Positions 1 to 64,000 of a DNA stretch of 64,000 nucleotides are shown in pieces. Source of the stretch: Actinomadura rayongensis. GTDB lineage: Bacteria > Actinomycetota > Actinomycetes > Streptosporangiales > Streptosporangiaceae. The notes beneath the pieces are model-generated. The model did not search any database. It saw only the letters and a program-made list of their open reading frames with translations, and was not told the DNA's origin. The stretch is taken from contig NZ_WUTW01000001.1 of NCBI RefSeq assembly GCF_009831215.1, positions 915,192-979,191 of the forward strand, in the 5' to 3' direction. Every line of letters begins with the position of its first letter. Position 1 is the first letter of the stretch. The position numbers were made by a program, and so were the translations under genes.

Positions 1-16
1 ACAGTTAAGACATCAC

Positions 17-90
17 CGCGGGGTGGAGCAGTTCGGTAGCTCGCTGGGCTCATAACCCAGAGGTCGCAGGTTCAAATCCTGTCCCCGCTA
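17..90 (+). tRNA. Initiator tRNA-Met (anticodon CAT)
   Basis: A complete cloverleaf can be read. The acceptor arm CGCGGGG pairs with CCCCGC, leaving the first position unpaired (C opposite T), which is an initiator hallmark. The anticodon stem has the three consecutive G-C pairs (GGG/CCC) typical of formyl-methionine tRNA, with CAT in the loop. The T-arm is GCAGG-TTCAAAT-CCTGT. No CCA is encoded. An identical gene lies at 7992-8065. Confidence 0.95.
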
Positions 91-151
91 CGGGTACTGG
101 GTCCGCATGGTCGCGACAAGTCGCTTCCCTGCGGGCCCTTCGCCGTTTTTC

Positions 152-200
152 GGGGGGACGACCCCCCGTGCCCCCCGATGTGGGGGGCTCCGCCCCCCAC
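152..200 (+). terminator. Tandem G/C hairpins after tRNA-Met
   Basis: There are two stem-loops in a row: six G against six C with loop ACGA (152-167), then GTGGGGGG against CCCCCCAC with loop CTCCG (180-200). A T-rich stretch follows at about 220-250. The position downstream of the tRNA fits a terminator. No function has been shown for this sequence. Confidence 0.55.
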
Positions 201-277
201 GCCCCCCGCCCTGTGGTTGCTGTTTTTTGGTGTCTTTTGGTTGTTTGTTGTGAACTTGTCGCGGGGGCTGTTATCGG

Positions 278-1210
278 CTATCTATCGGCGGCTCGGTGGG
301 ACGGAAGCTGACCCTTTTTGAGGTAGGGGAGCAGGTGGTCGAGGGCGGTCGCGGCGTGCCAGGAGGCTACGGGGTGTGCTTCGTCGTTTTTCTGGGCGTC
401 TGCCGTGTCCGAGATGCCGCGGATCACCGCCCAGCCGTGTGCTCGGTCCTCGGTCGCCGCTCGTTCGTGGGATGCCTGGCTCAGGCCGCCCGCTTCCATG
501 TCGACGGCGAGGATCTTGTCGTTGAAGCCCGCCAGGTAGGTGATGATCTCCGCGTCCTCGTCCGCGACCACCGCTTCGCCTGAGCCGATGGGGCCGTGCA
601 GCATGCGCATTTTTCTGGTCGTCCCGTTCGGGTCCTCGGTGTCGAACTCTGCCGGCGCTCGATCGGTGAAGAACGCGTTCACGGCGTGGACCGTGGCGGC
701 GGGGGCCTCCTTTTCCTCGCCTCTGCGCCGGGTGCCTTCGGCGAGTTCCTTGCGCAGGTCGTAATAGACGACTCGCGTCGCTACGACCACGTCGCCGATC
801 TCGACGTCGCGGTGGATTCCTCCGCCGATGCCGACCAGGACGATCACTCCCGGGTCGAAGTGGCGGCGCAGGTTCTCGTAAGCGGCCATCGTGGAGCGCT
901 GGCCTTGGCCCAGTGCCTGGACTGCTGCAACGTTCACGGGTCCCTCGTCCGTTCGCACTGCGCCGGTGCGGAACTGCAGTCCTCCGATCGGTTTCCTTTC
1001 CAAGCCTAGGCGGAGCATCAGCGCCTGGGTCTCCACGCTGAGGATAGTGATGACTCCGACGTCCGCCGACAGCTTTGGCTCGTCGTCCTGTGCGGTCGCT
1101 CGTTGGCCGATGTTGACGACGGGACGGTCGCCCACGGCCGAATTGGTGACCTTCGTCGTGCCGCCGTAGTTCGCGATTCCGTGGATGCGGTTTCGTTCGT
1201 TCATGCTCAC
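278..1210 (-). CDS. Nucleoside phosphorylase/nucleosidase-fold protein with N-terminal signalling-like motif
   Basis: 310 residues. Residues ~52-295 match the purine nucleoside phosphorylase / MTA-SAH nucleosidase fold: a glycine-rich loop GIGGG (~127-131) followed by IGDVVVAT, then VDMEAGG (~236) and RGISDTAD (~264-271), which carry the family's catalytic Glu and Asp positions. The first ~36 residues lie outside the fold and contain NYGGTTKVTNSAVGDRPVVN. A closely similar motif ends the protein encoded just upstream. The GTG start overlaps that gene's TGA by the sequence GTGA, so the two are translationally coupled; an in-frame ATG two codons later is an alternative start. Stand-alone or motif-linked enzymes of this fold occur as effectors in bacterial immune-like systems. 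A defence role here is inference, and the substrate is unknown. Confidence 0.8.
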   Translation of the reverse strand: MSMNERNRIHGIANYGGTTKVTNSAVGDRPVVNIGQRATAQDDEPKLSADVGVITILSVETQALMLRLGLERKPIGGLQFRTGAVRTDEGPVNVAAVQALGQGQRSTMAAYENLRRHFDPGVIVLVGIGGGIHRDVEIGDVVVATRVVYYDLRKELAEGTRRRGEEKEAPAATVHAVNAFFTDRAPAEFDTEDPNGTTRKMRMLHGPIGSGEAVVADEDAEIITYLAGFNDKILAVDMEAGGLSQASHERAATEDRAHGWAVIRGISDTADAQKNDEAHPVASWHAATALDHLLPYLKKGQLPSHRAADR

Positions 1211-2868
1211 GCTCCCTGTGCTGCGATGGTGTTTGAGTTGACCACTGCGTTGTTTCCCACCGCCGAGCCGTTGATCTCCATCTGGCCCATGTTGAGGACC
1301 GCCGCGTTGACGATCATTTCCGCGCGTTCATCGAATCTCGAGGTGTCGACGTCGTGCTTGCGCAAGAAGTCTTCGGTGGCGGTGAGGAGGCGACGTTCGA
1401 TGATTTTCATATGGCCGAGAATGCTAGGTTTGTCGAATGTGGCGAGTTCCCAGTCGACCGCCCGTTCCTCCCGGATGCTGGTCCGGGTCGCGCATTCGGT
1501 GCCGGAAACCGGATCCGTCGAGCGGTCACGGGACGCCCGGGCCATCCTGATGAGCGTCGCCGGTACTTTGATCAGCCGGTACGAGCGCAGGAGGTCTTCG
1601 GGCAGGCAGAGGAACGAGTGGACGAGCGGCGGCAGCCGAGGCCGCTCTTCACCGCGCAAGCGGGTCAGTGCGCACGCCGTGAACTCCAGGCTCAGCGATC
1701 GGGCCTTCAGCGTGACACGAAGGAACACCGTTGTGACGACCTCGCCGTTCGGCGTCGTCCGCATTTCGAGGAAGTGCTGGGCTGGGGAGTGCGGGTCGTC
1801 GATGATCCGGTGGATGATGTCGAGGTCGGTCGCCTTCGCGGGAAGCTCGATCCCCGGACGCAAGTCCTCCTCGGCGATGAAGACCCGGTCGGCGACGTAG
1901 TAGCCCGGCAGCCGGGTGGGGTCGCCGAACCGTCCGATGAGTTTCATCTCCTTCCGCAGGTGCTCGACGAGTTGGTGCGCGGAGAACGGCGGCTCCACGA
2001 ACTCCCGACGCATTTCGGGAAGGCCGGATGGTCGGTCGACATGGAAGAGCTGGATGGTCAGCGGCGGTTGCCAGCGGTGGACCAGCTCACCCGCGCCGCG
2101 AAAGAAGCGCCGACTGGGGGCGTCTTCCTCGATATACCTCGTCTCGTCGTCCTTCTTACGCGGCCTGCGCAGCACGACGACGGGGTGCTCCTGCTGCTTC
2201 TCGATGGCCCGAAGGCGACGCCGCGCACCGAAGCCGAACCGGCCGGGCCGATAGTGGTCCACGATCTCGGGGATCGCGCTCACCAGGGTTAAGGCCGATA
2301 GCAGGAACGCTGACTCGATGATCGCGCTTCCACCATGGGGGGCCGTCGTGAGTATGTCGGCGACGACGAGCGCGGTCGCCGATCCGCAGCCGGCTAGGTT
2401 GATCTTGAGCCATTGCGAACTCTCTTTGAGGCGGTTGTCGGTCTCGAGTTCTCCGTAGGTCTTGTGGCGGTGGAACAGGGTCGCCCACCAGGTCGCGATC
2501 CGGTCGCGCAGGACGATGGGCGCGTGTCGGGCCGCCTTCGCGCCGCACCCGATGAGGACGAGCGCGCCGATCGCGAGGAGCGCCGCGGACGGGCACCATG
2601 CGACGCCGCCGACGAGAACGAGCACGGTGAGCACTTCCCGCATCGTGTCCAAGCACCAGTAGTGCCAGGCGTGCGCCGCGAGATCCGCAAGATCGAAGCC
2701 GTAAGAGGGCGCGACACGGTGCCGGGCGTCGACCAGCACGTCATGGACGATCGTGTCGCGGAACTCGAGATCTCGGCGGGCGTCGGCGCGCAGGCGGCGT
2801 TGGGCGTGGGCGCTGTCGCGGGAAGGGGAGGCGTGGGTCTTGGTGAGGGAGACGGGTGGATGGTCCAT
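1207..2868 (-). CDS. Four-helix membrane protein with C-terminal signalling-like motif
   Basis: 553 residues, no family recognised. Predicted membrane helices lie at ~77-93, 95-110, 158-176 and 182-203. A soluble, probably cytoplasmic region of ~330 residues follows and resembles no domain I can name. The last ~28 residues contain NMGQMEINGSAVGNNAVVN, which matches the N-terminal motif of the coupled nucleosidase-like protein (shared N-x-G, V/I, SAVG and VVN positions). It is the first gene of the operon, with GGGGG seven bases before the ATG, and is divergent from the Nudix regulator across a gap holding two palindromes. Codons CTA and TTA occur in helix four (TTA at 2290-2292), rare in this genome. 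By position it could be the sensor or anchor of the pair, but that is inference. Confidence 0.75.
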   Translation of the reverse strand: MDHPPVSLTKTHASPSRDSAHAQRRLRADARRDLEFRDTIVHDVLVDARHRVAPSYGFDLADLAAHAWHYWCLDTMREVLTVLVLVGGVAWCPSAALLAIGALVLIGCGAKAARHAPIVLRDRIATWWATLFHRHKTYGELETDNRLKESSQWLKINLAGCGSATALVVADILTTAPHGGSAIIESAFLLSALTLVSAIPEIVDHYRPGRFGFGARRRLRAIEKQQEHPVVVLRRPRKKDDETRYIEEDAPSRRFFRGAGELVHRWQPPLTIQLFHVDRPSGLPEMRREFVEPPFSAHQLVEHLRKEMKLIGRFGDPTRLPGYYVADRVFIAEEDLRPGIELPAKATDLDIIHRIIDDPHSPAQHFLEMRTTPNGEVVTTVFLRVTLKARSLSLEFTACALTRLRGEERPRLPPLVHSFLCLPEDLLRSYRLIKVPATLIRMARASRDRSTDPVSGTECATRTSIREERAVDWELATFDKPSILGHMKIIERRLLTATEDFLRKHDVDTSRFDERAEMIVNAAVLNMGQMEINGSAVGNNAVVNSNTIAAQGA

Positions 2869-2885
2869 GCGACCCCCAAGGCTCT

Positions 2886-2906
2886 TTAAGGTCGGACTGA
2901 CCTTAA
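2886..2906. promoter_or_regulatory. Palindrome 1 in divergent promoter region
   Basis: Perfect inverted repeat TTAAGGTC-N5-GACCTTAA. It is AT-rich against a very GC-rich background and has the same 8-5-8 geometry as the second palindrome, centred 34 bases away (about three helical turns). It sits between the membrane/nucleosidase operon and the Nudix/winged-helix gene. It is a likely operator for that regulator. Confidence 0.7.
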
Positions 2907-2919
2907 GTCGCGCGCTAGC

Positions 2920-2940
2920 TTAAAGTCAAGCTGACTTTAA
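2920..2940. promoter_or_regulatory. Palindrome 2 in divergent promoter region
   Basis: Perfect inverted repeat TTAAAGTC-N5-GACTTTAA; the arms extend one further pair inward. Its right arm ends 12 bases before the ATG of the Nudix/winged-helix gene, so occupation would block that gene's translation-initiation region or promoter. Together with palindrome 1 the consensus is TTAARGTC-N5-GACYTTAA. Confidence 0.7.
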
Positions 2941-2952
2941 ATAGGGGGATCG

Positions 2953-3663
2953 ATGTTCGGTGCGTCCACGCGGCTGGGGCCGGTGTCGCCCGCCGCCGTG
3001 ACCGTAGACCTGGTGATCCTCACGGTCCGTGAGGAGACGCTGCACGTTTTGCTGGTCGAGCGGGGGAACGAGCCGTATCGAGGGCTGCCGGCGCTGCCCG
3101 GCGGTTATGTCCGCGACGGCGAGACGCTTGACGCCGCCGCCGCCCGAGAACTGGAAGAGGAGACCGGGCTCGCGGCGCACCGGCTCCATCTGGAGCAGCT
3201 CCGGGCGTATGGGGAGCCGGGACGTGATCCGCGCGGACGGATCTTCACGGTCGCCTATCTCGCTCTCGGGCCGGAGCTCCCGGTCCCGTCTGCGGGGACG
3301 GACGCGCGCGCCGCGCTATGGAGTCCGGTCGGGCCGTACCTGGACGGCACCGACGAACTCGCCTTCGATCACGGCATGATCCTGCGGGACGCGTTGGAGC
3401 GAGCTCGGTCTCAACTCGAGTACACGACCGTCGCGGCGGCGTTCTGCGCCGAGCCGTTCACCGTTGCCGACCTGCGCCGGGTCTATGAGGTCGTCTGGGA
3501 TGTTCCCCTGGATCCGAGCAACTTCCGCCGCAAGGTCACCAAGGCGGAGCGGTTCCTCGTGCCGACGGGTGATCGGCGGATGCTCGACGCGGGGCGCCCG
3601 GCCGCGCTCTATCGGCGCGGTGACGCCCGTCTGCTCTCGCCACCGTTGCTGCGTGGGGCCTGA
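2953..3663 (+). CDS. Nudix hydrolase with C-terminal winged-helix domain (NrtR-like regulator)
   Basis: 236 residues. Residues ~12-140 form a Nudix domain with a complete Nudix box: G-x5-E-x7-REL-x-EE-x-GL, around residues 50-72. Residues ~150-225 (TVADLRRVYEVVWDVPLDPSNFRRKV) match the winged-helix tail of NrtR-type regulators, which respond to ADP-ribose or related nucleotides. Many such regulators have lost the catalytic box; this one looks intact, so it may still hydrolyse a nucleotide. RBS AGGGGG precedes the ATG. Its stop codon abuts that of the convergent PucR-type gene. The paired palindromes upstream suggest autoregulation and control of the divergent membrane/nucleosidase operon (inference). 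Confidence 0.85.
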   Translation: MFGASTRLGPVSPAAVTVDLVILTVREETLHVLLVERGNEPYRGLPALPGGYVRDGETLDAAAARELEEETGLAAHRLHLEQLRAYGEPGRDPRGRIFTVAYLALGPELPVPSAGTDARAALWSPVGPYLDGTDELAFDHGMILRDALERARSQLEYTTVAAAFCAEPFTVADLRRVYEVVWDVPLDPSNFRRKVTKAERFLVPTGDRRMLDAGRPAALYRRGDARLLSPPLLRGA

Positions 3664-4755
3664 TCACGTGGTCAGGTGGGGGAGCAGGGTCAGGGCCAGG
3701 TGCAGGGTCAGGCGGTCTTGGCCTTTTGTCAGGTCCAAGGTTGTTATTTCTTCTATTCTTGCCAGGCGGTGGTAGAGGGTCTGGCGGTGTATTTTTAGCT
3801 GTTCTGCCGTTGGTTTTATTGCTCCTGCGTTGTCCAGGAATCTTTTTGCTGTTTCTTTTAGGGTTGGGTGGGTTAGTAGGTCGGTGATGCCCTTGGTGAG
3901 GATCGCCTCGTTGATTTGTGTGTCGTCTGACCAGCGCAGGAGTCTCAGGGCTCCTAGGGACGTCCAGGTTCTTGTTGTGCCCGGGTCTGCTGCTCTTGCT
4001 GCTGTGCGGGCTCTCTGCCATGCCTCTCTCACCGCCGTCAGCGCGGTGCACGGGTCTGAGATGCCTGCTGTCACCGGGCCGCTGCCTCGTTCTTCCAGCA
4101 GGCTCCTTGCTCTTGTCACTACTTGGGCCGGGTCTCTGCTCTGGAGCGGGACCAGGAGGACGTGGTCGTTCTCCCATGTTGTCGTCAGCACTGACCTTGG
4201 GAGTTGCCACTGGTTCAGGACGTCTGCTCCTCCTGGGGCTCTCAGGACCGCTACCGCTACCGGGGTTTCTATGCTGACGTCGGCTGCTGCTCTCGTGCGT
4301 ACTTCGTGGTCGGTGGAGAGCAGTTCGGCTAGCTTCAGGCCTCGGTCGCCGCGTTCTCTTGCCTGGCGTGCCATCTGTAGGCCTGCGCGTTCGCAGAGCG
4401 GTGCTGCTCTTGATGCCAGGGGTTCGTCTATGCGTTCTTCGTCGTCCAGGAGCCATAGGTAGCCGTATGTCACGCCGTTCCAGCGGACGGGGAGGCATAG
4501 GCGTCCCAGGACTCCTGCCGTGTGGTCTGCCGGGATGCGTACCGGGCCTGTCGCTCTTGCTATGCCGTAGCGCTCGAACCTTGTTCTGACGGCTTCGGTC
4601 GAGCGGCGGTGCAGGATCGACTCCATCCTTACCGGGTCGATCGTTGTGCCGTGTGCCGCGTAGGCGACCAGGTGGAAGTCGCGGTCCTCCAGGGTCGCGG
4701 GGGCGCCCAGCAGGTCGGCCGTCCGCTCGGTCAGCTCCTGGAGATCGTCGGGCAT
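3664..4755 (-). CDS. PucR-family regulator of proline utilisation
   Basis: 363 residues. The C-terminus (~310-360, TAEQLKIHRQTLYHRLARIE) is the PucR/CdaR-type helix-turn-helix. The N-terminal half is the variable sensory region of this family. It is divergent from pruB-pruA, and in streptomycetes a PucR-type protein controls proline catabolism from this position, so proline-responsive regulation is likely. The ATG has a GGAGG ribosome site. Codon use is odd: the C-terminal two-thirds use many A-ending codons (ATA, CTA, AGA, AAA, GCA) that are rare in the neighbours, while the first ~30 codons look normal. Confidence 0.85.
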   Translation of the reverse strand: MPDDLQELTERTADLLGAPATLEDRDFHLVAYAAHGTTIDPVRMESILHRRSTEAVRTRFERYGIARATGPVRIPADHTAGVLGRLCLPVRWNGVTYGYLWLLDDEERIDEPLASRAAPLCERAGLQMARQARERGDRGLKLAELLSTDHEVRTRAAADVSIETPVAVAVLRAPGGADVLNQWQLPRSVLTTTWENDHVLLVPLQSRDPAQVVTRARSLLEERGSGPVTAGISDPCTALTAVREAWQRARTAARAADPGTTRTWTSLGALRLLRWSDDTQINEAILTKGITDLLTHPTLKETAKRFLDNAGAIKPTAEQLKIHRQTLYHRLARIEEITTLDLTKGQDRLTLHLALTLLPHLTT

Positions 4756-4876
4756 CGTGGCCTCCTTCCGACAAATGTCCCAAGATTCTGGGGCGGTCGC
4801 GTGACAATTGACTGTATGCCCCGTGCCGGGACGGTTCTTACCGTCAGGTCAGAACCCTTGGACCGGGGAGGTACTC
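4756..4876. promoter_or_regulatory. Divergent promoter region, PucR-type gene / pruB
   Basis: About 120 bases separate the two start codons. TTGACT at 4808-4813 could be a -35 element for pruB, but no convincing -10 follows at 16-18 bases. Short repeats such as GACAAATGTC (4772-4781) and GACAATTGAC lie here and may be regulator sites. The assignment is weak. Confidence 0.35.
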
Positions 4877-5803
4877 GTGGCCAGTTCCCTGCTTCTCGCC
4901 GCCGCTCGCAGCTCGCGGCTCCGTGACGTTCTCACCGCGCTGCCGCCCACCCGGAGCGTCGTGGACCGGTTCGTCGCCGGGGACGATCTCGATGCCGCGC
5001 TTGCGGCCGTGCGTGCGCTCACCGGCAATGGGCTGCGTGTGACGCTCGATCATCTTGGTGAGGACACCACGGACCTTGCTCGGGCCTGTGCTGTTCGGGA
5101 CGCCTACCTGCTGTTGTTCGATCGGCTCGCCGCTGAGGGGCTCGCTGACGGTGCCGAGGCTTCGGTCAAGCTCTCCGCCCTTGGGCAGGCTCTGCCCGGT
5201 GACGGTGCTTCCGTCGCGCTCGACAACGCGCTCGCCGTCGCTTCCGCTGCTGATCGGTGCGGCATGACGGTCACGCTCGACATGGAAGATCACACCACCG
5301 TCGATTCCACGCTCGGGATCCTCGGGAAGATTCGTGCTGATTTTCCTGCCACCGGGGTCGCTCTTCAGGCGATGCTGCGGCGGACCGAGGGCGATCTGCG
5401 CGATCTCGTTCATGAAGGGTCGCGGGTGCGGCTCGTCAAGGGGGCTTACGCCGAGCCCGCGTCCGTCGCTTATCAGGCCAAGGGTGAGGTCGACCGCGCT
5501 TATGTGCGTGCGTTGCGGCTGCTCATGGACGGGGCCGGGTATCCGATGGTCGCCAGCCACGACCCGCGCATGATCGCCGTTGCCACCGGGCTCGCCGCTC
5601 GGGCCGGGCGTTCCGCGGGGGATCACGAGTTCCAGATGCTCTATGGGATTCGTGTCGGTGAGCAGCGTCGGCTTGCTGCTTCTGGGGCGACCATGCGCGT
5701 TTATGTCCCTTACGGCGCCGACTGGTACGGGTACTTCATGCGCCGACTGGCCGAGCGTCCCGCCAACCTCGCCTTCTTCCTCCGTTCCTTCGTCTCCCGC
5801 TGA
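4877..5803 (+). CDS. pruB: Proline dehydrogenase
   Basis: 308 residues from the GTG preceded by GGGGAGG; an upstream in-frame start would add 23 residues unlike the family. It is the monofunctional, FAD-dependent actinobacterial/Thermus-type proline dehydrogenase, which oxidises proline to pyrroline-5-carboxylate and feeds electrons to the respiratory chain. Seen are the TIM-barrel motifs DMEDHT, RLVKGAYAEP (~195) and the C-terminal substrate-binding segment YGADWYGYFMRRLAERPAN. It lies 17 bases ahead of pruA in the same operon, so the two enzymes together convert proline to glutamate. Confidence 0.93.
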   Translation: MASSLLLAAARSSRLRDVLTALPPTRSVVDRFVAGDDLDAALAAVRALTGNGLRVTLDHLGEDTTDLARACAVRDAYLLLFDRLAAEGLADGAEASVKLSALGQALPGDGASVALDNALAVASAADRCGMTVTLDMEDHTTVDSTLGILGKIRADFPATGVALQAMLRRTEGDLRDLVHEGSRVRLVKGAYAEPASVAYQAKGEVDRAYVRALRLLMDGAGYPMVASHDPRMIAVATGLAARAGRSAGDHEFQMLYGIRVGEQRRLAASGATMRVYVPYGADWYGYFMRRLAERPANLAFFLRSFVSR

Positions 5804-5820
5804 GGAGGTCGGTCCCCCTT

Positions 5821-7445
<1,625 letters not shown>

Positions 7446-7449
<4 letters not shown>

Positions 7450-7946
7450 GCGTCGTGGCGGAGATCCGTGCGTGGGCGCGGGCCCTGGCCGGCTGTGCGG
7501 CCGTGGTCGGCGTCTACTGGATCGTTCCGCTGCACGTCGGCGAGCTGCGCGGCGGCCACGGGCTCGCGCGGGTCGCCGGGACGCTCGTCGGGCTCGGGCT
7601 CCTGACGTACCTCGTCGCCGTCCAGGGGCGCCGTGCCCTGCGCGCCCGGCGCATCGGCGAACGCCTCGCCCTGCTCGCCACGGTCGTCACCGCCGTCGCC
7701 GTGCTGTTCGCCTCCCGCTACTACACGCTCGCCGGGCAGTTCCACGGGATCAGCACCCGGCTCGACGCCTTCTACTTCGCGGTCGCCACCCTGACCACCG
7801 TCGGCTACGGCGACATCGTCCCCACCGGGCAGGCCGCCCGCGCCGTCGTCACCGTCCAGATGGCCTTCGACCTGATCGTCATCGCGTCCGTCCTCACGCT
7901 CGTGCTCAGCTCCGCCCGTCCCGGCGACGACACCCCCACGTCCTAA
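7446..7946 (+). CDS. Small K+ channel (two-pore-helix ion channel family)
   Basis: 166 residues if translation begins at the GTG overlapping the pruA stop (GTGA); a second GTG three codons later is possible. There are about three N-terminal hydrophobic helices, then a pore helix and selectivity filter LTTVGYGDIVP (~118-128), then a last helix. TVGYGD is the K+ filter. No cytoplasmic ligand-binding domain is attached. The overlap with pruA suggests co-translation with proline catabolism, a plausible osmotic link (inference), since both K+ and proline are osmolytes. Confidence 0.85.
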
Positions 7947-7991
7947 TCCGTTTGCGTAAGCCTCTCCGCCCCCATAGAGTTAAGACATCAC

Positions 7992-8065
7992 CGCGGGGTG
8001 GAGCAGTTCGGTAGCTCGCTGGGCTCATAACCCAGAGGTCGCAGGTTCAAATCCTGTCCCCGCTA
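7992..8065 (+). tRNA. Initiator tRNA-Met (anticodon CAT), second copy
   Basis: Identical in all 74 bases to the gene at 17-90, with the same unpaired first acceptor position and the GGG/CCC anticodon stem. It lies 45 bases after the K+ channel stop codon, on the same strand. Confidence 0.95.
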
Positions 8066-8126
8066 CGGGTACTGGGTCCGCATGGTCGCGACAAGTCGCT
8101 TCCATGTGGGCCCTTCGCCGTTTATC

Positions 8127-8175
8127 GGGGGGACTACCCCCCGTGCCCCCCGATGTGGGGGGCTCCGCCCCCCAC
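8127..8175 (+). terminator. Tandem G/C hairpins after second tRNA-Met
   Basis: Same two stem-loops as after the first tRNA: six G/C pairs with loop ACTA, then GTGGGGGG/CCCCCCAC with loop CTCCG, followed by a T-rich run near 8185-8210. The loop change from ACGA to ACTA keeps the stem intact. Confidence 0.55.
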
Positions 8176-8310
8176 TCCCCCCTCCTTTTGGGGTTTTTCT
8201 CCGTTTTTTGGCTGTGATCTGCTTGCTTTGTCGTGGGAAATCGCCTCGTTGGCGATGGGCGTCCGGGTAGTTTGGCCGCGAGTTGTCGACATGGTGCGGG
8301 GTCTGGGGCG

Positions 8311-8877
8311 ATGGCGGACGAGCGCGGTTCTCGGCGGGGTATCGGTTGGGCGTTCGAGCATCCGTTCGTCGTCCAGGTCGTCGGCGGCGTGGCCGCGAGC
8401 GTTCTGGGCGCTCTGCTCTTCTCGTTCTGGCACTCGGTGGGCGTGCCCGATCGTCCTGCCGGGCAGCGTGCCGCTTCTCTTCCGCCTTCTCCTTCTTCGC
8501 ACCGGGCGACGAGCGTGCGGGTTTTGCGGAAGGGGGAGTGTGTCAACATTGTGGGGGTTCGTTCTGGTGATTCCGCGTCCGCCGGGCGGGTCGTGAGCTG
8601 TTCGGTGCGGCATGACGCCGAGGTCTTCTTCACCGGGGACGTCTGGGCGCGTTCCGCCGCTTATCCCGGCAACGCCGTGGTGGTTCGGGACGCGGAACGG
8701 CGTTGTCGGCGGGCATTCGAGACGTATGTCGGTGTGCGGTTCACACGTTCGATGTTCGACGACCGGTACTGGTTTCCCTCTCGGGAGTCGTGGGACCGGG
8801 ACCGGGATCGGCAGGTCGTGTGCGTCGCCTACTACGACCTGCCGGTCAACTACTCGGTCGCGGGGACGCGTAGTTGA
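8311..8877 (+). CDS. Septum-formation-like membrane-anchored protein
   Basis: 188 residues from the ATG at the start; an upstream GTG would add 26 unconvincing residues. A single hydrophobic segment (VVQVVGGVAASVLGALLFSF, ~18-37) anchors it, with the rest probably outside the membrane. The region GECVNIVGV ... VVSCSVRHDAEVF ... CRRAFETYVG, with paired cysteines and the C-x3-H-D-A-E pattern, resembles the actinobacterial septum-formation domain. A Trp/Arg-rich segment lies near the end. A role in septation is not demonstrated for most members. Confidence 0.6.
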   Translation: MADERGSRRGIGWAFEHPFVVQVVGGVAASVLGALLFSFWHSVGVPDRPAGQRAASLPPSPSSHRATSVRVLRKGECVNIVGVRSGDSASAGRVVSCSVRHDAEVFFTGDVWARSAAYPGNAVVVRDAERRCRRAFETYVGVRFTRSMFDDRYWFPSRESWDRDRDRQVVCVAYYDLPVNYSVAGTRS

Positions 8878-8906
8878 GCGTCCCCGGCCGCGCCTAGAGT
8901 TGGGGC

Positions 8907-9254
8907 GTGATCCGGGTTCTTGGTGCTGTCGCCGATGTTCTGTGCGTGCTCGTTTTCGTCGTCATCGGGCGCAGCACCCATGAGGGGGTCGGCGGTGTTC
9001 TGGACGTCGGGTCGACCGCCTGGCCGTTTTTGATCGGGCTTGTTGTCGGGTGGGCTGTCTCGCGGGCCTGGGTTCGGCCGTTCGTGCTTTGGCCCGTTGG
9101 TGTTTGTGTCTGGGTTTCTACTGTCGTTGTGGGGATGGTGCTGCGGGCCGTCTCCGGGCAGGGGACGGCCGCCGCGTTCGTCGTCGTCGCGTTCGTTTTT
9201 CTCGGGTTCGCGCTGCTCGGGTGGCGTGGTGTCGTTGCGCTGGTTCGGCGTTAG
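8907..9254 (+). CDS. DUF3054 membrane protein
   Basis: 115 residues, with about four hydrophobic helices filling most of the length. The segment VFVVIGRSTHEG followed by TAWPFLIGLVVGW is characteristic of the DUF3054 family, whose function is unknown. Its stop overlaps the stop of the convergent esterase gene by a few bases. Confidence 0.8.
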   Translation: MIRVLGAVADVLCVLVFVVIGRSTHEGVGGVLDVGSTAWPFLIGLVVGWAVSRAWVRPFVLWPVGVCVWVSTVVVGMVLRAVSGQGTAAAFVVVAFVFLGFALLGWRGVVALVRR

Positions 9255-10240
9255 GCGCCTATCGCTCGCATCATCGCGGGCCACGAGCGGTCGAGTTCGT
9301 CCTGCCAGTAGACCCAGGAGTGGGTGCCCCGTTCGTAGAGGTGGGTCTTCACCGGGATGTTCAGTTCTTTCAGGCGGTCCAGGAACGGCTTCGTCGTGTA
9401 GTAGCAGAACGCCTCGGCCGGGTCGGCGAACTGGGCCGTGGGCGGGTCCAGGGGGCCCGGGAGGCCGTTCTTCGCGACGGAGACGTAGAGCTTCGTCCCG
9501 CGCAGGTTCGCCGCCTGGGACACCGGGTCGTGCTGCTCCCAGATGTCGTGCTGCCAGAACGGGTCGCCCCACATCGTGTACTTGTCGACGTTGAAGCCGA
9601 GGCCGTTCCAGCCCTTCAGGCCGTCCAGGCCCGTGTTCAGGACCGTGGAGACGCCCGCCGTCAGCAGGGACGCGAACGGGCTGTAGGCCGCCGCGTACTT
9701 GAACATTCCCGGGTGCCTGGCCGCGTAGATCAGCGCGCCGTAGCCGCCGGTGGACTGGCCGAACGCCGCGCGCTTGGTGCCCGCGCGGTACTCCTGCTCC
9801 AGCAGCGGACGCAGTTCCTTCAGGTGGAAGGTCTCCCAGGCGTAGCTGCCGCCGAAGCCGTAGTTCCACCAGTCGGTGTAGCCGCCCGCGTAGCCGCCCT
9901 CGGGCAGCACGACGATCACCTGGCGGCGCAGCGAGCGCGCCGCGATGTCGGTGTGGGTGTTCCACGCCTGGTAGTTCTCGTTGCCGCCGTGGAAGGCGTA
10001 GACGACGGGCCACGTCCGGTCCGCCGTCTTCGACCAGCCCTGCGGCAGCATCAGCCGCACCGGCAGGTCGCGGTTCATCGCGGCCGAGTGGACGGTCAGG
10101 TCCACGATGTGGCTGCCCAGCCGCTTCTCGGCGACGACGCGCGCGCCCTCGGCTCGGGCGGGGGCGGCGAGGAGGCCGCCGCCCAGGGCCGCGCCGGCCG
10201 TAACGGCTGCGGTACGGCAGAAGGCACGCCGGTTCTGCAT
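9251..10240 (-). CDS. Secreted esterase of the antigen-85/esterase-D type
   Basis: 329 residues from the ATG preceded by AAGGAG. It begins with a signal sequence that looks Tat-type (NRRAFCR, then a hydrophobic stretch ending AAPARA), so export in folded form is likely. The alpha/beta-hydrolase core shows the strand before the nucleophile, GQSTGGYGALIYAARHP (nucleophile Ser ~170), and a C-terminal His in RGTHSWVYWQDEL. The family includes mycolyltransferases and carboxylesterases. Without mycolate genes nearby, a general acyl-esterase role is the safer call. Confidence 0.8.
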   Translation of the reverse strand: MQNRRAFCRTAAVTAGAALGGGLLAAPARAEGARVVAEKRLGSHIVDLTVHSAAMNRDLPVRLMLPQGWSKTADRTWPVVYAFHGGNENYQAWNTHTDIAARSLRRQVIVVLPEGGYAGGYTDWWNYGFGGSYAWETFHLKELRPLLEQEYRAGTKRAAFGQSTGGYGALIYAARHPGMFKYAAAYSPFASLLTAGVSTVLNTGLDGLKGWNGLGFNVDKYTMWGDPFWQHDIWEQHDPVSQAANLRGTKLYVSVAKNGLPGPLDPPTAQFADPAEAFCYYTTKPFLDRLKELNIPVKTHLYERGTHSWVYWQDELDRSWPAMMRAIGA

Positions 10241-10465
10241 GGGTGAACTCCTTGGTCCGAAGGGCCGGGACGCACCCGGCAGCGCGAACCGTAACAACCG
10301 GGACGACCTGCGAGAATCGCGCCGGGTGAACGATCTTGGGGGGCCGTTTGTCAGCCAGATCACATACATCTGCGGCCTACCGCCCGTTTCCTGCTTGTTT
10401 CGGTTGACGCGGGCCTCGCGGCGCTGGTGAAGTTACCCACGGGTCACGTCTGTGAAGGGGAAACG

Positions 10466-12115
10466 ATGGCAACTGCGCTGCGGGACTGGCTGGACAAGCC
10501 GAACACCGATCGCGGCGTCCACCTGGCGGCCGACGGCGACGGGTGGGAGTTCCGCGACTACGGCGTGATCGCCGCGGCGGCCCGGCGCACGGCCACCGCG
10601 CTCATCGACGAGGGCGTGCGGCCCGGCGACGTCGTGTGCGTGGTGCTGCCGACCGACTTCACCTGCATCGAGACCTACTTCGCCGTCTGGGTCGCGGGCG
10701 CGACCGTCTGCCTGATCACGCCGCCGCTGTTCCAGAGCGGCGAGGACTACGTCAACCACGTCGCGGCGATCCTGCGGCAGGCGCAGCCCGCGCTGGTCGT
10801 CGCGTCCGACGAGCTGGCCGGCGACGCCGCCGCCGCGATGGAACGCGCCGGGCTGTCCGGCGCGCCGTGGCGGCCCCGGCAGGCGGCGGACGAGGCCGAG
10901 CTGCGCGAGCCCGGGGAGCTGGCGCTGCTGCAGTTCACGTCCGGGTCGAGCGGCGCGCCGCGCGGCGTCATGGTCACCTGGGAGAACCTGGAAGCCAACA
11001 GCGACCTCATCGTCCGCAGCGCCGACTACGAGGACGGCGACGTCGTCGCGTCCTGGCTGCCGCTTTACCACGACATGGGCCTGATCGGCACGTTCATCAC
11101 CCCGATCGCGCGGCAGGGGACGCTGCGCCTCATGCGGCCCGACCACTTCATCCGCGACCCGGCACGCTGGATCCGCTGCTTCGCCGAGGCCCGGCACACG
11201 GCCGCGCCGCCGTTCGCGTACGCCTACGTCGCGCGGCGCGTGAAGCCCGAGCAGCTCGAAGGAATCGACCTGTCCGGCTGGAAGATGGCGCTGATCGGCG
11301 CGGAGCCGATCGACCCGCACTCGCTGGAGGTCTTCGCCGAGCTGCTGGAGCCGTTCGGCTTCTCCCGGACGGCGTTCCGGCCCGCGTACGGTATGGCCGA
11401 GACGACCCTGCTCATCACGCTGGACAAGGAGGCGCGCGACCCGCTCGCGGTGCGTCCCGACAGCGAGTCGCTGGCGTTCGGCGAGCCCGTGAAGATCCTC
11501 GACCAGCACACGCTGGGACCGCACTCGATCGGCGCCAAGGCGGGCTGGGTCGTCGGGTGCGGCACGCCCGAGCCGGACGTCCCCGTCACCATCGTGGACG
11601 ACGCGGGCCGCGAGCTGCCCGCCGGACGGCTCGGCGAGATCGTCGTCGGCGGGCCGTCCGCCTGCAAGGGCTACTACGCGGGCGCCGAGGGCAAGTCCAC
11701 CCGCTTTGAAGACGGCCGCGTCTTCACCGGGGACGCGGGGTTCTTCCACGAGGGCCAACTCTTCGTGCTCGGACGGATGGGCGACTCCATCAAGGTCCGG
11801 GGCCGCTCGGTCTACGTCGAGGACCTGGAGGCGAAGATCGCCGAGGTCACCAGGCTCGGCAAGGGAAGGATCGTCGTCGTCGGCGTCCCGGGCGCCGGCA
11901 AGAAGGGCCTCGCGCTGTTCGCCGAGACCACGGACGCGCCGTGGGCCGCCGACGTGCGCGAGATGCTGCGCCGCCGGGTCGGCGAGGACGTCGAGGTCAC
12001 GATCGTCGTCGGCTCCGGGCTGATCCAGCGGACGTCCAGCGGCAAGCCCCGCCGCCGCTACATGTGGGAGCGCCTCCAGGCGGGCGCGATGGGCGGCGCG
12101 CGGGTCGTCGACTGA
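10466..12115 (+). CDS. Fatty acyl-AMP ligase / acyl-CoA synthetase-like enzyme
   Basis: 549 residues from the ATG after GAAGGGG. An ANL-superfamily adenylating enzyme: phosphate loop QFTSGSSGAPRGVMV (~155), SWLPLYHDMGLIG (~198) and AYGMAETT (~308). These signatures and the overall length are closer to FadD32-type fatty acyl-AMP ligases than to ordinary CoA ligases. The C-terminal Lys segment RTSSGKPRRRYM is present. It probably activates a fatty acid for the following hydrolase/ligase fusion or another acceptor. It is separated by 70 bases from the next gene, so a shared transcript is likely. Confidence 0.85.
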   Translation: MATALRDWLDKPNTDRGVHLAADGDGWEFRDYGVIAAAARRTATALIDEGVRPGDVVCVVLPTDFTCIETYFAVWVAGATVCLITPPLFQSGEDYVNHVAAILRQAQPALVVASDELAGDAAAAMERAGLSGAPWRPRQAADEAELREPGELALLQFTSGSSGAPRGVMVTWENLEANSDLIVRSADYEDGDVVASWLPLYHDMGLIGTFITPIARQGTLRLMRPDHFIRDPARWIRCFAEARHTAAPPFAYAYVARRVKPEQLEGIDLSGWKMALIGAEPIDPHSLEVFAELLEPFGFSRTAFRPAYGMAETTLLITLDKEARDPLAVRPDSESLAFGEPVKILDQHTLGPHSIGAKAGWVVGCGTPEPDVPVTIVDDAGRELPAGRLGEIVVGGPSACKGYYAGAEGKSTRFEDGRVFTGDAGFFHEGQLFVLGRMGDSIKVRGRSVYVEDLEAKIAEVTRLGKGRIVVVGVPGAGKKGLALFAETTDAPWAADVREMLRRRVGEDVEVTIVVGSGLIQRTSSGKPRRRYMWERLQAGAMGGARVVD

Positions 12116-12185
12116 GGCCGCCGGAACCTGACAAGAGGCTGACCAGCGGGAAGTCAAGGGTTTTCCCGGCGATCGTCCAGGTGAT

Positions 12186-15110
12186 ATGACTGGCCCGATG
12201 CCGCCTGTCGTGAATGTTTTTCGTCGTATCGGTGCCCGTGTGACCGCCACCGCGCAGAACGCGCTGGAGGTCGCACGGTTCGGCGGCCTGGACACCGGCG
12301 ACGACGCCACCCCGCACGAGATCGCCGCCGAGGGCCGGATCTACCGGCTGCGGCACTACCACCCCGAGGCGCCCGCCGGACGGCCGGTCGTGCTGCTCGT
12401 CCCGCCGCTGATGATCACCGCCGAGGTGTACGACATCTCGTCCAACGTCAGCGCGGTCGCCGAGCTGCACCGGCGCGGCATCGACCCGTGGGTCGTGGAC
12501 TTCGGGGCGCCCGAGCGCGAGCCCGGCGGGCTGGAGCGGACGGTCTCCGACCACGTCCTCGCGGTGAGCGACGCCGTGGACCGCGTCCGCGCCGCCACCG
12601 GACGCGACGTCCACCTCGCCGGGTACTCGCAGGGCGGCATGTTCGTCTACCAGGCCGCCGCGTACCGGCGCAGCGCGGGCGTCGCCTCGGTGATCACGTT
12701 CGGCAGCCCGGCCGACATCAGCGGCTCGCTGCCGTTCGGCGTCCCGGCGCGGCTCGCCGGGGAGGCCGCCGAGCGCATCCCGGACGCCCTGCTGCGCGGC
12801 TTCGACGTCCCCGGCTGGGTCACCCGGACGGGCTTCCAGCTCCTCAGCCCGGTGAAGTCGGTGCGCAGCCGCGTCGAGTTCGTCCTCGCCCTGCACGACC
12901 GCGAACGGCTGGCCCCGCGCGAGCGGCAGCGCCGGTTCCTGGAGCGCGAGGGCTGGGTGTCGTGGCCCGGCCCGGCGCTGCTGGAGTTCATCCGCAACTT
13001 CGTCCAGCACAACCGGATGCTCACCGGCGGGTTCACGATCGGGGACCGGCTCGTCACGCTCGCCGACCTGTCCTGCCCGGTGCTGACGTTCGTCGGCGAG
13101 GTGGACGAGATCGCGCCGCCGCCGATGGTGCGCGGCATCCGGCGGGCCGCGCCGCGCGCGCCGGTCTACGAGGCGCCGCTGCGGGCCGGGCACTTCGGGC
13201 TCGTCGTCGGGACGCTCGCGATGGCGCAGACCTGGCCCGCCGTCGCCGAGTGGGCGGCCGGGGGGATGCCCGCGATCGTCCGGCCGGCGGCGGGCGACCC
13301 GGCGCCGCCCCCGCCCGGCGGCACCGCCGGGTACGGGCTGCGGCTCGCGCTCGGCGTGGGCGGCGGGGCCGCGCGGGCGGCGGCCGGGACGGCGGCGCGG
13401 GCGGTGCGCGGGTCCCGGCAGCTCGGGCGCCAGGCCGTCCAGAACCTGCCGCGCCTCGCCCGGCTGGAGCGCATCCACACCACGACGCGGGTGTCGCTCG
13501 GGCTGCTGCTGGACGAGCAGGCCCGGCACCGCCCCGACGAGGTGTTCTTCCTCTACCGGGGCCGCGCGTACACGAACACGGCCGCCAAGAGCCGCATCGA
13601 CGCCGTCGTGCGCGGGCTGATCGCGATCGGCGTCCGGCGAGGCGAGCCGGTGGGCGTGCTGATGCGGACCCGTCCGACGGCGCTCGCGCTGGTCGCCGCG
13701 CTGAACCGGCTCGGCGCGGTCGCGGTGCTGCTGCGCCCGGACGGCGAACCGGAGCGGGAGGCGGCGCTCGCCCGGATCGCCCGCGTCATCGCCGACCCCG
13801 AGAACGCCGCGCTCGCCGCGACGCTCGGCGTCCCCGCGCACCTGCTCGGCGGCGGCGCCGACCGCGACCCCCGGCTGGACGACATGGAGCGCATCGATCC
13901 CGCCGCGGTCACGCTGCCCGGCTGGTACCGGCCCGACCCCGGACGCGCGGGCGACACCGCGTTCGTCCTGTTCACCGGGACGGGCGAGACGCTGCGGGCG
14001 AGCCGCGTCACCAACCGGCGCTGGGCCATGTCGGCGTACGGGACGGCGTCGTCGGCGTCCCTGTCACCGGCCGACACCGTCTACTCGATCACGCCGCTCC
14101 AGCACCCGTCCGCGCTGCTCATGAGCCTCGGCGGCGCGGTCGCCAGCGGCGCGCGGCTCGCCCTGGCGTCCGGCTACGACCCCGAGACGTTCTGGGACGA
14201 GGCCCGCCGCTACGGCGTGACCGTCGCGTCCTACGCCTGGACGCTGCTGCGCGACCTCGTCAACGCGCCGCCGCAGCCGGGGGAGCGGCACCACGCGGTG
14301 CGGCTGTTCATCGGGTCGGGGATGCCGCGCGGGCTGTGGCGGCGCGTGGAGGAGCGGTTCGCGCCCGCCCACGTGCTGGAGTTCTACGCGTCGACGACGG
14401 GCGAGGCGATCCTCGTCAACCTCGGCGGGACGAAGCCGGGGTCGCTCGGCCGTCCGCTGCCGGGCAGCGCGCCCGTCCGGCTCGTCCGCTACGACCTGGA
14501 ACGCGGCGCTCTGGTGTACGGGCCGCGCGGGTTCGCGCAGGAGTGCGAACCCGGCGAGATCGGGATGCTCCTGGCGCGCGTCCGCCCGGCGGCGCTGGCC
14601 ACGGCCGCGCGGCCGGTGCGCGGCGTGTTCGCGCCCGAGGACGCCTGGACGATCACCGGCGACCTGTTCCGCCGCGACGCCGACGGCGACTTCTGGCCGG
14701 TCGGCCGCGAGGACGAGCTGATCCGCGCCGCGACCGGGATCGTCCCGCCGGGACCGATCCGCGACGCGCTCGGCGACCTGCCCGGCGTGGACCAGGTCGC
14801 CGTCTACGCGATCGGGACGGGCCACGGCGAGCTGGCCGCCGCCGCCGTGACGCTGCGCGCGGGCGCCGAGCTGAAGCCGGTGGACGTGTCGGAGGCCCTG
14901 CTCAAGGTGGAGCCGAGGCTGCGTCCGGCCGTGGTGCGCGTCGTGGACGCGATCCCGACGACGCCCGGCCACCGGCCCCTGACCGACGCGCTGCGCGCCG
15001 AGGGCGTGCCGCCGCCCGGGCCGGGCGCCTACTTCCGCGACAAGTCCGGCGCGTACCGGCCGCTCAGCGAGACGGCGCGGCGCCGGCTGACCGCTCAGCG
15101 GCGGACGTAG
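12186..15110 (+). CDS. Alpha/beta hydrolase fused to acyl-CoA synthetase-like domain
   Basis: 974 residues. Residues ~1-370 form an alpha/beta hydrolase like polyhydroxyalkanoate synthase (HLAGYSQGGMFVYQAA, nucleophile Ser ~147; Asp in VGEVDEIAPP; His in RAGHFGLVVG). A linker rich in Gly/Ala/Arg follows. Residues ~425-965 are an adenylate-forming domain, but its phosphate loop reads LFTGTGETLRASRV instead of the usual TSGTTGxPKG and may be weakened. EFYASTTGEAILVN and TGDLFRRDADGDFW are recognisable later motifs. RBS AGGTG precedes the ATG. The gene overlaps the convergent transpeptidase gene by 16 bases. Confidence 0.75.
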   Translation: MTGPMPPVVNVFRRIGARVTATAQNALEVARFGGLDTGDDATPHEIAAEGRIYRLRHYHPEAPAGRPVVLLVPPLMITAEVYDISSNVSAVAELHRRGIDPWVVDFGAPEREPGGLERTVSDHVLAVSDAVDRVRAATGRDVHLAGYSQGGMFVYQAAAYRRSAGVASVITFGSPADISGSLPFGVPARLAGEAAERIPDALLRGFDVPGWVTRTGFQLLSPVKSVRSRVEFVLALHDRERLAPRERQRRFLEREGWVSWPGPALLEFIRNFVQHNRMLTGGFTIGDRLVTLADLSCPVLTFVGEVDEIAPPPMVRGIRRAAPRAPVYEAPLRAGHFGLVVGTLAMAQTWPAVAEWAAGGMPAIVRPAAGDPAPPPPGGTAGYGLRLALGVGGGAARAAAGTAARAVRGSRQLGRQAVQNLPRLARLERIHTTTRVSLGLLLDEQARHRPDEVFFLYRGRAYTNTAAKSRIDAVVRGLIAIGVRRGEPVGVLMRTRPTALALVAALNRLGAVAVLLRPDGEPEREAALARIARVIADPENAALAATLGVPAHLLGGGADRDPRLDDMERIDPAAVTLPGWYRPDPGRAGDTAFVLFTGTGETLRASRVTNRRWAMSAYGTASSASLSPADTVYSITPLQHPSALLMSLGGAVASGARLALASGYDPETFWDEARRYGVTVASYAWTLLRDLVNAPPQPGERHHAVRLFIGSGMPRGLWRRVEERFAPAHVLEFYASTTGEAILVNLGGTKPGSLGRPLPGSAPVRLVRYDLERGALVYGPRGFAQECEPGEIGMLLARVRPAALATAARPVRGVFAPEDAWTITGDLFRRDADGDFWPVGREDELIRAATGIVPPGPIRDALGDLPGVDQVAVYAIGTGHGELAAAAVTLRAGAELKPVDVSEALLKVEPRLRPAVVRVVDAIPTTPGHRPLTDALRAEGVPPPGPGAYFRDKSGAYRPLSETARRRLTAQRRT

Positions 15111-15775
15111 ACCGCCGTGCCGTTGCGGACGAGCCCGTAGATCCGGTCCCCGACGTCCATCGGGAGCCGGACGCAGCCGTGCGACACGTCGCGGTCGGGC
15201 ACGTCCAGCGACCCGTGCATCGCGAACCCGCCGTGGAAGTACAGCGGCCGGTACATCCAGCCGAGGTAGGACTTGTGCCAGCCGTTGATGCGCCGCTCGA
15301 CGCGGAAGTTGCCGGTGGGCGTGCGGGCGACGCCGCAGCGTCCGGCCTGGCAGAAGTGCCGGCCCGAGCCGGACGACAGGTGCGAGATCAGCACGACGCG
15401 CCGCGCCTTGTAGACGACGAGGACGCGGTGCCGCAGGTCGATGTCGACGCGCGTCGGCCGGGAGCGCCGGACGAGCCGGTGCGGGCCGTGCGGATGGCGG
15501 AGCGCGCGCTGCGTCCGCGCGTCCACGACGCCGGTGGCCTTCAGCCCGTTGACGTGCTGGAACGCCCAGACGGCCGCCCGCGTCGTCGCCCGGAACCGGC
15601 CGTTGATCTCGCCGGGCCAGTAGTGCAGGGCCTTGAGGCGCCGCTGGAGGCGGGTGACGTCCGGGCCGTCGCTGCCGAGGTGGAGCGCGGCGGGCGGCGG
15701 CGCGGCGGCGACCGCGGGCGCAGCGGGCGCGAGGACGAGGAGACCGGCGGCCAGCAGGGCCGTGCGCGCGAACAT
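15095..15775 (-). CDS. L,D-transpeptidase (YkuD domain) with peptidoglycan-binding domain
   Basis: 226 residues from the ATG opening MFARTALLAAG. A signal peptide ends at about AVAAA. Residues ~35-90 are a PG_binding_1 domain (GSDGPDVTRLQRRLKALHYWPG). Residues ~105-226 are the YkuD catalytic domain with FAMHGS and the cysteine motif DVSHGCVRLP (Cys ~204). Such enzymes form 3-3 cross-links in peptidoglycan outside the membrane. The 3' end overlaps the convergent fusion gene. Confidence 0.9.
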   Translation of the reverse strand: MFARTALLAAGLLVLAPAAPAVAAAPPPAALHLGSDGPDVTRLQRRLKALHYWPGEINGRFRATTRAAVWAFQHVNGLKATGVVDARTQRALRHPHGPHRLVRRSRPTRVDIDLRHRVLVVYKARRVVLISHLSSGSGRHFCQAGRCGVARTPTGNFRVERRINGWHKSYLGWMYRPLYFHGGFAMHGSLDVPDRDVSHGCVRLPMDVGDRIYGLVRNGTAVYVRR

Positions 15776-15861
15776 GCCCGCGACGTTAGGCCCGCCGACC
15801 TGCGCCGCCACGGGTGTTGTCCCGGACGCATAGGGAGACTTTGCCGTCCCTCGATGTCCGC

Positions 15862-15876
15862 GTTACCTCGGGTAAC
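15862..15876. promoter_or_regulatory. Palindrome upstream of P450 gene
   Basis: GTTACC-TCG-GGTAAC, a perfect 6-3-6 inverted repeat centred about 83 bases before the P450 start codon. It lies in the 176-base gap between the transpeptidase start and the P450. It could be a TetR-type operator, but no regulator gene is adjacent. Confidence 0.4.
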
Positions 15877-15951
15877 TCTGTACTTACTGGCGTCACGGGG
15901 CTAGAACGGTATCTAACCCCCGAACTTCCTCATGTCGCCCCCGGAGGACCC

Positions 15952-17304
15952 ATGGCCGCCCGCATCCTCGCCACGCCCCCCGACGGCAGCGGGCTCAAGC
16001 CCGTCACCGGCGCGCCCGGCCTCCCGTACATCGGGCAGACGCTCCAGGTGATGCGGAACCCGTTCGGCACGGCGACCAAGCGGTACAAGCAGTTCGGGCC
16101 GGTGAGCTGGTCCTGGCTGCTCGGCCGCAGGACCGTCACCGTCCAGGGACCCGAGGCGGCCGAGATCGTCCTCGTCAACCGGGACAAGGCGTTCGCGAGC
16201 GGCCCGGCGTGGAGCTACTACATCGGCCCGTTCTTCCGGCGCGGGATCATGCTGCTGGACTTCGACGAGCACCTGCACCACCGCCGGATCATGCAGCAGG
16301 CGTTCACCCGCGACCGGCTCCGCGCCTACATGACCGCGATGGCGCCCGGCATCGGACGCGGCCTGGACGCCTGGACGCCCGGCGACCGGTTCACCGTCCT
16401 CGGCCACGTCAAGCAGCTCACGCTCGACCTCGCCGTGGACGTCTTCATGGGCGTCGACCTGGACCGCGCCGAGGCCGACCGGATCAACGGGGCGTTCGTG
16501 GACGCCGTCCGGGCCGGGACCGCCTACGTCCGGTTCCCGGTGCCGGGCCTGCGCTGGCAGCGGGGGCTGCGGGCGCGCCGCGTCCTGGAGGACTTCTTCC
16601 GCGCGCACCTGCCCGCCAAGCGCCGCGACGGCGGCGACGACCTGTTCGCCGCGCTCTGCCAGGCCGAGACCGACGACGGCCACCGGTTCACCGACGACGA
16701 CGTCGTCAACCACATGATCTTCGCGCTGATGGCCGCGCACGACACGACCACGATCACGCTGACCACGATGGCGTACTACCTCGCCAAGCACCCCGAGTGG
16801 CAGGAGCGGCTGCGGGACGAGTCCCTGGCGCTCGGGAAGCCCGAACTGGCCTTCGAGGACCTGGACCGGCTCACCGGGATCGAGCTGGTGATGAAGGAGG
16901 CGCTGCGGCTCGTCGCGCCGGTGCCTGCGTTGCCGCGTCGTGCCGTCCGCGACACCGAGATCCTGGGCCACCACATCCCGGCCGGGACGACCGTCGTCGT
17001 TCCGCTGCTCACCAACCACCACATGCCCGAGTGGTGGCCCGACCCCGAGCGCTTCGACCCCGAACGGTTCGCGCGCTGTGAGGACAAGGTCCATCGGTAC
17101 GCGTGGGAGCCGTTCGGCGGCGGCGCGCACAAGTGCATCGGGCTTCATTTCGCCGGGATGCAGGTCAAGAGCGTCCTGCACCAATGGCTCCTGCGGTATC
17201 GGTGGAGCGTGCCGGGACGGTACACGTGGCCGCTGGACACGACGTCCCTGCCGTCGCCGAAGGACGGGCTGCCCGTCCGGCTCGACCCGCTGGAGGCGTC
17301 ATGA
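15952..17304 (+). CDS. Cytochrome P450
   Basis: 450 residues from the ATG after GGAGG. All P450 landmarks are present: I-helix LMAAHDTTTITL (~262), the ExxR motif in KEALRLVAP, the PERF segment (DPERFDPERF) and the haem loop EPFGGGAHKCIGLHFA with the axial cysteine (~400). The N-terminal region lacks a membrane anchor, as usual for bacterial P450s. It overlaps the following SDR gene by ATGA. No ferredoxin is adjacent. The substrate is unknown; the neighbours suggest a lipid or sterol-like molecule (inference). Confidence 0.92.
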   Translation: MAARILATPPDGSGLKPVTGAPGLPYIGQTLQVMRNPFGTATKRYKQFGPVSWSWLLGRRTVTVQGPEAAEIVLVNRDKAFASGPAWSYYIGPFFRRGIMLLDFDEHLHHRRIMQQAFTRDRLRAYMTAMAPGIGRGLDAWTPGDRFTVLGHVKQLTLDLAVDVFMGVDLDRAEADRINGAFVDAVRAGTAYVRFPVPGLRWQRGLRARRVLEDFFRAHLPAKRRDGGDDLFAALCQAETDDGHRFTDDDVVNHMIFALMAAHDTTTITLTTMAYYLAKHPEWQERLRDESLALGKPELAFEDLDRLTGIELVMKEALRLVAPVPALPRRAVRDTEILGHHIPAGTTVVVPLLTNHHMPEWWPDPERFDPERFARCEDKVHRYAWEPFGGGAHKCIGLHFAGMQVKSVLHQWLLRYRWSVPGRYTWPLDTTSLPSPKDGLPVRLDPLEAS

Positions 17305-18110
17305 GCAAGGTCATCGCGATCACCGGGGCCGCGCGCGGCATCGGGTTCGCCACCGCCCGCGCGCTGAGCGACCGGGGCGCGCATGTCGCGCTCGGCGACG
17401 TCGACGAGGCGGCCGTCCGGGCGGCGGGGGACCGGCTCGGCGCGCCCGCGTTCGCGCTGGACGTGACGGCGCGCGCGTCCTTCACCGCCTTCCTGGACGC
17501 CGTGGAGGACGCCTTCGGGCCCCTGTCGGTGCTGATCAACAACGCGGGCATCATGCCGATCGGGCCGCTGACCGAGGAGAGCGACGAGGACGCCCGGCGC
17601 TGCCTGGACGTCAACGTCCACGGCGTCATGCTCGGCACCAAGCTCGCCGTGGCGCGGATGGAGCCGCGCGGCCGGGGGCACGTCGTCAACATCGCCTCGC
17701 TCGCGGGCGTCCTGCCGACGCCGGGCCTCGCGCTCTACAACGCGAGCAAGGCCGCCGTCGTCGCGTTCACCGAGGCCGCGCGGCTGGAGGTGCTCGACCG
17801 GGGGCTGCACGTCAGCGCCGTCCTGCCGTCGTTCACCGCGACCGAGTTGATCGCCGGGACGCGCAGCCCGAAGGGGATGCCGAACAACACGCCCGAGGAG
17901 GTCGCGGCGGCCGTCGTGGACCTGGTCGCCCGGCCGCGCCCGCAGGTCGTCGTGCCGCGCCGGCTCGCGTCCCGGGTGCGGCTCGGCGCGCTGCTGCCGG
18001 ACCGGGTGCGGCGCGCGGCGGCCCGCCGGTACGGGCTGGACACGCTGTTCCTCGACTACGACGCCGAGGCCCGCCGCGCCTACGACGAGCGCATTCGGGG
18101 CGGCGCATGA
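17301..18110 (+). CDS. Short-chain dehydrogenase/reductase
   Basis: 269 residues. A classical SDR with TGAARGIG at the N-terminus (NAD(P) binding), NNAG (~78) and the catalytic Ser-Tyr-Lys set in VVNIASLAG ... YNASK (~143-147). A basic C-terminal extension with helices (RVRLGALLPDRVRRAAARR) suggests membrane association or oligomer contacts. The ATG overlaps the P450 stop, so the pair is translationally coupled and probably acts in sequence: hydroxylation, then oxidation. Confidence 0.9.
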   Translation: MSKVIAITGAARGIGFATARALSDRGAHVALGDVDEAAVRAAGDRLGAPAFALDVTARASFTAFLDAVEDAFGPLSVLINNAGIMPIGPLTEESDEDARRCLDVNVHGVMLGTKLAVARMEPRGRGHVVNIASLAGVLPTPGLALYNASKAAVVAFTEAARLEVLDRGLHVSAVLPSFTATELIAGTRSPKGMPNNTPEEVAAAVVDLVARPRPQVVVPRRLASRVRLGALLPDRVRRAAARRYGLDTLFLDYDAEARRAYDERIRGGA

Positions 18111-18187
18111 CATACGTCACATCCCCGCAGGTCGGACGGTGACCTAGGCTCGCACCCGAACGGCGTTCAGGTGCGGGGAGGCGGGCA

Positions 18188-19573
18188 ATGGAGTCAGCGG
18201 TCGTCCGGACGGCGTACGGCCTGGTGCGGGGCACGTTGCGCGACGGTGTCTCGTCCTACCTGGGCATTCCGTACGCGGCGCCGCCGTTCGGCCCGAACCG
18301 GTTCCGTCCGCCGCAGCCGCCCGAGCCGTGGGACGGCGTCCGCGACGCCACCGCCTACGGCCCGACGGCGCCCAAGCCCGGCTACGCGGGCGTCTTCCGC
18401 ACGCTGCTGCCCGACCCGGACATCCCCGGCGACGACTGCCTCAACCTCAACGTCTGGACGCCCGACCCGGGCGCGGCCGGGCTGCCCGTCCTGGTGTGGA
18501 TCCACGGCGGCGCGTTCCGCAACGGGTCCGGCGCGGTCGGCGTGTACGACGGGTCGGCGTTCGCCCGCGACGGCGTCGTCTGCGTGACGATCAACTACCG
18601 GCTCGGCGTCGAGGGCTTCGCGCACCTGCCCGGCGTGCCCGACAACCGGGGGCTGCGCGACCAGATCGCCGCGCTGGAGTGGGTCCGCGACAACATCGCG
18701 GCGTTCGGCGGCGACCCCGCGCGGGTCACCGTGGCGGGCGAGTCGGCGGGCGCGATGAGCGTGGCGACGCTGCTCTCCCTGGACCTCGGGCTGTTCCGCC
18801 GGGCCGTCGCGCAGAGCGGCGCGGCCCAGATCGCGCAGGCGCCCGCGGACGCGCTGCGCGTCACCGCCGAGATCGCCGCGCGCCTCGGGATCCCGCCCAC
18901 CGCCGAGGCGTTCGCCGCGCTGCCGCCCGGCAAGATCCTCCCGGTGCAGGACGCGGTCGGGAACGAGATCTCGATGCTGCCCGCCCCGGACCGCTGGGGG
19001 CCGACGACGGCGGCGAGCGGGATCGCGTTCATGCCCGTCCTGGACGGCGACGTCTTCCCGCGCCGCGCCGACGAGGCCATCGAAGCCGGGGCGGGGCGCG
19101 ACGTGGACGTCCTCGTCGGGCACACCCGGGACGAGTTCAACCTGTACGTCGTCCCGAACGGGCTCATCGACCACATCACCGACGACCTGTTCGACCTGGT
19201 GACGTCCGGGCTCGGGGTGTCGGCCGACGTCCTCGCCGCGCACTCCGCCGCGGGGACGCCGGGCGAACGGCTGTGCGCGGTCGTCACCGACCACATGTTC
19301 CGCCGCCCGGCCCACCGCCTCGCGCGCGGCCACGCCGGACGGACCTGGATGTACGAGTTCGCCTGGCCGTCGCCCGTCCACGACCTCGGGGCGTGCCACG
19401 CGCTCGAACTGGGCTTCGTGTTCGACACCCTCGCGAGCCCCCACGGCCGTCCGCTGACCGGGGACGACCCGCCGCAGCCGCTCGCCGACGCGATGCACGG
19501 CGCCTGGGTGTCCTTCGCCGCCGATGGCGACCCGGGCTGGGCGCCCTACGACGCCGTCCGGACGTTCGCCTGA
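18188..19573 (+). CDS. Type-B carboxylesterase
   Basis: 461 residues, RBS GGGGAGG. The alpha/beta-hydrolase type-B pattern is clear: YLGIPYAAPPFGPNRF near the start, the DCLNLNVWTP signature (~80), oxyanion hole IHGGAF, nucleophile in VAGESAGAMSV (Ser ~183) and the His in GACHALELGFVF (~402). It lacks a signal peptide, so the enzyme is cytoplasmic. It is slightly shorter than the family average. It may belong to the preceding P450-SDR unit (78-base gap), but the substrate is unknown. Confidence 0.9.
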   Translation: MESAVVRTAYGLVRGTLRDGVSSYLGIPYAAPPFGPNRFRPPQPPEPWDGVRDATAYGPTAPKPGYAGVFRTLLPDPDIPGDDCLNLNVWTPDPGAAGLPVLVWIHGGAFRNGSGAVGVYDGSAFARDGVVCVTINYRLGVEGFAHLPGVPDNRGLRDQIAALEWVRDNIAAFGGDPARVTVAGESAGAMSVATLLSLDLGLFRRAVAQSGAAQIAQAPADALRVTAEIAARLGIPPTAEAFAALPPGKILPVQDAVGNEISMLPAPDRWGPTTAASGIAFMPVLDGDVFPRRADEAIEAGAGRDVDVLVGHTRDEFNLYVVPNGLIDHITDDLFDLVTSGLGVSADVLAAHSAAGTPGERLCAVVTDHMFRRPAHRLARGHAGRTWMYEFAWPSPVHDLGACHALELGFVFDTLASPHGRPLTGDDPPQPLADAMHGAWVSFAADGDPGWAPYDAVRTFA

Positions 19574-19577
19574 CCGC

Positions 19578-20756
19578 CTACCCGACGATGTGCTCGGCGA
19601 TGGCCAGCGACGACGTCGCGGCCGGGGACGGCGCGTTGCGGACGAGCGTGACCGGGCCCCGCTCGGTGATGCGGAAGTCGTCCACCAGCGAGCCGTCGCG
19701 GTCGACGGCCTGCGCGCGGACGCCCGCCGGCGCCGGAACCAGGTCGGCGGCCGTCACCTCGGGCACGAACGCGCGGGCGCGCGCCGCGAAGGCCCGCTTG
19801 GAGAACGAGCCGTACAGCTCCTCGGCGCCCGTCCGCCAGTGCCGCCGCGCCAGACGTGGGAACCCCGGCCAGCGCAGCGTCTCCAGCAGGTCCGCCGGAC
19901 GGACGTCGCGCCGCCGGTACCCCTCGCGGGCCAGCGCCAGGACGGCGTTCGGCCCCACGTCCACGCCGCCGTCCACCCGCCGCGTGAAGTGGACTCCGAG
20001 GAACGGATACCGCGGATCGGGCACCGGATAGATGAGGCCGCGGACGAGGTCCGTCCTGGCCAGCCGGTAGTACTCCCCGCGGAAAGGCACGATCGCGGGC
20101 GCCGGGCCGTCCCCGGCGAGCCGCGCCAGCCGGTCCGACCAGAGCCCCGCGCACACGACGAGCCGGTCGAAGACCAGCTCGTCGTGCGGCGACCCGACCG
20201 CGACCCGGTCCCCGAGCGGACGCAGCCGCCGCACCTCGAACCCCAGCCGCAGCGCGCCGCCCGCCGCGACCACGTCGTCCGCGAACGCCCGCGCCACGGC
20301 GGCGAAATCGACGATCGCCGTCGTAGGCGAGTACAGCGCGGCGATCCCGGCCGCATGCGGCTCGACCGCGCGCAGCTCGGCGCCGTCCAGCCGCCGCAAC
20401 CCGGGCACCCCGTTGGCCGCAGCCCGCGCCTCAATGTCGAGCAGCGCGGCGAACTCGGCGGCATTCCGCGCCACGACGAGCTTCCCGACCTCCCGATACG
20501 GCAGCCCGCGCTCCGCGCAGTACTCCTTCAGCAGCCCGATCCCGCGCCGGCACAACGTCGCCTTCAACGACCCGGGCTTGTAATACAACCCGGCATGCGC
20601 GACACCGCTGTTGTGCCCGGTCTGGTGCGCGCCGACCCGGTCCTCCTTGTCGAGAACCGTGACCACCGCCCCCGGCCGCGTCGCGGCGAGCCGCCGCGCC
20701 ACCGCCAGCCCGACGATCCCCGCCCCGACGACCCCGATCCGCTCCACCCCGGGCAC
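19578..20756 (-). CDS. lhgO: L-2-hydroxyglutarate oxidase
   Basis: 392 residues, matching the FAD-dependent DAO-fold family of LhgO/YgaF. An N-terminal dinucleotide motif (GVVGAGIVGLAVARRL) is followed by HQTGHNSGVAHAGLYYKPGSLKA, diagnostic for this enzyme. The C-terminal half has FLGVHFTRRVDGGVDVGPNA. It oxidises L-2-hydroxyglutarate to 2-oxoglutarate, removing a side product of central metabolism. The start is GTG; a second GTG four codons later is possible. It is convergent with the carboxylesterase, four bases apart. Confidence 0.92.
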   Translation of the reverse strand: MPGVERIGVVGAGIVGLAVARRLAATRPGAVVTVLDKEDRVGAHQTGHNSGVAHAGLYYKPGSLKATLCRRGIGLLKEYCAERGLPYREVGKLVVARNAAEFAALLDIEARAAANGVPGLRRLDGAELRAVEPHAAGIAALYSPTTAIVDFAAVARAFADDVVAAGGALRLGFEVRRLRPLGDRVAVGSPHDELVFDRLVVCAGLWSDRLARLAGDGPAPAIVPFRGEYYRLARTDLVRGLIYPVPDPRYPFLGVHFTRRVDGGVDVGPNAVLALAREGYRRRDVRPADLLETLRWPGFPRLARRHWRTGAEELYGSFSKRAFAARARAFVPEVTAADLVPAPAGVRAQAVDRDGSLVDDFRITERGPVTLVRNAPSPAATSSLAIAEHIVG

Positions 20757-20769
20757 ACTAGCGCGGGGG

Positions 20770-20967
20770 TCAGCTTCCGATGCGTTTGCGGGCCTGGCGG
20801 TTGACGCGCTTGCGCTGCGACGGGTCGAGCAGCAGGTATCCGGCCACCGGCAGGCCGATCGCGCCGAGGATGATCAGCGTGCTCAGCCACCAGGGGAAGA
20901 CGAACAGCGTCAGGAATCCGACGACGACTCCGCCGATGGCGATCTTGGTTCCGGTCGACATCTCCAC
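20770..20967 (-). CDS. Small two-helix membrane protein
   Basis: 65 residues from a GTG; an ATG two codons later, with GGTGGAG just before it, is equally plausible. Two hydrophobic segments (~7-24 and ~28-46) are followed by a basic tail (SQRKRVNRQARKRIG). No family recognised. About 60 bases upstream lies a 15-base sequence identical to one in the PadR/DUF4097 promoter at 51.36 kb, suggesting shared control. Confidence 0.65.
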   Translation of the reverse strand: MEMSTGTKIAIGGVVVGFLTLFVFPWWLSTLIILGAIGLPVAGYLLLDPSQRKRVNRQARKRIGS

Positions 20968-21027
20968 CTACCTTCGCGAGGGACCGCCCACCTGCCCAAC
21001 GGACGGGCGCGGGCCGTCGTTCCGATC

Positions 21028-21042
21028 CACGATATGTCGCGA
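21028..21042 (-). promoter_or_regulatory. PadR-operon-like promoter/operator motif
   Basis: Read on the minus strand this is TCGCGACATATCGTG, identical to the core of the promoter before the DUF4097-PadR operon (51361-51375). TATCGT can act as a -10, with GTGACG 17 bases upstream as a weak -35. It is also embedded in a longer inverted repeat, GATCCAC ... GTGGATC. The downstream gene is the small two-helix membrane protein. Confidence 0.45.
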
Positions 21043-21068
21043 CGGTGGATCCGTCACCTGGGACGACG

Positions 21069-21872
21069 TCAGCGGACGATGGAGAGGGGGCCGCCGCCGA
21101 GCGCGCGCAGGACCTCCGCGTGCAGCAGGCCGTTCGTGCAGACGACGCTGCCGCCGTCCGGGCCGGGGCGGCCGGACAGGTCGGTGAACATGCCGCCCGC
21201 CTCTTCGACGATCACCTGGAGCGCCGCGAGGTCCCACAGGGACACCTCGGGCTCGCAGGAGACGTCCACGGCGCCCTCGGCGACCATCATGTGCGACCAG
21301 AAGTCCCCGAACGCGCGCGTCCGCCACACCGAGCGGGTCAGGTCGAGGAACTTGTCGAGACGGTCGCGCTCCTCCCAGCCGCTCAGGCTGGAGAACGACA
21401 GCGAGGCGTCTTTCAGGCCGGACACCGACGACACCTGCATACGGCTCGCGCGGGTCAGGCTCCGGCCCGTCCACGCGCCGCCGCCGCGCGCCGCCCACCA
21501 CCGCCTGTTCAGCGCGGGCGCCGAGACGACGCCGACGACGACCTCCTCGCCGTCCATCAGCGCGATCAGCGTCGCCCAGACCGGGACGCCCCGGACGAAG
21601 TTCTTCGTCGCGTCGATCGGGTCGATGATCCAGCAGCGCTGCCCGTAGCCGGTGCGGCCGTACTCCTCGCCGAGGATCGCGTCGCGCGGCCGGGCCCGCC
21701 TGAGCGTCCCGCGGATCTGCTCCTCGACGCTGCGGTCGGCGTCGCTGACCGGCGTCAGGTCCGGTTTGGTGTCGATGGCCAGATCGAGGGCGCGGAAGCG
21801 CCGGCTCGTGATGTCATCGGCCCCGTCCGCCAGTACGTGCGCGAGACGCAGGTCATCGGAATAGCCCGCCAC
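21069..21872 (-). CDS. hisN: Histidinol-phosphatase of the inositol-monophosphatase family
   Basis: 267 residues. Metal-binding motifs of the IMPase fold are present: GEEYG (~68), [15 protein letters not shown] (~81-94, the DPxDxT motif) and the C-terminal [22 protein letters not shown]. These match actinobacterial HisN, which dephosphorylates histidinol phosphate in histidine synthesis with Mg2+. The start is GTG without a strong ribosome site. It lies downstream of rsgA on the same strand, a common actinobacterial order. Confidence 0.88.
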
Positions 21873-21941
21873 GGCGAGCCACGGTACCGGACGCCCTCGC
21901 CGGAGCGCATCGCCCGCATTCCTCCCGCCGTGTCCGGGCGG

Positions 21942-22952
21942 CTACGCCTCGTCCCCGCCCTCCCGGGCGCGCAGCAGCCGCCGCAGCGAGTCCAGGCGGG
22001 CCCGAGTGGCGTGGCCGTCGGCGACCCACCCGTCCAGACCGCAGTCGTCCTGGAGATGGTCGCACTGCGGCGGGCAGCGCTCGGCGGCGCCCTCCGCCAG
22101 GTCCTCGAACGCGCCGATCACGTTCTCCGGCGTGACGTGCGCGAGGCCGAAGCTGCGCACCCCCGGCGTGTCGATGATCCAGCCGGCGCGGTCCGGCAGC
22201 TCCAGCGCCAGCGCCGACGACGAGGTGTGCCGCCCCCGCCCGGTGACGGCGTTGACGTGGCTCACCGCGCGCTCGGCGTCCGGCACCAGCGCGTTGACCA
22301 GCGTGGACTTCCCGACGCCTGAGTGCCCGACGAGCACGCTCACCCGGCCGGACAGGTGGCCGCGCAGCTCCGCCAGGTCCCCGCCGCGCTCGGTCACGAC
22401 GAACGGGACGCCGAGCGGCGCGTACTCGGCCACCAGCGCGTCCGGCCCGGCCAGGTCCGCCTTGGTCAGCGCGAGCAGCGGGTCCATCCCGGCGTCGTAG
22501 GCCGCGACGAGCGTCCGGTCGATCAGCCGCGGACGCGGCTCGGGATCGGCCAGCGCCGCCACCACGACGAGCTGGTCGGCGTTGGCGACGATCACCCGCT
22601 CGAACGGGTCGGTGTCGTCGGCCGTGCGGCGCAGCGCCGAGGTGCGCGGCTCGATCCGGACGATCCGGGCGAGCGCGTCCGGCCCGCCGCTCAGGTCCCC
22701 GACGAGCGCCACCCGGTCCCCGACGACGACGCTCTTGCGGCCCAGCTCGCGCGCCCGCATCGCCGTGACCGGACGCTCGTCGTCCGTCCCGGCGTCCACC
22801 AGGCACCGGTACCGGCCCCGGTCCACGGCCGTGACCAGCGCGGCCACCGCGTCCTCGTGGGCCGGCCGGATGCGCGTGCGCGGGCGCGAGCCCCGCCGTC
22901 CGGGCCGGACCCGGACGTCGTCCTCGTCGTAGTCGCTCGTTCGCCGTGCCAG
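21942..22952 (-). CDS. rsgA: Ribosome small-subunit GTPase RsgA
   Basis: 336 residues if translation begins at a CTG preceded by GGGTAGGA. The first ATG/GTG/TTG in frame is a GTG 35 codons later (position 22847). I chose the upstream start because the extra residues (YDEDDVRVRPGRRGSRPRTR) match the conserved N-terminus of actinobacterial RsgA. Circularly permuted GTPase motifs are present: LTKADLAG (G4), GHSGVGKSTLVN (G1, P-loop) and DTPGV (G3). A C-terminal zinc-binding Cys/His segment (CPPQCDHLQDDCGLDG) follows. It assists late 30S maturation. The order rsgA-hisN is usual; aroA, often upstream, is not here. Confidence 0.88.
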   Translation of the reverse strand: MARRTSDYDEDDVRVRPGRRGSRPRTRIRPAHEDAVAALVTAVDRGRYRCLVDAGTDDERPVTAMRARELGRKSVVVGDRVALVGDLSGGPDALARIVRIEPRTSALRRTADDTDPFERVIVANADQLVVVAALADPEPRPRLIDRTLVAAYDAGMDPLLALTKADLAGPDALVAEYAPLGVPFVVTERGGDLAELRGHLSGRVSVLVGHSGVGKSTLVNALVPDAERAVSHVNAVTGRGRHTSSSALALELPDRAGWIIDTPGVRSFGLAHVTPENVIGAFEDLAEGAAERCPPQCDHLQDDCGLDGWVADGHATRARLDSLRRLLRAREGGDEA

Positions 22953-23028
22953 GGTCCTACCCCCGTCCGCACGGGGAGGCAGCGAGATCAGCGGGCATGG
23001 CGCTCAGATTATCGGTTCATGTCGCGGC

Positions 23029-23724
23029 TCACCGTCCGGCCAGGGACAGCACCTTGCCGACGGGCTTCACCGCACCGGACGCCTTGCCCGACTTGCGAGC
23101 CGCCTTCCAGTTCGCCTTCTGGGCCGCCTTGACGGCCTTGGCCGCCTTGCGTCCGCCCGCCTTCCCGGCCGCGCGCCGCGCGTCCCGCACCTGGCGGGCC
23201 AGCTCGCGCTGCGCGTGCCGCAGGTCCGCCGCCGACTGCGCGCGCCGCACCCGCGTCTCCGCGACGGCCTGCGTCTTCGCCTGCTTGACCTGGTGCTTCA
23301 GCTTCTCCGCGCGCGTGCCCGGCGCGGCCGCCACCATGAGCAGCGCGCCGAACAGCCCGGCGTTCTTCAGCAGGTGCGAGCGTTCGCTGACGCGGCGCTC
23401 GGGGTCGTCCTCGGTCCAGTAGCGGTGCTCGGTCGCGAGGGCCGGGACGAGCTGCGCCGCGAGCACCAGGCTCGTCAGACGGCGGAACCGTCCGGCCAGC
23501 AGGAGCGCGCCGGTGCCGAGGCTCACCGCTCCCTCGATGCGGACGAGCGTCACCGGGTCCTTGGTGGGCATCCAGTCGAACCGGTCGGCGAGGTTCTTCA
23601 GGGCGGGGCCGGCCTGTTCGGCGCGCTGCTGCGGCCTGCGCAGCGTCTCCAGCCCGGCGACGAGGTACGGGGCCGCCACGAGCGGGCGGGCCAGCAGGGT
23701 TATCGGTGTGCTGATGGGTCGCAT
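23029..23724 (-). CDS. DoxX-like membrane protein with Lys/Ala-rich tail
   Basis: 231 residues. The first ~135 residues resemble the DoxX family: membrane helices near 10-25, 65-80, 84-98 and 122-135. The remaining ~95 residues are highly charged and helical, first with coiled-coil character, then ending in a histone-H1-like series (GKAGGRKAAKAVKAAQKANWKAARK, split here for description into Lys-Ala repeats). The tail is probably cytoplasmic and could bind nucleic acid or acidic surfaces (inference). It is divergent from the SRAP gene. The start is the ATG opening MRPISTP. Confidence 0.7.
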   Translation of the reverse strand: MRPISTPITLLARPLVAAPYLVAGLETLRRPQQRAEQAGPALKNLADRFDWMPTKDPVTLVRIEGAVSLGTGALLLAGRFRRLTSLVLAAQLVPALATEHRYWTEDDPERRVSERSHLLKNAGLFGALLMVAAAPGTRAEKLKHQVKQAKTQAVAETRVRRAQSAADLRHAQRELARQVRDARRAAGKAGGRKAAKAVKAAQKANWKAARKSGKASGAVKPVGKVLSLAGR

Positions 23725-23826
23725 GCCGGTCTCATGCCCATCAAATGCCTGATCAAGCACGCGGCGCCCGCCGCTCTGGACGGCGCGGGGCGCGGAATGT
23801 CGGAGGGGGCGGGCAAGATGGCGTCC

Positions 23827-24591
23827 ATGTGCGGTCGCTACGCCACGGCGCGGGCCCGGCAGGAGCTGCTGGACCAGTTCGCCGTCGGCCTCGATGACAT
23901 CGACGGGGATCTGGAGCCCGACTACAACGTCGCGCCCACCAAGCAGGTCCCGGCGGTCCTGACGCGGGCTCCCCGCGACGAGCCCACCGAGGCCGTCCGC
24001 GAGCTGCGGACGCTGCGGTGGGGGCTCGTCCCGTCCTGGGCCAAGGACCTCGCGATCGGCAGCCGGATGATCAACGCGCGGTTCGAGACCGTCCACGAGA
24101 AGCCCGCCTACCGCCGCGCGTTCGCCCGCCGCCGCTGCCTGCTGCCCGCCGACGGCTATTACGAGTGGTACAAGACCGAGGGCGAGGGCAAGCCGCGCAA
24201 GCAGCCGTTCTTCATCCGCCCGCAGGACGGCTCGATCATGGCGATGGCCGGGCTCTACGAGCTGTGGAAGTCGCCCGCCGACGAGTGGGTCTGGACCTGC
24301 ACGGTCATCACCACCGACGCGCCGGACGCCCTCGGCCGCATCCACGACCGGATGCCGATGATCGTCCGGCGCGACCGCTGGGACGCCTGGCTCGACCCCG
24401 CCCTGTCCGACGCCGACGAGGTCCGGGGCCTGCTCGTGCCCGCGCTCGACGGCTCGCTCGCCACCGCGATGGAGGCGTTCCCGGTCGGGCAGGCGGTGAG
24501 CAACGTCCGCAACAACGGGCCGCAGCTCATCGAACCGCTCGCCGACGACACGACCGGCCCGGCCGGCCCGGGGGAGGGAGCCCTGTTCTGA
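23827..24591 (+). CDS. SOS-response-associated peptidase / abasic-site shield (SRAP, YedK-type)
   Basis: 254 residues. The start is fixed by the catalytic Cys at position 2 (MCGRYA), which is exposed after Met removal and forms the covalent link to abasic sites in single-stranded DNA. Other family residues are visible: Asn in YNVAPT (~34), Glu in YYEWYK (~113) and His in RIHDRMP (~160). The length is typical of YedK/HMCES. A homologue lies close to aroA, rsgA and sigH in M. tuberculosis, consistent with this neighbourhood. Confidence 0.93.
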   Translation: MCGRYATARARQELLDQFAVGLDDIDGDLEPDYNVAPTKQVPAVLTRAPRDEPTEAVRELRTLRWGLVPSWAKDLAIGSRMINARFETVHEKPAYRRAFARRRCLLPADGYYEWYKTEGEGKPRKQPFFIRPQDGSIMAMAGLYELWKSPADEWVWTCTVITTDAPDALGRIHDRMPMIVRRDRWDAWLDPALSDADEVRGLLVPALDGSLATAMEAFPVGQAVSNVRNNGPQLIEPLADDTTGPAGPGEGALF

Positions 24592-24610
24592 GCCCCCGCC
24601 CCGTACCCCC

Positions 24611-24700
24611 GCGCCGTTCGGGTCCGCGCCGTTCGGGTCCGCGCCGTTCGGGTCCGCGCCGTTCGGGTCCGCGCAGTTCGGGTCCGCGCCGTTCGGGGCC
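24611..24700. repeat. Six tandem copies of a 15-base unit
   Basis: The unit GCGCCGTTCGGGTCC is repeated six times without gaps; unit five has A for C at position 5, and unit six has G for T near the end. It begins 19 bases after the SRAP stop and lies between two convergent genes. The near-identity suggests recent expansion by slippage. It may also act as a spacer or terminator region. Confidence 0.95.
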
Positions 24701-24757
24701 CGTGCGCGTGCCGGCGGCCGGTCGCCTGGCAGAGTCCGGCGTCCGGCGGACGTGCCG

Positions 24758-25570
24758 TCAGGCGTCCGGGCGGCGGGCGGACGCCAGCAGGTGCACGCCC
24801 AGCGAGTCGTCCCCGGCGGGCGCCGACAGCTCGGTGTTCACCAGGCGCGGCAGCGTCGCGGGCGACCGCGTCAGCATGTGCTCCACCGTGGACGGCGACA
24901 GCACCGTCCGCGGTCGGATCCACTCGACCTCCAGGCCCGCCTCGGTCAGCAGCTCGCGGAGCTGGTCGGTGCCGAAGCAGCGGGTGATCGTCCCGTCCGG
25001 CCAGGGGACGAGCAGCACCTCCGCCGCCGGGACGTCCGACAGGTGCGCCCACCGGTTCTGCTCGGCCAGCAGCGCCATCCCGAGCGTCAGCGAGTCCACC
25101 GAGACCAGCAGCTTGCCGCCCGGCCGCAGCACCCGCGCGATCTCCGCGACCGCCGCCTCGGTCACCAGATGCCGCGACAGCGCGCGGTTCTCGGCGATGA
25201 CGCCGTCCACCGACCCGTCCGTCAGGTACTGGAGCCGGTCGGTGTCGGCGATCAGCGTCCGGACGCCGCTCGGCCGCGACTCCGCCCGGACCTCGGGTTT
25301 CGCCGCGTCCGGCGCGGGCTCCACCACCTCGATCACGCGGTGGCCCGCCCCGGCGGCCTGCGCGGCGCTGCGCCCGTCGTCGCCGGAGACGTCGAGCAGC
25401 CGCCCCGGCCGCCGGGGCAGCCAGCGCGCGAGCTGCGCTTCGGCCACGGCCCAATAGAACGCCCAATAAAGCGCGAGCGGCTCGTCGTCAGCCGCAGGTG
25501 CTCCCGCGTCATGGCCGCGGCGGCCGGTCGTGCTGGGAGGCTCGGGAGGTCGCGCCGGCACCGGTAGCAA
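24758..25570 (-). CDS. Class I SAM-dependent methyltransferase-like protein
   Basis: 270 residues if it starts at the TTG with AGGAG five bases upstream; a longer reading would run over the sigR promoter and adds low-complexity sequence. A Rossmann methyltransferase pattern is visible: [13 protein letters not shown] (motif I, ~53), VIEVVEP, a [14 protein letters not shown] segment (motif IV) and [16 protein letters not shown] (motif V/VI, ~140). Motif I has DVSGDDG rather than the usual DxGxGxG, so binding may be altered. Substrate unknown. It is divergent from sigR. Confidence 0.65.
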
Positions 25571-25717
25571 GGCCGCTCCTGTTCTCGCCGTGTACGTCAA
25601 CTTCTTCCCCGTCGCGCCCGGCGTCACCCTCCGCGGAACGGGTCGCCGCGCGCCGGTTTCTGGGGCGGTCCCGCGCGGGGGTCGGCGCGCGGGACCGGAC
25701 GCGTCCACGGTCCGGTC

Positions 25718-25744
25718 GGGAATCCGGACACGCCCTTCGGTGTT
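25718..25744 (+). promoter_or_regulatory. SigR-type promoter upstream of sigR
   Basis: GGGAAT followed after exactly 18 bases by GTT, which matches the SigR/SigH consensus (GGAAT-N18-GTT). It lies 35 bases before the sigR start codon, so it is the expected autoregulatory promoter activated under thiol-oxidative stress. Confidence 0.75.
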
Positions 25745-25779
25745 GCACCGTCTCACAGGATGCGAGGAGGTTCCCTTCG

Positions 25780-26529
25780 ATGACCACAGTCGTTGCCGAA
25801 CGCCGGGGCGGGTCCGTCCCGACGCCGCCCGGCCTGGTGCCCGCCCCCGGCGGAGTGCCGCGGCGACGCGGCCCGCTATCGTCGGTCGGGGACGACGCCA
25901 CCGGTGTCGCCACAGCCAAGGGGGTGGGTCAGGTACAGGGGACCACTGAGACCGTCGAGCAGCGCCAGGAGCGGTTCCAGCGCGATGTGCTCCCGTACTT
26001 GGATCAGCTTTACTCGGCCGCGCTGCGGATGACGCGCAACCCCGCGGACGCCGAGGACCTCGTGCAGGAGACCTTCGCCAAGGCCTTCGGATCGTTCCAC
26101 CAGTTCAAAGAGGGAACGAACCTCAAGGCGTGGCTCTACCGCATCCTGACGAACACGTTCATCAACACCTACCGCAAGAAGCAGCGCCAGCCGCAGCAGT
26201 CGGGCGCCGAGGAGATCGAGGACTGGCAGCTCGCGCGCGCCGAGTCCCACACCTCCAGCGGGCTGAAGTCCGCGGAGGCCGAGGCGCTGGAGCACCTGCC
26301 GGACTCCGACGTCAAGCGGGCTCTGCAGGATCTGCCCGAGGAGTTCCGCATCGCGGTGTACCTCGCCGACGTCGAGGGCTTCGCGTACAAGGAGATCGCC
26401 GACATCATGGGCACTCCCATCGGTACCGTGATGTCGCGGCTGCACCGCGGCCGGCGTCAGCTGCGGGGGATGCTGGAGGACTACGCCCGGGAGCGGGGGC
26501 TCTCCGGGGCGAGCGGAAAGGGTGAGTGA
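25780..26529 (+). CDS. sigR: ECF sigma factor SigR (thiol-stress sigma factor)
   Basis: 249 residues from the ATG after GAGGAGG. Sigma region 2 ([36 protein letters not shown], ~70-105) and region 4 ([31 protein letters not shown], ~185-215) are intact. The first ~55 residues form an extension that, in Streptomyces, distinguishes an unstable long form (SigR') from the stable form; an internal GTG near residue 48 could give the short form. It directs the oxidative thiol-stress regulon and is inhibited by the RsrA encoded three bases downstream. The upstream promoter is of its own class. Confidence 0.94.
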
Positions 26530-26532
26530 CGC

Positions 26533-26838
26533 ATGAGCTGCGGCGAAGCGCATGAGACCCCGTGCACCGAGGTATTGGCCCGCGTCTACTCCTATCTGGA
26601 CGGCGAGCTGGACCAGGGCGGGTGCGGCGAGGTCCGTCAGCATCTGGACGAGTGCGGGCCGTGCCTGCGGGAGTACGGGCTGGAGGAGTCGGTCAAGAAG
26701 CTCGTCCACAAGTCGTGCGGGTGCGAGCCCGTCCCGTCGGACCTGCGCTCCCGGATCCTCGGCCGCATCGAGCAGATCTGCGGCGAGCTGAAGGACGCCG
26801 AGGCGTCCCCCGCGGGGAGGCCCGCCGGAACGGGCTGA
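26533..26838 (+). CDS. rsrA: Zinc-binding anti-sigma factor RsrA
   Basis: 101 residues. It carries the redox zinc motif of the ZAS family: H-x3-C-x2-C in HLDECGPC (~36-43), with further Cys residues at ~3, 11, 31 and in KSCGCEP. Oxidation forms a disulfide, ejects zinc and releases SigR. It starts three bases after the sigR stop, so the two are made together. The first Cys-rich segment (MSCGEAHETPC) is typical of RsrA. Confidence 0.93.
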   Translation: MSCGEAHETPCTEVLARVYSYLDGELDQGGCGEVRQHLDECGPCLREYGLEESVKKLVHKSCGCEPVPSDLRSRILGRIEQICGELKDAEASPAGRPAGTG

Positions 26839-26875
26839 CCGGGTCGGAGCGCCGGTGCGCTTGTATCGTGCTGCA

Positions 26876-27802
26876 ATGCGCGTACTCGTCACCGGCGCCG
26901 CCGGGTTCATCGGCTCCCATCTCGTCGACCGGCTGCTGGCCGACGGCCACGAGGTCGCCGGTCTGGACGACCTGTCCTCGGGCGGGAACGTCCGCGACGA
27001 CGTGGAGCTGTGGGAGCTGGACGTCGCGGACCCGGCCGTCGCGGCACGGGTCGCGGCGTTCCGTCCCGAGGCGGCGTGCCACCTCGCGGCGCAGGTGAGC
27101 GTCCGCGCGAGCGTCGCCGACCCCGCGCACGACGCCCGCGTCAACGTGCTCGGCACCGCGAACCTGCTGGAGGCGATGCGCGCGGCGGGCGGACGCAAGG
27201 TCGTGCTGACGTCGAGCTGCGCGGTCTACGGCGTCCCCGACACTCTGCCCGTCCCGGCGGACGCCCCGCTGCGCCCCGCGTCGCCGTACGCGGCGTCCAA
27301 GGTGGCGGGCGAGGTCTACGCGGGCATGTACCGGGCGCTGCACGGCCTGGACTTCACGACGCTGACGCTCGCGAACGTCTACGGCCCGCGCCAGACGCCC
27401 GAGGGCGAGGCGGGCGTGGTCTCGATCTTCACCGACGCGCTGCTCGCGGGCCGCCCGACCCGCGTGTACGGCGACGGCACCCAGACCCGCGACTACATCT
27501 ACGTGGCCGACGTGGTGGACGCGTTCGCCCGCGCGATCGGCGAAGCGGGCAGCGGCCGACGCTTCAACGTCGGCACGGGCAGCCAAACCACCGACCGAGC
27601 CCTGCACACGCTCGTCGCGAAAGCCGCAGGCGCCCCGGACGCTCCCGCGTTCGCCCCGCCCAGACTCGGCGACCTCCCGACGATGGCCGTCGACCCGTCC
27701 GAGACGAGAACGACGCTCGGCTGGGAACCCTCCACCGCACTCCAGGACGGCCTGGAGAAGACGGTCGAATGGGCCAAAGGCCGCACCCGCCAGCGGTCCT
27801 GA
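26876..27802 (+). CDS. NAD-dependent epimerase/dehydratase (UDP-glucose 4-epimerase-like)
   Basis: 308 residues. An extended SDR: VTGAAGFIGSHLVDRL at the N-terminus, a catalytic Ser/Thr in LTSSCAVYG (~115), SPYAASKVAGE (Tyr-x3-Lys, ~140) and GDGTQTRDYIYVADVVDAF (~200). This is the GalE/sugar-nucleotide epimerase pattern. The gene starts 38 bases after rsrA. It probably makes a sugar nucleotide for the cell envelope. The exact sugar cannot be told from sequence alone. Confidence 0.85.
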   Translation: MRVLVTGAAGFIGSHLVDRLLADGHEVAGLDDLSSGGNVRDDVELWELDVADPAVAARVAAFRPEAACHLAAQVSVRASVADPAHDARVNVLGTANLLEAMRAAGGRKVVLTSSCAVYGVPDTLPVPADAPLRPASPYAASKVAGEVYAGMYRALHGLDFTTLTLANVYGPRQTPEGEAGVVSIFTDALLAGRPTRVYGDGTQTRDYIYVADVVDAFARAIGEAGSGRRFNVGTGSQTTDRALHTLVAKAAGAPDAPAFAPPRLGDLPTMAVDPSETRTTLGWEPSTALQDGLEKTVEWAKGRTRQRS

Positions 27803-28090
27803 CAGGCGCCTTCACCGCTCCGCGGGTGGGCACGTGCAGATTCGCGTGCAAGCAAGGCGTGCAAGTGCATTGTGCGCGTACGCAGCGTCGACAAAAGAAC
27901 CCGCAGCGTCACCCACCGTGGTCATTAGTTCACGCTTTGCTCACGATTCGCAGCATCCCTGTGTGGCTTAGTACACCCACGTTAGGCTTGGCCCAGAATC
28001 AGTTAAGGGATCCTGGGGTGTGCGTCCTGTAAGGTGCGCGCCCTTCCCGGGCCTGTCCCGGAGGGCTCCAGGGCACGTGGGGGGAGACTC
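27803..28090. other. Intergenic region, no gene seen
   Basis: About 290 bases without a credible coding frame. The segment is less GC-rich than the surroundings between ~27,890 and 28,010 and probably contains the promoter for the 20-codon reading frame and the HD-protein operon downstream. No clear -35/-10 pair could be fixed. Confidence 0.5.
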
Positions 28091-28153
28091 GTGACCATCA
28101 CCAAGACCACCGAGCGCACAAAGACGACCAAGCGCGGCATTTCCTGGGTTTGA
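28091..28153 (+). CDS. Possible 20-residue peptide ahead of the HD operon
   Basis: GTG start after GGGGGGAG with good spacing, then 20 codons and TGA. The peptide begins MTITKTTERTKTTKRG and ends ISWV: a Thr/Lys-rich front with one Trp three codons from the end. It may be a leader peptide controlling the HD genes, a small secreted or modified peptide, or chance. It is followed by a strong hairpin. No homologue is known to me. Confidence 0.4.
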   Translation: MTITKTTERTKTTKRGISWV

Positions 28154-28200
28154 GGGCGTTGAGCAGCGACCCCGACCGTCACGCGAGTGCGTTAACTGAG

Positions 28201-28236
28201 CGCCCGGGGACGAAGCCGAAGGCGAGTCCCCGGGCG
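28201..28236 (+). promoter_or_regulatory. Strong hairpin in the leader of the HD operon
   Basis: CGCCCGGGGAC and GTCCCCGGGCG form a perfect 11-base-pair stem; the 14-base loop can itself fold (GCC-GAA-GGC). It lies 48 bases after the small reading frame and 98 bases before the first HD gene. There is no T-run, so an attenuator or RNA-stability element is as likely as a terminator. Confidence 0.5.
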
Positions 28237-28333
28237 GGAAGATCGCGAAGCGATGCAGCACTCGCCCAAGGTCCGGTTGCGGAGCGAGCGCCAGCGAGCG
28301 GAGCAGGCCGGAACTTGAATAAGTGGAGCGGCG

Positions 28334-29677
28334 ATGCGTGAGCTGCCCGCGGCTGCGTGGGTGTTCGTGTGCGGGGTGGTCGCGCTGGCGGCGGGCATCG
28401 TCGTCACCGCGCCGTTCACCGGTCTGGACTGGGCGACCCTCGCGGTCCTCGTCGTCCTGTTCCTCGTCTGCGACTCCGCTCCGGCGCAGCTCACGGTGGA
28501 ACGCGCCCGGGTGTCGCTGGGTTTCGCGGCGAGCCTGGCGTCCGTGGTGATGCTCGGCCCGGCGGGCGCGGCGCTGCTCGGGCTGAGCGCCGTCGTGACG
28601 GGTCAGCGCATGTTCGCGCCGGTCAAGCGGATGTTCAACGCGGCGCAGTTCGCGCTCGGCGGGTTCGCGGCCGGGGTGGTGTTCGACCTGCTCGGCGGGT
28701 CGAGGTTCCCGCCGGGCGGGCCGGCGTGGGTGGAGCACGTGATCGGCCCGTTCGTCGCGGCGGCGATCACGTTCGTGCTGGTGAACCTGGCGCTGACGAC
28801 CGGCATCCTCGTCCTCGCCAGGCAGGCCACGCTGCGCGCGATGCTCCGCGAGAGCGGGCGCCTGGTGTTCGGCTGTCTCGGCTACAGCATGTTCGGCCTG
28901 CTCATCGCGGGTCTGTGGCCGGGGATCCGGGCGTTCGCGGCGGTGCTCGTCCTGCTGCCGCTGTTCATCGCGCGGTGGGCGCTGGAGCAGGCGCACGACC
29001 AGCAGCGCGCGCACGCGGCGACGCTCGCCGCGCTCTGCCAGGCCGTCGAGACGAAGGACTACTACACGCGCGGCCACTCCGAGCGGGTGTCGCGCGGCTC
29101 GGTGATGATCGCGCAGCAGATCGGGATGCGGCCCGCGCGCGTCGAGGCGATCCGGTACGCGGGGATGCTGCACGACGTGGGCAAGCTCGGCGTCCCGACG
29201 ACCGTCCTGCAGAAGGACGGCCCGATGACCGAGCACGAGCTGGCCGCGATCCAGCTCCACCCGATGCGCGGGCTGGAGATCGTCCGAGAGATCGGGTTCC
29301 TGGACGAGGCCCTCGCCGGCATCATGCACCACCACGAGAAGATGAACGGGCGCGGCTACCCGATGGGCCTGGCCGGGGACGAGATCCCCGAGTTCGCGCG
29401 GGTCATCTCGGTCGCGGACGCGTTCGACGCCATGACGTCCAACCGGTCCTACCGCGCCGCGCGCAGCATCGAGGAGGCGGTCGCCGAGCTGCGCCGCTCG
29501 TCCGGCGACCACTTCGACCCCGTCATCGTGGACGCCTTCCTGCTGGCGCTGGAGCGCGAGGGCTGGGACCCGCCGGGCCCCGTCGCGCCGCCGGAGGACG
29601 CCGCGCAGACCACCGCGCAGGACCACGACGACCCGACCGCGCCGATCCGCGTCACCCGCGACGGGGCCGCCCGATGA
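28334..29677 (+). CDS. Membrane protein with HD-GYP-type phosphohydrolase domain
   Basis: 447 residues. The first ~215 residues hold about seven to eight hydrophobic helices. Residues ~230-415 form an HD domain: GHSERVSRGS, MLHDVGKLGVP (HD pair, ~281) and HHHEKMNGRGYPMGL (~335), then VADAFDAMTSNRSYR. The HHE..GRGYP signature is that of HD-GYP domains, most of which hydrolyse cyclic di-GMP, though this is not proven for actinobacterial members. The Pro/Ala-rich tail is disordered. It overlaps the next HD gene by ATGA. Confidence 0.85.
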   Translation: MRELPAAAWVFVCGVVALAAGIVVTAPFTGLDWATLAVLVVLFLVCDSAPAQLTVERARVSLGFAASLASVVMLGPAGAALLGLSAVVTGQRMFAPVKRMFNAAQFALGGFAAGVVFDLLGGSRFPPGGPAWVEHVIGPFVAAAITFVLVNLALTTGILVLARQATLRAMLRESGRLVFGCLGYSMFGLLIAGLWPGIRAFAAVLVLLPLFIARWALEQAHDQQRAHAATLAALCQAVETKDYYTRGHSERVSRGSVMIAQQIGMRPARVEAIRYAGMLHDVGKLGVPTTVLQKDGPMTEHELAAIQLHPMRGLEIVREIGFLDEALAGIMHHHEKMNGRGYPMGLAGDEIPEFARVISVADAFDAMTSNRSYRAARSIEEAVAELRRSSGDHFDPVIVDAFLLALEREGWDPPGPVAPPEDAAQTTAQDHDDPTAPIRVTRDGAAR

Positions 29678-30981
29678 GCGCTGAGGCCGGGTACCGGCGG
29701 CCCGGCTGGCAGACGATCGACCCGGGGCAGGCGCTGTTGATGGCGACGGCCGGGCTGGTCGTGCTGGTGGCGGTCACCGAGGTCGCGGCGGTCCGGCTCG
29801 TGCAGCCCGACATGGCCGTGTTCTTCGGCGTGCTCATCGCGCTCGGCGAGCTGTTCCGGATGGTGATGCCGGGCAACCGCGAGGTCGCGCCGGTCGGCAC
29901 CGCGGGCGCGCTCGGCTACGCGCTGCTCGCCGGGGTGGGGGGCAGTCCGGACGGGCGCGAGGGCGCGGGCTTCCTCGACGTCGTCCCCGCGACGCACTCG
30001 CCGTTCCAGGTGATCGCGGTCGCCGCCGCCGGGATGCTCGTCGGGACGCTCCCGCACCTGGCCGTCGGGCGCTCGCCCCGGCCGGACGCGATGGCGCGGC
30101 GGCTGCTGACGGTCGCGATCGTGGCGTTCCTGTTCCGTCCGATCCTCGGGCTGCACCCCGCCTGGCAGGTGCTGCTGGCGGTCATGGGCGTCGTGGTGGT
30201 GCTGTCCTGCTTCCTGGAGGTGCTGGTCACGGCCGTGCTGCGCGCCGAGTCGGTGCGGTTCGGGATCGCCGTCCGGGACGAGATCCGCGCCAAGCTCGCC
30301 CTGTGCGCGGCGACGAACGCGACCGCGATGCTCATCGCCGTCGCGACGACCGTCATGGGCCCGGCCGCGCTGCTGGTCTTCACCGCGCCGATCCTCGTCA
30401 CGCAGTTCGCGTTCCGCCGCTACGCCGGGATCCGCGCGACGTACCTGCAGACCGTCCGGGCGCTGTCGCGGGTCACCGAGGTCGGCGGGTACGTCGAGAC
30501 CGGGCACTCGCGGCGCGTGTCGCGGCTCGCGGTCGCGATGGGACGCGAACTCGGCATGTCCGAGGAGGAACTGCTCGAACTGGAGTACGCGGCGCTCATG
30601 CACGACATCGGGCAGCTCGCGCTCGGCGACCCGATCCCCGGCGGCGCGACCGTCCTCGCCTCGCCCGCCGAGCAACGCCGCATCGCCGAACTCGGCGCCG
30701 AGGTCATCAAGCAGACCGGCGTGCTGGACCGGGTCGCCGACATCGTGCGGCTCTCGTCCCACCCGTACCGGACGGGCCGGGGCGACGCCGAGCCGTCCCC
30801 GCCGCTCGCCGGGCGCATCATCAAGGTCGCCAACGCCTACGACGACCTCGTCGGCGACTCCCGCGACCGGGACCGGGGCGCGGCCGTCCTGGAACGGCTC
30901 CGGCTGGACTCGGCGGCCGAGTACGACCCGGCCGTCGTGGAGGCGCTGTCGCGCGTCGTGGACCGCCGCCCCCGCCACTGA
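29674..30981 (+). CDS. Second membrane HD-domain protein (degenerate GYP)
   Basis: 435 residues, same architecture as the preceding protein: about seven N-terminal hydrophobic helices to ~residue 240, then an HD domain (GHSRRVSRLAV, LMHDIGQLALGDP). The GYP region reads SSHPYRTGRGDAE and lacks the HHE and GYP residues of the first protein, so its activity may differ or be lost. ATGA coupling implies equimolar production, and the two may form a heterocomplex (inference). Confidence 0.8.
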   Translation: MSAEAGYRRPGWQTIDPGQALLMATAGLVVLVAVTEVAAVRLVQPDMAVFFGVLIALGELFRMVMPGNREVAPVGTAGALGYALLAGVGGSPDGREGAGFLDVVPATHSPFQVIAVAAAGMLVGTLPHLAVGRSPRPDAMARRLLTVAIVAFLFRPILGLHPAWQVLLAVMGVVVVLSCFLEVLVTAVLRAESVRFGIAVRDEIRAKLALCAATNATAMLIAVATTVMGPAALLVFTAPILVTQFAFRRYAGIRATYLQTVRALSRVTEVGGYVETGHSRRVSRLAVAMGRELGMSEEELLELEYAALMHDIGQLALGDPIPGGATVLASPAEQRRIAELGAEVIKQTGVLDRVADIVRLSSHPYRTGRGDAEPSPPLAGRIIKVANAYDDLVGDSRDRDRGAAVLERLRLDSAAEYDPAVVEALSRVVDRRPRH

Positions 30982-31135
30982 CCGGCATGTCCGTCGCGCC
31001 GGGGTGTGCCGGGTGAAGGGCGGGTACCGACAAAACCACGCGCGGGTATTTGTCGTCCGCGCCGCCGCCCGGACGGCCCGGACCGGGCTAATCTCGGCGC
31101 GAAGACGTGCCGAAAGACGAGAGGGAGTCGTTTCC

Positions 31136-32473
31136 GTGTTCGAGTCCGTCCTCGTGGCCAACCGCGGCGAGATCGCCAGCCGGGTCGTCCACACCGTGCG
31201 CGCGATGGGCCTGAAGGCCGTCGCGGTGTACTCCGAGGCCGACGCGGAGACGCCGTTCGTCGCCGAGGCCGACGAGGCGATCCTCATCGGGTCCGCCGAC
31301 CCGTCGCGCAGCTACCTCGACGGCGCCGCGATCCTGGAGGCCGCGCGCCGCACCAACGCGCAGGCGATCCACCCCGGCTACGGGTTCCTCGCCGAGAACG
31401 CCGCGTTCGCGCGCGCCGTCGCCGACCGGGGCCTCGGCTGGATCGGCGCGCCGCCGCTCGCCATCGCCCGGCTGCGCGACAAGATCAACGCGCGGAACCT
31501 CATGAAGGAGGCGGGCGTCCCGGTCTGCCCCGGCGTCTGGGAGCCCGTCCCGGACGAGGACACCGCCGTCGAGGAGGCCGAGCGGATCGGCTACCCCGTC
31601 ATGGTGAAGGCCGCGGCGGGCGGCGGGGGCGTCGGGATGGGCGCCGCGCACGCCGAGGACGCCCTGCGCGCCGCCTACCGCACCGCCCGCAGCCGCGCCG
31701 AGCGGTTCTTCGACGGCTCCGACATCCTGCTGGAACGCTTCGTCACCGGCGCGCGGCACGTCGAGATCCAGATCCTCGGGCTCGCGGACGGCACCGTCGT
31801 CGCCCTCGGCGACCGCGACTGCTCGGTGCAGCGCCGGCACCAGAAGCTCGTCGGCGAGTCCCCCTCGCCCGCGCTGGACGCCGAGCTGCGCACCCGGATG
31901 GCGGACGCGGCCGTCCGCGCGGGCGAGGCCGTCGGCTTCCGCGGCGCCGGGACGGTCGAGTTCCTCGTCGCGCCCGCCGCCGGCGAATTCTACTTCATCG
32001 AACTCGGCGCGAGCCTGTCCGCCGAGCATCCCGTCACCGAGCTGGTCACCGGCATCGACCTGGTCGAGCAGCAGCTCAGGGTCGCGGCGGGCGAGCCCGT
32101 CACGTTCACCGGCACCGCGCCGCACGGCCACGCGCTGGCGTTCCGGATCTACGCCGAGGACCCCAAGTGCTTCCTGCCCGGCCCCGGCCGCGTCCGGGTG
32201 TGGGAGGAGCCGGTCGGCGACGGCATCCGCATCGACGCCGGATACGCCGAGGGCGGCACGGTCTCGCCCGTCTACGACCTGCTCATGGCGAAGCTGTGCG
32301 TCCACGCCGCCGACCGTCCGGCGGCGCTGGAACGGGCGCGCGCCGCGCTCGGCGCGTTCCGCGTCGAGGGGCCGCGCTCGAACATCCCGTTCCACCTCGA
32401 ACTGCTCGACCGTCCCGAGTTCCGGGACGGCGGCCACGACACCGCGCTCGTCGGGCGGATGCGGGACGGCTGA
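31136..32473 (+). CDS. Biotin-carboxylase-like ATP-grasp protein with altered active site
   Basis: 445 residues, the length of AccC, starting at a GTG after GAGGGAG. The biotin carboxylase fold is clear: VANRGEIASRVV, RHVEIQILG, DRDCSVQRRHQK and AFRIYAEDP. However, the catalytic segment that in AccC reads EMNTRIQVEHPVTE is here ELGASLSAEHPVTE (~289-302), so the Asn, the bicarbonate-binding Arg and the following Gln are replaced by Gly, Ser and Ser. The glycine loop also lost its Arg (GGGGVGM). The ATP-binding Lys residues remain. It may be inactive as a carboxylase or act on another substrate. A free biotin carrier gene follows. Confidence 0.8.
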   Translation: MFESVLVANRGEIASRVVHTVRAMGLKAVAVYSEADAETPFVAEADEAILIGSADPSRSYLDGAAILEAARRTNAQAIHPGYGFLAENAAFARAVADRGLGWIGAPPLAIARLRDKINARNLMKEAGVPVCPGVWEPVPDEDTAVEEAERIGYPVMVKAAAGGGGVGMGAAHAEDALRAAYRTARSRAERFFDGSDILLERFVTGARHVEIQILGLADGTVVALGDRDCSVQRRHQKLVGESPSPALDAELRTRMADAAVRAGEAVGFRGAGTVEFLVAPAAGEFYFIELGASLSAEHPVTELVTGIDLVEQQLRVAAGEPVTFTGTAPHGHALAFRIYAEDPKCFLPGPGRVRVWEEPVGDGIRIDAGYAEGGTVSPVYDLLMAKLCVHAADRPAALERARAALGAFRVEGPRSNIPFHLELLDRPEFRDGGHDTALVGRMRDG

Positions 32474-32519
32474 CCGGCCGGCCCCGCCCCGGGCGCTACT
32501 GCGATGAAGGGAGCCCGCC

Positions 32520-32732
32520 GTGACCGAGGTCCGCGCGGAGATGGTGGCGAAGCTGCTGGAGGTCACGGTCGCCGAGGGCGAGCGTGTCAACGAGGGCGAC
32601 ACCCTCGTCCTGCTGGAGTCGATGAAGATGGAGATCCCCGTGCAGGCGGAGGAGCCGGGCGTGGTCACGCGGCTCGCCGTCACGGCGGGCGCGCAGGTCC
32701 AGGCGGGCGACCTGCTCGCGGTGATCGAGTAA
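32520..32732 (+). CDS. Free biotin/lipoyl carrier protein (TB7.3-like)
   Basis: 70 residues, essentially one biotinyl domain with the intact attachment motif LLESMKMEIPVQ (Lys ~40). It lacks the N-terminal extension of AccB. Size and sequence match the small actinobacterial biotinylated protein TB7.3 (Rv3221c), which lies next to rshA-sigH and pdtaS in M. tuberculosis. GTG start with AAGGGAG. Its partner may be the preceding carboxylase-like protein (inference). Confidence 0.9.
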   Translation: MTEVRAEMVAKLLEVTVAEGERVNEGDTLVLLESMKMEIPVQAEEPGVVTRLAVTAGAQVQAGDLLAVIE

Positions 32733-32747
32733 GAGTAAAGTGCCGCC

Positions 32748-32936
32748 GTGGAGACGACGACCTACTGCGACCGCTGCGGCCGTCCGGACGCCGACGGCCC
32801 GCACGACGCGTGCCGCGCCGCCCGCGCGATGGAACCGCCGCGCTACTGCCCGGCGTGCCGCCGCCGCATGATCGTCCAGGTGACGCCGCTCGGCTGGACG
32901 GCCCGCTGCTCCGAGCACGGCGAGACGCGCGGCTGA
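32748..32936 (+). CDS. bsaP: Biotin synthase auxiliary protein (small zinc-ribbon-like)
   Basis: 62 residues with two cysteine pairs and extra ligands: [17 protein letters not shown] (~7-23) and [10 protein letters not shown] (~32), then CSEHG near the end. This resembles the small actinobacterial protein BsaP encoded with bioB and needed for biotin synthase activity. It starts at a GTG 16 bases after the carrier gene. The family assignment rests on the motif pattern and the bioD-bioB context. Confidence 0.7.
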
Positions 32937-33022
32937 TCCGCGGCTGATACAAAGTCCGGCCCGCCAACACTGTGGGATCCGGCAGCGACAGCGGTTTAGG
33001 GGTGCGCGCTAGTGTGCCGCAC

Positions 33023-33757
33023 GTGAGTGTGCTCGTGGTGACCGGTACTTGTACCGGAGTCGGGAAGACCGTCGTCACCGCCGCCCTGGCCGCGCTGGCG
33101 GCGGCGCGCGGGGCCTCGGTGGCGGTGGTGAAGCCCGGCCAGACCGGCGTCGAGCCCGGCGCGCCCGGCGATCTCGACGACGTCCGGCGGCTCGCCGGCG
33201 TCACCGACCTGCACGAGTGCGCGCGCTTCCCCGACCCGCTGTCGCCCGCGGCGGCGGCGCGGTACGCCGGTCTCCCGCCGGTGCGGCTGCCCGAGGTGGC
33301 CGGGGAGGTCGGGACGCTCGCCAAGTCCCGGTCCCTGGTCCTGGTGGAGGGCGCGGGCGGGCTGCTCGTCCGGTACGACGACGAGGGCCGCACCATCGCC
33401 GACCTCGCGCGCTGGCTCGGCGCGGCCGTCCTGGTCGTCGCCCGGCCCGACCTCGGCACGCTCAACCACACCGCGCTGACGCTGGAGGCGCTCGCGCACC
33501 GCGGCGTCCAGCTCGCCGGGGTCGTCGTCGGGGCGTGGCCGGACGACCCGGACCTCGCCATGCGCGCCAACCTGCGCGATCTGGAGACGATCGCCGCCCG
33601 TCCGCTCGCCGGGGCGCTGCCCGCGGGCGCGGGGGCGCTCGACCCGGCCGAGTTCCTGCTCGCCGCGCGCGGGGGCCTGGCCCCGGCGTTCGGCGGAGTG
33701 TTCGACCCCGTGGCGTTCCACGCGGCCCACGGTCTGCCCCAGAAGGAGATCCCGTGA
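33023..33757 (+). CDS. bioD: Dethiobiotin synthetase
   Basis: 244 residues from a GTG; other GTGs nine and eleven bases upstream are possible. P-loop [15 protein letters not shown] at the N-terminus, VVKPGQTGV (~38) and [12 protein letters not shown] (~105) are the ATP- and substrate-binding motifs of BioD. It closes the ureido ring of diaminopelargonate with CO2 and ATP. It overlaps bioB by GTGA, so the last two steps of biotin synthesis are translationally coupled. Confidence 0.95.
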
Positions 33758-34749
33758 CCGACATCCTCGACGTCGCCCGCCGCCAGGTGCTCGACGAGGG
33801 CCGCGGCCTGTCCGCGTCCCAGGTGCTCGACTGCCTCAACCTCCCCGACGACCGGCTGAAGGACCTCCTCGCGCTCGCCCACGACGTCCGGATGCGCTGG
33901 TGCGGCCCGGAGGTCGAGGTGGAGGGCATCGTCTCGCTGAAGACCGGCGGCTGCCCGGAGGACTGCCACTTCTGCTCCCAGTCCGGGACGTTCCAGTCGC
34001 CCGTCCGGTCGGTGTGGCTGAACATCCCCGAGCTGGTGGAGGCGGCGAAGGAGACCGCGAAGACCGGCGCGACCGAGTTCTGCATCGTCGCGGCGGTGCG
34101 CGGCCCGGACGAGCGGCTGATGAAGCAGGTCCGCGAGGGCGTCGCGGCGATCAACGCGGCCGTGGACATCAACATCGCGTGCTCGCTCGGGATGCTGACG
34201 CAGGAGCAGGTGGACGAGCTGGCCGCGATGGGCGTCCACCGCTACAACCACAACCTGGAGACCGCCCGGTCGCACTTCCCTAACGTCGTCACCACGCACT
34301 CGTGGGAGGAGCGCTGGGACACGCTGCGGATGGTGAAGGACGCCGGCATGGAGGTGTGCTGCGGCGGCATCATCGGCATGGGCGAGACGCGCGAGCAGCG
34401 CGCCGAGTTCGCCGGGCAGCTCGCCGAGCTGGAGCCGGACGAGGTGCCGCTGAACTTCCTCACGCCGCGTCCGGGCACGCCGTTCGCGGACCGTCCGCTG
34501 GTGGAGGGCGCCGAGGCGCTGAAGACGATCGGCGCGTTCCGCCTCGCGCTGCCCCGGACGATCCTGCGTTACGCGGGCGGACGCGAGCTGACGCTCGGCG
34601 ACTTCGGCACCCGCGAGGGGATGCTCGGCGGCATCAACGCGGTGATCGTCGGCAACTACCTGACGACGCTGGGCCGTCCCGCCGAACAGGACCTGGAACT
34701 GCTGACCGAACTCGAAATGCCCATCAAGGCCCTGTCCAAGACCCTCTGA
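33754..34749 (+). CDS. bioB: Biotin synthase (radical SAM)
   Basis: 331 residues. The radical SAM cluster motif C-x3-C-x2-C appears as [12 protein letters not shown] (~67). Residues for the second [2Fe-2S] cluster lie at [19 protein letters not shown] and [14 protein letters not shown], and the substrate Arg lies in RYAGGRE. It inserts sulfur into dethiobiotin. The product end ([20 protein letters not shown]) is typical of actinobacterial BioB. A strong terminator hairpin follows. Confidence 0.97.
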
Positions 34750-34778
34750 CCCCGCACTTGGACAGCCGACGGCAGACC

Positions 34779-34809
34779 GCGCCGCAGGGGACCGCGTCCC
34801 CTGCGGCGC
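34779..34809. terminator. Bidirectional hairpin between bioB and Uma2 gene
   Basis: GCGCCGCAGGGGAC and GTCCCCTGCGGCGC form a perfect 14-base-pair stem with a three-base loop (CGC). It lies between convergent genes, ending four bases before the Uma2-family stop. There is no long T-run, as is common in high-GC genomes. Confidence 0.8.
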
Positions 34810-34813
34810 GCGT

Positions 34814-35470
34814 TCACCAGGTCGTCCAGTTGCTCGTGTCGATGTCGATGTCGAACGGCTCGGGCAGGTGGACGGTCTTGCCGAACTCCCATTCCTGCAC
34901 GTCGAGATAGGCGCTCGAACCGCTGTCGGGCAGCGAGTACAGAAAAGTGCGGGCGACCTTGGGGTCACGGTCGATCAGCAAATAGTACGGGACGCCGACC
35001 TGGGCGTACGTGTTCCACTTGGTCGGCTTCCCGGCTTTCGGTGCGGCCTTCCGGGTTCTCCGGGCATTGCGCGGAGAGGTGACCTCACCGACGACCTCAA
35101 CATGGTTCGAGTACACGGTGGGCTTGCCGGATCGGTCGAGCTCGGCGACGATCTCGGAATCGAAGACCATCAGGTCGGGGATATGCCCATCGCCTGTGTC
35201 GGCCATCCGCAGGTTGGTGCCGTGCCGGGCGTGCCAGCCGGAGCTGTCTCCGCGCACGTCCGCGTGAGTGAACGCGTGGAGGATGTCGTCGACGACGACG
35301 GCATGCTGACGTGTCGGTGCGGGGGAGACGTCGATGACTCCTCCGATGATTTCGACTCGGCTGTCGTCGCCGGCGACGCGCAGGAAGTCGTGCAGCTCGG
35401 CGCGCTCGAACATTGCGATGGGTGTGTCCGGGAGGACCACCTGGCGTTTCGGAACTTTCACGACAATCAC
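34814..35470 (-). CDS. Uma2-family (DUF820) putative endonuclease-fold protein
   Basis: 218 residues. The PD-(D/E)xK-like pattern of Uma2 is visible: ERAELHDFLRVAG, VEIIGGVIDVSP, HIPDLMVFD (Asp ~98), VEVVGEVTSPRN (Glu ~128) and KWNTYAQVGVPYYLLID (~149-165). Uma2 proteins are frequent in cyanobacteria and actinomycetes, often in multiple copies, with no proven function. It starts at GTG with AAGGGAAGGG upstream. Composition is slightly less GC-rich than its neighbours. Confidence 0.82.
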   Translation of the reverse strand: MIVVKVPKRQVVLPDTPIAMFERAELHDFLRVAGDDSRVEIIGGVIDVSPAPTRQHAVVVDDILHAFTHADVRGDSSGWHARHGTNLRMADTGDGHIPDLMVFDSEIVAELDRSGKPTVYSNHVEVVGEVTSPRNARRTRKAAPKAGKPTKWNTYAQVGVPYYLLIDRDPKVARTFLYSLPDSGSSAYLDVQEWEFGKTVHLPEPFDIDIDTSNWTTW

Positions 35471-35586
35471 GTTTTGTAGCCCTTCCCTTACGGCCTGCTC
35501 CCGTCATCGTAGGGTCGGGTTGAGACGAGCGTACCCAGAACGTGGGATCTCGTCGCGCTCTGTGACGTGCCGTCCGATGAAGGACG

Positions 35587-36396
35587 TCAGTCGCGGCGGA
35601 GGCGCGTGATGAACTTGTAGCGGTCGCCGCGATAAAGCGATTGTGCCCATTCGACGGGCTGGCCGGTGGAATCCACGGCGTGGCGGGAGAGAAGAAGCAG
35701 GGGCAGGCCGACGTCGACGGCGAGGAGCTGAGCGTCGTGCGGGGTCGCGAGGACGGTCTCGATCGTCTCTTCGGCCTCGGCCAGGTGGACGTCGTACGCC
35801 GTCGCGAGCGTCTCGTAGAGCGAACGGTGCCGGGGGAGTTCGCGGCGCAGGCCCGGGAAGCGGCGGGCCGGCAGGTGCGAGGTGTCGATGGACATGGCCT
35901 CGCCGTCGGCGAGCCGGAGCCGGTGGATGCGCAGCACCCGGCCGCCCGGGCGGATCGCCAGCAGGGCGGCCAGCCGCTCGTCCGCGCTGACGTAGCCGAT
36001 CTCCAGGATGCGGGTCTCGGGACGCAGGCCGTGGTGGCGCATGTCCTCGGTGTAGGAGACGAGCTGGAGCTCCTGCGCGACCTTCGGCTTGGCGACGAAC
36101 GTGCCCTTGCCCTGGATGCGCTGGAGGCGTCCCTCGACGACGAGTTCGGCGAGCGCCTGCCGGACGGTCGTCCGCGACGTCTCGTACTTCTCCGCCAGCG
36201 TCCGTTCAGGCGGCAGCGGGCTGCCCGCCGGGAGCGACTGGATCAGCTCGACCAGCAGCTCTTTCAGCTTGTAGTACTTGGGGATGCGCGGCGCGGGCGG
36301 GGTGTGGTGCTTGCCCAGGTCCGCGAGGGCGGCGCGGTCGTAGGGGTGTTGCGCGCCGTCCCCGTGCCGGGGGCCGCCGCCTCTGACCTCCGTCAC
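35587..36396 (-). CDS. dasR: GntR/HutC-family regulator, DasR orthologue
   Basis: 269 residues. N-terminal winged helix ([16 protein letters not shown], then [31 protein letters not shown], ~38-110 overall) and a C-terminal UTRA sensor domain (~120-260, [36 protein letters not shown]). The sequence closely follows Streptomyces DasR, which binds glucosamine-6-phosphate and controls chitin/N-acetylglucosamine use and antibiotic onset. No obvious dre site was spotted nearby. GTG start after GGAGAG. It lies 36 bases after bioF's end on the opposite side of the biotin genes. Confidence 0.88.
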
Positions 36397-36432
36397 GGTC
36401 TCTCCTCACGTTCATCACCGGTTCTCCCGATG

Positions 36433-37605
36433 TTACGTGTGCAGACTACGGCCGGTGGAACGTGCCACGGTGCGAAGGGCGTCCCCGAGTGTCGTGAAAT
36501 CCGCCTCTCCGAGGGTCGCACGGGCCGTGACGCGCAGGCACGCGCGCCCCTTGGGGACCGACGGCGGACGGAAGCAGCCGACCCGCGCGCCGTGGTCGCG
36601 GCAGATCCGCTGCGCCTCCAGCGCGGCGCGCGGCTCGCCGAGGAACACCGGGACGACCGCGGCGGCCGGGTCGGCGGTGGCCAGGCCCGCCGCGTGCGCG
36701 AGGTCCCGGACGCGTAGCGCGTTGGCCCGCGCCCGGCCGGGCAGGTCCGGTTCGGCGGCGAGGACGTCCAGCGCGGCGAGCGCGGCCCCGGCGGCGGCCG
36801 GGTTCAGGCCGGTGTCGAAGATGAACGCCCGTCCGGTGTCGACCAGGTGCTCGATGATCTCGGGCGCGCCGAGCACCGCGCCGCCCTGCGCGGCCAGCGA
36901 CTTGGACAGCGTGAGGGTCAGGACGACGTCCGGCTCCCCGGCGATCCCGGCGGCGTGCGCGGCGCCCCGCCCGCCGGGGCCGACGACGCCGAGCGCGTGC
37001 GCCTCGTCCACCACCAGCAGGGCGCCGTGCGCGCGGGCCGCGCGGTGCAGGTCGGCGAGGGGCGCCAGGTCGCCGTCCACGGAGAACACCGCGTCGGTGA
37101 CGACGAGCGCGTGCTCCTCCTCGCGGGCGGCCAGGACCTCGGCGACGGCCGCCGCGTCCCGGTGCGGCGTCACGACGACGCGGGACCGTGACAAGCGGCA
37201 CGCGTCCACGATCGACGCGTGGTTGACCTGGTCGGACACGACCAGCACGCCCGGGCCGCCGAGGCCCGCGACCGCGCCGAGGTTCGCCAGGAACCCCGAG
37301 GAGAACACCAGGCCCGCCGCGCAGCCCGTCAGCGCGGCGAGGCGCCGGTCCAGCTCGGCGTGCAGCGCGGTCGTCCCGGTGACGAGCCGGGAGCCGGTCG
37401 AGCCCGTCCCCCACTCCCGGACGGCCGCGATCGCCCCCGCCGCCAGCCGGGGGTCGCCGTTCAGCCCGAGGTAGTCGTTGGACGCGAGGTCGATGAGCCC
37501 GTCGTGATCGGCCGTCCGGGGCGCCAGCGCGCGGCGCAGCCCCGCCTCGGCGCGGACGGACGCGGCGGCGCGGAACCGGGCGAGCGGATCGGTGACGTCG
37601 GTCAT
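36433..37605 (-). CDS. bioF: 8-amino-7-oxononanoate synthase
   Basis: 390 residues, PLP-dependent alpha-oxoamine synthase. Seen: SNDYLGLNGDPRL, GTGSTGSRLVTGTTALHAELD, the cofactor Asp-Glu-Ala-His segment VVDEAHALGVVG (~197) and the PLP lysine in LTLSKSLAAQGGA (~232). It condenses pimeloyl-ACP/CoA with alanine. It is separated from bioD-bioB by the Uma2 and dasR genes and runs the other way. Its start codon lies only 25 bases from that of the divergent pdtaS. Confidence 0.95.
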   Translation of the reverse strand: MTDVTDPLARFRAAASVRAEAGLRRALAPRTADHDGLIDLASNDYLGLNGDPRLAAGAIAAVREWGTGSTGSRLVTGTTALHAELDRRLAALTGCAAGLVFSSGFLANLGAVAGLGGPGVLVVSDQVNHASIVDACRLSRSRVVVTPHRDAAAVAEVLAAREEEHALVVTDAVFSVDGDLAPLADLHRAARAHGALLVVDEAHALGVVGPGGRGAAHAAGIAGEPDVVLTLTLSKSLAAQGGAVLGAPEIIEHLVDTGRAFIFDTGLNPAAAGAALAALDVLAAEPDLPGRARANALRVRDLAHAAGLATADPAAAVVPVFLGEPRAALEAQRICRDHGARVGCFRPPSVPKGRACLRVTARATLGEADFTTLGDALRTVARSTGRSLHT

Positions 37606-37630
37606 GCCCGCATCCTGCCATGATGGGGTT

Positions 37631-39307
37631 GTGCCCACCTTGAGCGATCTGGTCCGTGACCATACCGATCTCACCGAGGCGGACCTGGAATGGCTGCACG
37701 CCCTCGTCTCGGACTGGCAGCTCCTCGCCGACCTGTCCTTCGCGGACCTGCTGCTGTGGGTGCCGCTGCGGTCCGCCGACGCGCTGCCCGACGATCCGCG
37801 CCGCCGCGCGCCCGCGCCGTCCGGTGACACGGTCGACACCGTCCCCGGCTGGGTCGCGATCGCGCAGATGCGGCCGACGACCGGCCCGACCGCCTACTCC
37901 GAGGACCTCGTCGGCCGCGTCGTGCGGACCGGACGGCGCGGGCTCATCGACGTCGCGTGGCGCGAGCGCCGGATCGTCCGCGAGGGGGACCCGGAGTGGG
38001 GGAGCGGCATCCCCGTCCGCGAGGAGTCGATCCCCGTCCGGCGCGGCGCGAAGATGCTCGGCGTCATCCAGCGCAGCACCAACCTCAGCTCCGCGCGGAC
38101 GCCGTCGCGGCTGGAGCTGACCTATCTCCAGAGCGCCAGCGACCTCGCCCAGATGATCGCCGACGGGCGGTTCCCGGTGCCGGGGGAGGACCCGAACCTC
38201 GTCCGGTCCCCGCGCGTCGGGGACGGGCTGATCCGCCTGGACCGCGCGGGCCGCGTCGCCTACGCCAGCCCCAACGCCCAGTCGGCCTACCGGCGGCTCG
38301 GGTTCCAGGCGGACCTGGTCGGCGCGTCGCTCGGCGAGGTCACCGCCGCGCTGTGCGACACCGGGGAGCCGCAGGAGGAGGCGCTGAGCGTCGTCCTGTC
38401 GGGGCGGGCGCCGCGCGAGGTCGAGGTGGAGGCGCACGGGACGGTCCTGCAGATCCGGACGATCCCGCTGGTCGTCGGCGGGAACCGCATCGCGGCGATC
38501 GCGCTGTGCCGGGACGTCACCGAGCTGCGCTGGCGCGACCGCGAGCTGATGACCAAGGACGCGACGATCCGCGAGATCCACCACCGCGTCAAGAACAACC
38601 TCCAGACCGTCGCGGCGCTGCTGCGGCTCCAGGCGCGGCGGCTGCGCGTCCCCGAGGGACGGGCGGCGCTGGACGAGGCCGTGCGGCGCGTCGGGTCCAT
38701 CGCGATCGTCCACGAGACGCTGTCGCACACCCCGGACGAGCTGATCGACTTCGACGACATCGCCGACCGCGTGATCATGATGGCGGGCGAGGTGTCGACG
38801 CCCGAGACCCGCGTCGAGCCCAAGCGGACCGGCAGCTTCGGCGTGCTGCCCGCCGAGATCGCGACGCCGCTGGCCATGGCGCTGACCGAACTGCTGCAGA
38901 ACGCGCTGGAGCACGGCCTCGCCAACCGGTTCGGGACGCTGGAGGTCGTCGCCGTCCGGTACGGCGAGGGCCCGCCGCCGGACGCGTCGCCCGCCGGGGC
39001 GGCGCTGCCGAGCGTCCGGGTCTGGGGGGAGTGGCCGGGCAGCGAGGGCGGGCCGCCGAGCCGCGCCGTCCCCGCCGACGCCGACGGGCGGCGGCTCGTG
39101 GTGGTCGTCCTGGACGACGGCGCGGGGCTCCCGCCGGACTTCGACGTGGAGAGCAGCAACAGCCTGGGCCTGCAGATCGTCCGCACGCTCATCGTCGGGG
39201 AACTGGGCGGACGGCTGGAGTTCCACCGCCGGGAAGAAGGCGGGACGGAAGTCGTCGTCGACGTGCCGCTCGACCAGCAGCATCGTCCGGGTCCGCCGCC
39301 GCGCTGA
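37631..39307 (+). CDS. pdtaS: PdtaS-type sensor histidine kinase
   Basis: 558 residues from a GTG. N-terminal GAF-like domain (LVSDWQLLADLSFADLLLWV, ~25-45), a PAS domain (~195-300) and a HisKA_2 phosphoacceptor motif REIHHRVKNNLQTVAALLRLQ (His ~319), then a HATPase_c domain with LTELLQNALEHGLANRFG and LDDGAGLPPDF. The order and the start (PTLSDLVRDHTDLTE) match mycobacterial PdtaS, a cytoplasmic kinase that signals to the RNA-binding antiterminator PdtaR. The cognate PdtaR is not in this window. It is convergent with whiB1, as in M. tuberculosis. Confidence 0.92.
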   Translation: MPTLSDLVRDHTDLTEADLEWLHALVSDWQLLADLSFADLLLWVPLRSADALPDDPRRRAPAPSGDTVDTVPGWVAIAQMRPTTGPTAYSEDLVGRVVRTGRRGLIDVAWRERRIVREGDPEWGSGIPVREESIPVRRGAKMLGVIQRSTNLSSARTPSRLELTYLQSASDLAQMIADGRFPVPGEDPNLVRSPRVGDGLIRLDRAGRVAYASPNAQSAYRRLGFQADLVGASLGEVTAALCDTGEPQEEALSVVLSGRAPREVEVEAHGTVLQIRTIPLVVGGNRIAAIALCRDVTELRWRDRELMTKDATIREIHHRVKNNLQTVAALLRLQARRLRVPEGRAALDEAVRRVGSIAIVHETLSHTPDELIDFDDIADRVIMMAGEVSTPETRVEPKRTGSFGVLPAEIATPLAMALTELLQNALEHGLANRFGTLEVVAVRYGEGPPPDASPAGAALPSVRVWGEWPGSEGGPPSRAVPADADGRRLVVVVLDDGAGLPPDFDVESSNSLGLQIVRTLIVGELGGRLEFHRREEGGTEVVVDVPLDQQHRPGPPPR

Positions 39308-39312
39308 AAAGC

Positions 39313-39342
39313 CGAACGCCCGTGGAAAGGTCCACGGGCGTT
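39313..39342. terminator. Bidirectional terminator between pdtaS and whiB1
   Basis: GAACGCCCGTGGA and TCCACGGGCGTTC pair perfectly over 13 bases, with loop AAGG. It begins five bases after the pdtaS stop and is followed by TTC on the plus strand and preceded by AAAAG, giving a short U-run on each strand. Confidence 0.9.
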
Positions 39343-39412
39343 CTTCGGTGCTGTCGGCGTCGCGCTCTCCGGCCGAAGGGTTCGGAGGCCGCGCCGGGAA
39401 ATGCGGCTGGTG

Positions 39413-39673
39413 TCAGAGTCCCGCGTTCGCGCGGGCGCGGGCACGGGCGGCGCGGCGCTTGACGGCGCGGCGCTCGTCCTCGCCCATCCCGCCCCAGACG
39501 CCGGCGTCCTGGCCGGATTCGAGCGCCCAGCGCAGGCACGCGTCGGTCACGTCGCAGCGGCGGCAAACCTGCTTGGCCTCTTCGATCTGCAGGAGCGCGG
39601 GCCCGGTGTTCCCGATCGGGAAGAAAAGCTCGGGGTCCACGTCACGGCAGGCAGCGCGGTGGCGCCAGTCCAT
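39413..39673 (-). CDS. whiB1: WhiB1-type iron-sulfur regulator
   Basis: 86 residues from the ATG (MDWRHRAACRDVDPELFFP) after AAGGAGTGG. The four cluster cysteines lie at ~9, 37, 40 and 46 (RAAC, VCRRC, DAC), followed by the GVWGG turn and a basic C-terminal tail (RRAVKRRAARARARA). WhiB1 binds a [4Fe-4S] cluster, reacts with NO and contacts the housekeeping sigma factor. The pdtaS-whiB1-kinase order is that of mycobacteria. A perfect CRP-type site lies upstream. Confidence 0.95.
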   Translation of the reverse strand: MDWRHRAACRDVDPELFFPIGNTGPALLQIEEAKQVCRRCDVTDACLRWALESGQDAGVWGGMGEDERRAVKRRAARARARANAGL

Positions 39674-39714
39674 GCGGTCCACTCCTTCGTCGCGGTGGTG
39701 GAAGACACTCAACT

Positions 39715-39730
39715 TGTGAACGGTTTCACA
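39715..39730. promoter_or_regulatory. CRP/FNR-type binding site upstream of whiB1
   Basis: TGTGA-ACGGTT-TCACA, a perfect match to the CRP palindrome TGTGA-N6-TCACA, centred about 50 bases before the whiB1 start codon. In M. tuberculosis the whiB1 promoter is controlled by the cAMP receptor protein Rv3676, so this is a likely conserved control site. Confidence 0.75.
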
Positions 39731-39966
39731 TGTCGCGAACACCCCGAGACGCAAAAAGTTTGGTCAGGTGGATTGTTCGGCGGCGTTCCGGCCGTGCTCG
39801 GGGTGGCGACGTTGCGGCCCCGGCGGAGAACGCACTTTGAGCGTGGCAGGGCCCCGCAGGACGACGCAAGACCCTTGAGAAATGTTTCTCAAGGTATGGA
39901 TGTCGGATGTGTCACATCAGTGGGTCCGGGCGGTTGCTTTCCTGTTAACGGACGCTGTGACCAGCC

Positions 39967-40908
39967 TCATATGACGATCCGCACGGCTTTCGGCACGGCG
40001 CGGAACGTGATCGTCGTGTGTTCGCCCAGGTAGTCGCCGTCCAGCTCGAACGCCACCGGACGCGCGGCCCGCAGCGTGACCCGCTGGGCGTCGTGCACGT
40101 TCACGATCTGCCGCCCGCCCATCGGCCGCGACCGCGCCACGAGCATCTTCGCGAACGCCGAGAGCACCGTCCCGGCGCTCAGCGAACGCGTTCCGAACAC
40201 GTCCAGGCCGAGGGCGAAGTTCGCGCGCGGGCTCGGATTGAGCGGAAGCGGACCGAGGAAAGTCCACGGCGCCGTGTTGGAAACGAACGCGAGAAAGACC
40301 CCGGAAATCGGCGCGACGCCCGGGGCCTCGACCGTCAGCGCCGGGCGGCGCCGGTCCGTTCCGGAGAAGAATTGGCGCACCGCCGCGCGCACATAGAGTG
40401 ACGGGTCGGCCCTGGCGCCGGCCAGCCGCCGCCGCTCGACCTCCCGCACGACCTCCGCGTCCAGCCCGACGCCCGCGCAGAAGGTGAAATAGCGCTCGGT
40501 GCCGTCCGGCAGGGAGGCCGCGCCGAGCCCGACCGTCCGGTGCCGTCCCGCGCGCAGCGCCGCGAGGACGTGCCGCGTCGCGCCCACCGGGTCGCCCGGC
40601 AGCCCGAGCGCCCGCGCGAAGACGTTCGCGCTCCCCGACGGCAGCACCGCGAGGGCGGGCAGCTTCGGGTCCGGGCCGTCGGCGAGCAGGCCGTTCACCG
40701 TCTCGTTGACGGTCCCGTCGCCGCCGAGCGCGATGACGACGTCGAACCCGTCGTGCGCCGCCTCCCGCGCCAGCTCCGTCGCGTGCCCCCGGTGCGCGGT
40801 CTCGGCGAGGACGAGGTCGAGATCGCCGGCGAACGCCCGGACGAGAGTGTCCCGGGCCTGCCGCGTGGTGGAGGTCGCCTTCGGATTGGCGATCAGCATG
40901 GCGCGCAC
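39967..40908 (-). CDS. Diacylglycerol kinase-like lipid kinase
   Basis: 313 residues. The DAGK catalytic domain is visible: IANPKATSTTR at the N-terminus, ALGGDGTVNETVNGL (~60-74, the GGDGT motif) and LPSGSANVFARALGLP (~90). The C-terminal half has FTFCAGVGLDAEVVREVE and ends in a beta-rich domain (DGDYLGEHTTITFRAVP). It is likely a soluble lipid kinase acting on diacylglycerol or a glycolipid. The position beside whiB1 corresponds to Rv3218 in M. tuberculosis. Confidence 0.85.
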   Translation of the reverse strand: MRAMLIANPKATSTTRQARDTLVRAFAGDLDLVLAETAHRGHATELAREAAHDGFDVVIALGGDGTVNETVNGLLADGPDPKLPALAVLPSGSANVFARALGLPGDPVGATRHVLAALRAGRHRTVGLGAASLPDGTERYFTFCAGVGLDAEVVREVERRRLAGARADPSLYVRAAVRQFFSGTDRRRPALTVEAPGVAPISGVFLAFVSNTAPWTFLGPLPLNPSPRANFALGLDVFGTRSLSAGTVLSAFAKMLVARSRPMGGRQIVNVHDAQRVTLRAARPVAFELDGDYLGEHTTITFRAVPKAVRIVI

Positions 40909-41028
40909 GGCGCCAGGTTATCCACCGTGGTCCGTGCGCCGAACGGACAACCCGGCTTGGAACGTGCCGAAGACGTCGTCGCGTTCCCCGGTCGGCCGCA
41001 CCCGGACCGGACGAGTAGGGTTTCGGAT

Positions 41029-41442
41029 GTGTCCCAGCGACCCGCTCTCGCCCACGCCGCCGCCGCGCTCGAAGCCGTCGAAGGGCTCACGGCCACCGGG
41101 ATCGGCGTGTTCGTCGGCGTCGAGACCGCCGTCGGCCGGCCCGTCGACGCCGCGAGCGCCGTCGGCGTCACCGTCCTCGCGCTGATCGGCGGCGTCGCCA
41201 TGCTCGCCGTCGCGCGCGGGATCCTGCTCGGCGACGCCCGCAGCCGCGCCCCCGGCGTCCTCACCCAGCTCTTCGCGCTGCCCATCGCGTGGTCGCTGTG
41301 GCAGAGCGGACGGCCAGAGATCGCGCTCCCGCTCGGCGCCGTCGCGCTCGCCGCCCTCGTCGCGCTGCTCAGCCCGGCCAACACCGCCTGGCTGTCCCGC
41401 GAGGTGGACGACGACCGGGAACCCGCCGGCACCGACTCCTGA
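41029..41442 (+). CDS. Four-helix membrane protein (Rv3217c-like)
   Basis: 137 residues from a GTG. Four hydrophobic segments at ~18-35, 45-62, 78-92 and 100-116, then a charged tail. No enzymatic motif is visible. Its place beside the lipid kinase and whiB1 matches the small integral membrane protein Rv3217c. It is divergent from the kinase gene. Function unknown. Confidence 0.75.
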   Translation: MSQRPALAHAAAALEAVEGLTATGIGVFVGVETAVGRPVDAASAVGVTVLALIGGVAMLAVARGILLGDARSRAPGVLTQLFALPIAWSLWQSGRPEIALPLGAVALAALVALLSPANTAWLSREVDDDREPAGTDS

Positions 41443-41500
41443 CCCGGACCGGCCCGAAACGACGGGACGGGCACCGCGCCGTCGCGCTGCCCGTCCGGTC

Positions 41501-42319
41501 CTACTCGTCGGCCGTCAGCCCGTCGCGGAGCTGCGCCAGCGTCCGCGCCAGCAGCCGCGACACGTGCATCTGCGAGATGCCCAGCTCCGCCGCGATCTGC
41601 GACTGCGTCATGTTCCCGAAGAACCGCAGCAGCAGGATCCGCTTCTCCCGCGCCGGAAGCTTCTCCAGCAGCGGCTTCAGCGACTCCCGGTACTCCACGC
41701 CCTCCAGCGACTCGTCGATCATGCCGAGCGAGTCCGCCACGGCGGGCGCGTCCTCGTCGCCGGAGTCGGGCGCGTCCAGCGAGACCGTGGAGTAGGCGTT
41801 GGCGGACTCCAGGCCCTCCAGCACCTCCTCCTCGCTCATCTGCAGGTGCGCCGCCAGCTCGCTGACCGTCGGCGCGCGGCCCTCCCGCTGCGCGAGATCG
41901 CTGATCGCCTTGGTCAGCGACAGCTTCAGCTCCTGGAGACGGCGCGGCACGCGCACCGCCCAGCCCTTGTCGCGGAAGTGCCGCTTGATCTCCCCGACGA
42001 TCGTCGGCGTCGCGTAGGTGGAGAACTCCACCCCGCGGCCGAGGTCGAACCGGTCGATCGACTTGATCAGCCCGATCGTCGCGACCTGGATCAGGTCGTC
42101 CAGCCACTCGCCGCGGTTGCGGAACCGGCGCGCCAGGTACTCCACCAGCGGCAGGTGCAGCTCGACGAGCTGGTCGCGGATGCGCTGGCGCTCGGGGTCG
42201 CCCTCGGGCAGCTCGGCGAGCCGCTCGAACAGCGCGCGGGCGCGGGCGCGGTCGGGGACCGCGCTGTCGGAACGCTCGTTGCCGGTGCTGTCCCCGGCCA
42301 CCGTCGTCTTCTCCGTCAC
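41501..42319 (-). CDS. Stress-type sigma factor (SigF/SigB family)
   Basis: 272 residues. Group 3 sigma-70 factor with region 2 (VEYLARRFRNRGEWLDDLIQVATIGLIKSIDRFD, ~57-90, and GVEFSTYATPTIVGEIKRHFRDKG), region 3 (~135-165) and region 4 (EKRILLLRFFGNMTQSQIAAELGISQMHVSRL, ~225-255). It belongs to the SigB/F/G group of actinomycetes. The GTG start overlaps the TGA of the anti-sigma gene, so it is made together with its inhibitor. It is not an ECF factor. Confidence 0.92.
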   Translation of the reverse strand: MTEKTTVAGDSTGNERSDSAVPDRARARALFERLAELPEGDPERQRIRDQLVELHLPLVEYLARRFRNRGEWLDDLIQVATIGLIKSIDRFDLGRGVEFSTYATPTIVGEIKRHFRDKGWAVRVPRRLQELKLSLTKAISDLAQREGRAPTVSELAAHLQMSEEEVLEGLESANAYSTVSLDAPDSGDEDAPAVADSLGMIDESLEGVEYRESLKPLLEKLPAREKRILLLRFFGNMTQSQIAAELGISQMHVSRLLARTLAQLRDGLTADE

Positions 42320-42744
42320 AGGGCCAGGCCCCCCGACCGGCGCTTCTGCAACGTGACGATCACCCGGTCGTCCGCGGCGGCCTTCGCGTCCACCTCGCCG
42401 GCGAGCGACGACAGCACCGTCCAGGCGAACGTGTCGCGGCTCGGGACGGCGCCGTCCACCGTGAGCACCGACACGGCGATGCTCATGGCCTCGTCGGTCA
42501 GCTCGAACTCGCAGGTCAGATCGGTGCCCGGCACGGCCTGGGGCAGCAGCATCGCGCATGCCTCGTCGACCGCGATCCGCAGATCCTCGATCTCGTCCAG
42601 CGTGAAGTCGAGCCGGGCGGCGAGTCCGGCCGTCGCCGTGCGCAGCACCGACAGGTACGCGCCCGCGGCCGGGAGCTTCACCGTCACGACGTCACGCACG
42701 GAATCCTCCGTACTGGCCGCCATCGCGGCGGTTTCCTCGGTCAC
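42316..42744 (-). CDS. Anti-sigma factor, RsbW/UsfX-type kinase fold
   Basis: 142 residues. A HATPase_c_2 (GHKL) domain with the Asn-box variant IEDLRIAVDEACAMLLP (~56-72). The G-box region is poorly conserved, as in UsfX-type anti-sigma factors, where kinase activity is weak or absent. It starts at GTG after GAGGAG and is the first gene of a two-gene unit with the sigma factor. An anti-anti-sigma partner is not in the window. Confidence 0.88.
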   Translation of the reverse strand: MTEETAAMAASTEDSVRDVVTVKLPAAGAYLSVLRTATAGLAARLDFTLDEIEDLRIAVDEACAMLLPQAVPGTDLTCEFELTDEAMSIAVSVLTVDGAVPSRDTFAWTVLSSLAGEVDAKAAADDRVIVTLQKRRSGGLAL

Positions 42745-42885
42745 GTCACTCCTCGTGGGATGGTCCGCTGTCTCCGAAACTACCGCTAATCACGACCTCG
42801 GCGAGCATCGCCGCGCGTGAGGTTCCGGGTGATCTTCCGTCGTGCGGTGAGCCTCGGTGTCCGGTTCGCCCGGGTGCGTCGGTGA

Positions 42886-43365
42886 TCATGAACTCTGGCC
42901 GCTCGCCGCGGCCCGCAGCGCGTCGCCGGTCAGCCGGTAGACGGTCCACTCGTCCTGCGGGCGGGCGCCGAGGGCCTCGTAGAAGCCGATCGCCGGAGCG
43001 TTCCAGTCCAGCACCGACCACTCGACCCGGCCGTAGCCGCGCTCGACCGCGATCCGCGCCAGCTCCAGCAGCAGCGCCCGGCCGTGGCCGCCGCCGCGCG
43101 CCTCGGGACGGACGAACAGGTCCTCCAGATGGATGCCCGGACGCCCGAGCCAGGTGGAGAACGTCCGGAACCAGATCGCGAAGCCGACGGGCTCGCCGTC
43201 CCGCTCGGCGATCAGCGCGGACGCCGCCGCGTCCGGGCCGAACAGGTGGGCGCGCAGGTCGTCCTCGGTGGCCCGCACCTCGTGCGGCGCGCGCTCGTAG
43301 GCGGCGAGCTCGTGGACGAGCCGCAGGACGAGCGGCACGTCGTCGGGGGTGGCCTCGCGGATCAT
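42886..43365 (-). CDS. GNAT-family N-acetyltransferase
   Basis: 159 residues, the normal GNAT size. It begins MIREATPDDVPLVLRLVHEL; the acetyl-CoA-binding motif A reads LFVRPEARGGGHGRALLLELARIA (~86-109), followed by WNAPAIGFYEALGARP. The sequence is close to the diamine/polyamine acetyltransferase-like group, but the substrate cannot be fixed. It is followed by a hairpin before sodN's 3' end. Confidence 0.88.
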   Translation of the reverse strand: MIREATPDDVPLVLRLVHELAAYERAPHEVRATEDDLRAHLFGPDAAASALIAERDGEPVGFAIWFRTFSTWLGRPGIHLEDLFVRPEARGGGHGRALLLELARIAVERGYGRVEWSVLDWNAPAIGFYEALGARPQDEWTVYRLTGDALRAAASGQSS

Positions 43366-43415
43366 GCTCCGAGGTTATCCGCGAATCGGCACGCTGCGTC
43401 ACCACCGGGAATGAC

Positions 43416-43446
43416 GGAGGCCCGCCCACGGACGGGGCGGGCCTCC
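43416..43446 (-). terminator. Hairpin downstream of sodN
   Basis: GGAGGCCCGCCC pairs perfectly with GGGCGGGCCTCC (12 base pairs, loop ACGGACG). It sits 21 bases after the sodN stop and before the next minus-strand gene, as expected for the sodN terminator. Confidence 0.75.
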
Positions 43447-43467
43447 GGAGTGCGGGAGGTCACAGGC

Positions 43468-43869
43468 TCAGGCCTGCTTGGTCTCCCAGAAAATCTTGTC
43501 GATCTCGGCGATGCGCGCGAGCAGGTCGTCGGCGACCTTGACGTCCAGGCCGCCCTTCGTGCCGGCCGCGCCCGCGAGCTTGGTCGCCTCGTTGAAGAGC
43601 GTGTGCAGCTGCGGGTACTTCTCGAAGTGCGGCGGCTTGAAGTAGTCCGTCCACAGCACCCACAGGTGCTCCTTGACGAGGTTGGAGCGCTGCTCCTTGA
43701 TCACGATCGCGCGGGTCCGGAACGCCGGGTCCTCGTTCGCGTGGTACTTCTCGATGATCGCCTTGACCGACTCGGCCTCGATACGGGCCTGCGCCGGGTC
43801 GTAGACGCCGCACGGCAGGTCACAGTGCGCGGAGACCGTGGTCCTGCGGCGCAGAAGGCTGACGAACAC
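43468..43869 (-). CDS. sodN: Nickel superoxide dismutase
   Basis: 133 residues with a 14-residue leader (MFVSLLRRRTTVSA) and then the nickel hook HCDLPCGVYDP. Cleavage before His exposes the N-terminal amine and imidazole that, with Cys2 and Cys6, bind nickel. The helical body (EHLWVLWTDYFKPPHFEKYPQLHTLF) follows that of Streptomyces SodN. It removes superoxide in the cytoplasm. GTG start after GGAAGGGAA. The maturation protease gene sodX is divergent, 150 bases away. Confidence 0.97.
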   Translation of the reverse strand: MFVSLLRRRTTVSAHCDLPCGVYDPAQARIEAESVKAIIEKYHANEDPAFRTRAIVIKEQRSNLVKEHLWVLWTDYFKPPHFEKYPQLHTLFNEATKLAGAAGTKGGLDVKVADDLLARIAEIDKIFWETKQA

Positions 43870-44019
43870 CAGTGATTCCCTTCCTTGTAACGGATCATGC
43901 TCAGGGCACCGACACTACTCTGATGAGACCGGGCGGGATCGCCCAGGGCGCTCGGTATTTCGGCCTAAGCCCTGCCCGCTTTCTGACCGCTGTGGCGGCG
44001 CTTATGCGGGGGGACGGCC

Positions 44020-44370
44020 ATGGACTGGGCAAAGATCATCAAGGGGCGGGCGCTGATCCGCGCCGAGGTCACGGGCCCGTCGATGCTGCCCGCGCTGCGT
44101 CCGGGGGACCGGCTCGTCGTCCTGTCCGGCGGGGACGTGGCGGCCGGCGACCTCGTGGTCGCGCGGCGGCCGGACGACCCGGAGACCGTCATCGTGAAGC
44201 GCGCCACGTTCCGCGACGGCGACGGCTGGTGGCTGGAGAGCGACAACCAGGACGCGCCCGGCCGCCGCGACAGCTGGGACTTCGGGGCCGTCCCGGACGG
44301 CCAGGTGCTGGGCCGCGCGGTGGCCCGCTACCGTCCGCTGCGCCGCGCCGGACTGCTGCGCCGCGGCTGA
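44020..44370 (+). CDS. sodX: SodX, nickel-SOD maturation protease
   Basis: 116 residues with the signal-peptidase-like S24/S26 fold: VTGPSMLPALRPGDRLVVLSGG (nucleophile Ser ~20) and VIVKRATFRDGDGWWLESDN, where the Lys (~66) completes a Ser-Lys pair. It removes the SodN leader. It has no membrane helix, unlike true signal peptidases. Divergent pairing with sodN is the usual actinobacterial arrangement. Confidence 0.92.
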   Translation: MDWAKIIKGRALIRAEVTGPSMLPALRPGDRLVVLSGGDVAAGDLVVARRPDDPETVIVKRATFRDGDGWWLESDNQDAPGRRDSWDFGAVPDGQVLGRAVARYRPLRRAGLLRRG

Positions 44371-44401
44371 GCCCGCGCCCCCGGGAGCCGGGGACGCGGG
44401 C
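44371..44401. terminator. Hairpin between sodX and malic enzyme genes
   Basis: GCCCGCG-C-CCCCGG pairs with CCGGGG-A-CGCGGGC with one internal mismatch and loop GAG. It starts directly after the sodX stop and lies between convergent genes. Confidence 0.75.
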
Positions 44402-44411
44402 GCCGGAGACC

Positions 44412-45602
44412 TCAGATCCGGTTGACGCCCTCGGCGCGGGCCTGCGCCGCGACGGCGGCGGTCACGGCCGGGGCGACCCGCTCGTCGAACGGGTTCGGGA
44501 TGACGTAGTCGGGCGAGAGGTCCTCGCCGACGATGTCGGCCAGCGCCGACGCGGCGGCCAGCTTCATGCCCTCGGTGATCGAGTGGGCGCGGACGTCCAG
44601 CGCGCCGCGGAAGATCCCCGGGAACGCCAGCACGTTGTTGATCTGGTTCGGGTAGTCGCTGCGGCCGGTCGCGACGACGCGGGCGTGCCGCCGGGCCACC
44701 TCGGGGTGGACCTCGGGGGTCGGGTTGGAGAGCGCGAACACGATGGCGTCGTCGCTCATCGTGGCGATCGACGCCTCCTGGACGGTGCTGCCCGACAGGC
44801 CGATGAAGACGTCCGCGCCGCGCAGGGCCTCCTCGGTGGAGCCCTTGAGCAGCGACCGGTTGGTGATCGCGGCGATCTGCTGCTTGATCGGGTTGAGGCC
44901 GTCGCGGCCCTCGTAGATCAGGCCCTTGCTGTCCGACAGCGCGATGTCGCCGATGCCCGCCTCGATGAGGATCTTGGAGACGGCGATGCCGGACGCGCCC
45001 GCGCCCGCGACGACGGCGCGCAGGTCCGACAGCGGCCGGCCGACGAGCCGGGCGGCGCTCTTGAGCGCGGCGAGCGCGACGATCGCGGTGCCGTGCTGGT
45101 CGTCGTGGAAGACGGGGATGTCGAGGGCGGCGCGCAGCCGGTCCTCGATCTCGAAGCAGCGGGGGGCGCTGATGTCCTCCAGGTTGATGCCGCCGAAGCT
45201 CGGCGCCATCCGGATGACGGTGTCCACGATCTCGTCGGTGTCGGTGCAGCTCAGCGCGATGGGCACCGAGTCGACGCCGGCGAACTCCTTGAACAGCAGC
45301 GACTTGCCCTCCATGACCGGCATGGACGCGGCGGGGCCGATGTCCCCGAGGCCGAGCACGGCGGTGCCGTCGGTGACGACCGCGACGACCTTGGACGTCC
45401 AGGTGTAGTCGTAGGCCAGCTCGGGACGCTCGGCGATCGCGGTGCAGACGCGGGCCACGCCCGGCGTGTAGGCGAGCGACAGGTCGTCGGCGTCGCGGAC
45501 GGGGATGGTGGAGCGCATCTCCAGCTTTCCGCCGCGGTGCAGCCGGAACGCCGGATCGTCGTCGAATGAGTGCGGTTCGGTGGGGAGAGGTTGAGCGGAC
45601 AC
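44412..45602 (-). CDS. NAD(P)-dependent malic enzyme
   Basis: 396 residues from the GTG with AGGGG upstream (a longer frame exists but adds 34 atypical residues). The N-terminal malic domain has LAYTPGVARVCTAI (Tyr ~40), TDGTAVLGLGDIGP and the metal site IPVFHDDQHGTAIV (~147); the NAD domain begins VVAGAGASGIAVSKIL (~180) and has ALSNPTPEV. It decarboxylates malate to pyruvate, supplying reducing power. It is the short, single-function bacterial form. A palindrome lies about 90 bases upstream of the start. Confidence 0.94.
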   Translation of the reverse strand: MSAQPLPTEPHSFDDDPAFRLHRGGKLEMRSTIPVRDADDLSLAYTPGVARVCTAIAERPELAYDYTWTSKVVAVVTDGTAVLGLGDIGPAASMPVMEGKSLLFKEFAGVDSVPIALSCTDTDEIVDTVIRMAPSFGGINLEDISAPRCFEIEDRLRAALDIPVFHDDQHGTAIVALAALKSAARLVGRPLSDLRAVVAGAGASGIAVSKILIEAGIGDIALSDSKGLIYEGRDGLNPIKQQIAAITNRSLLKGSTEEALRGADVFIGLSGSTVQEASIATMSDDAIVFALSNPTPEVHPEVARRHARVVATGRSDYPNQINNVLAFPGIFRGALDVRAHSITEGMKLAAASALADIVGEDLSPDYVIPNPFDERVAPAVTAAVAAQARAEGVNRI

Positions 45603-45690
45603 AGCGACCCCTGTCAGAGAAATGGGAATTCTGTGATGCCGCCGCGGTGGTGATGGTCTGGTGGCCGACCACTCGGGGACATCTCGCGAC

Positions 45691-45711
45691 GTAACGGGGG
45701 TCACCCGTTAC
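45691..45711. promoter_or_regulatory. Palindrome upstream of malic enzyme gene
   Basis: GTAACGGG-GGTCA-CCCGTTAC, a perfect 8-5-8 inverted repeat in the 356-base gap between the malic enzyme and the ABC transporter operon. It lies ~90 bases before the malic enzyme start, and a GntR/TetR-sized operator is plausible. Confidence 0.45.
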
Positions 45712-45763
45712 CTGATTGTGCCACATGGGCGTCGCGGCGCCCCGGGACGGGACGGGTGGTGGA

Positions 45764-45775
45764 CGTCACGTGACG
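45764..45775. promoter_or_regulatory. Twelve-base palindrome in same gap
   Basis: CGTCACGTGACG is a perfect palindrome with no spacer, about midway between the malic enzyme and transporter genes. Its meaning is unclear; it may be part of the transporter promoter region. The rest of the 356-base gap holds no coding frame that I can support. Confidence 0.3.
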
Positions 45776-45958
45776 CCGTCCAAAACGGGCTGCTCAGCGT
45801 CCGCGCGGCCCGTCCCGGGCGGGTGCCCGGGTCGCCGCCTTGGTCACCCAGTGTCCGAATCGTGTCTCCGCGTTTAACCGGATCGAAACTTTCGCAGTGG
45901 AAAAATGCCCTCTGACCTCGCTGATCTCGATCCGACGCACTCCCCTGGAGGGAAGCCT

Positions 45959-46930
45959 GTGAAGACCGGTTCTCTGTACCGCCGCGCCGCTGCGGTCGGG
46001 TCCCTCGTCCTGGCGGGCGCCCTCGCGCTGTCGGCCTGTGGCGGCGACGACGGCGCCGACAGCGGCTCCACGGCGCCCGGCAAGGACGTCGGCGACGTCT
46101 TCGCCGCGATCAAGCCGGACCCGGCTCTCAAGGCCAAGCTCGCTCCGTCGATCGCGTCGGCGGGCAAGATCATCGTCGCGACCGACCCGTCGTACGCGCC
46201 GAACGAGTTCTACTCGTCCGACAACAAGACCATGATCGGACTGGACCTGGACCTCGGGAAGGCGCTCGGCAAGAAGCTCGGCGTCGAGTTCGCGTTCCAG
46301 AAGGCGGGCTTCGACGCGATCATCCCCGGCATCAAGGCGGGAACGTACCAGCTCGGCATGTCGTCGTTCACCGACAACAAGGACCGGGAGAAGACGGTCG
46401 ACTTCGTCACCTACTTCACGGCCGGGTCGGCGCTGATGGTGAAGGCGGGCAACCCGTCCGGGCTGAAGCCCGACGACCTGTCGCTGTGCGGGAAGAAGGT
46501 CGCGGTCGAGAAGGGCACCGTCCAGCTGGACGAGCTGTCGGACGTCATCGACCCGGCCAAGGGCACCGGCGCGCGCACCAAGAAGTGCAAGGACGCCGGC
46601 AAGCCCGCCCCGGTCGCGCTGCCCTATCCCGACCAGAACGGGGCGAACCTGGCGCTGTCCAGCGGGCGCGCGGACGCCGTCCTCGCCGACTCGCCGGTGA
46701 TCGACTACGCGGCCAAGCAGTCGAACGGCCAGTTCGAGGTGTCCGGCGCGACCTACGACACCGCGCCGTACGGCATCGCGGTCGGCAAGAGCCTCGGGAC
46801 GACCAAGGACGCCCTGCTCGGCGCGCTGAAGGCGCTCCAGGCCGACGGCACCTACGCCAAGCTGCTCCAGAAGTGGGGCGTCGAGAGCGGGTCGCTGGGC
46901 TCGCCGGGCATCAACGGGGCGCAGAGCTGA
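45959..46930 (+). CDS. ABC transporter substrate-binding lipoprotein (polar amino acid)
   Basis: 323 residues from a GTG after GGAGGG. A lipoprotein signal ends LALSAC (lipid-modified Cys ~28). The mature part is a family 3 solute-binding protein: KIIVATDPSYAPNEFY, GLDLDLGKALGKKLGV, FQKAGFDAIIPGIKAGTYQLGMSS. It binds a polar amino acid at the cell surface and passes it to the permease encoded next. First gene of a three-gene operon. Confidence 0.92.
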   Translation: MKTGSLYRRAAAVGSLVLAGALALSACGGDDGADSGSTAPGKDVGDVFAAIKPDPALKAKLAPSIASAGKIIVATDPSYAPNEFYSSDNKTMIGLDLDLGKALGKKLGVEFAFQKAGFDAIIPGIKAGTYQLGMSSFTDNKDREKTVDFVTYFTAGSALMVKAGNPSGLKPDDLSLCGKKVAVEKGTVQLDELSDVIDPAKGTGARTKKCKDAGKPAPVALPYPDQNGANLALSSGRADAVLADSPVIDYAAKQSNGQFEVSGATYDTAPYGIAVGKSLGTTKDALLGALKALQADGTYAKLLQKWGVESGSLGSPGINGAQS

Positions 46931-46934
46931 TCCG

Positions 46935-47867
46935 ATGACGAGCCTCGTCAAGGACACCGAGCCTGAGGGGCGGCCCGAGATCCGGGCCGTCCCCGTCCGG
47001 CACTACGGCCGGTGGGTCGCCGCCGCGCTGATCCTCTACGTCGCGGTGTGGGCCGTCTACAGCGTCGCGCACAACGAGCGCTTCGGCTGGGACGTGATGG
47101 GCCGGTACTTCACGGCCGACGCCGTCCTGTCGGGCATCGGCACGACGCTCGGCCTCACCGCGATCGCGATGGTCATGGGCGTCGTCGGCGGCGTCCTGCT
47201 GGCGGTGATGCGGCTGTCGCCGAACCCGCTGATCTCCGGGACGTCCTGGCTCTACATCTGGGCGTTCCGCGGCACGCCGGTGCTGGTGCAGATCCTGCTG
47301 TGGGGCTTCATCAGCGCGCTGATCCCGCGCTTCTCGATCGGGATCCCGTTCGGCCCGACGTTCGCCGACTTCAGCGCCAACTCGGTGATCACGCCGTTCG
47401 TGGCGGGCTGCCTCGGGCTCGGGCTGAACGAGGCCGCGTACATGGCCGAGATCGTCCGGGCGGGCATCCTGTCGGTGGACCCGGGCCAGGACGAGGCGGC
47501 GTGCGCGCTCGGCATGAGCCGGACGAAGTCGATGCGCCGGATCGTCCTGCCGCAGGCCATGCGGGTGATCATCCCGCCGACCGGCAACGAGACGATCTCG
47601 ATGCTCAAGACGTCGTCGCTGGTGTCGGTGATCGCCGTCGCGGACCTGCTGTACTCGGTGCAGATCATCTACGGCCGGACGTACCAGACGATCCCGCTGC
47701 TGCTCCTGGCCAGCGCCTGGTATCTGGTGATGACGTCCGTCCTGACGGTCGGCCAGTTCTACCTGGAGCGCTACTTCGGACGCGGCGCGGCGCGGCGGCA
47801 GACGATGCTGGAGCGGCTGTGGGCGAACCTGCGGACGGCGCGGCCCGCCGGGAAGGGGACCCGATGA
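46935..47867 (+). CDS. Amino-acid ABC transporter permease
   Basis: 310 residues. A HisM/GlnP-type permease with about five to six membrane helices (~27-45, 62-90, 105-125, 150-170, 225-245, 260-280). The EAA loop is seen as [29 protein letters not shown] (~190-218), which docks with the ATPase. The N-terminal ~25 residues are cytoplasmic. A single permease gene suggests a homodimer. It overlaps the ATPase gene by ATGA. Confidence 0.93.
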
Positions 47868-48643
47868 CGGACGCGGAGACGCCCGAGTTCATGGTGCGCG
47901 CGGAGAACGTCCACAAGCGGTTCGGCCGGACGGAGGTGCTGCGCGGCGTCGACCTCGCGGTGCGGCCGGGCGAGGTGATGTGCGTCATCGGGCCGTCCGG
48001 CTCCGGCAAGTCGACGTTCCTGCGCTGCGTCAACCACCTGGAGAAGATCGACGGCGGGCGGCTGTGGGTCAACGGGCGGCTCGTCGGCTACCGCGAGAGG
48101 GGCGGGCGCCTCTACGAGCTGCGGGAGAAGGACGTCGCCCGGCAGCGCCGCGAGATCGGCATGGTGTTCCAGCGGTTCAACCTGTTCCCGCACATGACGG
48201 CGCTGCAGAACGTGATGGAGGCGCCCGTCCAGGTGAAAGGACGGGGCCGGGCGGAGGCGCGCGAGCAGGCCCGGGCACTGCTGGAGCGGGTCGGGCTCGG
48301 CGACAAGACCGGCAGCTACCCGGCCCAGCTCTCCGGCGGGCAGCAGCAGCGCGTCGCGATCGCCCGCGCGCTGGCGATGGAACCGGCGCTGATGCTGTTC
48401 GACGAGCCGACGTCCGCGCTGGACCCGGAGCTGGTCGGGGACGTCCTGGAGGTCATGAAGCGGCTCGCCCTGGACGGCATGACGATGATCGTCGTCACGC
48501 ACGAGATGGGCTTCGCCCGCGAGGTGGGCGACTCGCTGGTGTTCATGGACGACGGCGCGGTCGTGGAGGAGGGGAATCCGCGCGAGGTGCTGGCCAACCC
48601 GTCGCATCCGCGCACGCAGGACTTCCTGTCACGGGTGCTGTGA
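47864..48643 (+). CDS. Amino-acid ABC transporter ATP-binding protein
   Basis: 259 residues. Walker [14 protein letters not shown] (~42), Q-loop FQRFNLFPH (~101), signature [15 protein letters not shown] (~157), Walker [15 protein letters not shown] (~178) and the switch His in VTHEMGFA (~212). It is the GlnQ/HisP type and lacks a C-terminal regulatory domain. It powers uptake by the preceding permease. Confidence 0.95.
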
Positions 48644-48677
48644 TTCCGGCAGGGCGCCGCTGCGTAGGGTGGGCGCC

Positions 48678-49646
48678 ATGTTCGCTGTCACGGCCGCGCG
48701 GTTCGACGCGGAAGAACCCCTGAACGGACTGGAGCTGGGCGAGCGGCCCGCGCCGGAGGCCCCCGCCGGCTGGACGACGGTGACCGTCCGCGCCGCCGCG
48801 CTCAACCACCACGACCTCTGGTCGCTGCGCGGCGTCGGGCTGCGCGCCGAGCAGCTCCCGATGGTCCTCGGCTGCGACGCGGCCGGCGTGGACGAGGACG
48901 GCAACGAGGTCATCGTCCACGCGGTCGTCGCGGACGCGGCGCGCGGCGGGGGCGACGAGACGCTGGACCCGAAGCGGACGCTGCTGTCGGAGTTCCACCC
49001 CGGCACGCTCGCCGAGAAGGTCGCGGTGCCGCGCCGCAACCTCGTCGCCAAGCCGCCGGAGCTGACGTTCGAGGAGGCCGCGTGCCTGCCGACGGCGTGG
49101 CTGACCGCCTACCGGATGCTGTTCACCAAGGCGGGCGTGCAGCCGGGCGCGTCGGTGCTGGTGCAGGGCGCGGGCGGCGGCGTCGCGACCGCCGCGATCG
49201 CGCTCGGCTCGGCGGCGGGCCTGCGCGTCTACGCGACGAGCCGCAGCGCCGCCAAGCGCGAGCAGGCGCTCGAACTGGGCGCCGTCGCGGCGGTCGAGCC
49301 GGGCGCGCGGCTGCCCGAGCGCGTGGACGCCGTCATCGAGACGGTCGGCGAGGCCACCTGGTCGCACTCGCTGAAGTCGCTGCGCCCCGGCGGACGCGTC
49401 GTCGTGTCCGGCGCGACGAGCGGGCAGCTGCCCCCGGCCGAGCTGAACCGGGTGTTCTTCCTGCAACTGGAGGTCGTCGGCTCCACGATGGGCACGCGCG
49501 ACGAGCTGGACCGGCTCGCCAAGTTCCTCGTCGCCACCGGGACGCGCCCGCGCATCGACCGCGTCCTGCCCCTCGCCGAGGCGCGCGACGGGTTCGCGGC
49601 GATGGCGAAGGGCGACGTCTTCGGCAAGATCGTCTTCGTGCCCTAG
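48678..49646 (+). CDS. Zinc-type medium-chain dehydrogenase, quinone-oxidoreductase-like
   Basis: 322 residues. An MDR fold: AAALNHHDLWSLRG and LPMVLGCDAAGV in the N-terminal domain; Rossmann motif VLVQGAGGGVATAAIALG (~157). It lacks the full set of zinc ligands, suggesting an NADPH-dependent quinone or enoyl reductase. ATG chosen at MFAVTAARF. The stop shares a CTAG with the stop of the convergent PadR gene. Confidence 0.85.
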   Translation: MFAVTAARFDAEEPLNGLELGERPAPEAPAGWTTVTVRAAALNHHDLWSLRGVGLRAEQLPMVLGCDAAGVDEDGNEVIVHAVVADAARGGGDETLDPKRTLLSEFHPGTLAEKVAVPRRNLVAKPPELTFEEAACLPTAWLTAYRMLFTKAGVQPGASVLVQGAGGGVATAAIALGSAAGLRVYATSRSAAKREQALELGAVAAVEPGARLPERVDAVIETVGEATWSHSLKSLRPGGRVVVSGATSGQLPPAELNRVFFLQLEVVGSTMGTRDELDRLAKFLVATGTRPRIDRVLPLAEARDGFAAMAKGDVFGKIVFVP

Positions 49647-50470
49647 CGGTCCTCGGGACGCCGGAACGCCTCGGCGAGCAGCCGCTCGCGGGCCTCGTCC
49701 AGGATGGCGCGGGCACGGTCGAGACCGCCCTCGGCCAGGCCCGCGCCGGCGGCCTCCGCGCGCACCTCGGTCACGAACGTGCTCAGCAGGCGCTCCAGCT
49801 TGAGGCGGGCGACGTCCTCGCGGGAGCCGGTGGCGGTGCGCCAGGCGTCCTCCCAGTTGCGCCGCCACTCCTCCTTCCACGCCTGCGTCTGCTCCTTCCA
49901 GTGCTCCTTCTGGCGCTTCCACTCGCCCCGGGTGGACCCGGCGGTCTCGCGCCAGGCGTCCCGGGCCGTCTCGGCGGTCTCGCGCCACGCGTCCCGGGTG
50001 GTCTCGGCCGTCTCGCGCCAGGCGTCGCGGCCGGTCTCCGACGACTCGCGCCACGCCTCGCGGGACGCCTTCTGGCCCTGCTCGCGCACCGTCCGCGCGG
50101 CCTGCGTCAGCTCCTCGCGCAGCGACCGGACGGTCTGCCGCACGTCCTGCTGCACCTCGCGGGCGAACTGCTGCGCGGACGCGGCGATCTCGTCCTCCAG
50201 CTCGGCCAGCTCGTCCATGCGGCGCTCCAGCTCGGCGCGGCCCGCGTCGGTCAGCGAGTAGACCTTCTTGCCCTTGACGATCTCGTGCGTGACCAGGCCC
50301 TCGGCCTCTAGCCGCGCCAGCCGCGGGTAGATCGTTCCGGGCGACGGCGAGTAGACGCCGAGGAACCGGTCCTGGAGCAGCCGGATCACCTCGTAGCCGT
50401 GCCGCGGGCTCTCCTCCAGCAGCTTGAGCAGGTACAGCCGCAGGCGGCCGTGGCCGAAGACGGGACTCAA
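49643..50470 (-). CDS. PadR-family regulator with long 11-residue-repeat helix
   Basis: 275 residues from a TTG overlapping the preceding stop as TTGA. Residues ~10-85 are the PadR winged helix (LRLYLLKLLEESPRHGYEVI, SPSPGTIYPRLARLEAEGLV). The rest is one long charged helix with a clear 11-residue repeat at ~136-190 (for example RDAWRETAETT, repeated about five times), then a Trp-rich stretch and a terminal helix. Typical PadR proteins are ~110-180 residues. The repeat helix is amphipathic and may bind membrane or partner proteins (inference). It is co-transcribed with the DUF4097 gene. Confidence 0.85.
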   Translation of the reverse strand: MSPVFGHGRLRLYLLKLLEESPRHGYEVIRLLQDRFLGVYSPSPGTIYPRLARLEAEGLVTHEIVKGKKVYSLTDAGRAELERRMDELAELEDEIAASAQQFAREVQQDVRQTVRSLREELTQAARTVREQGQKASREAWRESSETGRDAWRETAETTRDAWRETAETARDAWRETAGSTRGEWKRQKEHWKEQTQAWKEEWRRNWEDAWRTATGSREDVARLKLERLLSTFVTEVRAEAAGAGLAEGGLDRARAILDEARERLLAEAFRRPEDR

Positions 50471-51309
50471 CGGGGGTTCTCCGATCCGGGGACGGTGATC
50501 TCGGACGTGTCGCCGGTGGCGCGGCCCAGCAGCGTCACCGAGCCGGAGACGGTCGTGACCGACACCCTGCCCGCGCCGTCGCCGATCGTGCCGCCGATGT
50601 TCTTCATGATGCCGACCTCCTGCCGCCGCAGCCCGGCGAAGGTCGTGTCGATGACGCCCGCGGCGCTGTTCAGCGCGACGGACGCGCCGGTGCTCTCCGG
50701 CACCCGCAGCGCCACGTCGCCCGACACCGAGTGGACGTCGATCCGCCCGGCCGCGAGCAGCCCCACGTCGGCGGTGACGCGCCCGCTGACCGTGCGGGCG
50801 CCGAGCCGCGCGACGGTGCCGCCCGCGAGCGCGAGGTCGCCGGAGACGGACGTGAACGAGACCGTCCCGTCCAGGTCGGTGGCCTCGACGGCGCCGGACA
50901 CCGTGTTGGCGTCCACGTCCCCGGTGACGCCGTCGAGCGTGACCGTCCCGGACGCGCTCTTGATCGACGCGCGGGCGCCGAGGCCGGTGAGCAGGCCGTC
51001 GGCGGCGACGAGGTTGAGCGTGACCGGGCACTCGCGGGGGACCGTCACCGTCATCTCGACGCGCGTCTTCGGGGCCCGCAGCAGGCCGAACAGGTTCTCT
51101 ACCAGCTTCTCCTGCGTGATCGTCAGCAGCCCCGCCTCATGGACGATCACCAGCGGCGGCCCGGAGACCTCGTGGACGACGACCGAAGGCTTCAGCCCGG
51201 GCGCGTCGCTCGCGAGCACCGCGACGCTGCCGGACAGGACGGTCGCCCGCAGCGTGACCACGCCGTCGAAGTCCAGTTCGACGGGCTCCTCGATCGTCCA
51301 GCGCGTCAT
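50467..51309 (-). CDS. DUF4097-family beta-repeat protein
   Basis: 280 residues, almost entirely beta-strand repeats of ~20 residues containing SG-x-V/SVSGDV turns (e.g. NTVSGAVEATDL, TSVSGDLALAGG, HSVSGDVALRV), forming a predicted right-handed beta-helix. It lacks a signal peptide or membrane segment. Function is unknown; members often share an operon with PadR regulators or bacitracin-stress genes. It is the first gene of the unit, with the PadR gene coupled to its end. Confidence 0.82.
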   Translation of the reverse strand: MTRWTIEEPVELDFDGVVTLRATVLSGSVAVLASDAPGLKPSVVVHEVSGPPLVIVHEAGLLTITQEKLVENLFGLLRAPKTRVEMTVTVPRECPVTLNLVAADGLLTGLGARASIKSASGTVTLDGVTGDVDANTVSGAVEATDLDGTVSFTSVSGDLALAGGTVARLGARTVSGRVTADVGLLAAGRIDVHSVSGDVALRVPESTGASVALNSAAGVIDTTFAGLRRQEVGIMKNIGGTIGDGAGRVSVTTVSGSVTLLGRATGDTSEITVPGSENPR

Positions 51310-51360
51310 CTGTGCCGCCTCTCAGGTCCCGGGCCGCCCGCGTCGCGGCCCCGCCGACAA

Positions 51361-51400
51361 CACGATATGTCGCGATTGGGGAAAGTCAAGATGTATCGCG
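51361..51400 (-). promoter_or_regulatory. Promoter and operator of DUF4097-padR operon
   Basis: Read on the minus strand: TTGACT, 16 bases, TATCGT, a good -35/-10 pair. Flanking it are CGCGATACAT upstream and TCGCGACATATCG over the -10, related half-sites likely bound by the PadR protein (autoregulation). The sequence TCGCGACATATCGTG is repeated exactly at 21028-21042. Confidence 0.65.
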
Positions 51401-51404
51401 TTGG

Positions 51405-51581
51405 TCACTCGTCCTCGTCGTCCAGCCGCGCCAGCCATGTCGCCAGGCGCTCCACCGGCGTCTCGAACTCGGGGTTCAGGTCCACGAACTCGCGCAGCCG
51501 CTCCGCCAGCCAGGCCAGGCTGACGTCCTCGCCGCCGCGCCGGTCCGCCAGCTCCTCGATGCCCCGATCGGTGAAGTACAT
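51405..51581 (-). CDS. Small conserved protein (DUF6104-like)
   Basis: 58 residues from an ATG with GGGAGGGGA. Acidic, soluble: MYFTDRGIEELADRRG, then SLAWLAERLREFVDLNP and WLARLDDEDE. It resembles the small actinobacterial protein encoded next to kgd. It lies 71 bases downstream of kgd, same strand, and may be co-transcribed. Function unknown. Confidence 0.7.
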   Translation of the reverse strand: MYFTDRGIEELADRRGGEDVSLAWLAERLREFVDLNPEFETPVERLATWLARLDDEDE

Positions 51582-51652
51582 GCCGTCCCCTCCCGGAACG
51601 GCCGGGGGCTCCGGTGCGCCGTCGCGCCCCGGAGCCCCCGGCTCGTCCACCG

Positions 51653-54600
51653 CTATCCGAACAGGCGCTCCAGCAGGGCCTCCTGCTCCGCCTGGTGCAC
51701 CTTCGCCGACCCCACCGCCGGCGACGACGACGCCCGCCGCGACACCCGCGACAGCCGCAGGCCCTCGATCTGGTGCGGCAGCTTCAGCGCCATGAACGGC
51801 CACGCGCCCATGTTCGCCGGCTCGTCCTGCACCCACACGACCTCGGTGTGGTTCGGGTACTTGGCCAGCTCGGCGCGGATCTCGTCCACCGGCGGCGGGT
51901 ACAGCCGCTCGACCCGCACGATCGCGGTGTCGGTGCGGCCCTTGGCGTCCCGCGCCTTCGCCACGTCGTAGTAGATCTTGCCGGTGGTCAGCAGCACCCG
52001 CGTCACGCCCGCCGGGTCGACCGCCGGGTTCGTCTCGGGGATGACCGGCTGGAACCGGCCCTCGGTGATCTCCGCGACGGGCGACGTCGCCGCCTTCAGC
52101 CGCAGCAGCGACTTCGGCGTGAACACCACCATCGGCTTCTCGCGCCCCGACAGCGTCTGCCACCGCAGCAGGTGGAAGTAGTTCGCCGGGGTCGTCGGGT
52201 ACGCGACCGTCATGTTGTCCTGCGCGCAGAGCTGCAGGTACCGCTCGATGCGGGCGGACGAGTGGTCCGGCCCCTGGCCCTCGTAGCCGTGCGGCAGCAG
52301 CAGCACGACCGAGGACCGCTGGCCCCACTTCTGCTCGCCCGACGAGATGTACTCGTCGATGACGGACTGGGCGCCGTTGGCGAAGTCGCCGAACTGCGCC
52401 TCCCACGCCACGAGCGCGTCCGGACGGGTCATCGAGTAGCCGTACTCGAAGCCCATCGCCGCGTACTCGCTGAGCAGCGAGTCGTGGACGTAGAACTTCG
52501 ACACGCCCTTGCCGAACTGCTTGAGCGGCGTGTACTCCTCGCCCGTCCTGCGGTCGACCAGGACGGCGTGCCGCTGCCCGAACGTCCCGCGCCGGCTGTC
52601 CTGCCCGACGAGCCGCACCGGACGGCCGTCGATCAGCAGCGACCCGAACGCCAGCAGCTCGCCGGTCGCCCAGTCGATCGCGTCCTCGCCGACGGACTGG
52701 ACGCGCCGCTGCAGGATCGGCTGCAGGCGCGGGTGCACGCTGAAGCCGTCCGGCAGGTTGACCTGCGAGTCGATGAGCAGCTTCACCTCGTCGGCCGGGA
52801 TCGCGGTCGGGACCGACGCGTGGTCGATCGGGATGCGCTCCTCGACGTCCGGCTTCACCACCGAACCCGGCTCCAGCGGCTTCTTCACCGCCTCGCGCGT
52901 CTCGGTGAACGCCCGCTCCAGCTGCTCCTGGTAGTCGCGCAGCGCCGCCTCGGCCTCCTCGACCGTGATGTCGCCGCGGCCGATCAGGGCCTCGGTGTAG
53001 AGCTTGCGGACCGAGCGCTTGGCGTCGATCAGGTCGTACATCAGCGGCTGCGTGAACGACGGGTTGTCGGACTCGTTGTGCCCGCGCCGCCGGTAGCAGA
53101 CCATGTCGATGACGACGTCCTTCTTGAACGTCTGCCGGTACTCGAACGCCAGCCGCGCCACCCGCGCGCACGCCTCCGGGTCGTCCCCGTTGACGTGGAA
53201 GATCGGCGCCTGGATCATCCGGGCCACGTCCGTCGAGTACACGCTGGACCGCGAGTACTCCGGCGCCGTGGTGAAGCCCACCTGGTTGTTCACCACGACG
53301 TGGACCGTGCCGCCCGTGCGGTAACCGCGCAGCTGCGACAGGTTCAGCGTCTCGGCGACCACGCCCTGCCCGGCGAACGCCGCGTCCCCGTGGATCAGGA
53401 CGGGCAGGACCGTGAACCCGGCCTCGCCGACGTCCAGCAGGTCCTGCTTGGCGCGGACCACGCCCTCCAGCACCGGGTCGACCGTCTCCAGGTGGGACGG
53501 GTTGGCGACCAGCTCGGTGTGGATCGTGGACCCGTCGGCGGCCGTGAAGTCGCCGGACGCGCCGAGGTGGTACTTCACGTCGCCCGAGCCCTGCGCGCTG
53601 CGCGGGTCCAGGTTGCCCTCGAACTCGCCGAAGATCTGCCCGTAGGACTTGCCGACGATGTTCGCGAGCACGTTCAGCCGGCCCCGGTGGGCCATGCCGA
53701 TGACGACCTCGTCCAGCTTCGACGTCGCCGCCGCCGAGATCACCGAGTCCAGCAGGGGGATCAGCGACTCGCCGCCCTCCAGCGAGAACCGCTTCTGGCC
53801 GACGAACTTCGTCTGCAGGAACGTCTCGAACGCCTCGGCGCTGTTCAGCCGCCGCAGGACGTGCAGCTGCTCCTCGCGCGACGGCTTGTCGTGCGGGACC
53901 TCCACGCGCTCCTGGATCCAGGCGCGCTCCTCGGGGTCCTGGATGTGCATGTACTCGATGCCGACCGTCCGGCAGTACGCCATCCGCAGCACGCCGAGGA
54001 TGTCGCGCAGCTTCATCGTCGGCTCGCCGCCGAAGCCGCCCGTCGCGAACTCGCGCTCCAGGTCCCACAGGGTGAGGCCGTGCTGCAGGATGTCCAGGTC
54101 CGGGTGGCGGCGCTGCTTGTACTCCAGCGGGTCGGTGTCGGCCATGAGGTGGCCCCGGACCCGGTAGGCGTGGATCAGCTCGTGGACGCGGGCGACCTTC
54201 GCGACGTCGTCCTCGTGGGACGCCGAGATGTCCTTCACCCAGCGCACCGGCTCGTACGGGATGCGCAGGGCCTCGAAGATCTCGTCGTAGAAGCCGTCCG
54301 CGCCGAGCAGCAGCTCGTTGATGCGGCGCAGGAAGTCGCCGGACTGCGCGCCCTGGATGATCCGGTGGTCGTAGGTGGAGGTCAGCGTCATGACCTTGCT
54401 GATCCCCATCCGGGACAGCGTGTCGCCGGACGCGCCCGCGAACTCCGCCGGGTACTCCATCGCGCCGACGCCGACGATCGTCCCCTGGCCCGGCATCAGG
54501 CGCGGCACCGAATGGACCGTGCCGATCGTGCCCGGGTTCGTGAGGCTGATCGTCGTGCCCTGGTAGTCCTCCAGGGTCAGCTTGTTGTTGCGCGCCTTGC

Positions 54601-55366
54601 GGACGATCTCCTCGTACGCCGCCCAGAACTGGCGGAAGTCGAGGGTGTCGGCGGCCTTGATGCTCGGCACGACCAGCTGCCGCTGGCCGTCGGCCTTCTG
54701 CAGGTCGATCGCGAGGCCGAAGTTGACGTGCTCGGGCCGCACCAGCACCGGCTTGCCGTCCACCTCGGTGTAGGCGGCGTTCATCTCCGGCATCGCCGCC
54801 AGCGCGCGCACGATCGCGTACCCGATCAGGTGCGTGAAGGAGACCTTGCCGCCGCGTCCGCGCTTGAGGTGGTTGTTGATGACGATGCGGTTGTCGATCA
54901 GCAGCTTCGCCGGGACGGCCCGGACGCTCGTCGCCGTCGGGACCGCGAGGCTCGCCTCCATGTTCGCCGCCGTGCGCGCCGCGACGCCGCGCAGCCGCAC
55001 CTCCTCGGCGCCCGCCGGGACCGGCGTCGCGGCCGGCTTGGCCGCCACGGCCTTGTCCTGCGCCTTCGCGGCCGGCTGCTCGGCCGTCCGGACGGCGGGC
55101 TCGGCCGGCTGCGCGGGGGCCGGGGGTGTCGGCGGCGCCGCCGCCGTCGCCGGGGCGGAACCGTTCGCGGGGACGCTCGCCTCGGGGGAGGCGGTCGCGG
55201 CGGGGCGGGAGCCCGGCCGGTAGTCCGCGAAGAAGTTCCACCAGGCCTCGTCAACGGAGGTCGGGTCTTCGAGGTACTTGTGGTACAGCTCGTCGACCAG
55301 CCACTCGTTGGCGCCGAAGTCTGGGTGCATGGGGTCGGCACTTGATTGCGACGACTCTGTCGACAC
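51653..55366 (-). CDS. kgd: Multifunctional 2-oxoglutarate decarboxylase/dehydrogenase (Kgd/SucA)
   Basis: 1,237 residues, matching actinobacterial Kgd. A short E1-like N-terminal segment ([13 protein letters not shown]) is followed by an Ala/Pro linker (~55-105), an E2 acyltransferase-like domain (~115-360; [16 protein letters not shown] carries the active-site His and Asp) and the thiamine-diphosphate E1 domain (~400-1237; [34 protein letters not shown]). It links the TCA cycle with 2-oxoglutarate decarboxylation. The GTG start is supported by the N-terminal match. Regulation through GarA-type FHA proteins is known in relatives. Confidence 0.96.
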
Positions 55367-55789
55367 GGCGGAGATCGCCCTCTTCCGCAGCTCGCAGGTG
55401 AGTTCTGAAACACGTCAAGGCTACTCGCACTGACGCCGCACATCTGCCAGCTCATCGCCCGTGGGCGGTGGATCCCCATCCCTCCCGGGCAATACACACC
55501 ACACCGTCCGATCTCACCCCGCGCCCCCCGGCCCGGCAAGATCACTCACCCCACACCCGCCGCCCCCCACAAACCCGAGGCGCGGCGACTCGCCTAGCGG
55601 CTCCCCACCGCGCCGACACGGCGCCCGCCCACCCGGTCAGCATCCGCGCGCGGCCCTGCGTCCCCGCGGGCGGCCCGCGTCCACGTGCGTGATCCACGCG
55701 GGGTCTGTGCTCATGCGGGCGCCCGGCCTGCGCGCACGAGGGCAGCTCGTGCGGGCGGGCCGGGCGCGCGCCGGGTGCTTGGGGTGGGG
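55367..55789. other. Intergenic region upstream of kgd, no gene seen
   Basis: About 420 bases, very rich in C on the plus strand. It should contain the kgd promoter on the minus strand, but no convincing -35/-10 pair was fixed. No RNA gene, repeat or coding frame with a ribosome site could be supported. Confidence 0.5.
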
Positions 55790-56458
55790 TCAGTGGGTGT
55801 GGGTGGGGACGGTGGGGCCTTCGCTGGCCTGGACGAGGACGAAGCCCTGGCCCTGGAAGGAGAGCTGCACCGCCTCGCCGCTGCCGCGGCCGATGAGGGC
55901 GGCGGCCTTGATCGTGCGGTTGACGCCCGTCTGGAGGGACGTGCTCCAGGCCACGGCGGACTGGGCGTCGGCGAAGGTGGGGGCGCGGCCCGCGTCCAGC
56001 AGGACGGGGGTGCCGTGCGTGTGCAGCGCGACCCAGCCCGAGCCCGTCAGCGTGGTGTTGAACAGGCCGCCCGCCATCATGCCCGCGCCCTGCACCCGCT
56101 TGATGTCGGTGGCCAGGTGCGAGTCGTAGGCGAGGATGTTCGCGCCGTTGACGGTCAGGGACTCGTTCTCCAGGTAGAACAGGTGGATGTCCTCGGCGTT
56201 GTGCGCGAGGAACAGCAGGCCCTGGCCGGTGGCGCGCATCAGCGGCGCGCCCTCCTGCGTGATCATCTTCTTGATGAACTTGCCGACGCCGCCCGCGCCC
56301 TGGTACTCGAAGTCCATCTGGCCCTGGAACGCCACCATCGCGCCCTGGCGGGCGATCACGTCGCCGTTCAGGTGGACGCGGAGCATCTTCGGGTTCTGCA
56401 GGACGAAGTGACCGGGGACCTGCCCTTGGTCCATGTTGTTGAAGAACGGGCTGCGCAT
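55790..56458 (-). CDS. AIM24-family protein
   Basis: 222 residues. Beta-rich AIM24 (TIM-barrel-unlike, double beta-helix) fold: MVAFQGQMDFEYQ, GLLFLAHNAEDIHLFYLENESLTVNG, GSGWVALHTHGTPVLLDAG. Named after a yeast mitochondrial protein; bacterial function is unknown. It occurs widely in actinomycetes, often with paralogues. ATG start. Confidence 0.85.
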   Translation of the reverse strand: MRSPFFNNMDQGQVPGHFVLQNPKMLRVHLNGDVIARQGAMVAFQGQMDFEYQGAGGVGKFIKKMITQEGAPLMRATGQGLLFLAHNAEDIHLFYLENESLTVNGANILAYDSHLATDIKRVQGAGMMAGGLFNTTLTGSGWVALHTHGTPVLLDAGRAPTFADAQSAVAWSTSLQTGVNRTIKAAALIGRGSGEAVQLSFQGQGFVLVQASEGPTVPTHTH

Positions 56459-56695
56459 GGCGCTCCTCGCTGGGGTTTCGGACTCGGAGAAGGTCAGCCT
56501 AGGGACGTCCGGTGACAGGATCCGTCCTCCTGAAGGCTGATCGGGTCCCCCTCCGAGACGACGAGAGTCGTCCCTGCGGTGGACCCCGGCAATCCTCCCG
56601 CAAGGGGAAGGACCGGCGGAGACCCCCGGCTACGATGGCGAGTGGGCCGAATCCGGGTCCGGGGGAAGCGGACGCACGAGGGCTCGGGGGGCCTG

Positions 56696-57358
56696 ATGCT
56701 GGAGAACTTCAACGCCCTGGTGGACGGGCTGCCGCCTGCGGTGGTCTACCTGATCATCGCCGCGCTCGTGTTCGCCGAGGCGGCCCTGTTCTTCGGGTTC
56801 CTCTTCCCGGGCGAGACCGCGATCGTGGTGGGCGGGGTGCTCGCCGCGAGCGGCCATCTGTCGCTGCCGCTGCTGCTCGTCATCGCGGTGGGCTCGGCGA
56901 TCATCGGAGATTCGGTCGGGTACGAGATCGGCCGAAAATACGGGACGCGGCTGCTCGCCACCCGGCCGATGGAGAAACACAAGGCGAAAGTGGCGAAGGC
57001 GCAGGACCTCATCCGCCGCCGGGGCGCGTTCGCGGTCTTCCTCGGCCGGTTCACCGCGCTGCTGCGCGCCCTGATGCCCGCGCTGGTCGGCGCCTCGCGG
57101 ATGCCGTATCCGCGCTTCCTGGTCTTCAACGCGATCGGCGCGGTGTCCTGGGTCGTCGCGTACACGCTCGGCGGCTACTTCGCCGGGCAGGCGTTCGACC
57201 GGGCCGCGACGATGGTCGGCCGGGGCCTGGCCATCGCGCTGGCCGTGCTGGTCGTCGTCGGCCTCGTGGTGTGGAGCGTCCGCAAGCGCCGCCGCGAGGC
57301 GAAGGAAGAGGACGAGGCCCGCGAGGACGCCGAGCACGACACTCCCGTCCCGCGCTGA
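56696..57358 (+). CDS. DedA-family membrane protein
   Basis: 220 residues. About five membrane helices; the DedA/SNARE-assoc signature is visible as FGFLFPGETAIVVGG, GDSVGYEIGRKYG, RRRGAFAVFLGRFTALLRALMPALVGASRMPY (in two parts) and FNAIGAVSWVV. Such proteins act in lipid (undecaprenyl-phosphate or phosphatidylethanolamine) flipping and proton-linked homeostasis. The charged C-terminal tail is cytoplasmic. Confidence 0.92.
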   Translation: MLENFNALVDGLPPAVVYLIIAALVFAEAALFFGFLFPGETAIVVGGVLAASGHLSLPLLLVIAVGSAIIGDSVGYEIGRKYGTRLLATRPMEKHKAKVAKAQDLIRRRGAFAVFLGRFTALLRALMPALVGASRMPYPRFLVFNAIGAVSWVVAYTLGGYFAGQAFDRAATMVGRGLAIALAVLVVVGLVVWSVRKRRREAKEEDEAREDAEHDTPVPR

Positions 57359-57365
57359 CGTTCTT

Positions 57366-57430
57366 CGCGCACGTCGATCGCGCACGTCGATCGCGCACGT
57401 CGATCGCGCACGCCGTTCGCGCACGTCGAC
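57366..57430. repeat. Five tandem copies of a 13-base unit
   Basis: The unit CGCGCACGTCGAT occurs three times exactly, then with changes in unit four (GCCGTT ending) and unit five (GAC ending). It lies just after the dedA stop, before the SDR gene. It is probably a slippage array with no coding role. Confidence 0.9.
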
Positions 57431-57497
57431 CGCGTAGGCCCTCCAGACAGGGTGCGGGCCGTGTGGGCGGGGTCGTTACCGAGTCGGATTCGGTCAG

Positions 57498-57530
57498 GTG
57501 GTACCACTGGGTAACCCTTTGGTGGTTACC
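57498..57530. promoter_or_regulatory. Paired palindromes upstream of SDR gene
   Basis: GTGGTACCAC (57498-57507) is followed directly by GGTAACC-N7-GGTTACC (57510-57530). Both are perfect. They lie 66-100 bases before the SDR start codon and resemble TetR-type operators; the GGTAAC core also occurs before the P450 gene at 15.87 kb. Confidence 0.45.
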
Positions 57531-57595
57531 TGGGGGACGTTCGGCGGGACGACCGGCGGACGACCGCAGTGACTCGGCGATGTGAGGAGACAGGG

Positions 57596-58498
57596 ATGTC
57601 GGAACTGCGCTACGACGGGCGGGTCGCGATCGTGACCGGCGCCGGGCACGGGCTCGGCCGCCGGCACGCGCTGGAGCTGGCCGCGCGCGGGGCCAAGGTC
57701 GTCGTCAACGACCTCGGCGGCGACCGGTCGGGCGTCGGCGCGTCGGCCGGTCCGGCGCAGGAGGTCGTGGACGAGATCACCAAGGCCGGCGGCGAGGCCG
57801 TCGCCGACCCGGGCAACGTGGCCGACCCCGAGGGCGCGGCGGGCATCGTCCGGACGGCGCTGGACGCGTTCGGCAAGATCGACATCGTCGTCAACAACGC
57901 CGGGATCCTGCGCGACAAGTCGTTCAAGAACATGACCGTCGAGGAGTTCGACGCGGTCATCGCCGTCCACCTGCGGGGCTCGTTCCTCGTCACCAGCGCC
58001 GCGTGGCCGCACCTGCGCGAGCAGGGCTACGGCCGCGTGGTGAACACCTCGTCCCCGGCGGGGCTGTTCGGCAACTTCGGCCAGGCCAACTACGCGACGG
58101 CGAAGATGGGCCTCGTCGGGTTCACCAAGACGCTCGCCCACGAGGGCGCCAAGTACGGCATCCGGGCCAACGCCATCGCGCCCGTCGCGTGGACCCGCAT
58201 GACCGAGGACCTGCTGCCCGCCGACTTCGCCGCCGCGCTCGGCGTCGAGCAGGTGACGCCGCTGGTGGCGTTCCTCGCGCACGAGAGCGTCGCCGAGTCC
58301 GGGCAGGTCTACACGGTCGGCGGCGGCCGGATCGCCAAGATCTTCGTCGCCGAGGGGCCGGGCTGGGGCACCAAGGAGACGCTGTCGGTCGAGTCCGTCC
58401 GCGACCACTGGGACGCGATCAACGCCGCCGAGCCCCTCGCGGTCTTCAACAACGTCGGCGAGCAGATGGGCCCGCTGATCCAGCAGCTCACGTCCTGA
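57596..58498 (+). CDS. SDR, (3R)-hydroxyacyl-CoA dehydrogenase-like (MFE-2 type)
   Basis: 300 residues. TGAGHGLGRRHALELA and VVNDLGGDRSGVG (NAD-binding, MFE-2-like), NNAGILRDKSFKNM (~101) and the catalytic VVNTSSPAG ... QANYATAKMGL (Tyr ~164). The substrate region and extended C-terminus are like the dehydrogenase domain of peroxisomal multifunctional enzyme type 2, so fatty-acid or sterol side-chain beta-oxidation is likely. RBS GGGA shortly before the ATG. Confidence 0.9.
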   Translation: MSELRYDGRVAIVTGAGHGLGRRHALELAARGAKVVVNDLGGDRSGVGASAGPAQEVVDEITKAGGEAVADPGNVADPEGAAGIVRTALDAFGKIDIVVNNAGILRDKSFKNMTVEEFDAVIAVHLRGSFLVTSAAWPHLREQGYGRVVNTSSPAGLFGNFGQANYATAKMGLVGFTKTLAHEGAKYGIRANAIAPVAWTRMTEDLLPADFAAALGVEQVTPLVAFLAHESVAESGQVYTVGGGRIAKIFVAEGPGWGTKETLSVESVRDHWDAINAAEPLAVFNNVGEQMGPLIQQLTS

Positions 58499-58641
58499 CC
58501 CGCCCGCGGGACGGGACGCCGCCGAGCACCCCGTCCCGCGCCGCCGCGCACCCGCCGTGCGGTGTCGCGCACGCCGTGCGCTGGGCCGTGCGCCGCCGCC
58601 CCGGCCCGGGACGTCTGGGGCGGGGCGGCGGGTGCGGGCGG

Positions 58642-59490
58642 TCAGGTGGTGAGGGCGCCGGCCAGGGCCTCGACGTAACGCAGGGCGGCGAGGCGGGCCA
58701 GGGCCGGGTGGGCGCCGATCGGGGCGGAGTGGCCGGCGCCGAGCGCGGCGGCGGCCTCGGCCAGCAGGGCGATCTCGGGTTCGTGGCCGATGAGGTGCGG
58801 GGCGATCGCGACGGAGGCCGCCCCCGACGCGCGCAGCCGGTCGGCGGCGGCGCGCAGCGCCGCCGGGTCGGCCAGCGACGCCGTGAAGACCGGGCTGGCC
58901 AGCCGGGACGCCAGCAGGACGGCGGTGACCTCGGCCTGCGCCGCCGCGTCCGCGCCCGGGCCCGGCGCGGCGACGATCACGCCCCCGGCGGCCGTCACCA
59001 TCGTCATCATGCGGATCCGGTCGGCGCGGGCGAGGCCCGCGTCGGCGAGCCGGTCGTGCAGCGCCTCGGCGAGCAGCGGATGCGGGCCGAGCGGTTCGGC
59101 CGCCACGACCGGGACGGGCGCGCCGGCCGCCGCCGCGCCCACGGCCGCCGCGACGTCCGGATCGGGCAGCGCGGCGAACGGCACGACGACCGCCGCGGGC
59201 TCGTCCGGCCGATGCCGCGTCAACCCGGCCAGCAGCGGGCCGAGCGCCGCCCGGTCGCCCGCCAGATGGCCGATGTGCGCGGGCTGGCCGGTGTGCTCGA
59301 TCTCCACCAGCCGGGCGACCTCGGCGGCGATGGCCGCGCCGGGGCCGTCCGCGGGTCCGGGGACCGCGAGGACCAGGGCGGGGGAGTCGGGGGGCAGCAG
59401 GAAGGATTCGTCGCCGCGGTGCCGTCCGCCGCGCGGGGTGCGGCGGCGACGCGACGGAAGTGCCTCGGATGCCTGGCTTTCGGGACTCAC
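58642..59490 (-). CDS. CbiX/sirohydrochlorin-chelatase-like protein lacking the first catalytic His
   Basis: 282 residues. Two similar halves with the chelatase-like fold: ALVLAVPGPADGPGAAIAAE in half one and ASVAIAPHLIGHEPEIALLAEA in half two. The HGSRD motif of CbiX is replaced by PGPAD, so the first metal-binding His is missing. The N-terminal ~30 residues are basic and disordered. No sirohaem or cobalamin genes are nearby. It may be a degenerate or diverged chelatase. Confidence 0.65.
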   Translation of the reverse strand: MSPESQASEALPSRRRRTPRGGRHRGDESFLLPPDSPALVLAVPGPADGPGAAIAAEVARLVEIEHTGQPAHIGHLAGDRAALGPLLAGLTRHRPDEPAAVVVPFAALPDPDVAAAVGAAAAGAPVPVVAAEPLGPHPLLAEALHDRLADAGLARADRIRMMTMVTAAGGVIVAAPGPGADAAAQAEVTAVLLASRLASPVFTASLADPAALRAAADRLRASGAASVAIAPHLIGHEPEIALLAEAAAALGAGHSAPIGAHPALARLAALRYVEALAGALTT

Positions 59491-59769
59491 GGCGGGAATC
59501 GTAACGCCGCGCGGCCCGCCACGGACATTCCGCTGCTCCGCCGACGCGAAGTGTGGCGCGCCCGACCCCGGGCGGAACCGGGTTATTTATCGGCGTACGG
59601 CAGAAATCGCGGAAGACGTCGCTTCCCGGCGCCGCGTGCTTCGCCGGGCGTCCACGGCGACGTAGTAGGCTCCGCAGATCCCCGCACGCCCGTCTCGGGA
59701 GGGATCCCCCCGCATGTCGCGCCATTTCGTCGCACAGCCCCCGGCCGGCGGCCCGACCCGCGAGCCGCG

Positions 59770-62217
59770 ATGAAGGGGCGCCTCTCCTCGATCCGGGCGC
59801 GGATCACGCTGCTGACCCTCGTCCCGCTGCTCGCGCTCGGCGGACTGTGGGTCTTCGCGACCGGGATCACCTATGGCGAGGCCGACCAGCTCCTGCGCAG
59901 CCGCACGTTCGAGCAGAAGTCGCTGCTGCCCACCCAGGGCCTCGTGGCCGCCCTCCAGAAGGAGCGGCGGCTGTCGATGTGGCGGGCCGGCGCCGGACGC
60001 GCGACGCGCGCCGAGGACGCCGACCTGGCCGCCCGCCGCCGCGACACCGACCAGGTCCGCGAGAAGGTCCGGACCAGCGCGAACGACTCCGGCCTGCGCG
60101 ACGTCGCCGGGTCCAACCCCGCGCTGCTCGCGCACATCGACGCGCTGGTGCGCGGCCTCGGCGCGCTCGACGCCATCCGCCGCGACCTGGACACCGGACG
60201 CGCCGGGCGCGCCGACGTCCTGCGCGAGTACGACGGAATGATCGACGCCGCGTTCGGCGTGTACTCCTCGGTCGTCGCCCCGGACGGCCGCATCACCAGC
60301 GACGCCCGCGCCCTCACCGCCATCGGCCGCGCCCACGAGTACGTGGCCCGCGAGGACGCCCTGCTCACCGGCGCGCTCGCCGCCGGGCGCCTGACCGGCG
60401 CCGACCGCGCCGAGTTCGCGCAGCTCGTCGGCGCGCAGCGGTACACCTACCTCGACGCCGTCCCGAACCTGCCGGGCCCCGACCGCGCCCGCTACGGACG
60501 GCTCGTCGCCGGGCCCGAGTTCGCGCGGCTGCGGCTGTGGGAGGACGAGATCGTGCGCGGCGCGCGGACCGTCCAGCCGGTGGCGCGCAAGCCCGCGCGG
60601 ACCCCGGCGGCGCGCGAGCCGCTGACGGTCCGGCAGTGGTGGGCCACCGCCGACGCGGTCGAGCACGGCCTCTACACGTTCGAGAACGGGACGCTCTCCG
60701 GCGTCACCGAGCGCGCCACCGACATCGCGGTCGGCGCGTTCGCGCGGCTGGCCATCGCGGGCGGGCTCGGCCTGCTCGCGGTGATCGCGTCCGCGCTGCT
60801 GGCCTACCGGGTCGGACGGCGGCTGCTGCGCGAGTGCCGGACGCTCGCGGACGCCGTCGTCGACTTCGCCCACCGCAAGCTGCCCGATCTGTCGGCCCGC
60901 GTCCGGTCCGGGGAGACCGTGGACCCCGAGGACGTCGACCTCTCGACGCCCGACTTCACGATCACTGAGATCGAGCGGATCGCGGCGGCGTTCGTCGTCA
61001 CCCGCGACGCGGTCCTGCTCGCCGCCGCCGGCGAGATCGCCGCGCGGCGCGGGATCAGCGAGGTGTTCGTCAACCTCGCCCGGCGCAACCAGTCGCTGCT
61101 GCACCACCAGCTCAGCCTGCTCGACCGCATGGAGCACCGCACCGAGGACCCCGCCGAGCTGGCCGACCTGTTCCGCCTCGACCACCTCGCCACCCGGATG
61201 CGGCGGCACGCCGAGGGCCTGGTCATCCTCGCGGGCAAGACGGCGGGCCGCGGCTGGCGCCATCCCGTCCCGCTGGTGGACGTCGTGCGCGGCGCGGTCG
61301 CCGAGGTCGAGGACTACCCGCGCGTCCGGGTGCGCCCGCTGCCGCGCGTCGCGCTGCTCGGGACGGCCGTCGCCGACGTCGTCCATCTGCTCGCCGAGGT
61401 CGTGGAGAACGCCACCGCGTTCTCGCCGCCGGGGTCGCCGGTCGTCATCGACGGGCACCGCGTCGGGCAGGGCTGCGCGATCGAGATCGAGGACCGCGGG
61501 CTCGGCATGGAGGAGGCGGCGATCGCGGCGGCCAACGCGCGGCTCGCCGACCCGCCGGAGTTCGACCCGTCCGACAGCGCCCAGCTCGGCCTGTTCGTCG
61601 TCGCGCGGCTCGCGCGGCGGCACGGGATCCGGGTGACGCTGCGCGCGTCGGCGTACGGGGGCGTCACGGCCATCGCGCTCATCCCGGGCGAACTGCTGGT
61701 GGCGGTGCCGGAGCCGGAGCCCGCCGTGCGGCGGTCCGGGCCGCTGGCGCTCACGCCCGGCCCGGCGATGGCGGTCGCGGCCGAACGGGAGGAGAAGGGC
61801 GTCGTGCGGCTCGTCGCCGAGCCCGTCCCGGACGAGCCCGAACCCGAGCCCGCGCCCGAACCCGAGCCCGCGCCGGTCGCCGAGCGGCCCGCCGTCCACG
61901 AGGCGACGGACGCGGGGCTGCCGCGCCGCCGCCGTCAGGCCAACCTGGCGCCCGCCCTGCGCGAGCGCCTCGACGCGCGCGACGACGGCGGGGCGGGCCG
62001 ACACCGCGCCCCCGTCGCCGCGCCCGTCGCCGAGGCGCCCGTCCCGCTCGCCGCGCCCGTCCCCGACGACGCGGCACCCCCGCAGGAACCGCCGCGCTCA
62101 CCCGAGGCGATGCGGTCCAAGCTGTCCGCCATGCAGCGCGGCTGGGAGCGCGGCCGGTCGGAACCCGGCCCCGCCCCCGACGAGCCGATCCACCCCGAGG
62201 AGGACGAGACCCGATGA
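59770..62217 (+). CDS. Conservon sensor kinase-like protein CvnA
   Basis: 815 residues. A short N-terminal helix (~10-32), then an extracellular nitrate/sulfonate-sensing region (~35-310), a second membrane helix (~322-345), a HAMP-like segment, and a GHKL ATPase domain (EVVENATAFSPPGSPVV, ~550; GLGMEEAAI, ~577; GLFVVARLA, ~605). The conserved histidine region VNLARRNQSLLHHQLSLLDRMEHR is present. A long Pro/Glu/Ala-rich tail (~660-815) includes a repeated acidic stretch (EPEPAPEPEP). It overlaps cvnB by ATGA. Conservons assemble at the membrane like G-protein-coupled receptors. Confidence 0.9.
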   Translation: MKGRLSSIRARITLLTLVPLLALGGLWVFATGITYGEADQLLRSRTFEQKSLLPTQGLVAALQKERRLSMWRAGAGRATRAEDADLAARRRDTDQVREKVRTSANDSGLRDVAGSNPALLAHIDALVRGLGALDAIRRDLDTGRAGRADVLREYDGMIDAAFGVYSSVVAPDGRITSDARALTAIGRAHEYVAREDALLTGALAAGRLTGADRAEFAQLVGAQRYTYLDAVPNLPGPDRARYGRLVAGPEFARLRLWEDEIVRGARTVQPVARKPARTPAAREPLTVRQWWATADAVEHGLYTFENGTLSGVTERATDIAVGAFARLAIAGGLGLLAVIASALLAYRVGRRLLRECRTLADAVVDFAHRKLPDLSARVRSGETVDPEDVDLSTPDFTITEIERIAAAFVVTRDAVLLAAAGEIAARRGISEVFVNLARRNQSLLHHQLSLLDRMEHRTEDPAELADLFRLDHLATRMRRHAEGLVILAGKTAGRGWRHPVPLVDVVRGAVAEVEDYPRVRVRPLPRVALLGTAVADVVHLLAEVVENATAFSPPGSPVVIDGHRVGQGCAIEIEDRGLGMEEAAIAAANARLADPPEFDPSDSAQLGLFVVARLARRHGIRVTLRASAYGGVTAIALIPGELLVAVPEPEPAVRRSGPLALTPGPAMAVAAEREEKGVVRLVAEPVPDEPEPEPAPEPEPAPVAERPAVHEATDAGLPRRRRQANLAPALRERLDARDDGGAGRHRAPVAAPVAEAPVPLAAPVPDDAAPPQEPPRSPEAMRSKLSAMQRGWERGRSEPGPAPDEPIHPEEDETR

Positions 62218-62645
62218 CACAAGCCCAGCAGGCCGGTCCCGAGACCGCGGGCGCCGACGACCTGAACTGGCTGCTCGACAGCCTCGTCCAGCGCGTCGCC
62301 CAGGTGCAGAACGCGGTGGTGCTGTCCAGCGACGGGCTGCGCATCGCGTCGTCCAGCGGCCTGGACCGCGCCCAGTCCGACCACGTCGCCGCGGTCGCCG
62401 CGAGCTTCCAGAGCCTCGCGCGCGGCGCGGGGGAGGCGTTCGGCGGCGGCGCGGTGCGGCAGACGATCGTGGAGATGGAGTCGGCGTTCCTGTTCGTCAC
62501 GGCGGCCGGGCGCGGCGCGTGCCTCGCGGTCCTGTCGGACGCCGACGCCGACCTCGGCCTCATCGCCTACGAGATGGCGATGCTCGTCACCCGCGTCGGA
62601 CGCCATCTGTCCGCCGACCCGCGCACCGCCGACCCGGACGCGTGA
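62214..62645 (+). CDS. Conservon roadblock/LC7 protein CvnB
   Basis: 143 residues. The roadblock/LC7 fold begins NWLLDSLVQRVAQVQNAVVLSSDGLRIASS and continues DHVAAVAASFQSLARGAGEAF. It acts as a GTPase-regulating scaffold in conservon complexes. ATGA overlap with cvnA. The C-terminus ends in an Asp-rich tail. Confidence 0.93.
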   Translation: MTQAQQAGPETAGADDLNWLLDSLVQRVAQVQNAVVLSSDGLRIASSSGLDRAQSDHVAAVAASFQSLARGAGEAFGGGAVRQTIVEMESAFLFVTAAGRGACLAVLSDADADLGLIAYEMAMLVTRVGRHLSADPRTADPDA

Positions 62646-62646
62646 C

Positions 62647-63063
62647 ATGCCCGGTTCCGCCTGGTTCGATGACGACGCCGGTCCGGTGGTGCGCCCCTAC
62701 GCGCTCACCGGCGGCCGGACGAAGTACGACGGCGCGGACGTCTTCGACATGGTCGCGCTGATCGTCACCCGGGACGACGAGGACGCCGAGGCGGACGGGG
62801 AGGTTCGTCCCGTTCCGCCCGGTGCGCCGCCGCCGATCTGGTCCCCCGATCCCGAACATGAGATGATCTTGGGCTTTTGCCGCACTCCGCTGTCGGTGGT
62901 CGAGATAGCGTCGGAACTGGAACTCCCCCTCGGGGTCGTCCGGGTTCTGCTCGGCGACCTGCTCGACCGCTCGCTGATCGAGGTCCGGCGGCCCGCGCCG
63001 GTGGCCCGGTTCCCCGGCGAACGCGTACTCAAGGAAGTGATCGATGGAATCCGTGCGCTCTGA
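62647..63063 (+). CDS. Conservon DUF742 protein CvnC
   Basis: 138 residues. DUF742: RPYALTGGRTKYDG at the start and a winged-helix-like C-terminal half (FCRTPLSVVEIASELELPLGVVRVLLGDLLDRSLIEVRR). Family members bind the GTPase partner. Start is the ATG one base after the cvnB stop. The 3' end overlaps cvnD by 20 bases. Confidence 0.92.
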   Translation: MPGSAWFDDDAGPVVRPYALTGGRTKYDGADVFDMVALIVTRDDEDAEADGEVRPVPPGAPPPIWSPDPEHEMILGFCRTPLSVVEIASELELPLGVVRVLLGDLLDRSLIEVRRPAPVARFPGERVLKEVIDGIRAL

Positions 63064-63649
63064 CCCAGGCCCCCGGCAGGGCGATTCCGCGTTGACCGTG
63101 AAGATCCTGGTCGCCGGCGGCTTCGGCGTCGGCAAGACGACCCTGGTGAGCGCGGTCAGCGAGATCCGGCCGCTGCGGACCGACGAGGCGCTCACCGAGA
63201 AGAGCATCGGGATCGACGACACGTCGGCGGTCTCGCAGAAGACCACGACGACCGTCGCGATGGACTTCGGGCGCATCACGCTCCCGAACGGCCTCGTGCT
63301 GTTCGTGTTCGGCACGCCCGGCCAGGACCGCTTCTGGTTCATGTGGGACGAGCTGGCCAAGGGCGCGCTCGGCGCGGTCGTCCTCGTGGACACGCGGCGG
63401 CTCGCCGACTGCTTCCCCTCGGTGGACTACTTCGAGCGGCGCGGCGTGCCGTTCATCATCGGCGTGAACCGGTTCGACGGCGCGGGCGCGCACACGCCCG
63501 AGCAGGTCCGGGACGCGCTGGACCTGCCCGCCGACATCCCCGTCATCGACTGCGACGTGCGCGACCGCGAGTCGGCCAAGCACGTGCTCATCACGCTGGT
63601 GGAGCACATCATGCGCTCCATGAGCGGCAAGCAGGCGAGCCGCATCTAG
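63044..63649 (+). CDS. Conservon small GTPase CvnD
   Basis: 201 residues. P-loop AGGFGVGKTTLV (~24), switch with Thr (~64), DxxG replaced by FGTPGQDRFWFMW (~90) and NRFD (G4, ~144). A MglA/Ras-like GTPase that cycles on CvnB/CvnC. The start ATG lies inside the end of cvnC; the GTP-binding core begins at VKILVAGG. It ends the four-gene unit; no P450 cvnE follows. Confidence 0.92.
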   Translation: MESVRSDPGPRQGDSALTVKILVAGGFGVGKTTLVSAVSEIRPLRTDEALTEKSIGIDDTSAVSQKTTTTVAMDFGRITLPNGLVLFVFGTPGQDRFWFMWDELAKGALGAVVLVDTRRLADCFPSVDYFERRGVPFIIGVNRFDGAGAHTPEQVRDALDLPADIPVIDCDVRDRESAKHVLITLVEHIMRSMSGKQASRI

Positions 63650-63661
63650 CGGCCGTTCTTC

Positions 63662-63690
63662 GCCCGGGGACGCCGAGAGCGGCCCCGGGC
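63662..63690. terminator. Hairpin after cvnD
   Basis: GCCCGGGG pairs with CCCCGGGC (8 base pairs, 13-base loop). It lies between the convergent cvnD and cupin genes, 12 bases after the cvnD stop. Confidence 0.6.
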
Positions 63691-63707
63691 GGTCGTTCGT
63701 CTCGCGG

Positions 63708-64000
63708 CTAGGCGCGGAAGTCGGCGAAGTCGAAGCCCGGGGAGACGATGCAGCTCACCAGGACCTCTTGGGCGGTGGCGGGGCGGGCGGCCTGCCAGTG
63801 GCCCGCCGGAACCAGGGCCTGGAAGGCGTGGCCCGCCGCGAGGTCGGGGCCAAGGGTGAACGGCGTCGGCGGGCCGGGACGGTCTCCGGTGCCGCCGAGC
63901 AGCAGCGTCAGCGGGCCGCCGTGGTGCCACAGCCACAGCTCGTCGGAGCGCACGACGTGCCACATCGACTCCTCGCCGGGCGGCAGCAGGAAGTGGATGC
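63708..64000 (-). CDS. Cupin-fold protein (DUF985-like), 5' end cut by window
   Basis: The visible part is the C-terminal ~97 residues. The reading frame continues past the window edge: the residues before the first ATG (IHFLLPPGEES) match the family, so that ATG is internal. Seen: MWHVVRSDELWLWHHGGPL, then GHAFQALVPAGHWQAARP. This is the cupin_5/DUF985 pattern (metal-binding His residues in a small beta barrel). Function is unknown for most members. Confidence 0.8.
   Translation of the reverse strand, partial: IHFLLPPGEESMWHVVRSDELWLWHHGGPLTLLLGGTGDRPGPPTPFTLGPDLAAGHAFQALVPAGHWQAARPATAQEVLVSCIVSPGFDFADFRA

What the first reader, a model, noticed from the sequence alone, without database searches (positions are those of the whole stretch)
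2881..2952. Two matching 8-5-8 palindromes between a Nudix regulator and the candidate system
TTAAGGTC-N5-GACCTTAA and TTAAAGTC-N5-GACTTTAA are spaced 34 bases centre to centre, about three helical turns, in the only AT-rich stretch of the divergent promoter. The adjacent gene encodes a Nudix domain fused to a winged helix, the NrtR layout that senses ADP-ribose-type nucleotides. This suggests the membrane/nucleosidase operon is induced or released when a nucleotide metabolite changes.
Basis: partly seen in the sequence, partly recalled or inferred. Interest (0 to 1): 0.62.

Follow-up and report, generated by a model that had tools for sequence, protein, structure and literature searches.

The report
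Twin repressor sites guarding nucleosidase operon
Two palindromes that overlap one promoter are kept beside the same Nudix-type regulator in many actinomycetes, and they probably switch off a membrane-protein/nucleosidase pair whose two proteins carry matching amyloid-like tails, a layout resembling bacterial immune or cell-death systems.

Summary
Two 8-5-8 palindromes lie at 2886-2906 and 2920-2940; genome-wide they are the only sites with fewer than 3 mismatches. Collected without using the motif, 68 of 72 orthologous Nudix/winged-helix loci carry such a pair, nearly always 33 or 34 bp apart; the same search found 2 pairs elsewhere in 473,004 bp of those loci. The spacing has a better explanation than helical phase: the proximal palindrome holds a TTGAC -35 element (69 of 69) and the distal one a TANNNT -10 element (68 of 69) of the divergent operon, spacer 16-18 bp. 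A bound repressor would cover both. The operon encodes an unclassified membrane protein and an MTAN-like nucleosidase. Their adjoining ends carry short motifs that match better within a locus than between loci, as in amyloid signalling pairs, though the window's own pair scores poorly. The regulator has the NrtR architecture; six key Nudix-box residues are invariant in 38 of 38 sequences, the last glycine in 30. DNA binding, ligand, amyloid formation and any anti-phage role are untested inference.

The parts
2886..2906 (.). distal operator (relative to the Nudix gene), TTAAGGTC-N5-GACCTTAA
   Evidence: such a pair in 68 of 72 orthologous loci
2920..2940 (.). proximal operator, TTAAAGTC-N5-GACTTTAA
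   Evidence: such a pair in 68 of 72 orthologous loci
2924..2929 (-). predicted -35 element (TTGACT) of the membrane/nucleosidase operon, inside the proximal operator
   Evidence: TTGACN at this place in 69 of 69 loci, including spacer bases AA that the palindrome's symmetry does not require
2900..2905 (-). predicted -10 element (TAAGGT) of the same promoter, inside the distal operator; 18-bp spacer here
   Evidence: TANNNT at this place in 68 of 69 loci
2953..3663 (+). Nudix plus NrtR-type winged-helix regulator, 236 aa
   Evidence: PF00293 and PF21906 above cut-off; Nudix-box residues G51, E57, R65, E66, E69, E70 in 38 of 38 aligned sequences (window plus 37 of the 44 relatives on hand), last glycine G72 in 30 of 38
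1207..2868 (-). membrane protein, 553 aa, putative sensor; no Pfam, NCBIfam or PADLOC family
   Evidence: two hydrophobic segments; AlphaFold2 mean pLDDT 87.2
1231..1311 (-). C-terminal amyloid-signalling-like motif of the membrane protein (about residues 520-546)
   Evidence: pattern shared with the nucleosidase N-terminus across loci, weak for this pair itself; low pLDDT tail
278..1210 (-). PNP/MTAN-superfamily nucleosidase, 310 aa; its start overlaps the stop of the preceding gene
   Evidence: PF01048; PADLOC PDC-M60C and effector PN-superfamily; MTAN fold; E60, E239, R264, D268 invariant in 37 of 37 aligned sequences
1106..1186 (-). N-terminal amyloid-signalling-like motif of the nucleosidase (about residues 9-35)
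   Evidence: pLDDT block means 41-54 over residues 1-40

Best explanation
The palindromes are two operators of the adjacent NrtR-type Nudix regulator. They lie on the -35 and the -10 of the divergent promoter, so regulator dimers bound there would keep RNA polymerase off the membrane-protein/nucleosidase operon and, being next to the regulator's own start, would probably also autoregulate. A nucleotide-type metabolite bound (and, given the conserved Nudix box, possibly hydrolysed) by the Nudix domain would release the repressor. Once made, the membrane protein would sense a trigger and template, through its C-terminal motif, the matching N-terminal motif of the nucleosidase, assembling and activating it to cleave an adenine nucleoside or nucleotide and stop the cell. 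Shown: site conservation and geometry, gene content, motif matching across loci, conservation of catalytic residues. Inferred: binding, repression, ligand, amyloid assembly, substrate and biological role.
For: Sites: 68 of 72 motif-independent orthologue loci have the pair, 2 pairs elsewhere in 473,004 bp of the same loci. Motif-first: 37 sites in 26 of 298 genomes against 4 control sites, my count of the listing; 24 of the 25 non-own loci opened have the Nudix gene next to the site. Sensor-first, in named genomes: of 54 loci, 43 have an adjacent divergent Nudix gene and 42 of these the pair. Promoter overlay: TTGACN 69 of 69, TANNNT 68 of 69, spacing 34 x40, 33 x28, 32 x1; the proximal spacer AA is 69 of 69 while its mirror positions are T in 37 and 17 of 69. 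Own-genome scan: nothing else under 3 mismatches. Motif pairs: within-locus score 77.3 against 54.0 (46 loci) and 74.0 against 46.9 (44 loci), none of 20,000 permutations reaching either; two control segment pairs show no excess. Nucleosidase: MTAN fold and conserved catalytic residues.
Against: No binding, expression or ligand data exist here. Four of 72 orthologue loci lack a pair (L099 and L116 have no site, L118 and L120 one). L174 has a pair without a Nudix hit, and L190 a weak pair (7 mismatches in all) without one. L029 has a site with no Nudix gene within 1.5 kb, though one lies about 2.1 kb off on that contig. Only 16 of 46 and 15 of 44 sensors score best with their own effector, and the window's own pair scores 42, below the between-loci mean of 54. 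The permutations ignore relatedness, and near-duplicates were kept. L069, L115 and L122 keep the operators without a nucleosidase hit in the stretch read. The Nudix box's last glycine is replaced in 8 of 38. Nothing here tests phage defence.
Confidence: 0.72

Rival explanations
1. The palindromes belong to an NAD-metabolism regulon of a canonical NrtR, and the nucleosidase operon is only one member.
For: Same domain architecture as NrtR; among the best PDB matches are 3gz5 (recalled as Shewanella NrtR; listed only as MutT/nudix family protein) and AraR. Orthologous sites often have 1-4 mismatches, so degenerate further sites could be hidden.
Against: No other site under 3 mismatches in the genome; of the 6 sites with 3 mismatches, 4 lie inside reading frames and the 2 intergenic ones adjoin LCAT-like, resolvase and DndB genes, not NAD genes; NCBIfam's NtrR equivalog scores 108.5 bits against a cut-off of 400; the mycobacterial NrtR site is a different palindrome (PMC6800001, passages).
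Confidence: 0.07
2. The regulator is a local repressor as proposed, but the operon is a metabolic nucleoside-salvage or membrane-stress module and the terminal motifs are ordinary interaction tails, not amyloids.
Against: The motifs lie at adjoining termini of adjacent genes, are modelled with low confidence as unstructured tails, and track each other after correction for nucleosidase divergence (partial r 0.58); PADLOC effector models match 37 of 37 nucleosidases.
Confidence: 0.22
3. The regulator activates the operon (the sites are activator sites).
For: Some Nudix-winged-helix proteins may regulate positively (recalled, from no call).
Against: The sites cover both -35 and -10, the usual geometry of steric repression; activators usually bind upstream of -35 (established knowledge).
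Confidence: 0.08
4. The conserved blocks are only promoter elements; the palindromy is incidental.
For: TTGAC and TANNNT account for two of the four half-sites.
Against: The other two half-sites are conserved too (distal left TT and GT 96-100% of 66, proximal right GAC 98-100% of 66), and 42 of the 44 pairs found at 54 sensor loci lie where the Nudix gene is adjacent.
Confidence: 0.04

Closest known systems
NrtR, Nudix-related transcriptional regulators of NAD metabolism (PF21906; e.g. M. smegmatis NrtR, PMC6800001, passages)
   Same: Nudix domain plus C-terminal winged helix; palindromic site between the regulator and the neighbouring operon.
   Different: Different palindrome; two sites per promoter; key Nudix-box residues kept instead of degenerate; target is a membrane-protein/nucleosidase pair, and no second target was found in the genome at fewer than 3 mismatches.
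Bacterial amyloid signalling sequences (BASS) and fungal PNP_UDP-associated motifs (PUASM; PMC8086366, PMC12261475, PMC9815663, passages)
   Same: Matched short motifs at the ends of a receptor and an effector encoded by adjacent genes; PNP_UDP effector as in PUASM systems.
   Different: The receptor is a membrane protein without a recognised family and no NLR domain hit; the motif sits C-terminal on the receptor and N-terminal on the effector, the reverse of the orientation described in those passages; membership in BASS 1-10 was not tested.
PNP-superfamily immune effectors, ATP nucleosidases of CBASS and Detocs (PMC9966839 and PMC10197012, passages)
   Same: PNP_UDP nucleosidase as predicted effector; PADLOC effector PN-superfamily model matches 37 of 37.
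   Different: Of the two neighbours scanned in PADLOC, the membrane protein has no hit and the Nudix regulator only one to PDC-S07; the rest of the window was not scanned; substrate unknown.
Conflict systems with PNPase effectors in multicellular bacteria (Kaur et al., PMC8195603, passages)
   Same: PNPase effectors in multi-gene systems.
   Different: The Pfam scan of the three proteins lists no adaptor domain of the kinds described there; whether Pfam holds all of them was not checked.

Membership tests
NrtR regulators | Nudix domain fused to NrtR_WHD | tested here: met
   PF00293 62.5 bits and PF21906 54.7 bits, both above cut-off
NrtR regulators | palindromic site in the promoter shared with the neighbouring gene | tested here: met
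   68 of 72 orthologue loci
NrtR regulators | control of NAD biosynthesis genes (canonical NrtR) | tested here: inconclusive
   no further site under 3 mismatches in the genome; the 2 intergenic 3-mismatch sites do not adjoin NAD genes; more degenerate sites were not sought
NrtR regulators | score over NCBIfam's NtrR equivalog cut-off | tested here: not met
   108.5 bits against 400
NrtR regulators | release from DNA by ADP-ribose | not testable with these tools
   needs gel shift with ligands
Amyloid signalling receptor/effector pairs | similar short motifs at termini of proteins of adjacent genes | tested here: met
   within-locus score exceeds between-locus score in two overlapping sets; weak for the window's own pair (42)
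Amyloid signalling receptor/effector pairs | NLR receptor and Bell-domain effector (BASS as described) | tested here: not met
   no such domain in the Pfam scan of the window proteins nor among the families shown for 49 sensor sequences (25 of 38 families shown, each in one member)
Amyloid signalling receptor/effector pairs | match to BASS 1-10 profiles | not tested
   profiles not on hand
Amyloid signalling receptor/effector pairs | fibril formation and cross-seeding | not testable with these tools
   needs peptides or cells
PNP/MTAN nucleosidases | PNP_UDP_1 domain, fold and catalytic residues | tested here: met
   67.2 bits, above cut-off; Foldseek E 1.9e-19 to MTAN; E60, E239, D268 invariant in 37 of 37 and aligned with MTAN residues
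Immune ATP nucleosidases | hydrolysis of ATP on phage infection | not testable with these tools
   only family-level similarity

The most novel reading that the evidence does not exclude
A previously undescribed inducible immune or cell-death system of Actinomycetota: a nucleotide-sensing, possibly nucleotide-hydrolysing NrtR-type repressor keeps an amyloid-signalled membrane receptor and its nucleosidase effector silent, so that a disturbed nucleotide pool both releases the system and, through the Nudix activity, resets it.
Probability: 0.4. Interest if true: 0.78.

Novelty: new variant of a known kind. Interest (0 to 1): 0.62.

Why it matters
It ties a metabolite-sensing repressor family known for NAD control to what looks like an amyloid-signalling nucleosidase effector, and gives a compact promoter (two operators on -35 and -10) in which the ligand question is directly testable. 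If right, it would show that such effectors are kept off transcriptionally and suggest what metabolic change lets them on; it would also extend amyloid signalling pairs to membrane receptors that are not NLRs. In my literature searches no listed paper describes this combination by its title or abstract start; those searches cover only the held open-licence library.

Tried and rejected
Helical-phase explanation of the spacing: not needed once the promoter overlay was seen, but not excluded. NAD regulon: disfavoured, not excluded. Promoter of the regulator itself: a TANNNT just after the proximal palindrome is missing in 26 of 69 loci, so it stays open. Sensor fold: Foldseek gives no match with E under 0.001; VIA-align 2, a second look at Foldseek's matches, gives Z 6.4-6.5 to START-like and PR-10 folds for about residues 260-508, below what its notes call safe, so no fold is claimed. 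Sensor by sequence: single weak Pfam hits only among 49 sequences (25 of 38 families shown), no PADLOC family, one PDB hit at E 0.37. Alternative sensors were first thought unrelated; the one compared (L097) is a distant homologue (hhalign probability 99.5). A plasmid search found one partial sensor match. A palindrome count without a consensus (7 or 8 of 8 arm positions) found hits in 33 of 81 loci, so most orthologous sites are imperfect. Ligand: no way to test.

Full report
Observation. With up to 3 mismatches the window has these two sites and no other, against 0.01 expected from shuffles. In the whole genome (6.87 Mb, 15 contigs, 97.87% complete) they are the only sites with fewer than 3 mismatches; the 6 sites with 3 mismatches are no more than the 9 of the reversed control. 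Of those 6, 4 lie inside reading frames by a simple ORF call, and the 2 intergenic ones adjoin an LCAT-like hydrolase gene, and a resolvase and a DndB gene.

Conservation, three ways. (1) Motif first: of 298 family genomes scanned with at most 1 mismatch, 26 have a site, 37 sites by my count of the listing, against 4 for the control pattern. Of the 25 non-own loci opened (one per genome), 24 have an orthologue of the regulator beside the site and 22 a homologue of the membrane protein; L029 has neither within 1.5 kb, although a regulator orthologue lies about 2.1 kb off on the same contig. (2) Regulator first: 155 of 298 genomes have a match at E 1e-70 or better. I took all 72 non-own places with E 4.5e-83 or better and 8 of the next 10. 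Of the 72, 68 carry two palindromes 32-34 bp apart before the gene; L099 and L116 have no site, and L118 and L120 have one. The same search found 2 pairs elsewhere in 473,004 bp of these loci. The pattern (up to 4 mismatches per site) was loosened after looking at the sites, so that background count is the control to trust. (3) Sensor first, in a different, named collection: of 54 loci (Actinomadura, Nonomuraea, Nocardiopsis, Herbidospora, Lentzea, Saccharothrix, Micromonospora, Actinoplanes and others), 43 have a divergent Nudix gene within 700 bp, and 42 of these have the pair; the exception, L186, has CGTC-N5-GACG-like variants, read by eye. Of the other 11, L174 has a pair with no Nudix hit, L190 a weak one (7 mismatches in all), L188 was misplaced by the script (its sensor match begins late) and has a 64%-identical Nudix gene with variant sites by eye, and 8 have no pair. 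The three sets overlap in species and are not independent.

Why the spacing. Over 69 loci (68 and the window) the spacing is 34 bp in 40, 33 in 28 and 32 in 1 (an earlier search free between 22 and 59 bp gave 34 in 39, 33 in 29, 32 in 1 and 24 in 1 of 70). Read on the strand of the divergent operon, the left half of the proximal palindrome is TTGACN in 69 of 69 and the right half of the distal palindrome is TANNNT in 68 of 69, with a spacer of 16-18 bp. Part of this lies in the palindrome pattern itself, but part does not: the two bases after the proximal GTC are AA in 69 of 69, whereas their mirror positions are T in only 37 and 17 of 69; and the base giving the A of the -10 is conserved in 68 of 69, against 28 of 69 at its mirror position. 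The two operators therefore coincide with the -35 and -10 of a single sigma70-type promoter, and occupancy of either would block it. Repression is inferred from this geometry. The regulator's own promoter is less clear.

The regulator. It has a Nudix domain and an NrtR winged helix. The Nudix-box residues G51, E57, R65, E66, E69 and E70 are the same in 38 of 38 aligned sequences (the window and 37 of 44 relatives on hand); the last glycine, G72, is kept in 30 of 38. M. smegmatis NrtR has a degenerate box and no detectable ADP-ribose hydrolase activity, yet ADP-ribose releases it from DNA; its site is GTTTTCGA-N7-TCGAAAAC (PMC6800001, passages). A nucleotide ligand is thus plausible here, possibly one that is consumed. 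The genome has two further NrtR_WHD genes; no nucleosidase gene was noticed in the ORF lists around them (read by eye). In 10 lower-identity relatives that I grouped by eye (L135, L137, L138, L140-L146), 8 have a PNP nucleosidase match just downstream on the same strand, so the link between such regulators and PNP enzymes may go deeper than this promoter.

The operon. The 553-aa membrane protein has no Pfam, NCBIfam or PADLOC family; scans of 49 sequences of its family found single weak Pfam hits and no PADLOC family. The AlphaFold2 model (mean pLDDT 87.2) shows long helices followed by a mixed alpha/beta domain; resemblance of about residues 260-508 to START-like folds is too weak to claim. 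The 310-aa second protein is a PNP/MTAN-type nucleosidase, with E60, E239, R264 and D268 invariant in 37 of 37; E60, E239 and D268 align with the corresponding E, ME and SD residues of MTAN, two of which are altered in entries titled Glu12Gln and Asp197Asn (that all three are catalytic is recalled). PADLOC effector models match it and 37 of 37 alignment members. PNP_UDP domains have been described as immune ATP nucleosidases (PMC10197012 and PMC9966839, passages); whether this one cleaves ATP is unknown.

Matched tails. The membrane protein's C-terminus and the nucleosidase's N-terminus share a pattern close to NxGIxNxGGxxxxxxSAVGxxAxVN. The pattern drifts between loci and the partners tend to drift together: in L131, L127, L124, L097 and L107 the two tails are nearly identical to each other and differ from those of most other loci. 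Over 46 loci the local alignment score is 77.3 within and 54.0 between loci, and none of 20,000 permutations reaches it; two control segment pairs show no excess. Over 44 named loci it is 74.0 against 46.9, with a partial correlation of 0.58 between the two tails after removing nucleosidase divergence. Against this: only 16 of 46 and 15 of 44 sensors score best with their own effector, the window's own pair scores 42, below the between-locus mean, near-duplicates were kept and permutations ignore relatedness. Both tails are modelled with low confidence. Bacterial amyloid signalling motifs were identified in just such neighbouring termini, of Bell effectors and NLRs (PMC8086366, passages), and fungal PNP_UDP effectors carry amyloid motifs of their own, tested with peptides and in Podospora (PMC9815663, passages).

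Variation. In L090, L092, L096, L097, L103-L105, L107, L117, L119 and L123 the sensor hit is absent or weak while a PNP match at 29-33% identity lies further along. The genes in between were listed for L090, L092, L096, L097, L103, L107 and L119: a large protein, with a tail like that of the PNP, stands there, and the one compared (L097) is a distant homologue of the sensor (hhalign probability 99.5). L083 has a further such pair that tblastn missed. A 220-270-aa protein with one hydrophobic segment precedes several of them; the two versions scanned have no Pfam family. L069, L115 and L122 keep the operators with that protein but no nucleosidase hit in the stretch read. The operators thus follow the regulator while the cargo changes.

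Verdict. A well-supported operator pair of a local NrtR-type regulator, placed on a single promoter, controlling what is probably an amyloid-signalled nucleosidase module. The regulatory site is a new member of a known kind; the combination is a new variant that I did not find described (searches, 89 of the held library only). Mechanism beyond the DNA geometry and motif pairing is inference.

Noticed in passing
window 3-216 and 7978-8191: A 214-nt direct repeat (96% identical) holding a tRNA-Met gene, start-to-start 7,975 bp, flanks the system together with proline dehydrogenase and aldehyde dehydrogenase genes. Of 51 named loci scanned, tRNA-Met also lies within about 200 bp of the nucleosidase gene in L147 and L148 (Actinomadura), hinting at a tRNA-linked insertion or duplication site.
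   Followed up: partly
L135, L138, L140, L142-L146: Lower-identity relatives of the regulator have a PNP nucleosidase match just downstream on the same strand (8 of 10 grouped by eye); some have different palindromes upstream, such as TTTATGTC-N5-GACAGTAA in L138.
   Followed up: partly
L069, L083, L090, L097, L107, L115, L119, L122: A 220-270-aa protein lies directly behind the operators in these loci, in L069, L115 and L122 without any nucleosidase hit; one hydrophobic segment in the six checked, no Pfam family in the two scanned.
   Followed up: partly
L099 and L116: Regulator orthologues of 70-72% identity without operators; a partial sensor-like match (25-26% identity) lies downstream of the gene.
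   Followed up: no
G000:C10:352982-353155 (L201) and G000:C1:1535974-1536117 (L202): Two more NrtR-type winged-helix genes in the same genome, the second beside a gamma-glutamyltransferase-like gene (named by recall from its sequence); no nucleosidase noticed in the ORF lists.
   Followed up: partly
L100: Gene order reversed: nucleosidase first, then a membrane protein whose C-terminal tail resembles the nucleosidase N-terminus by eye.
   Followed up: no
L008 (G000:C11, around 282898): A resolvase gene and a DndB-family DNA-sulfur-modification gene face away from an intergenic stretch holding a chance-level 3-mismatch site.
   Followed up: no
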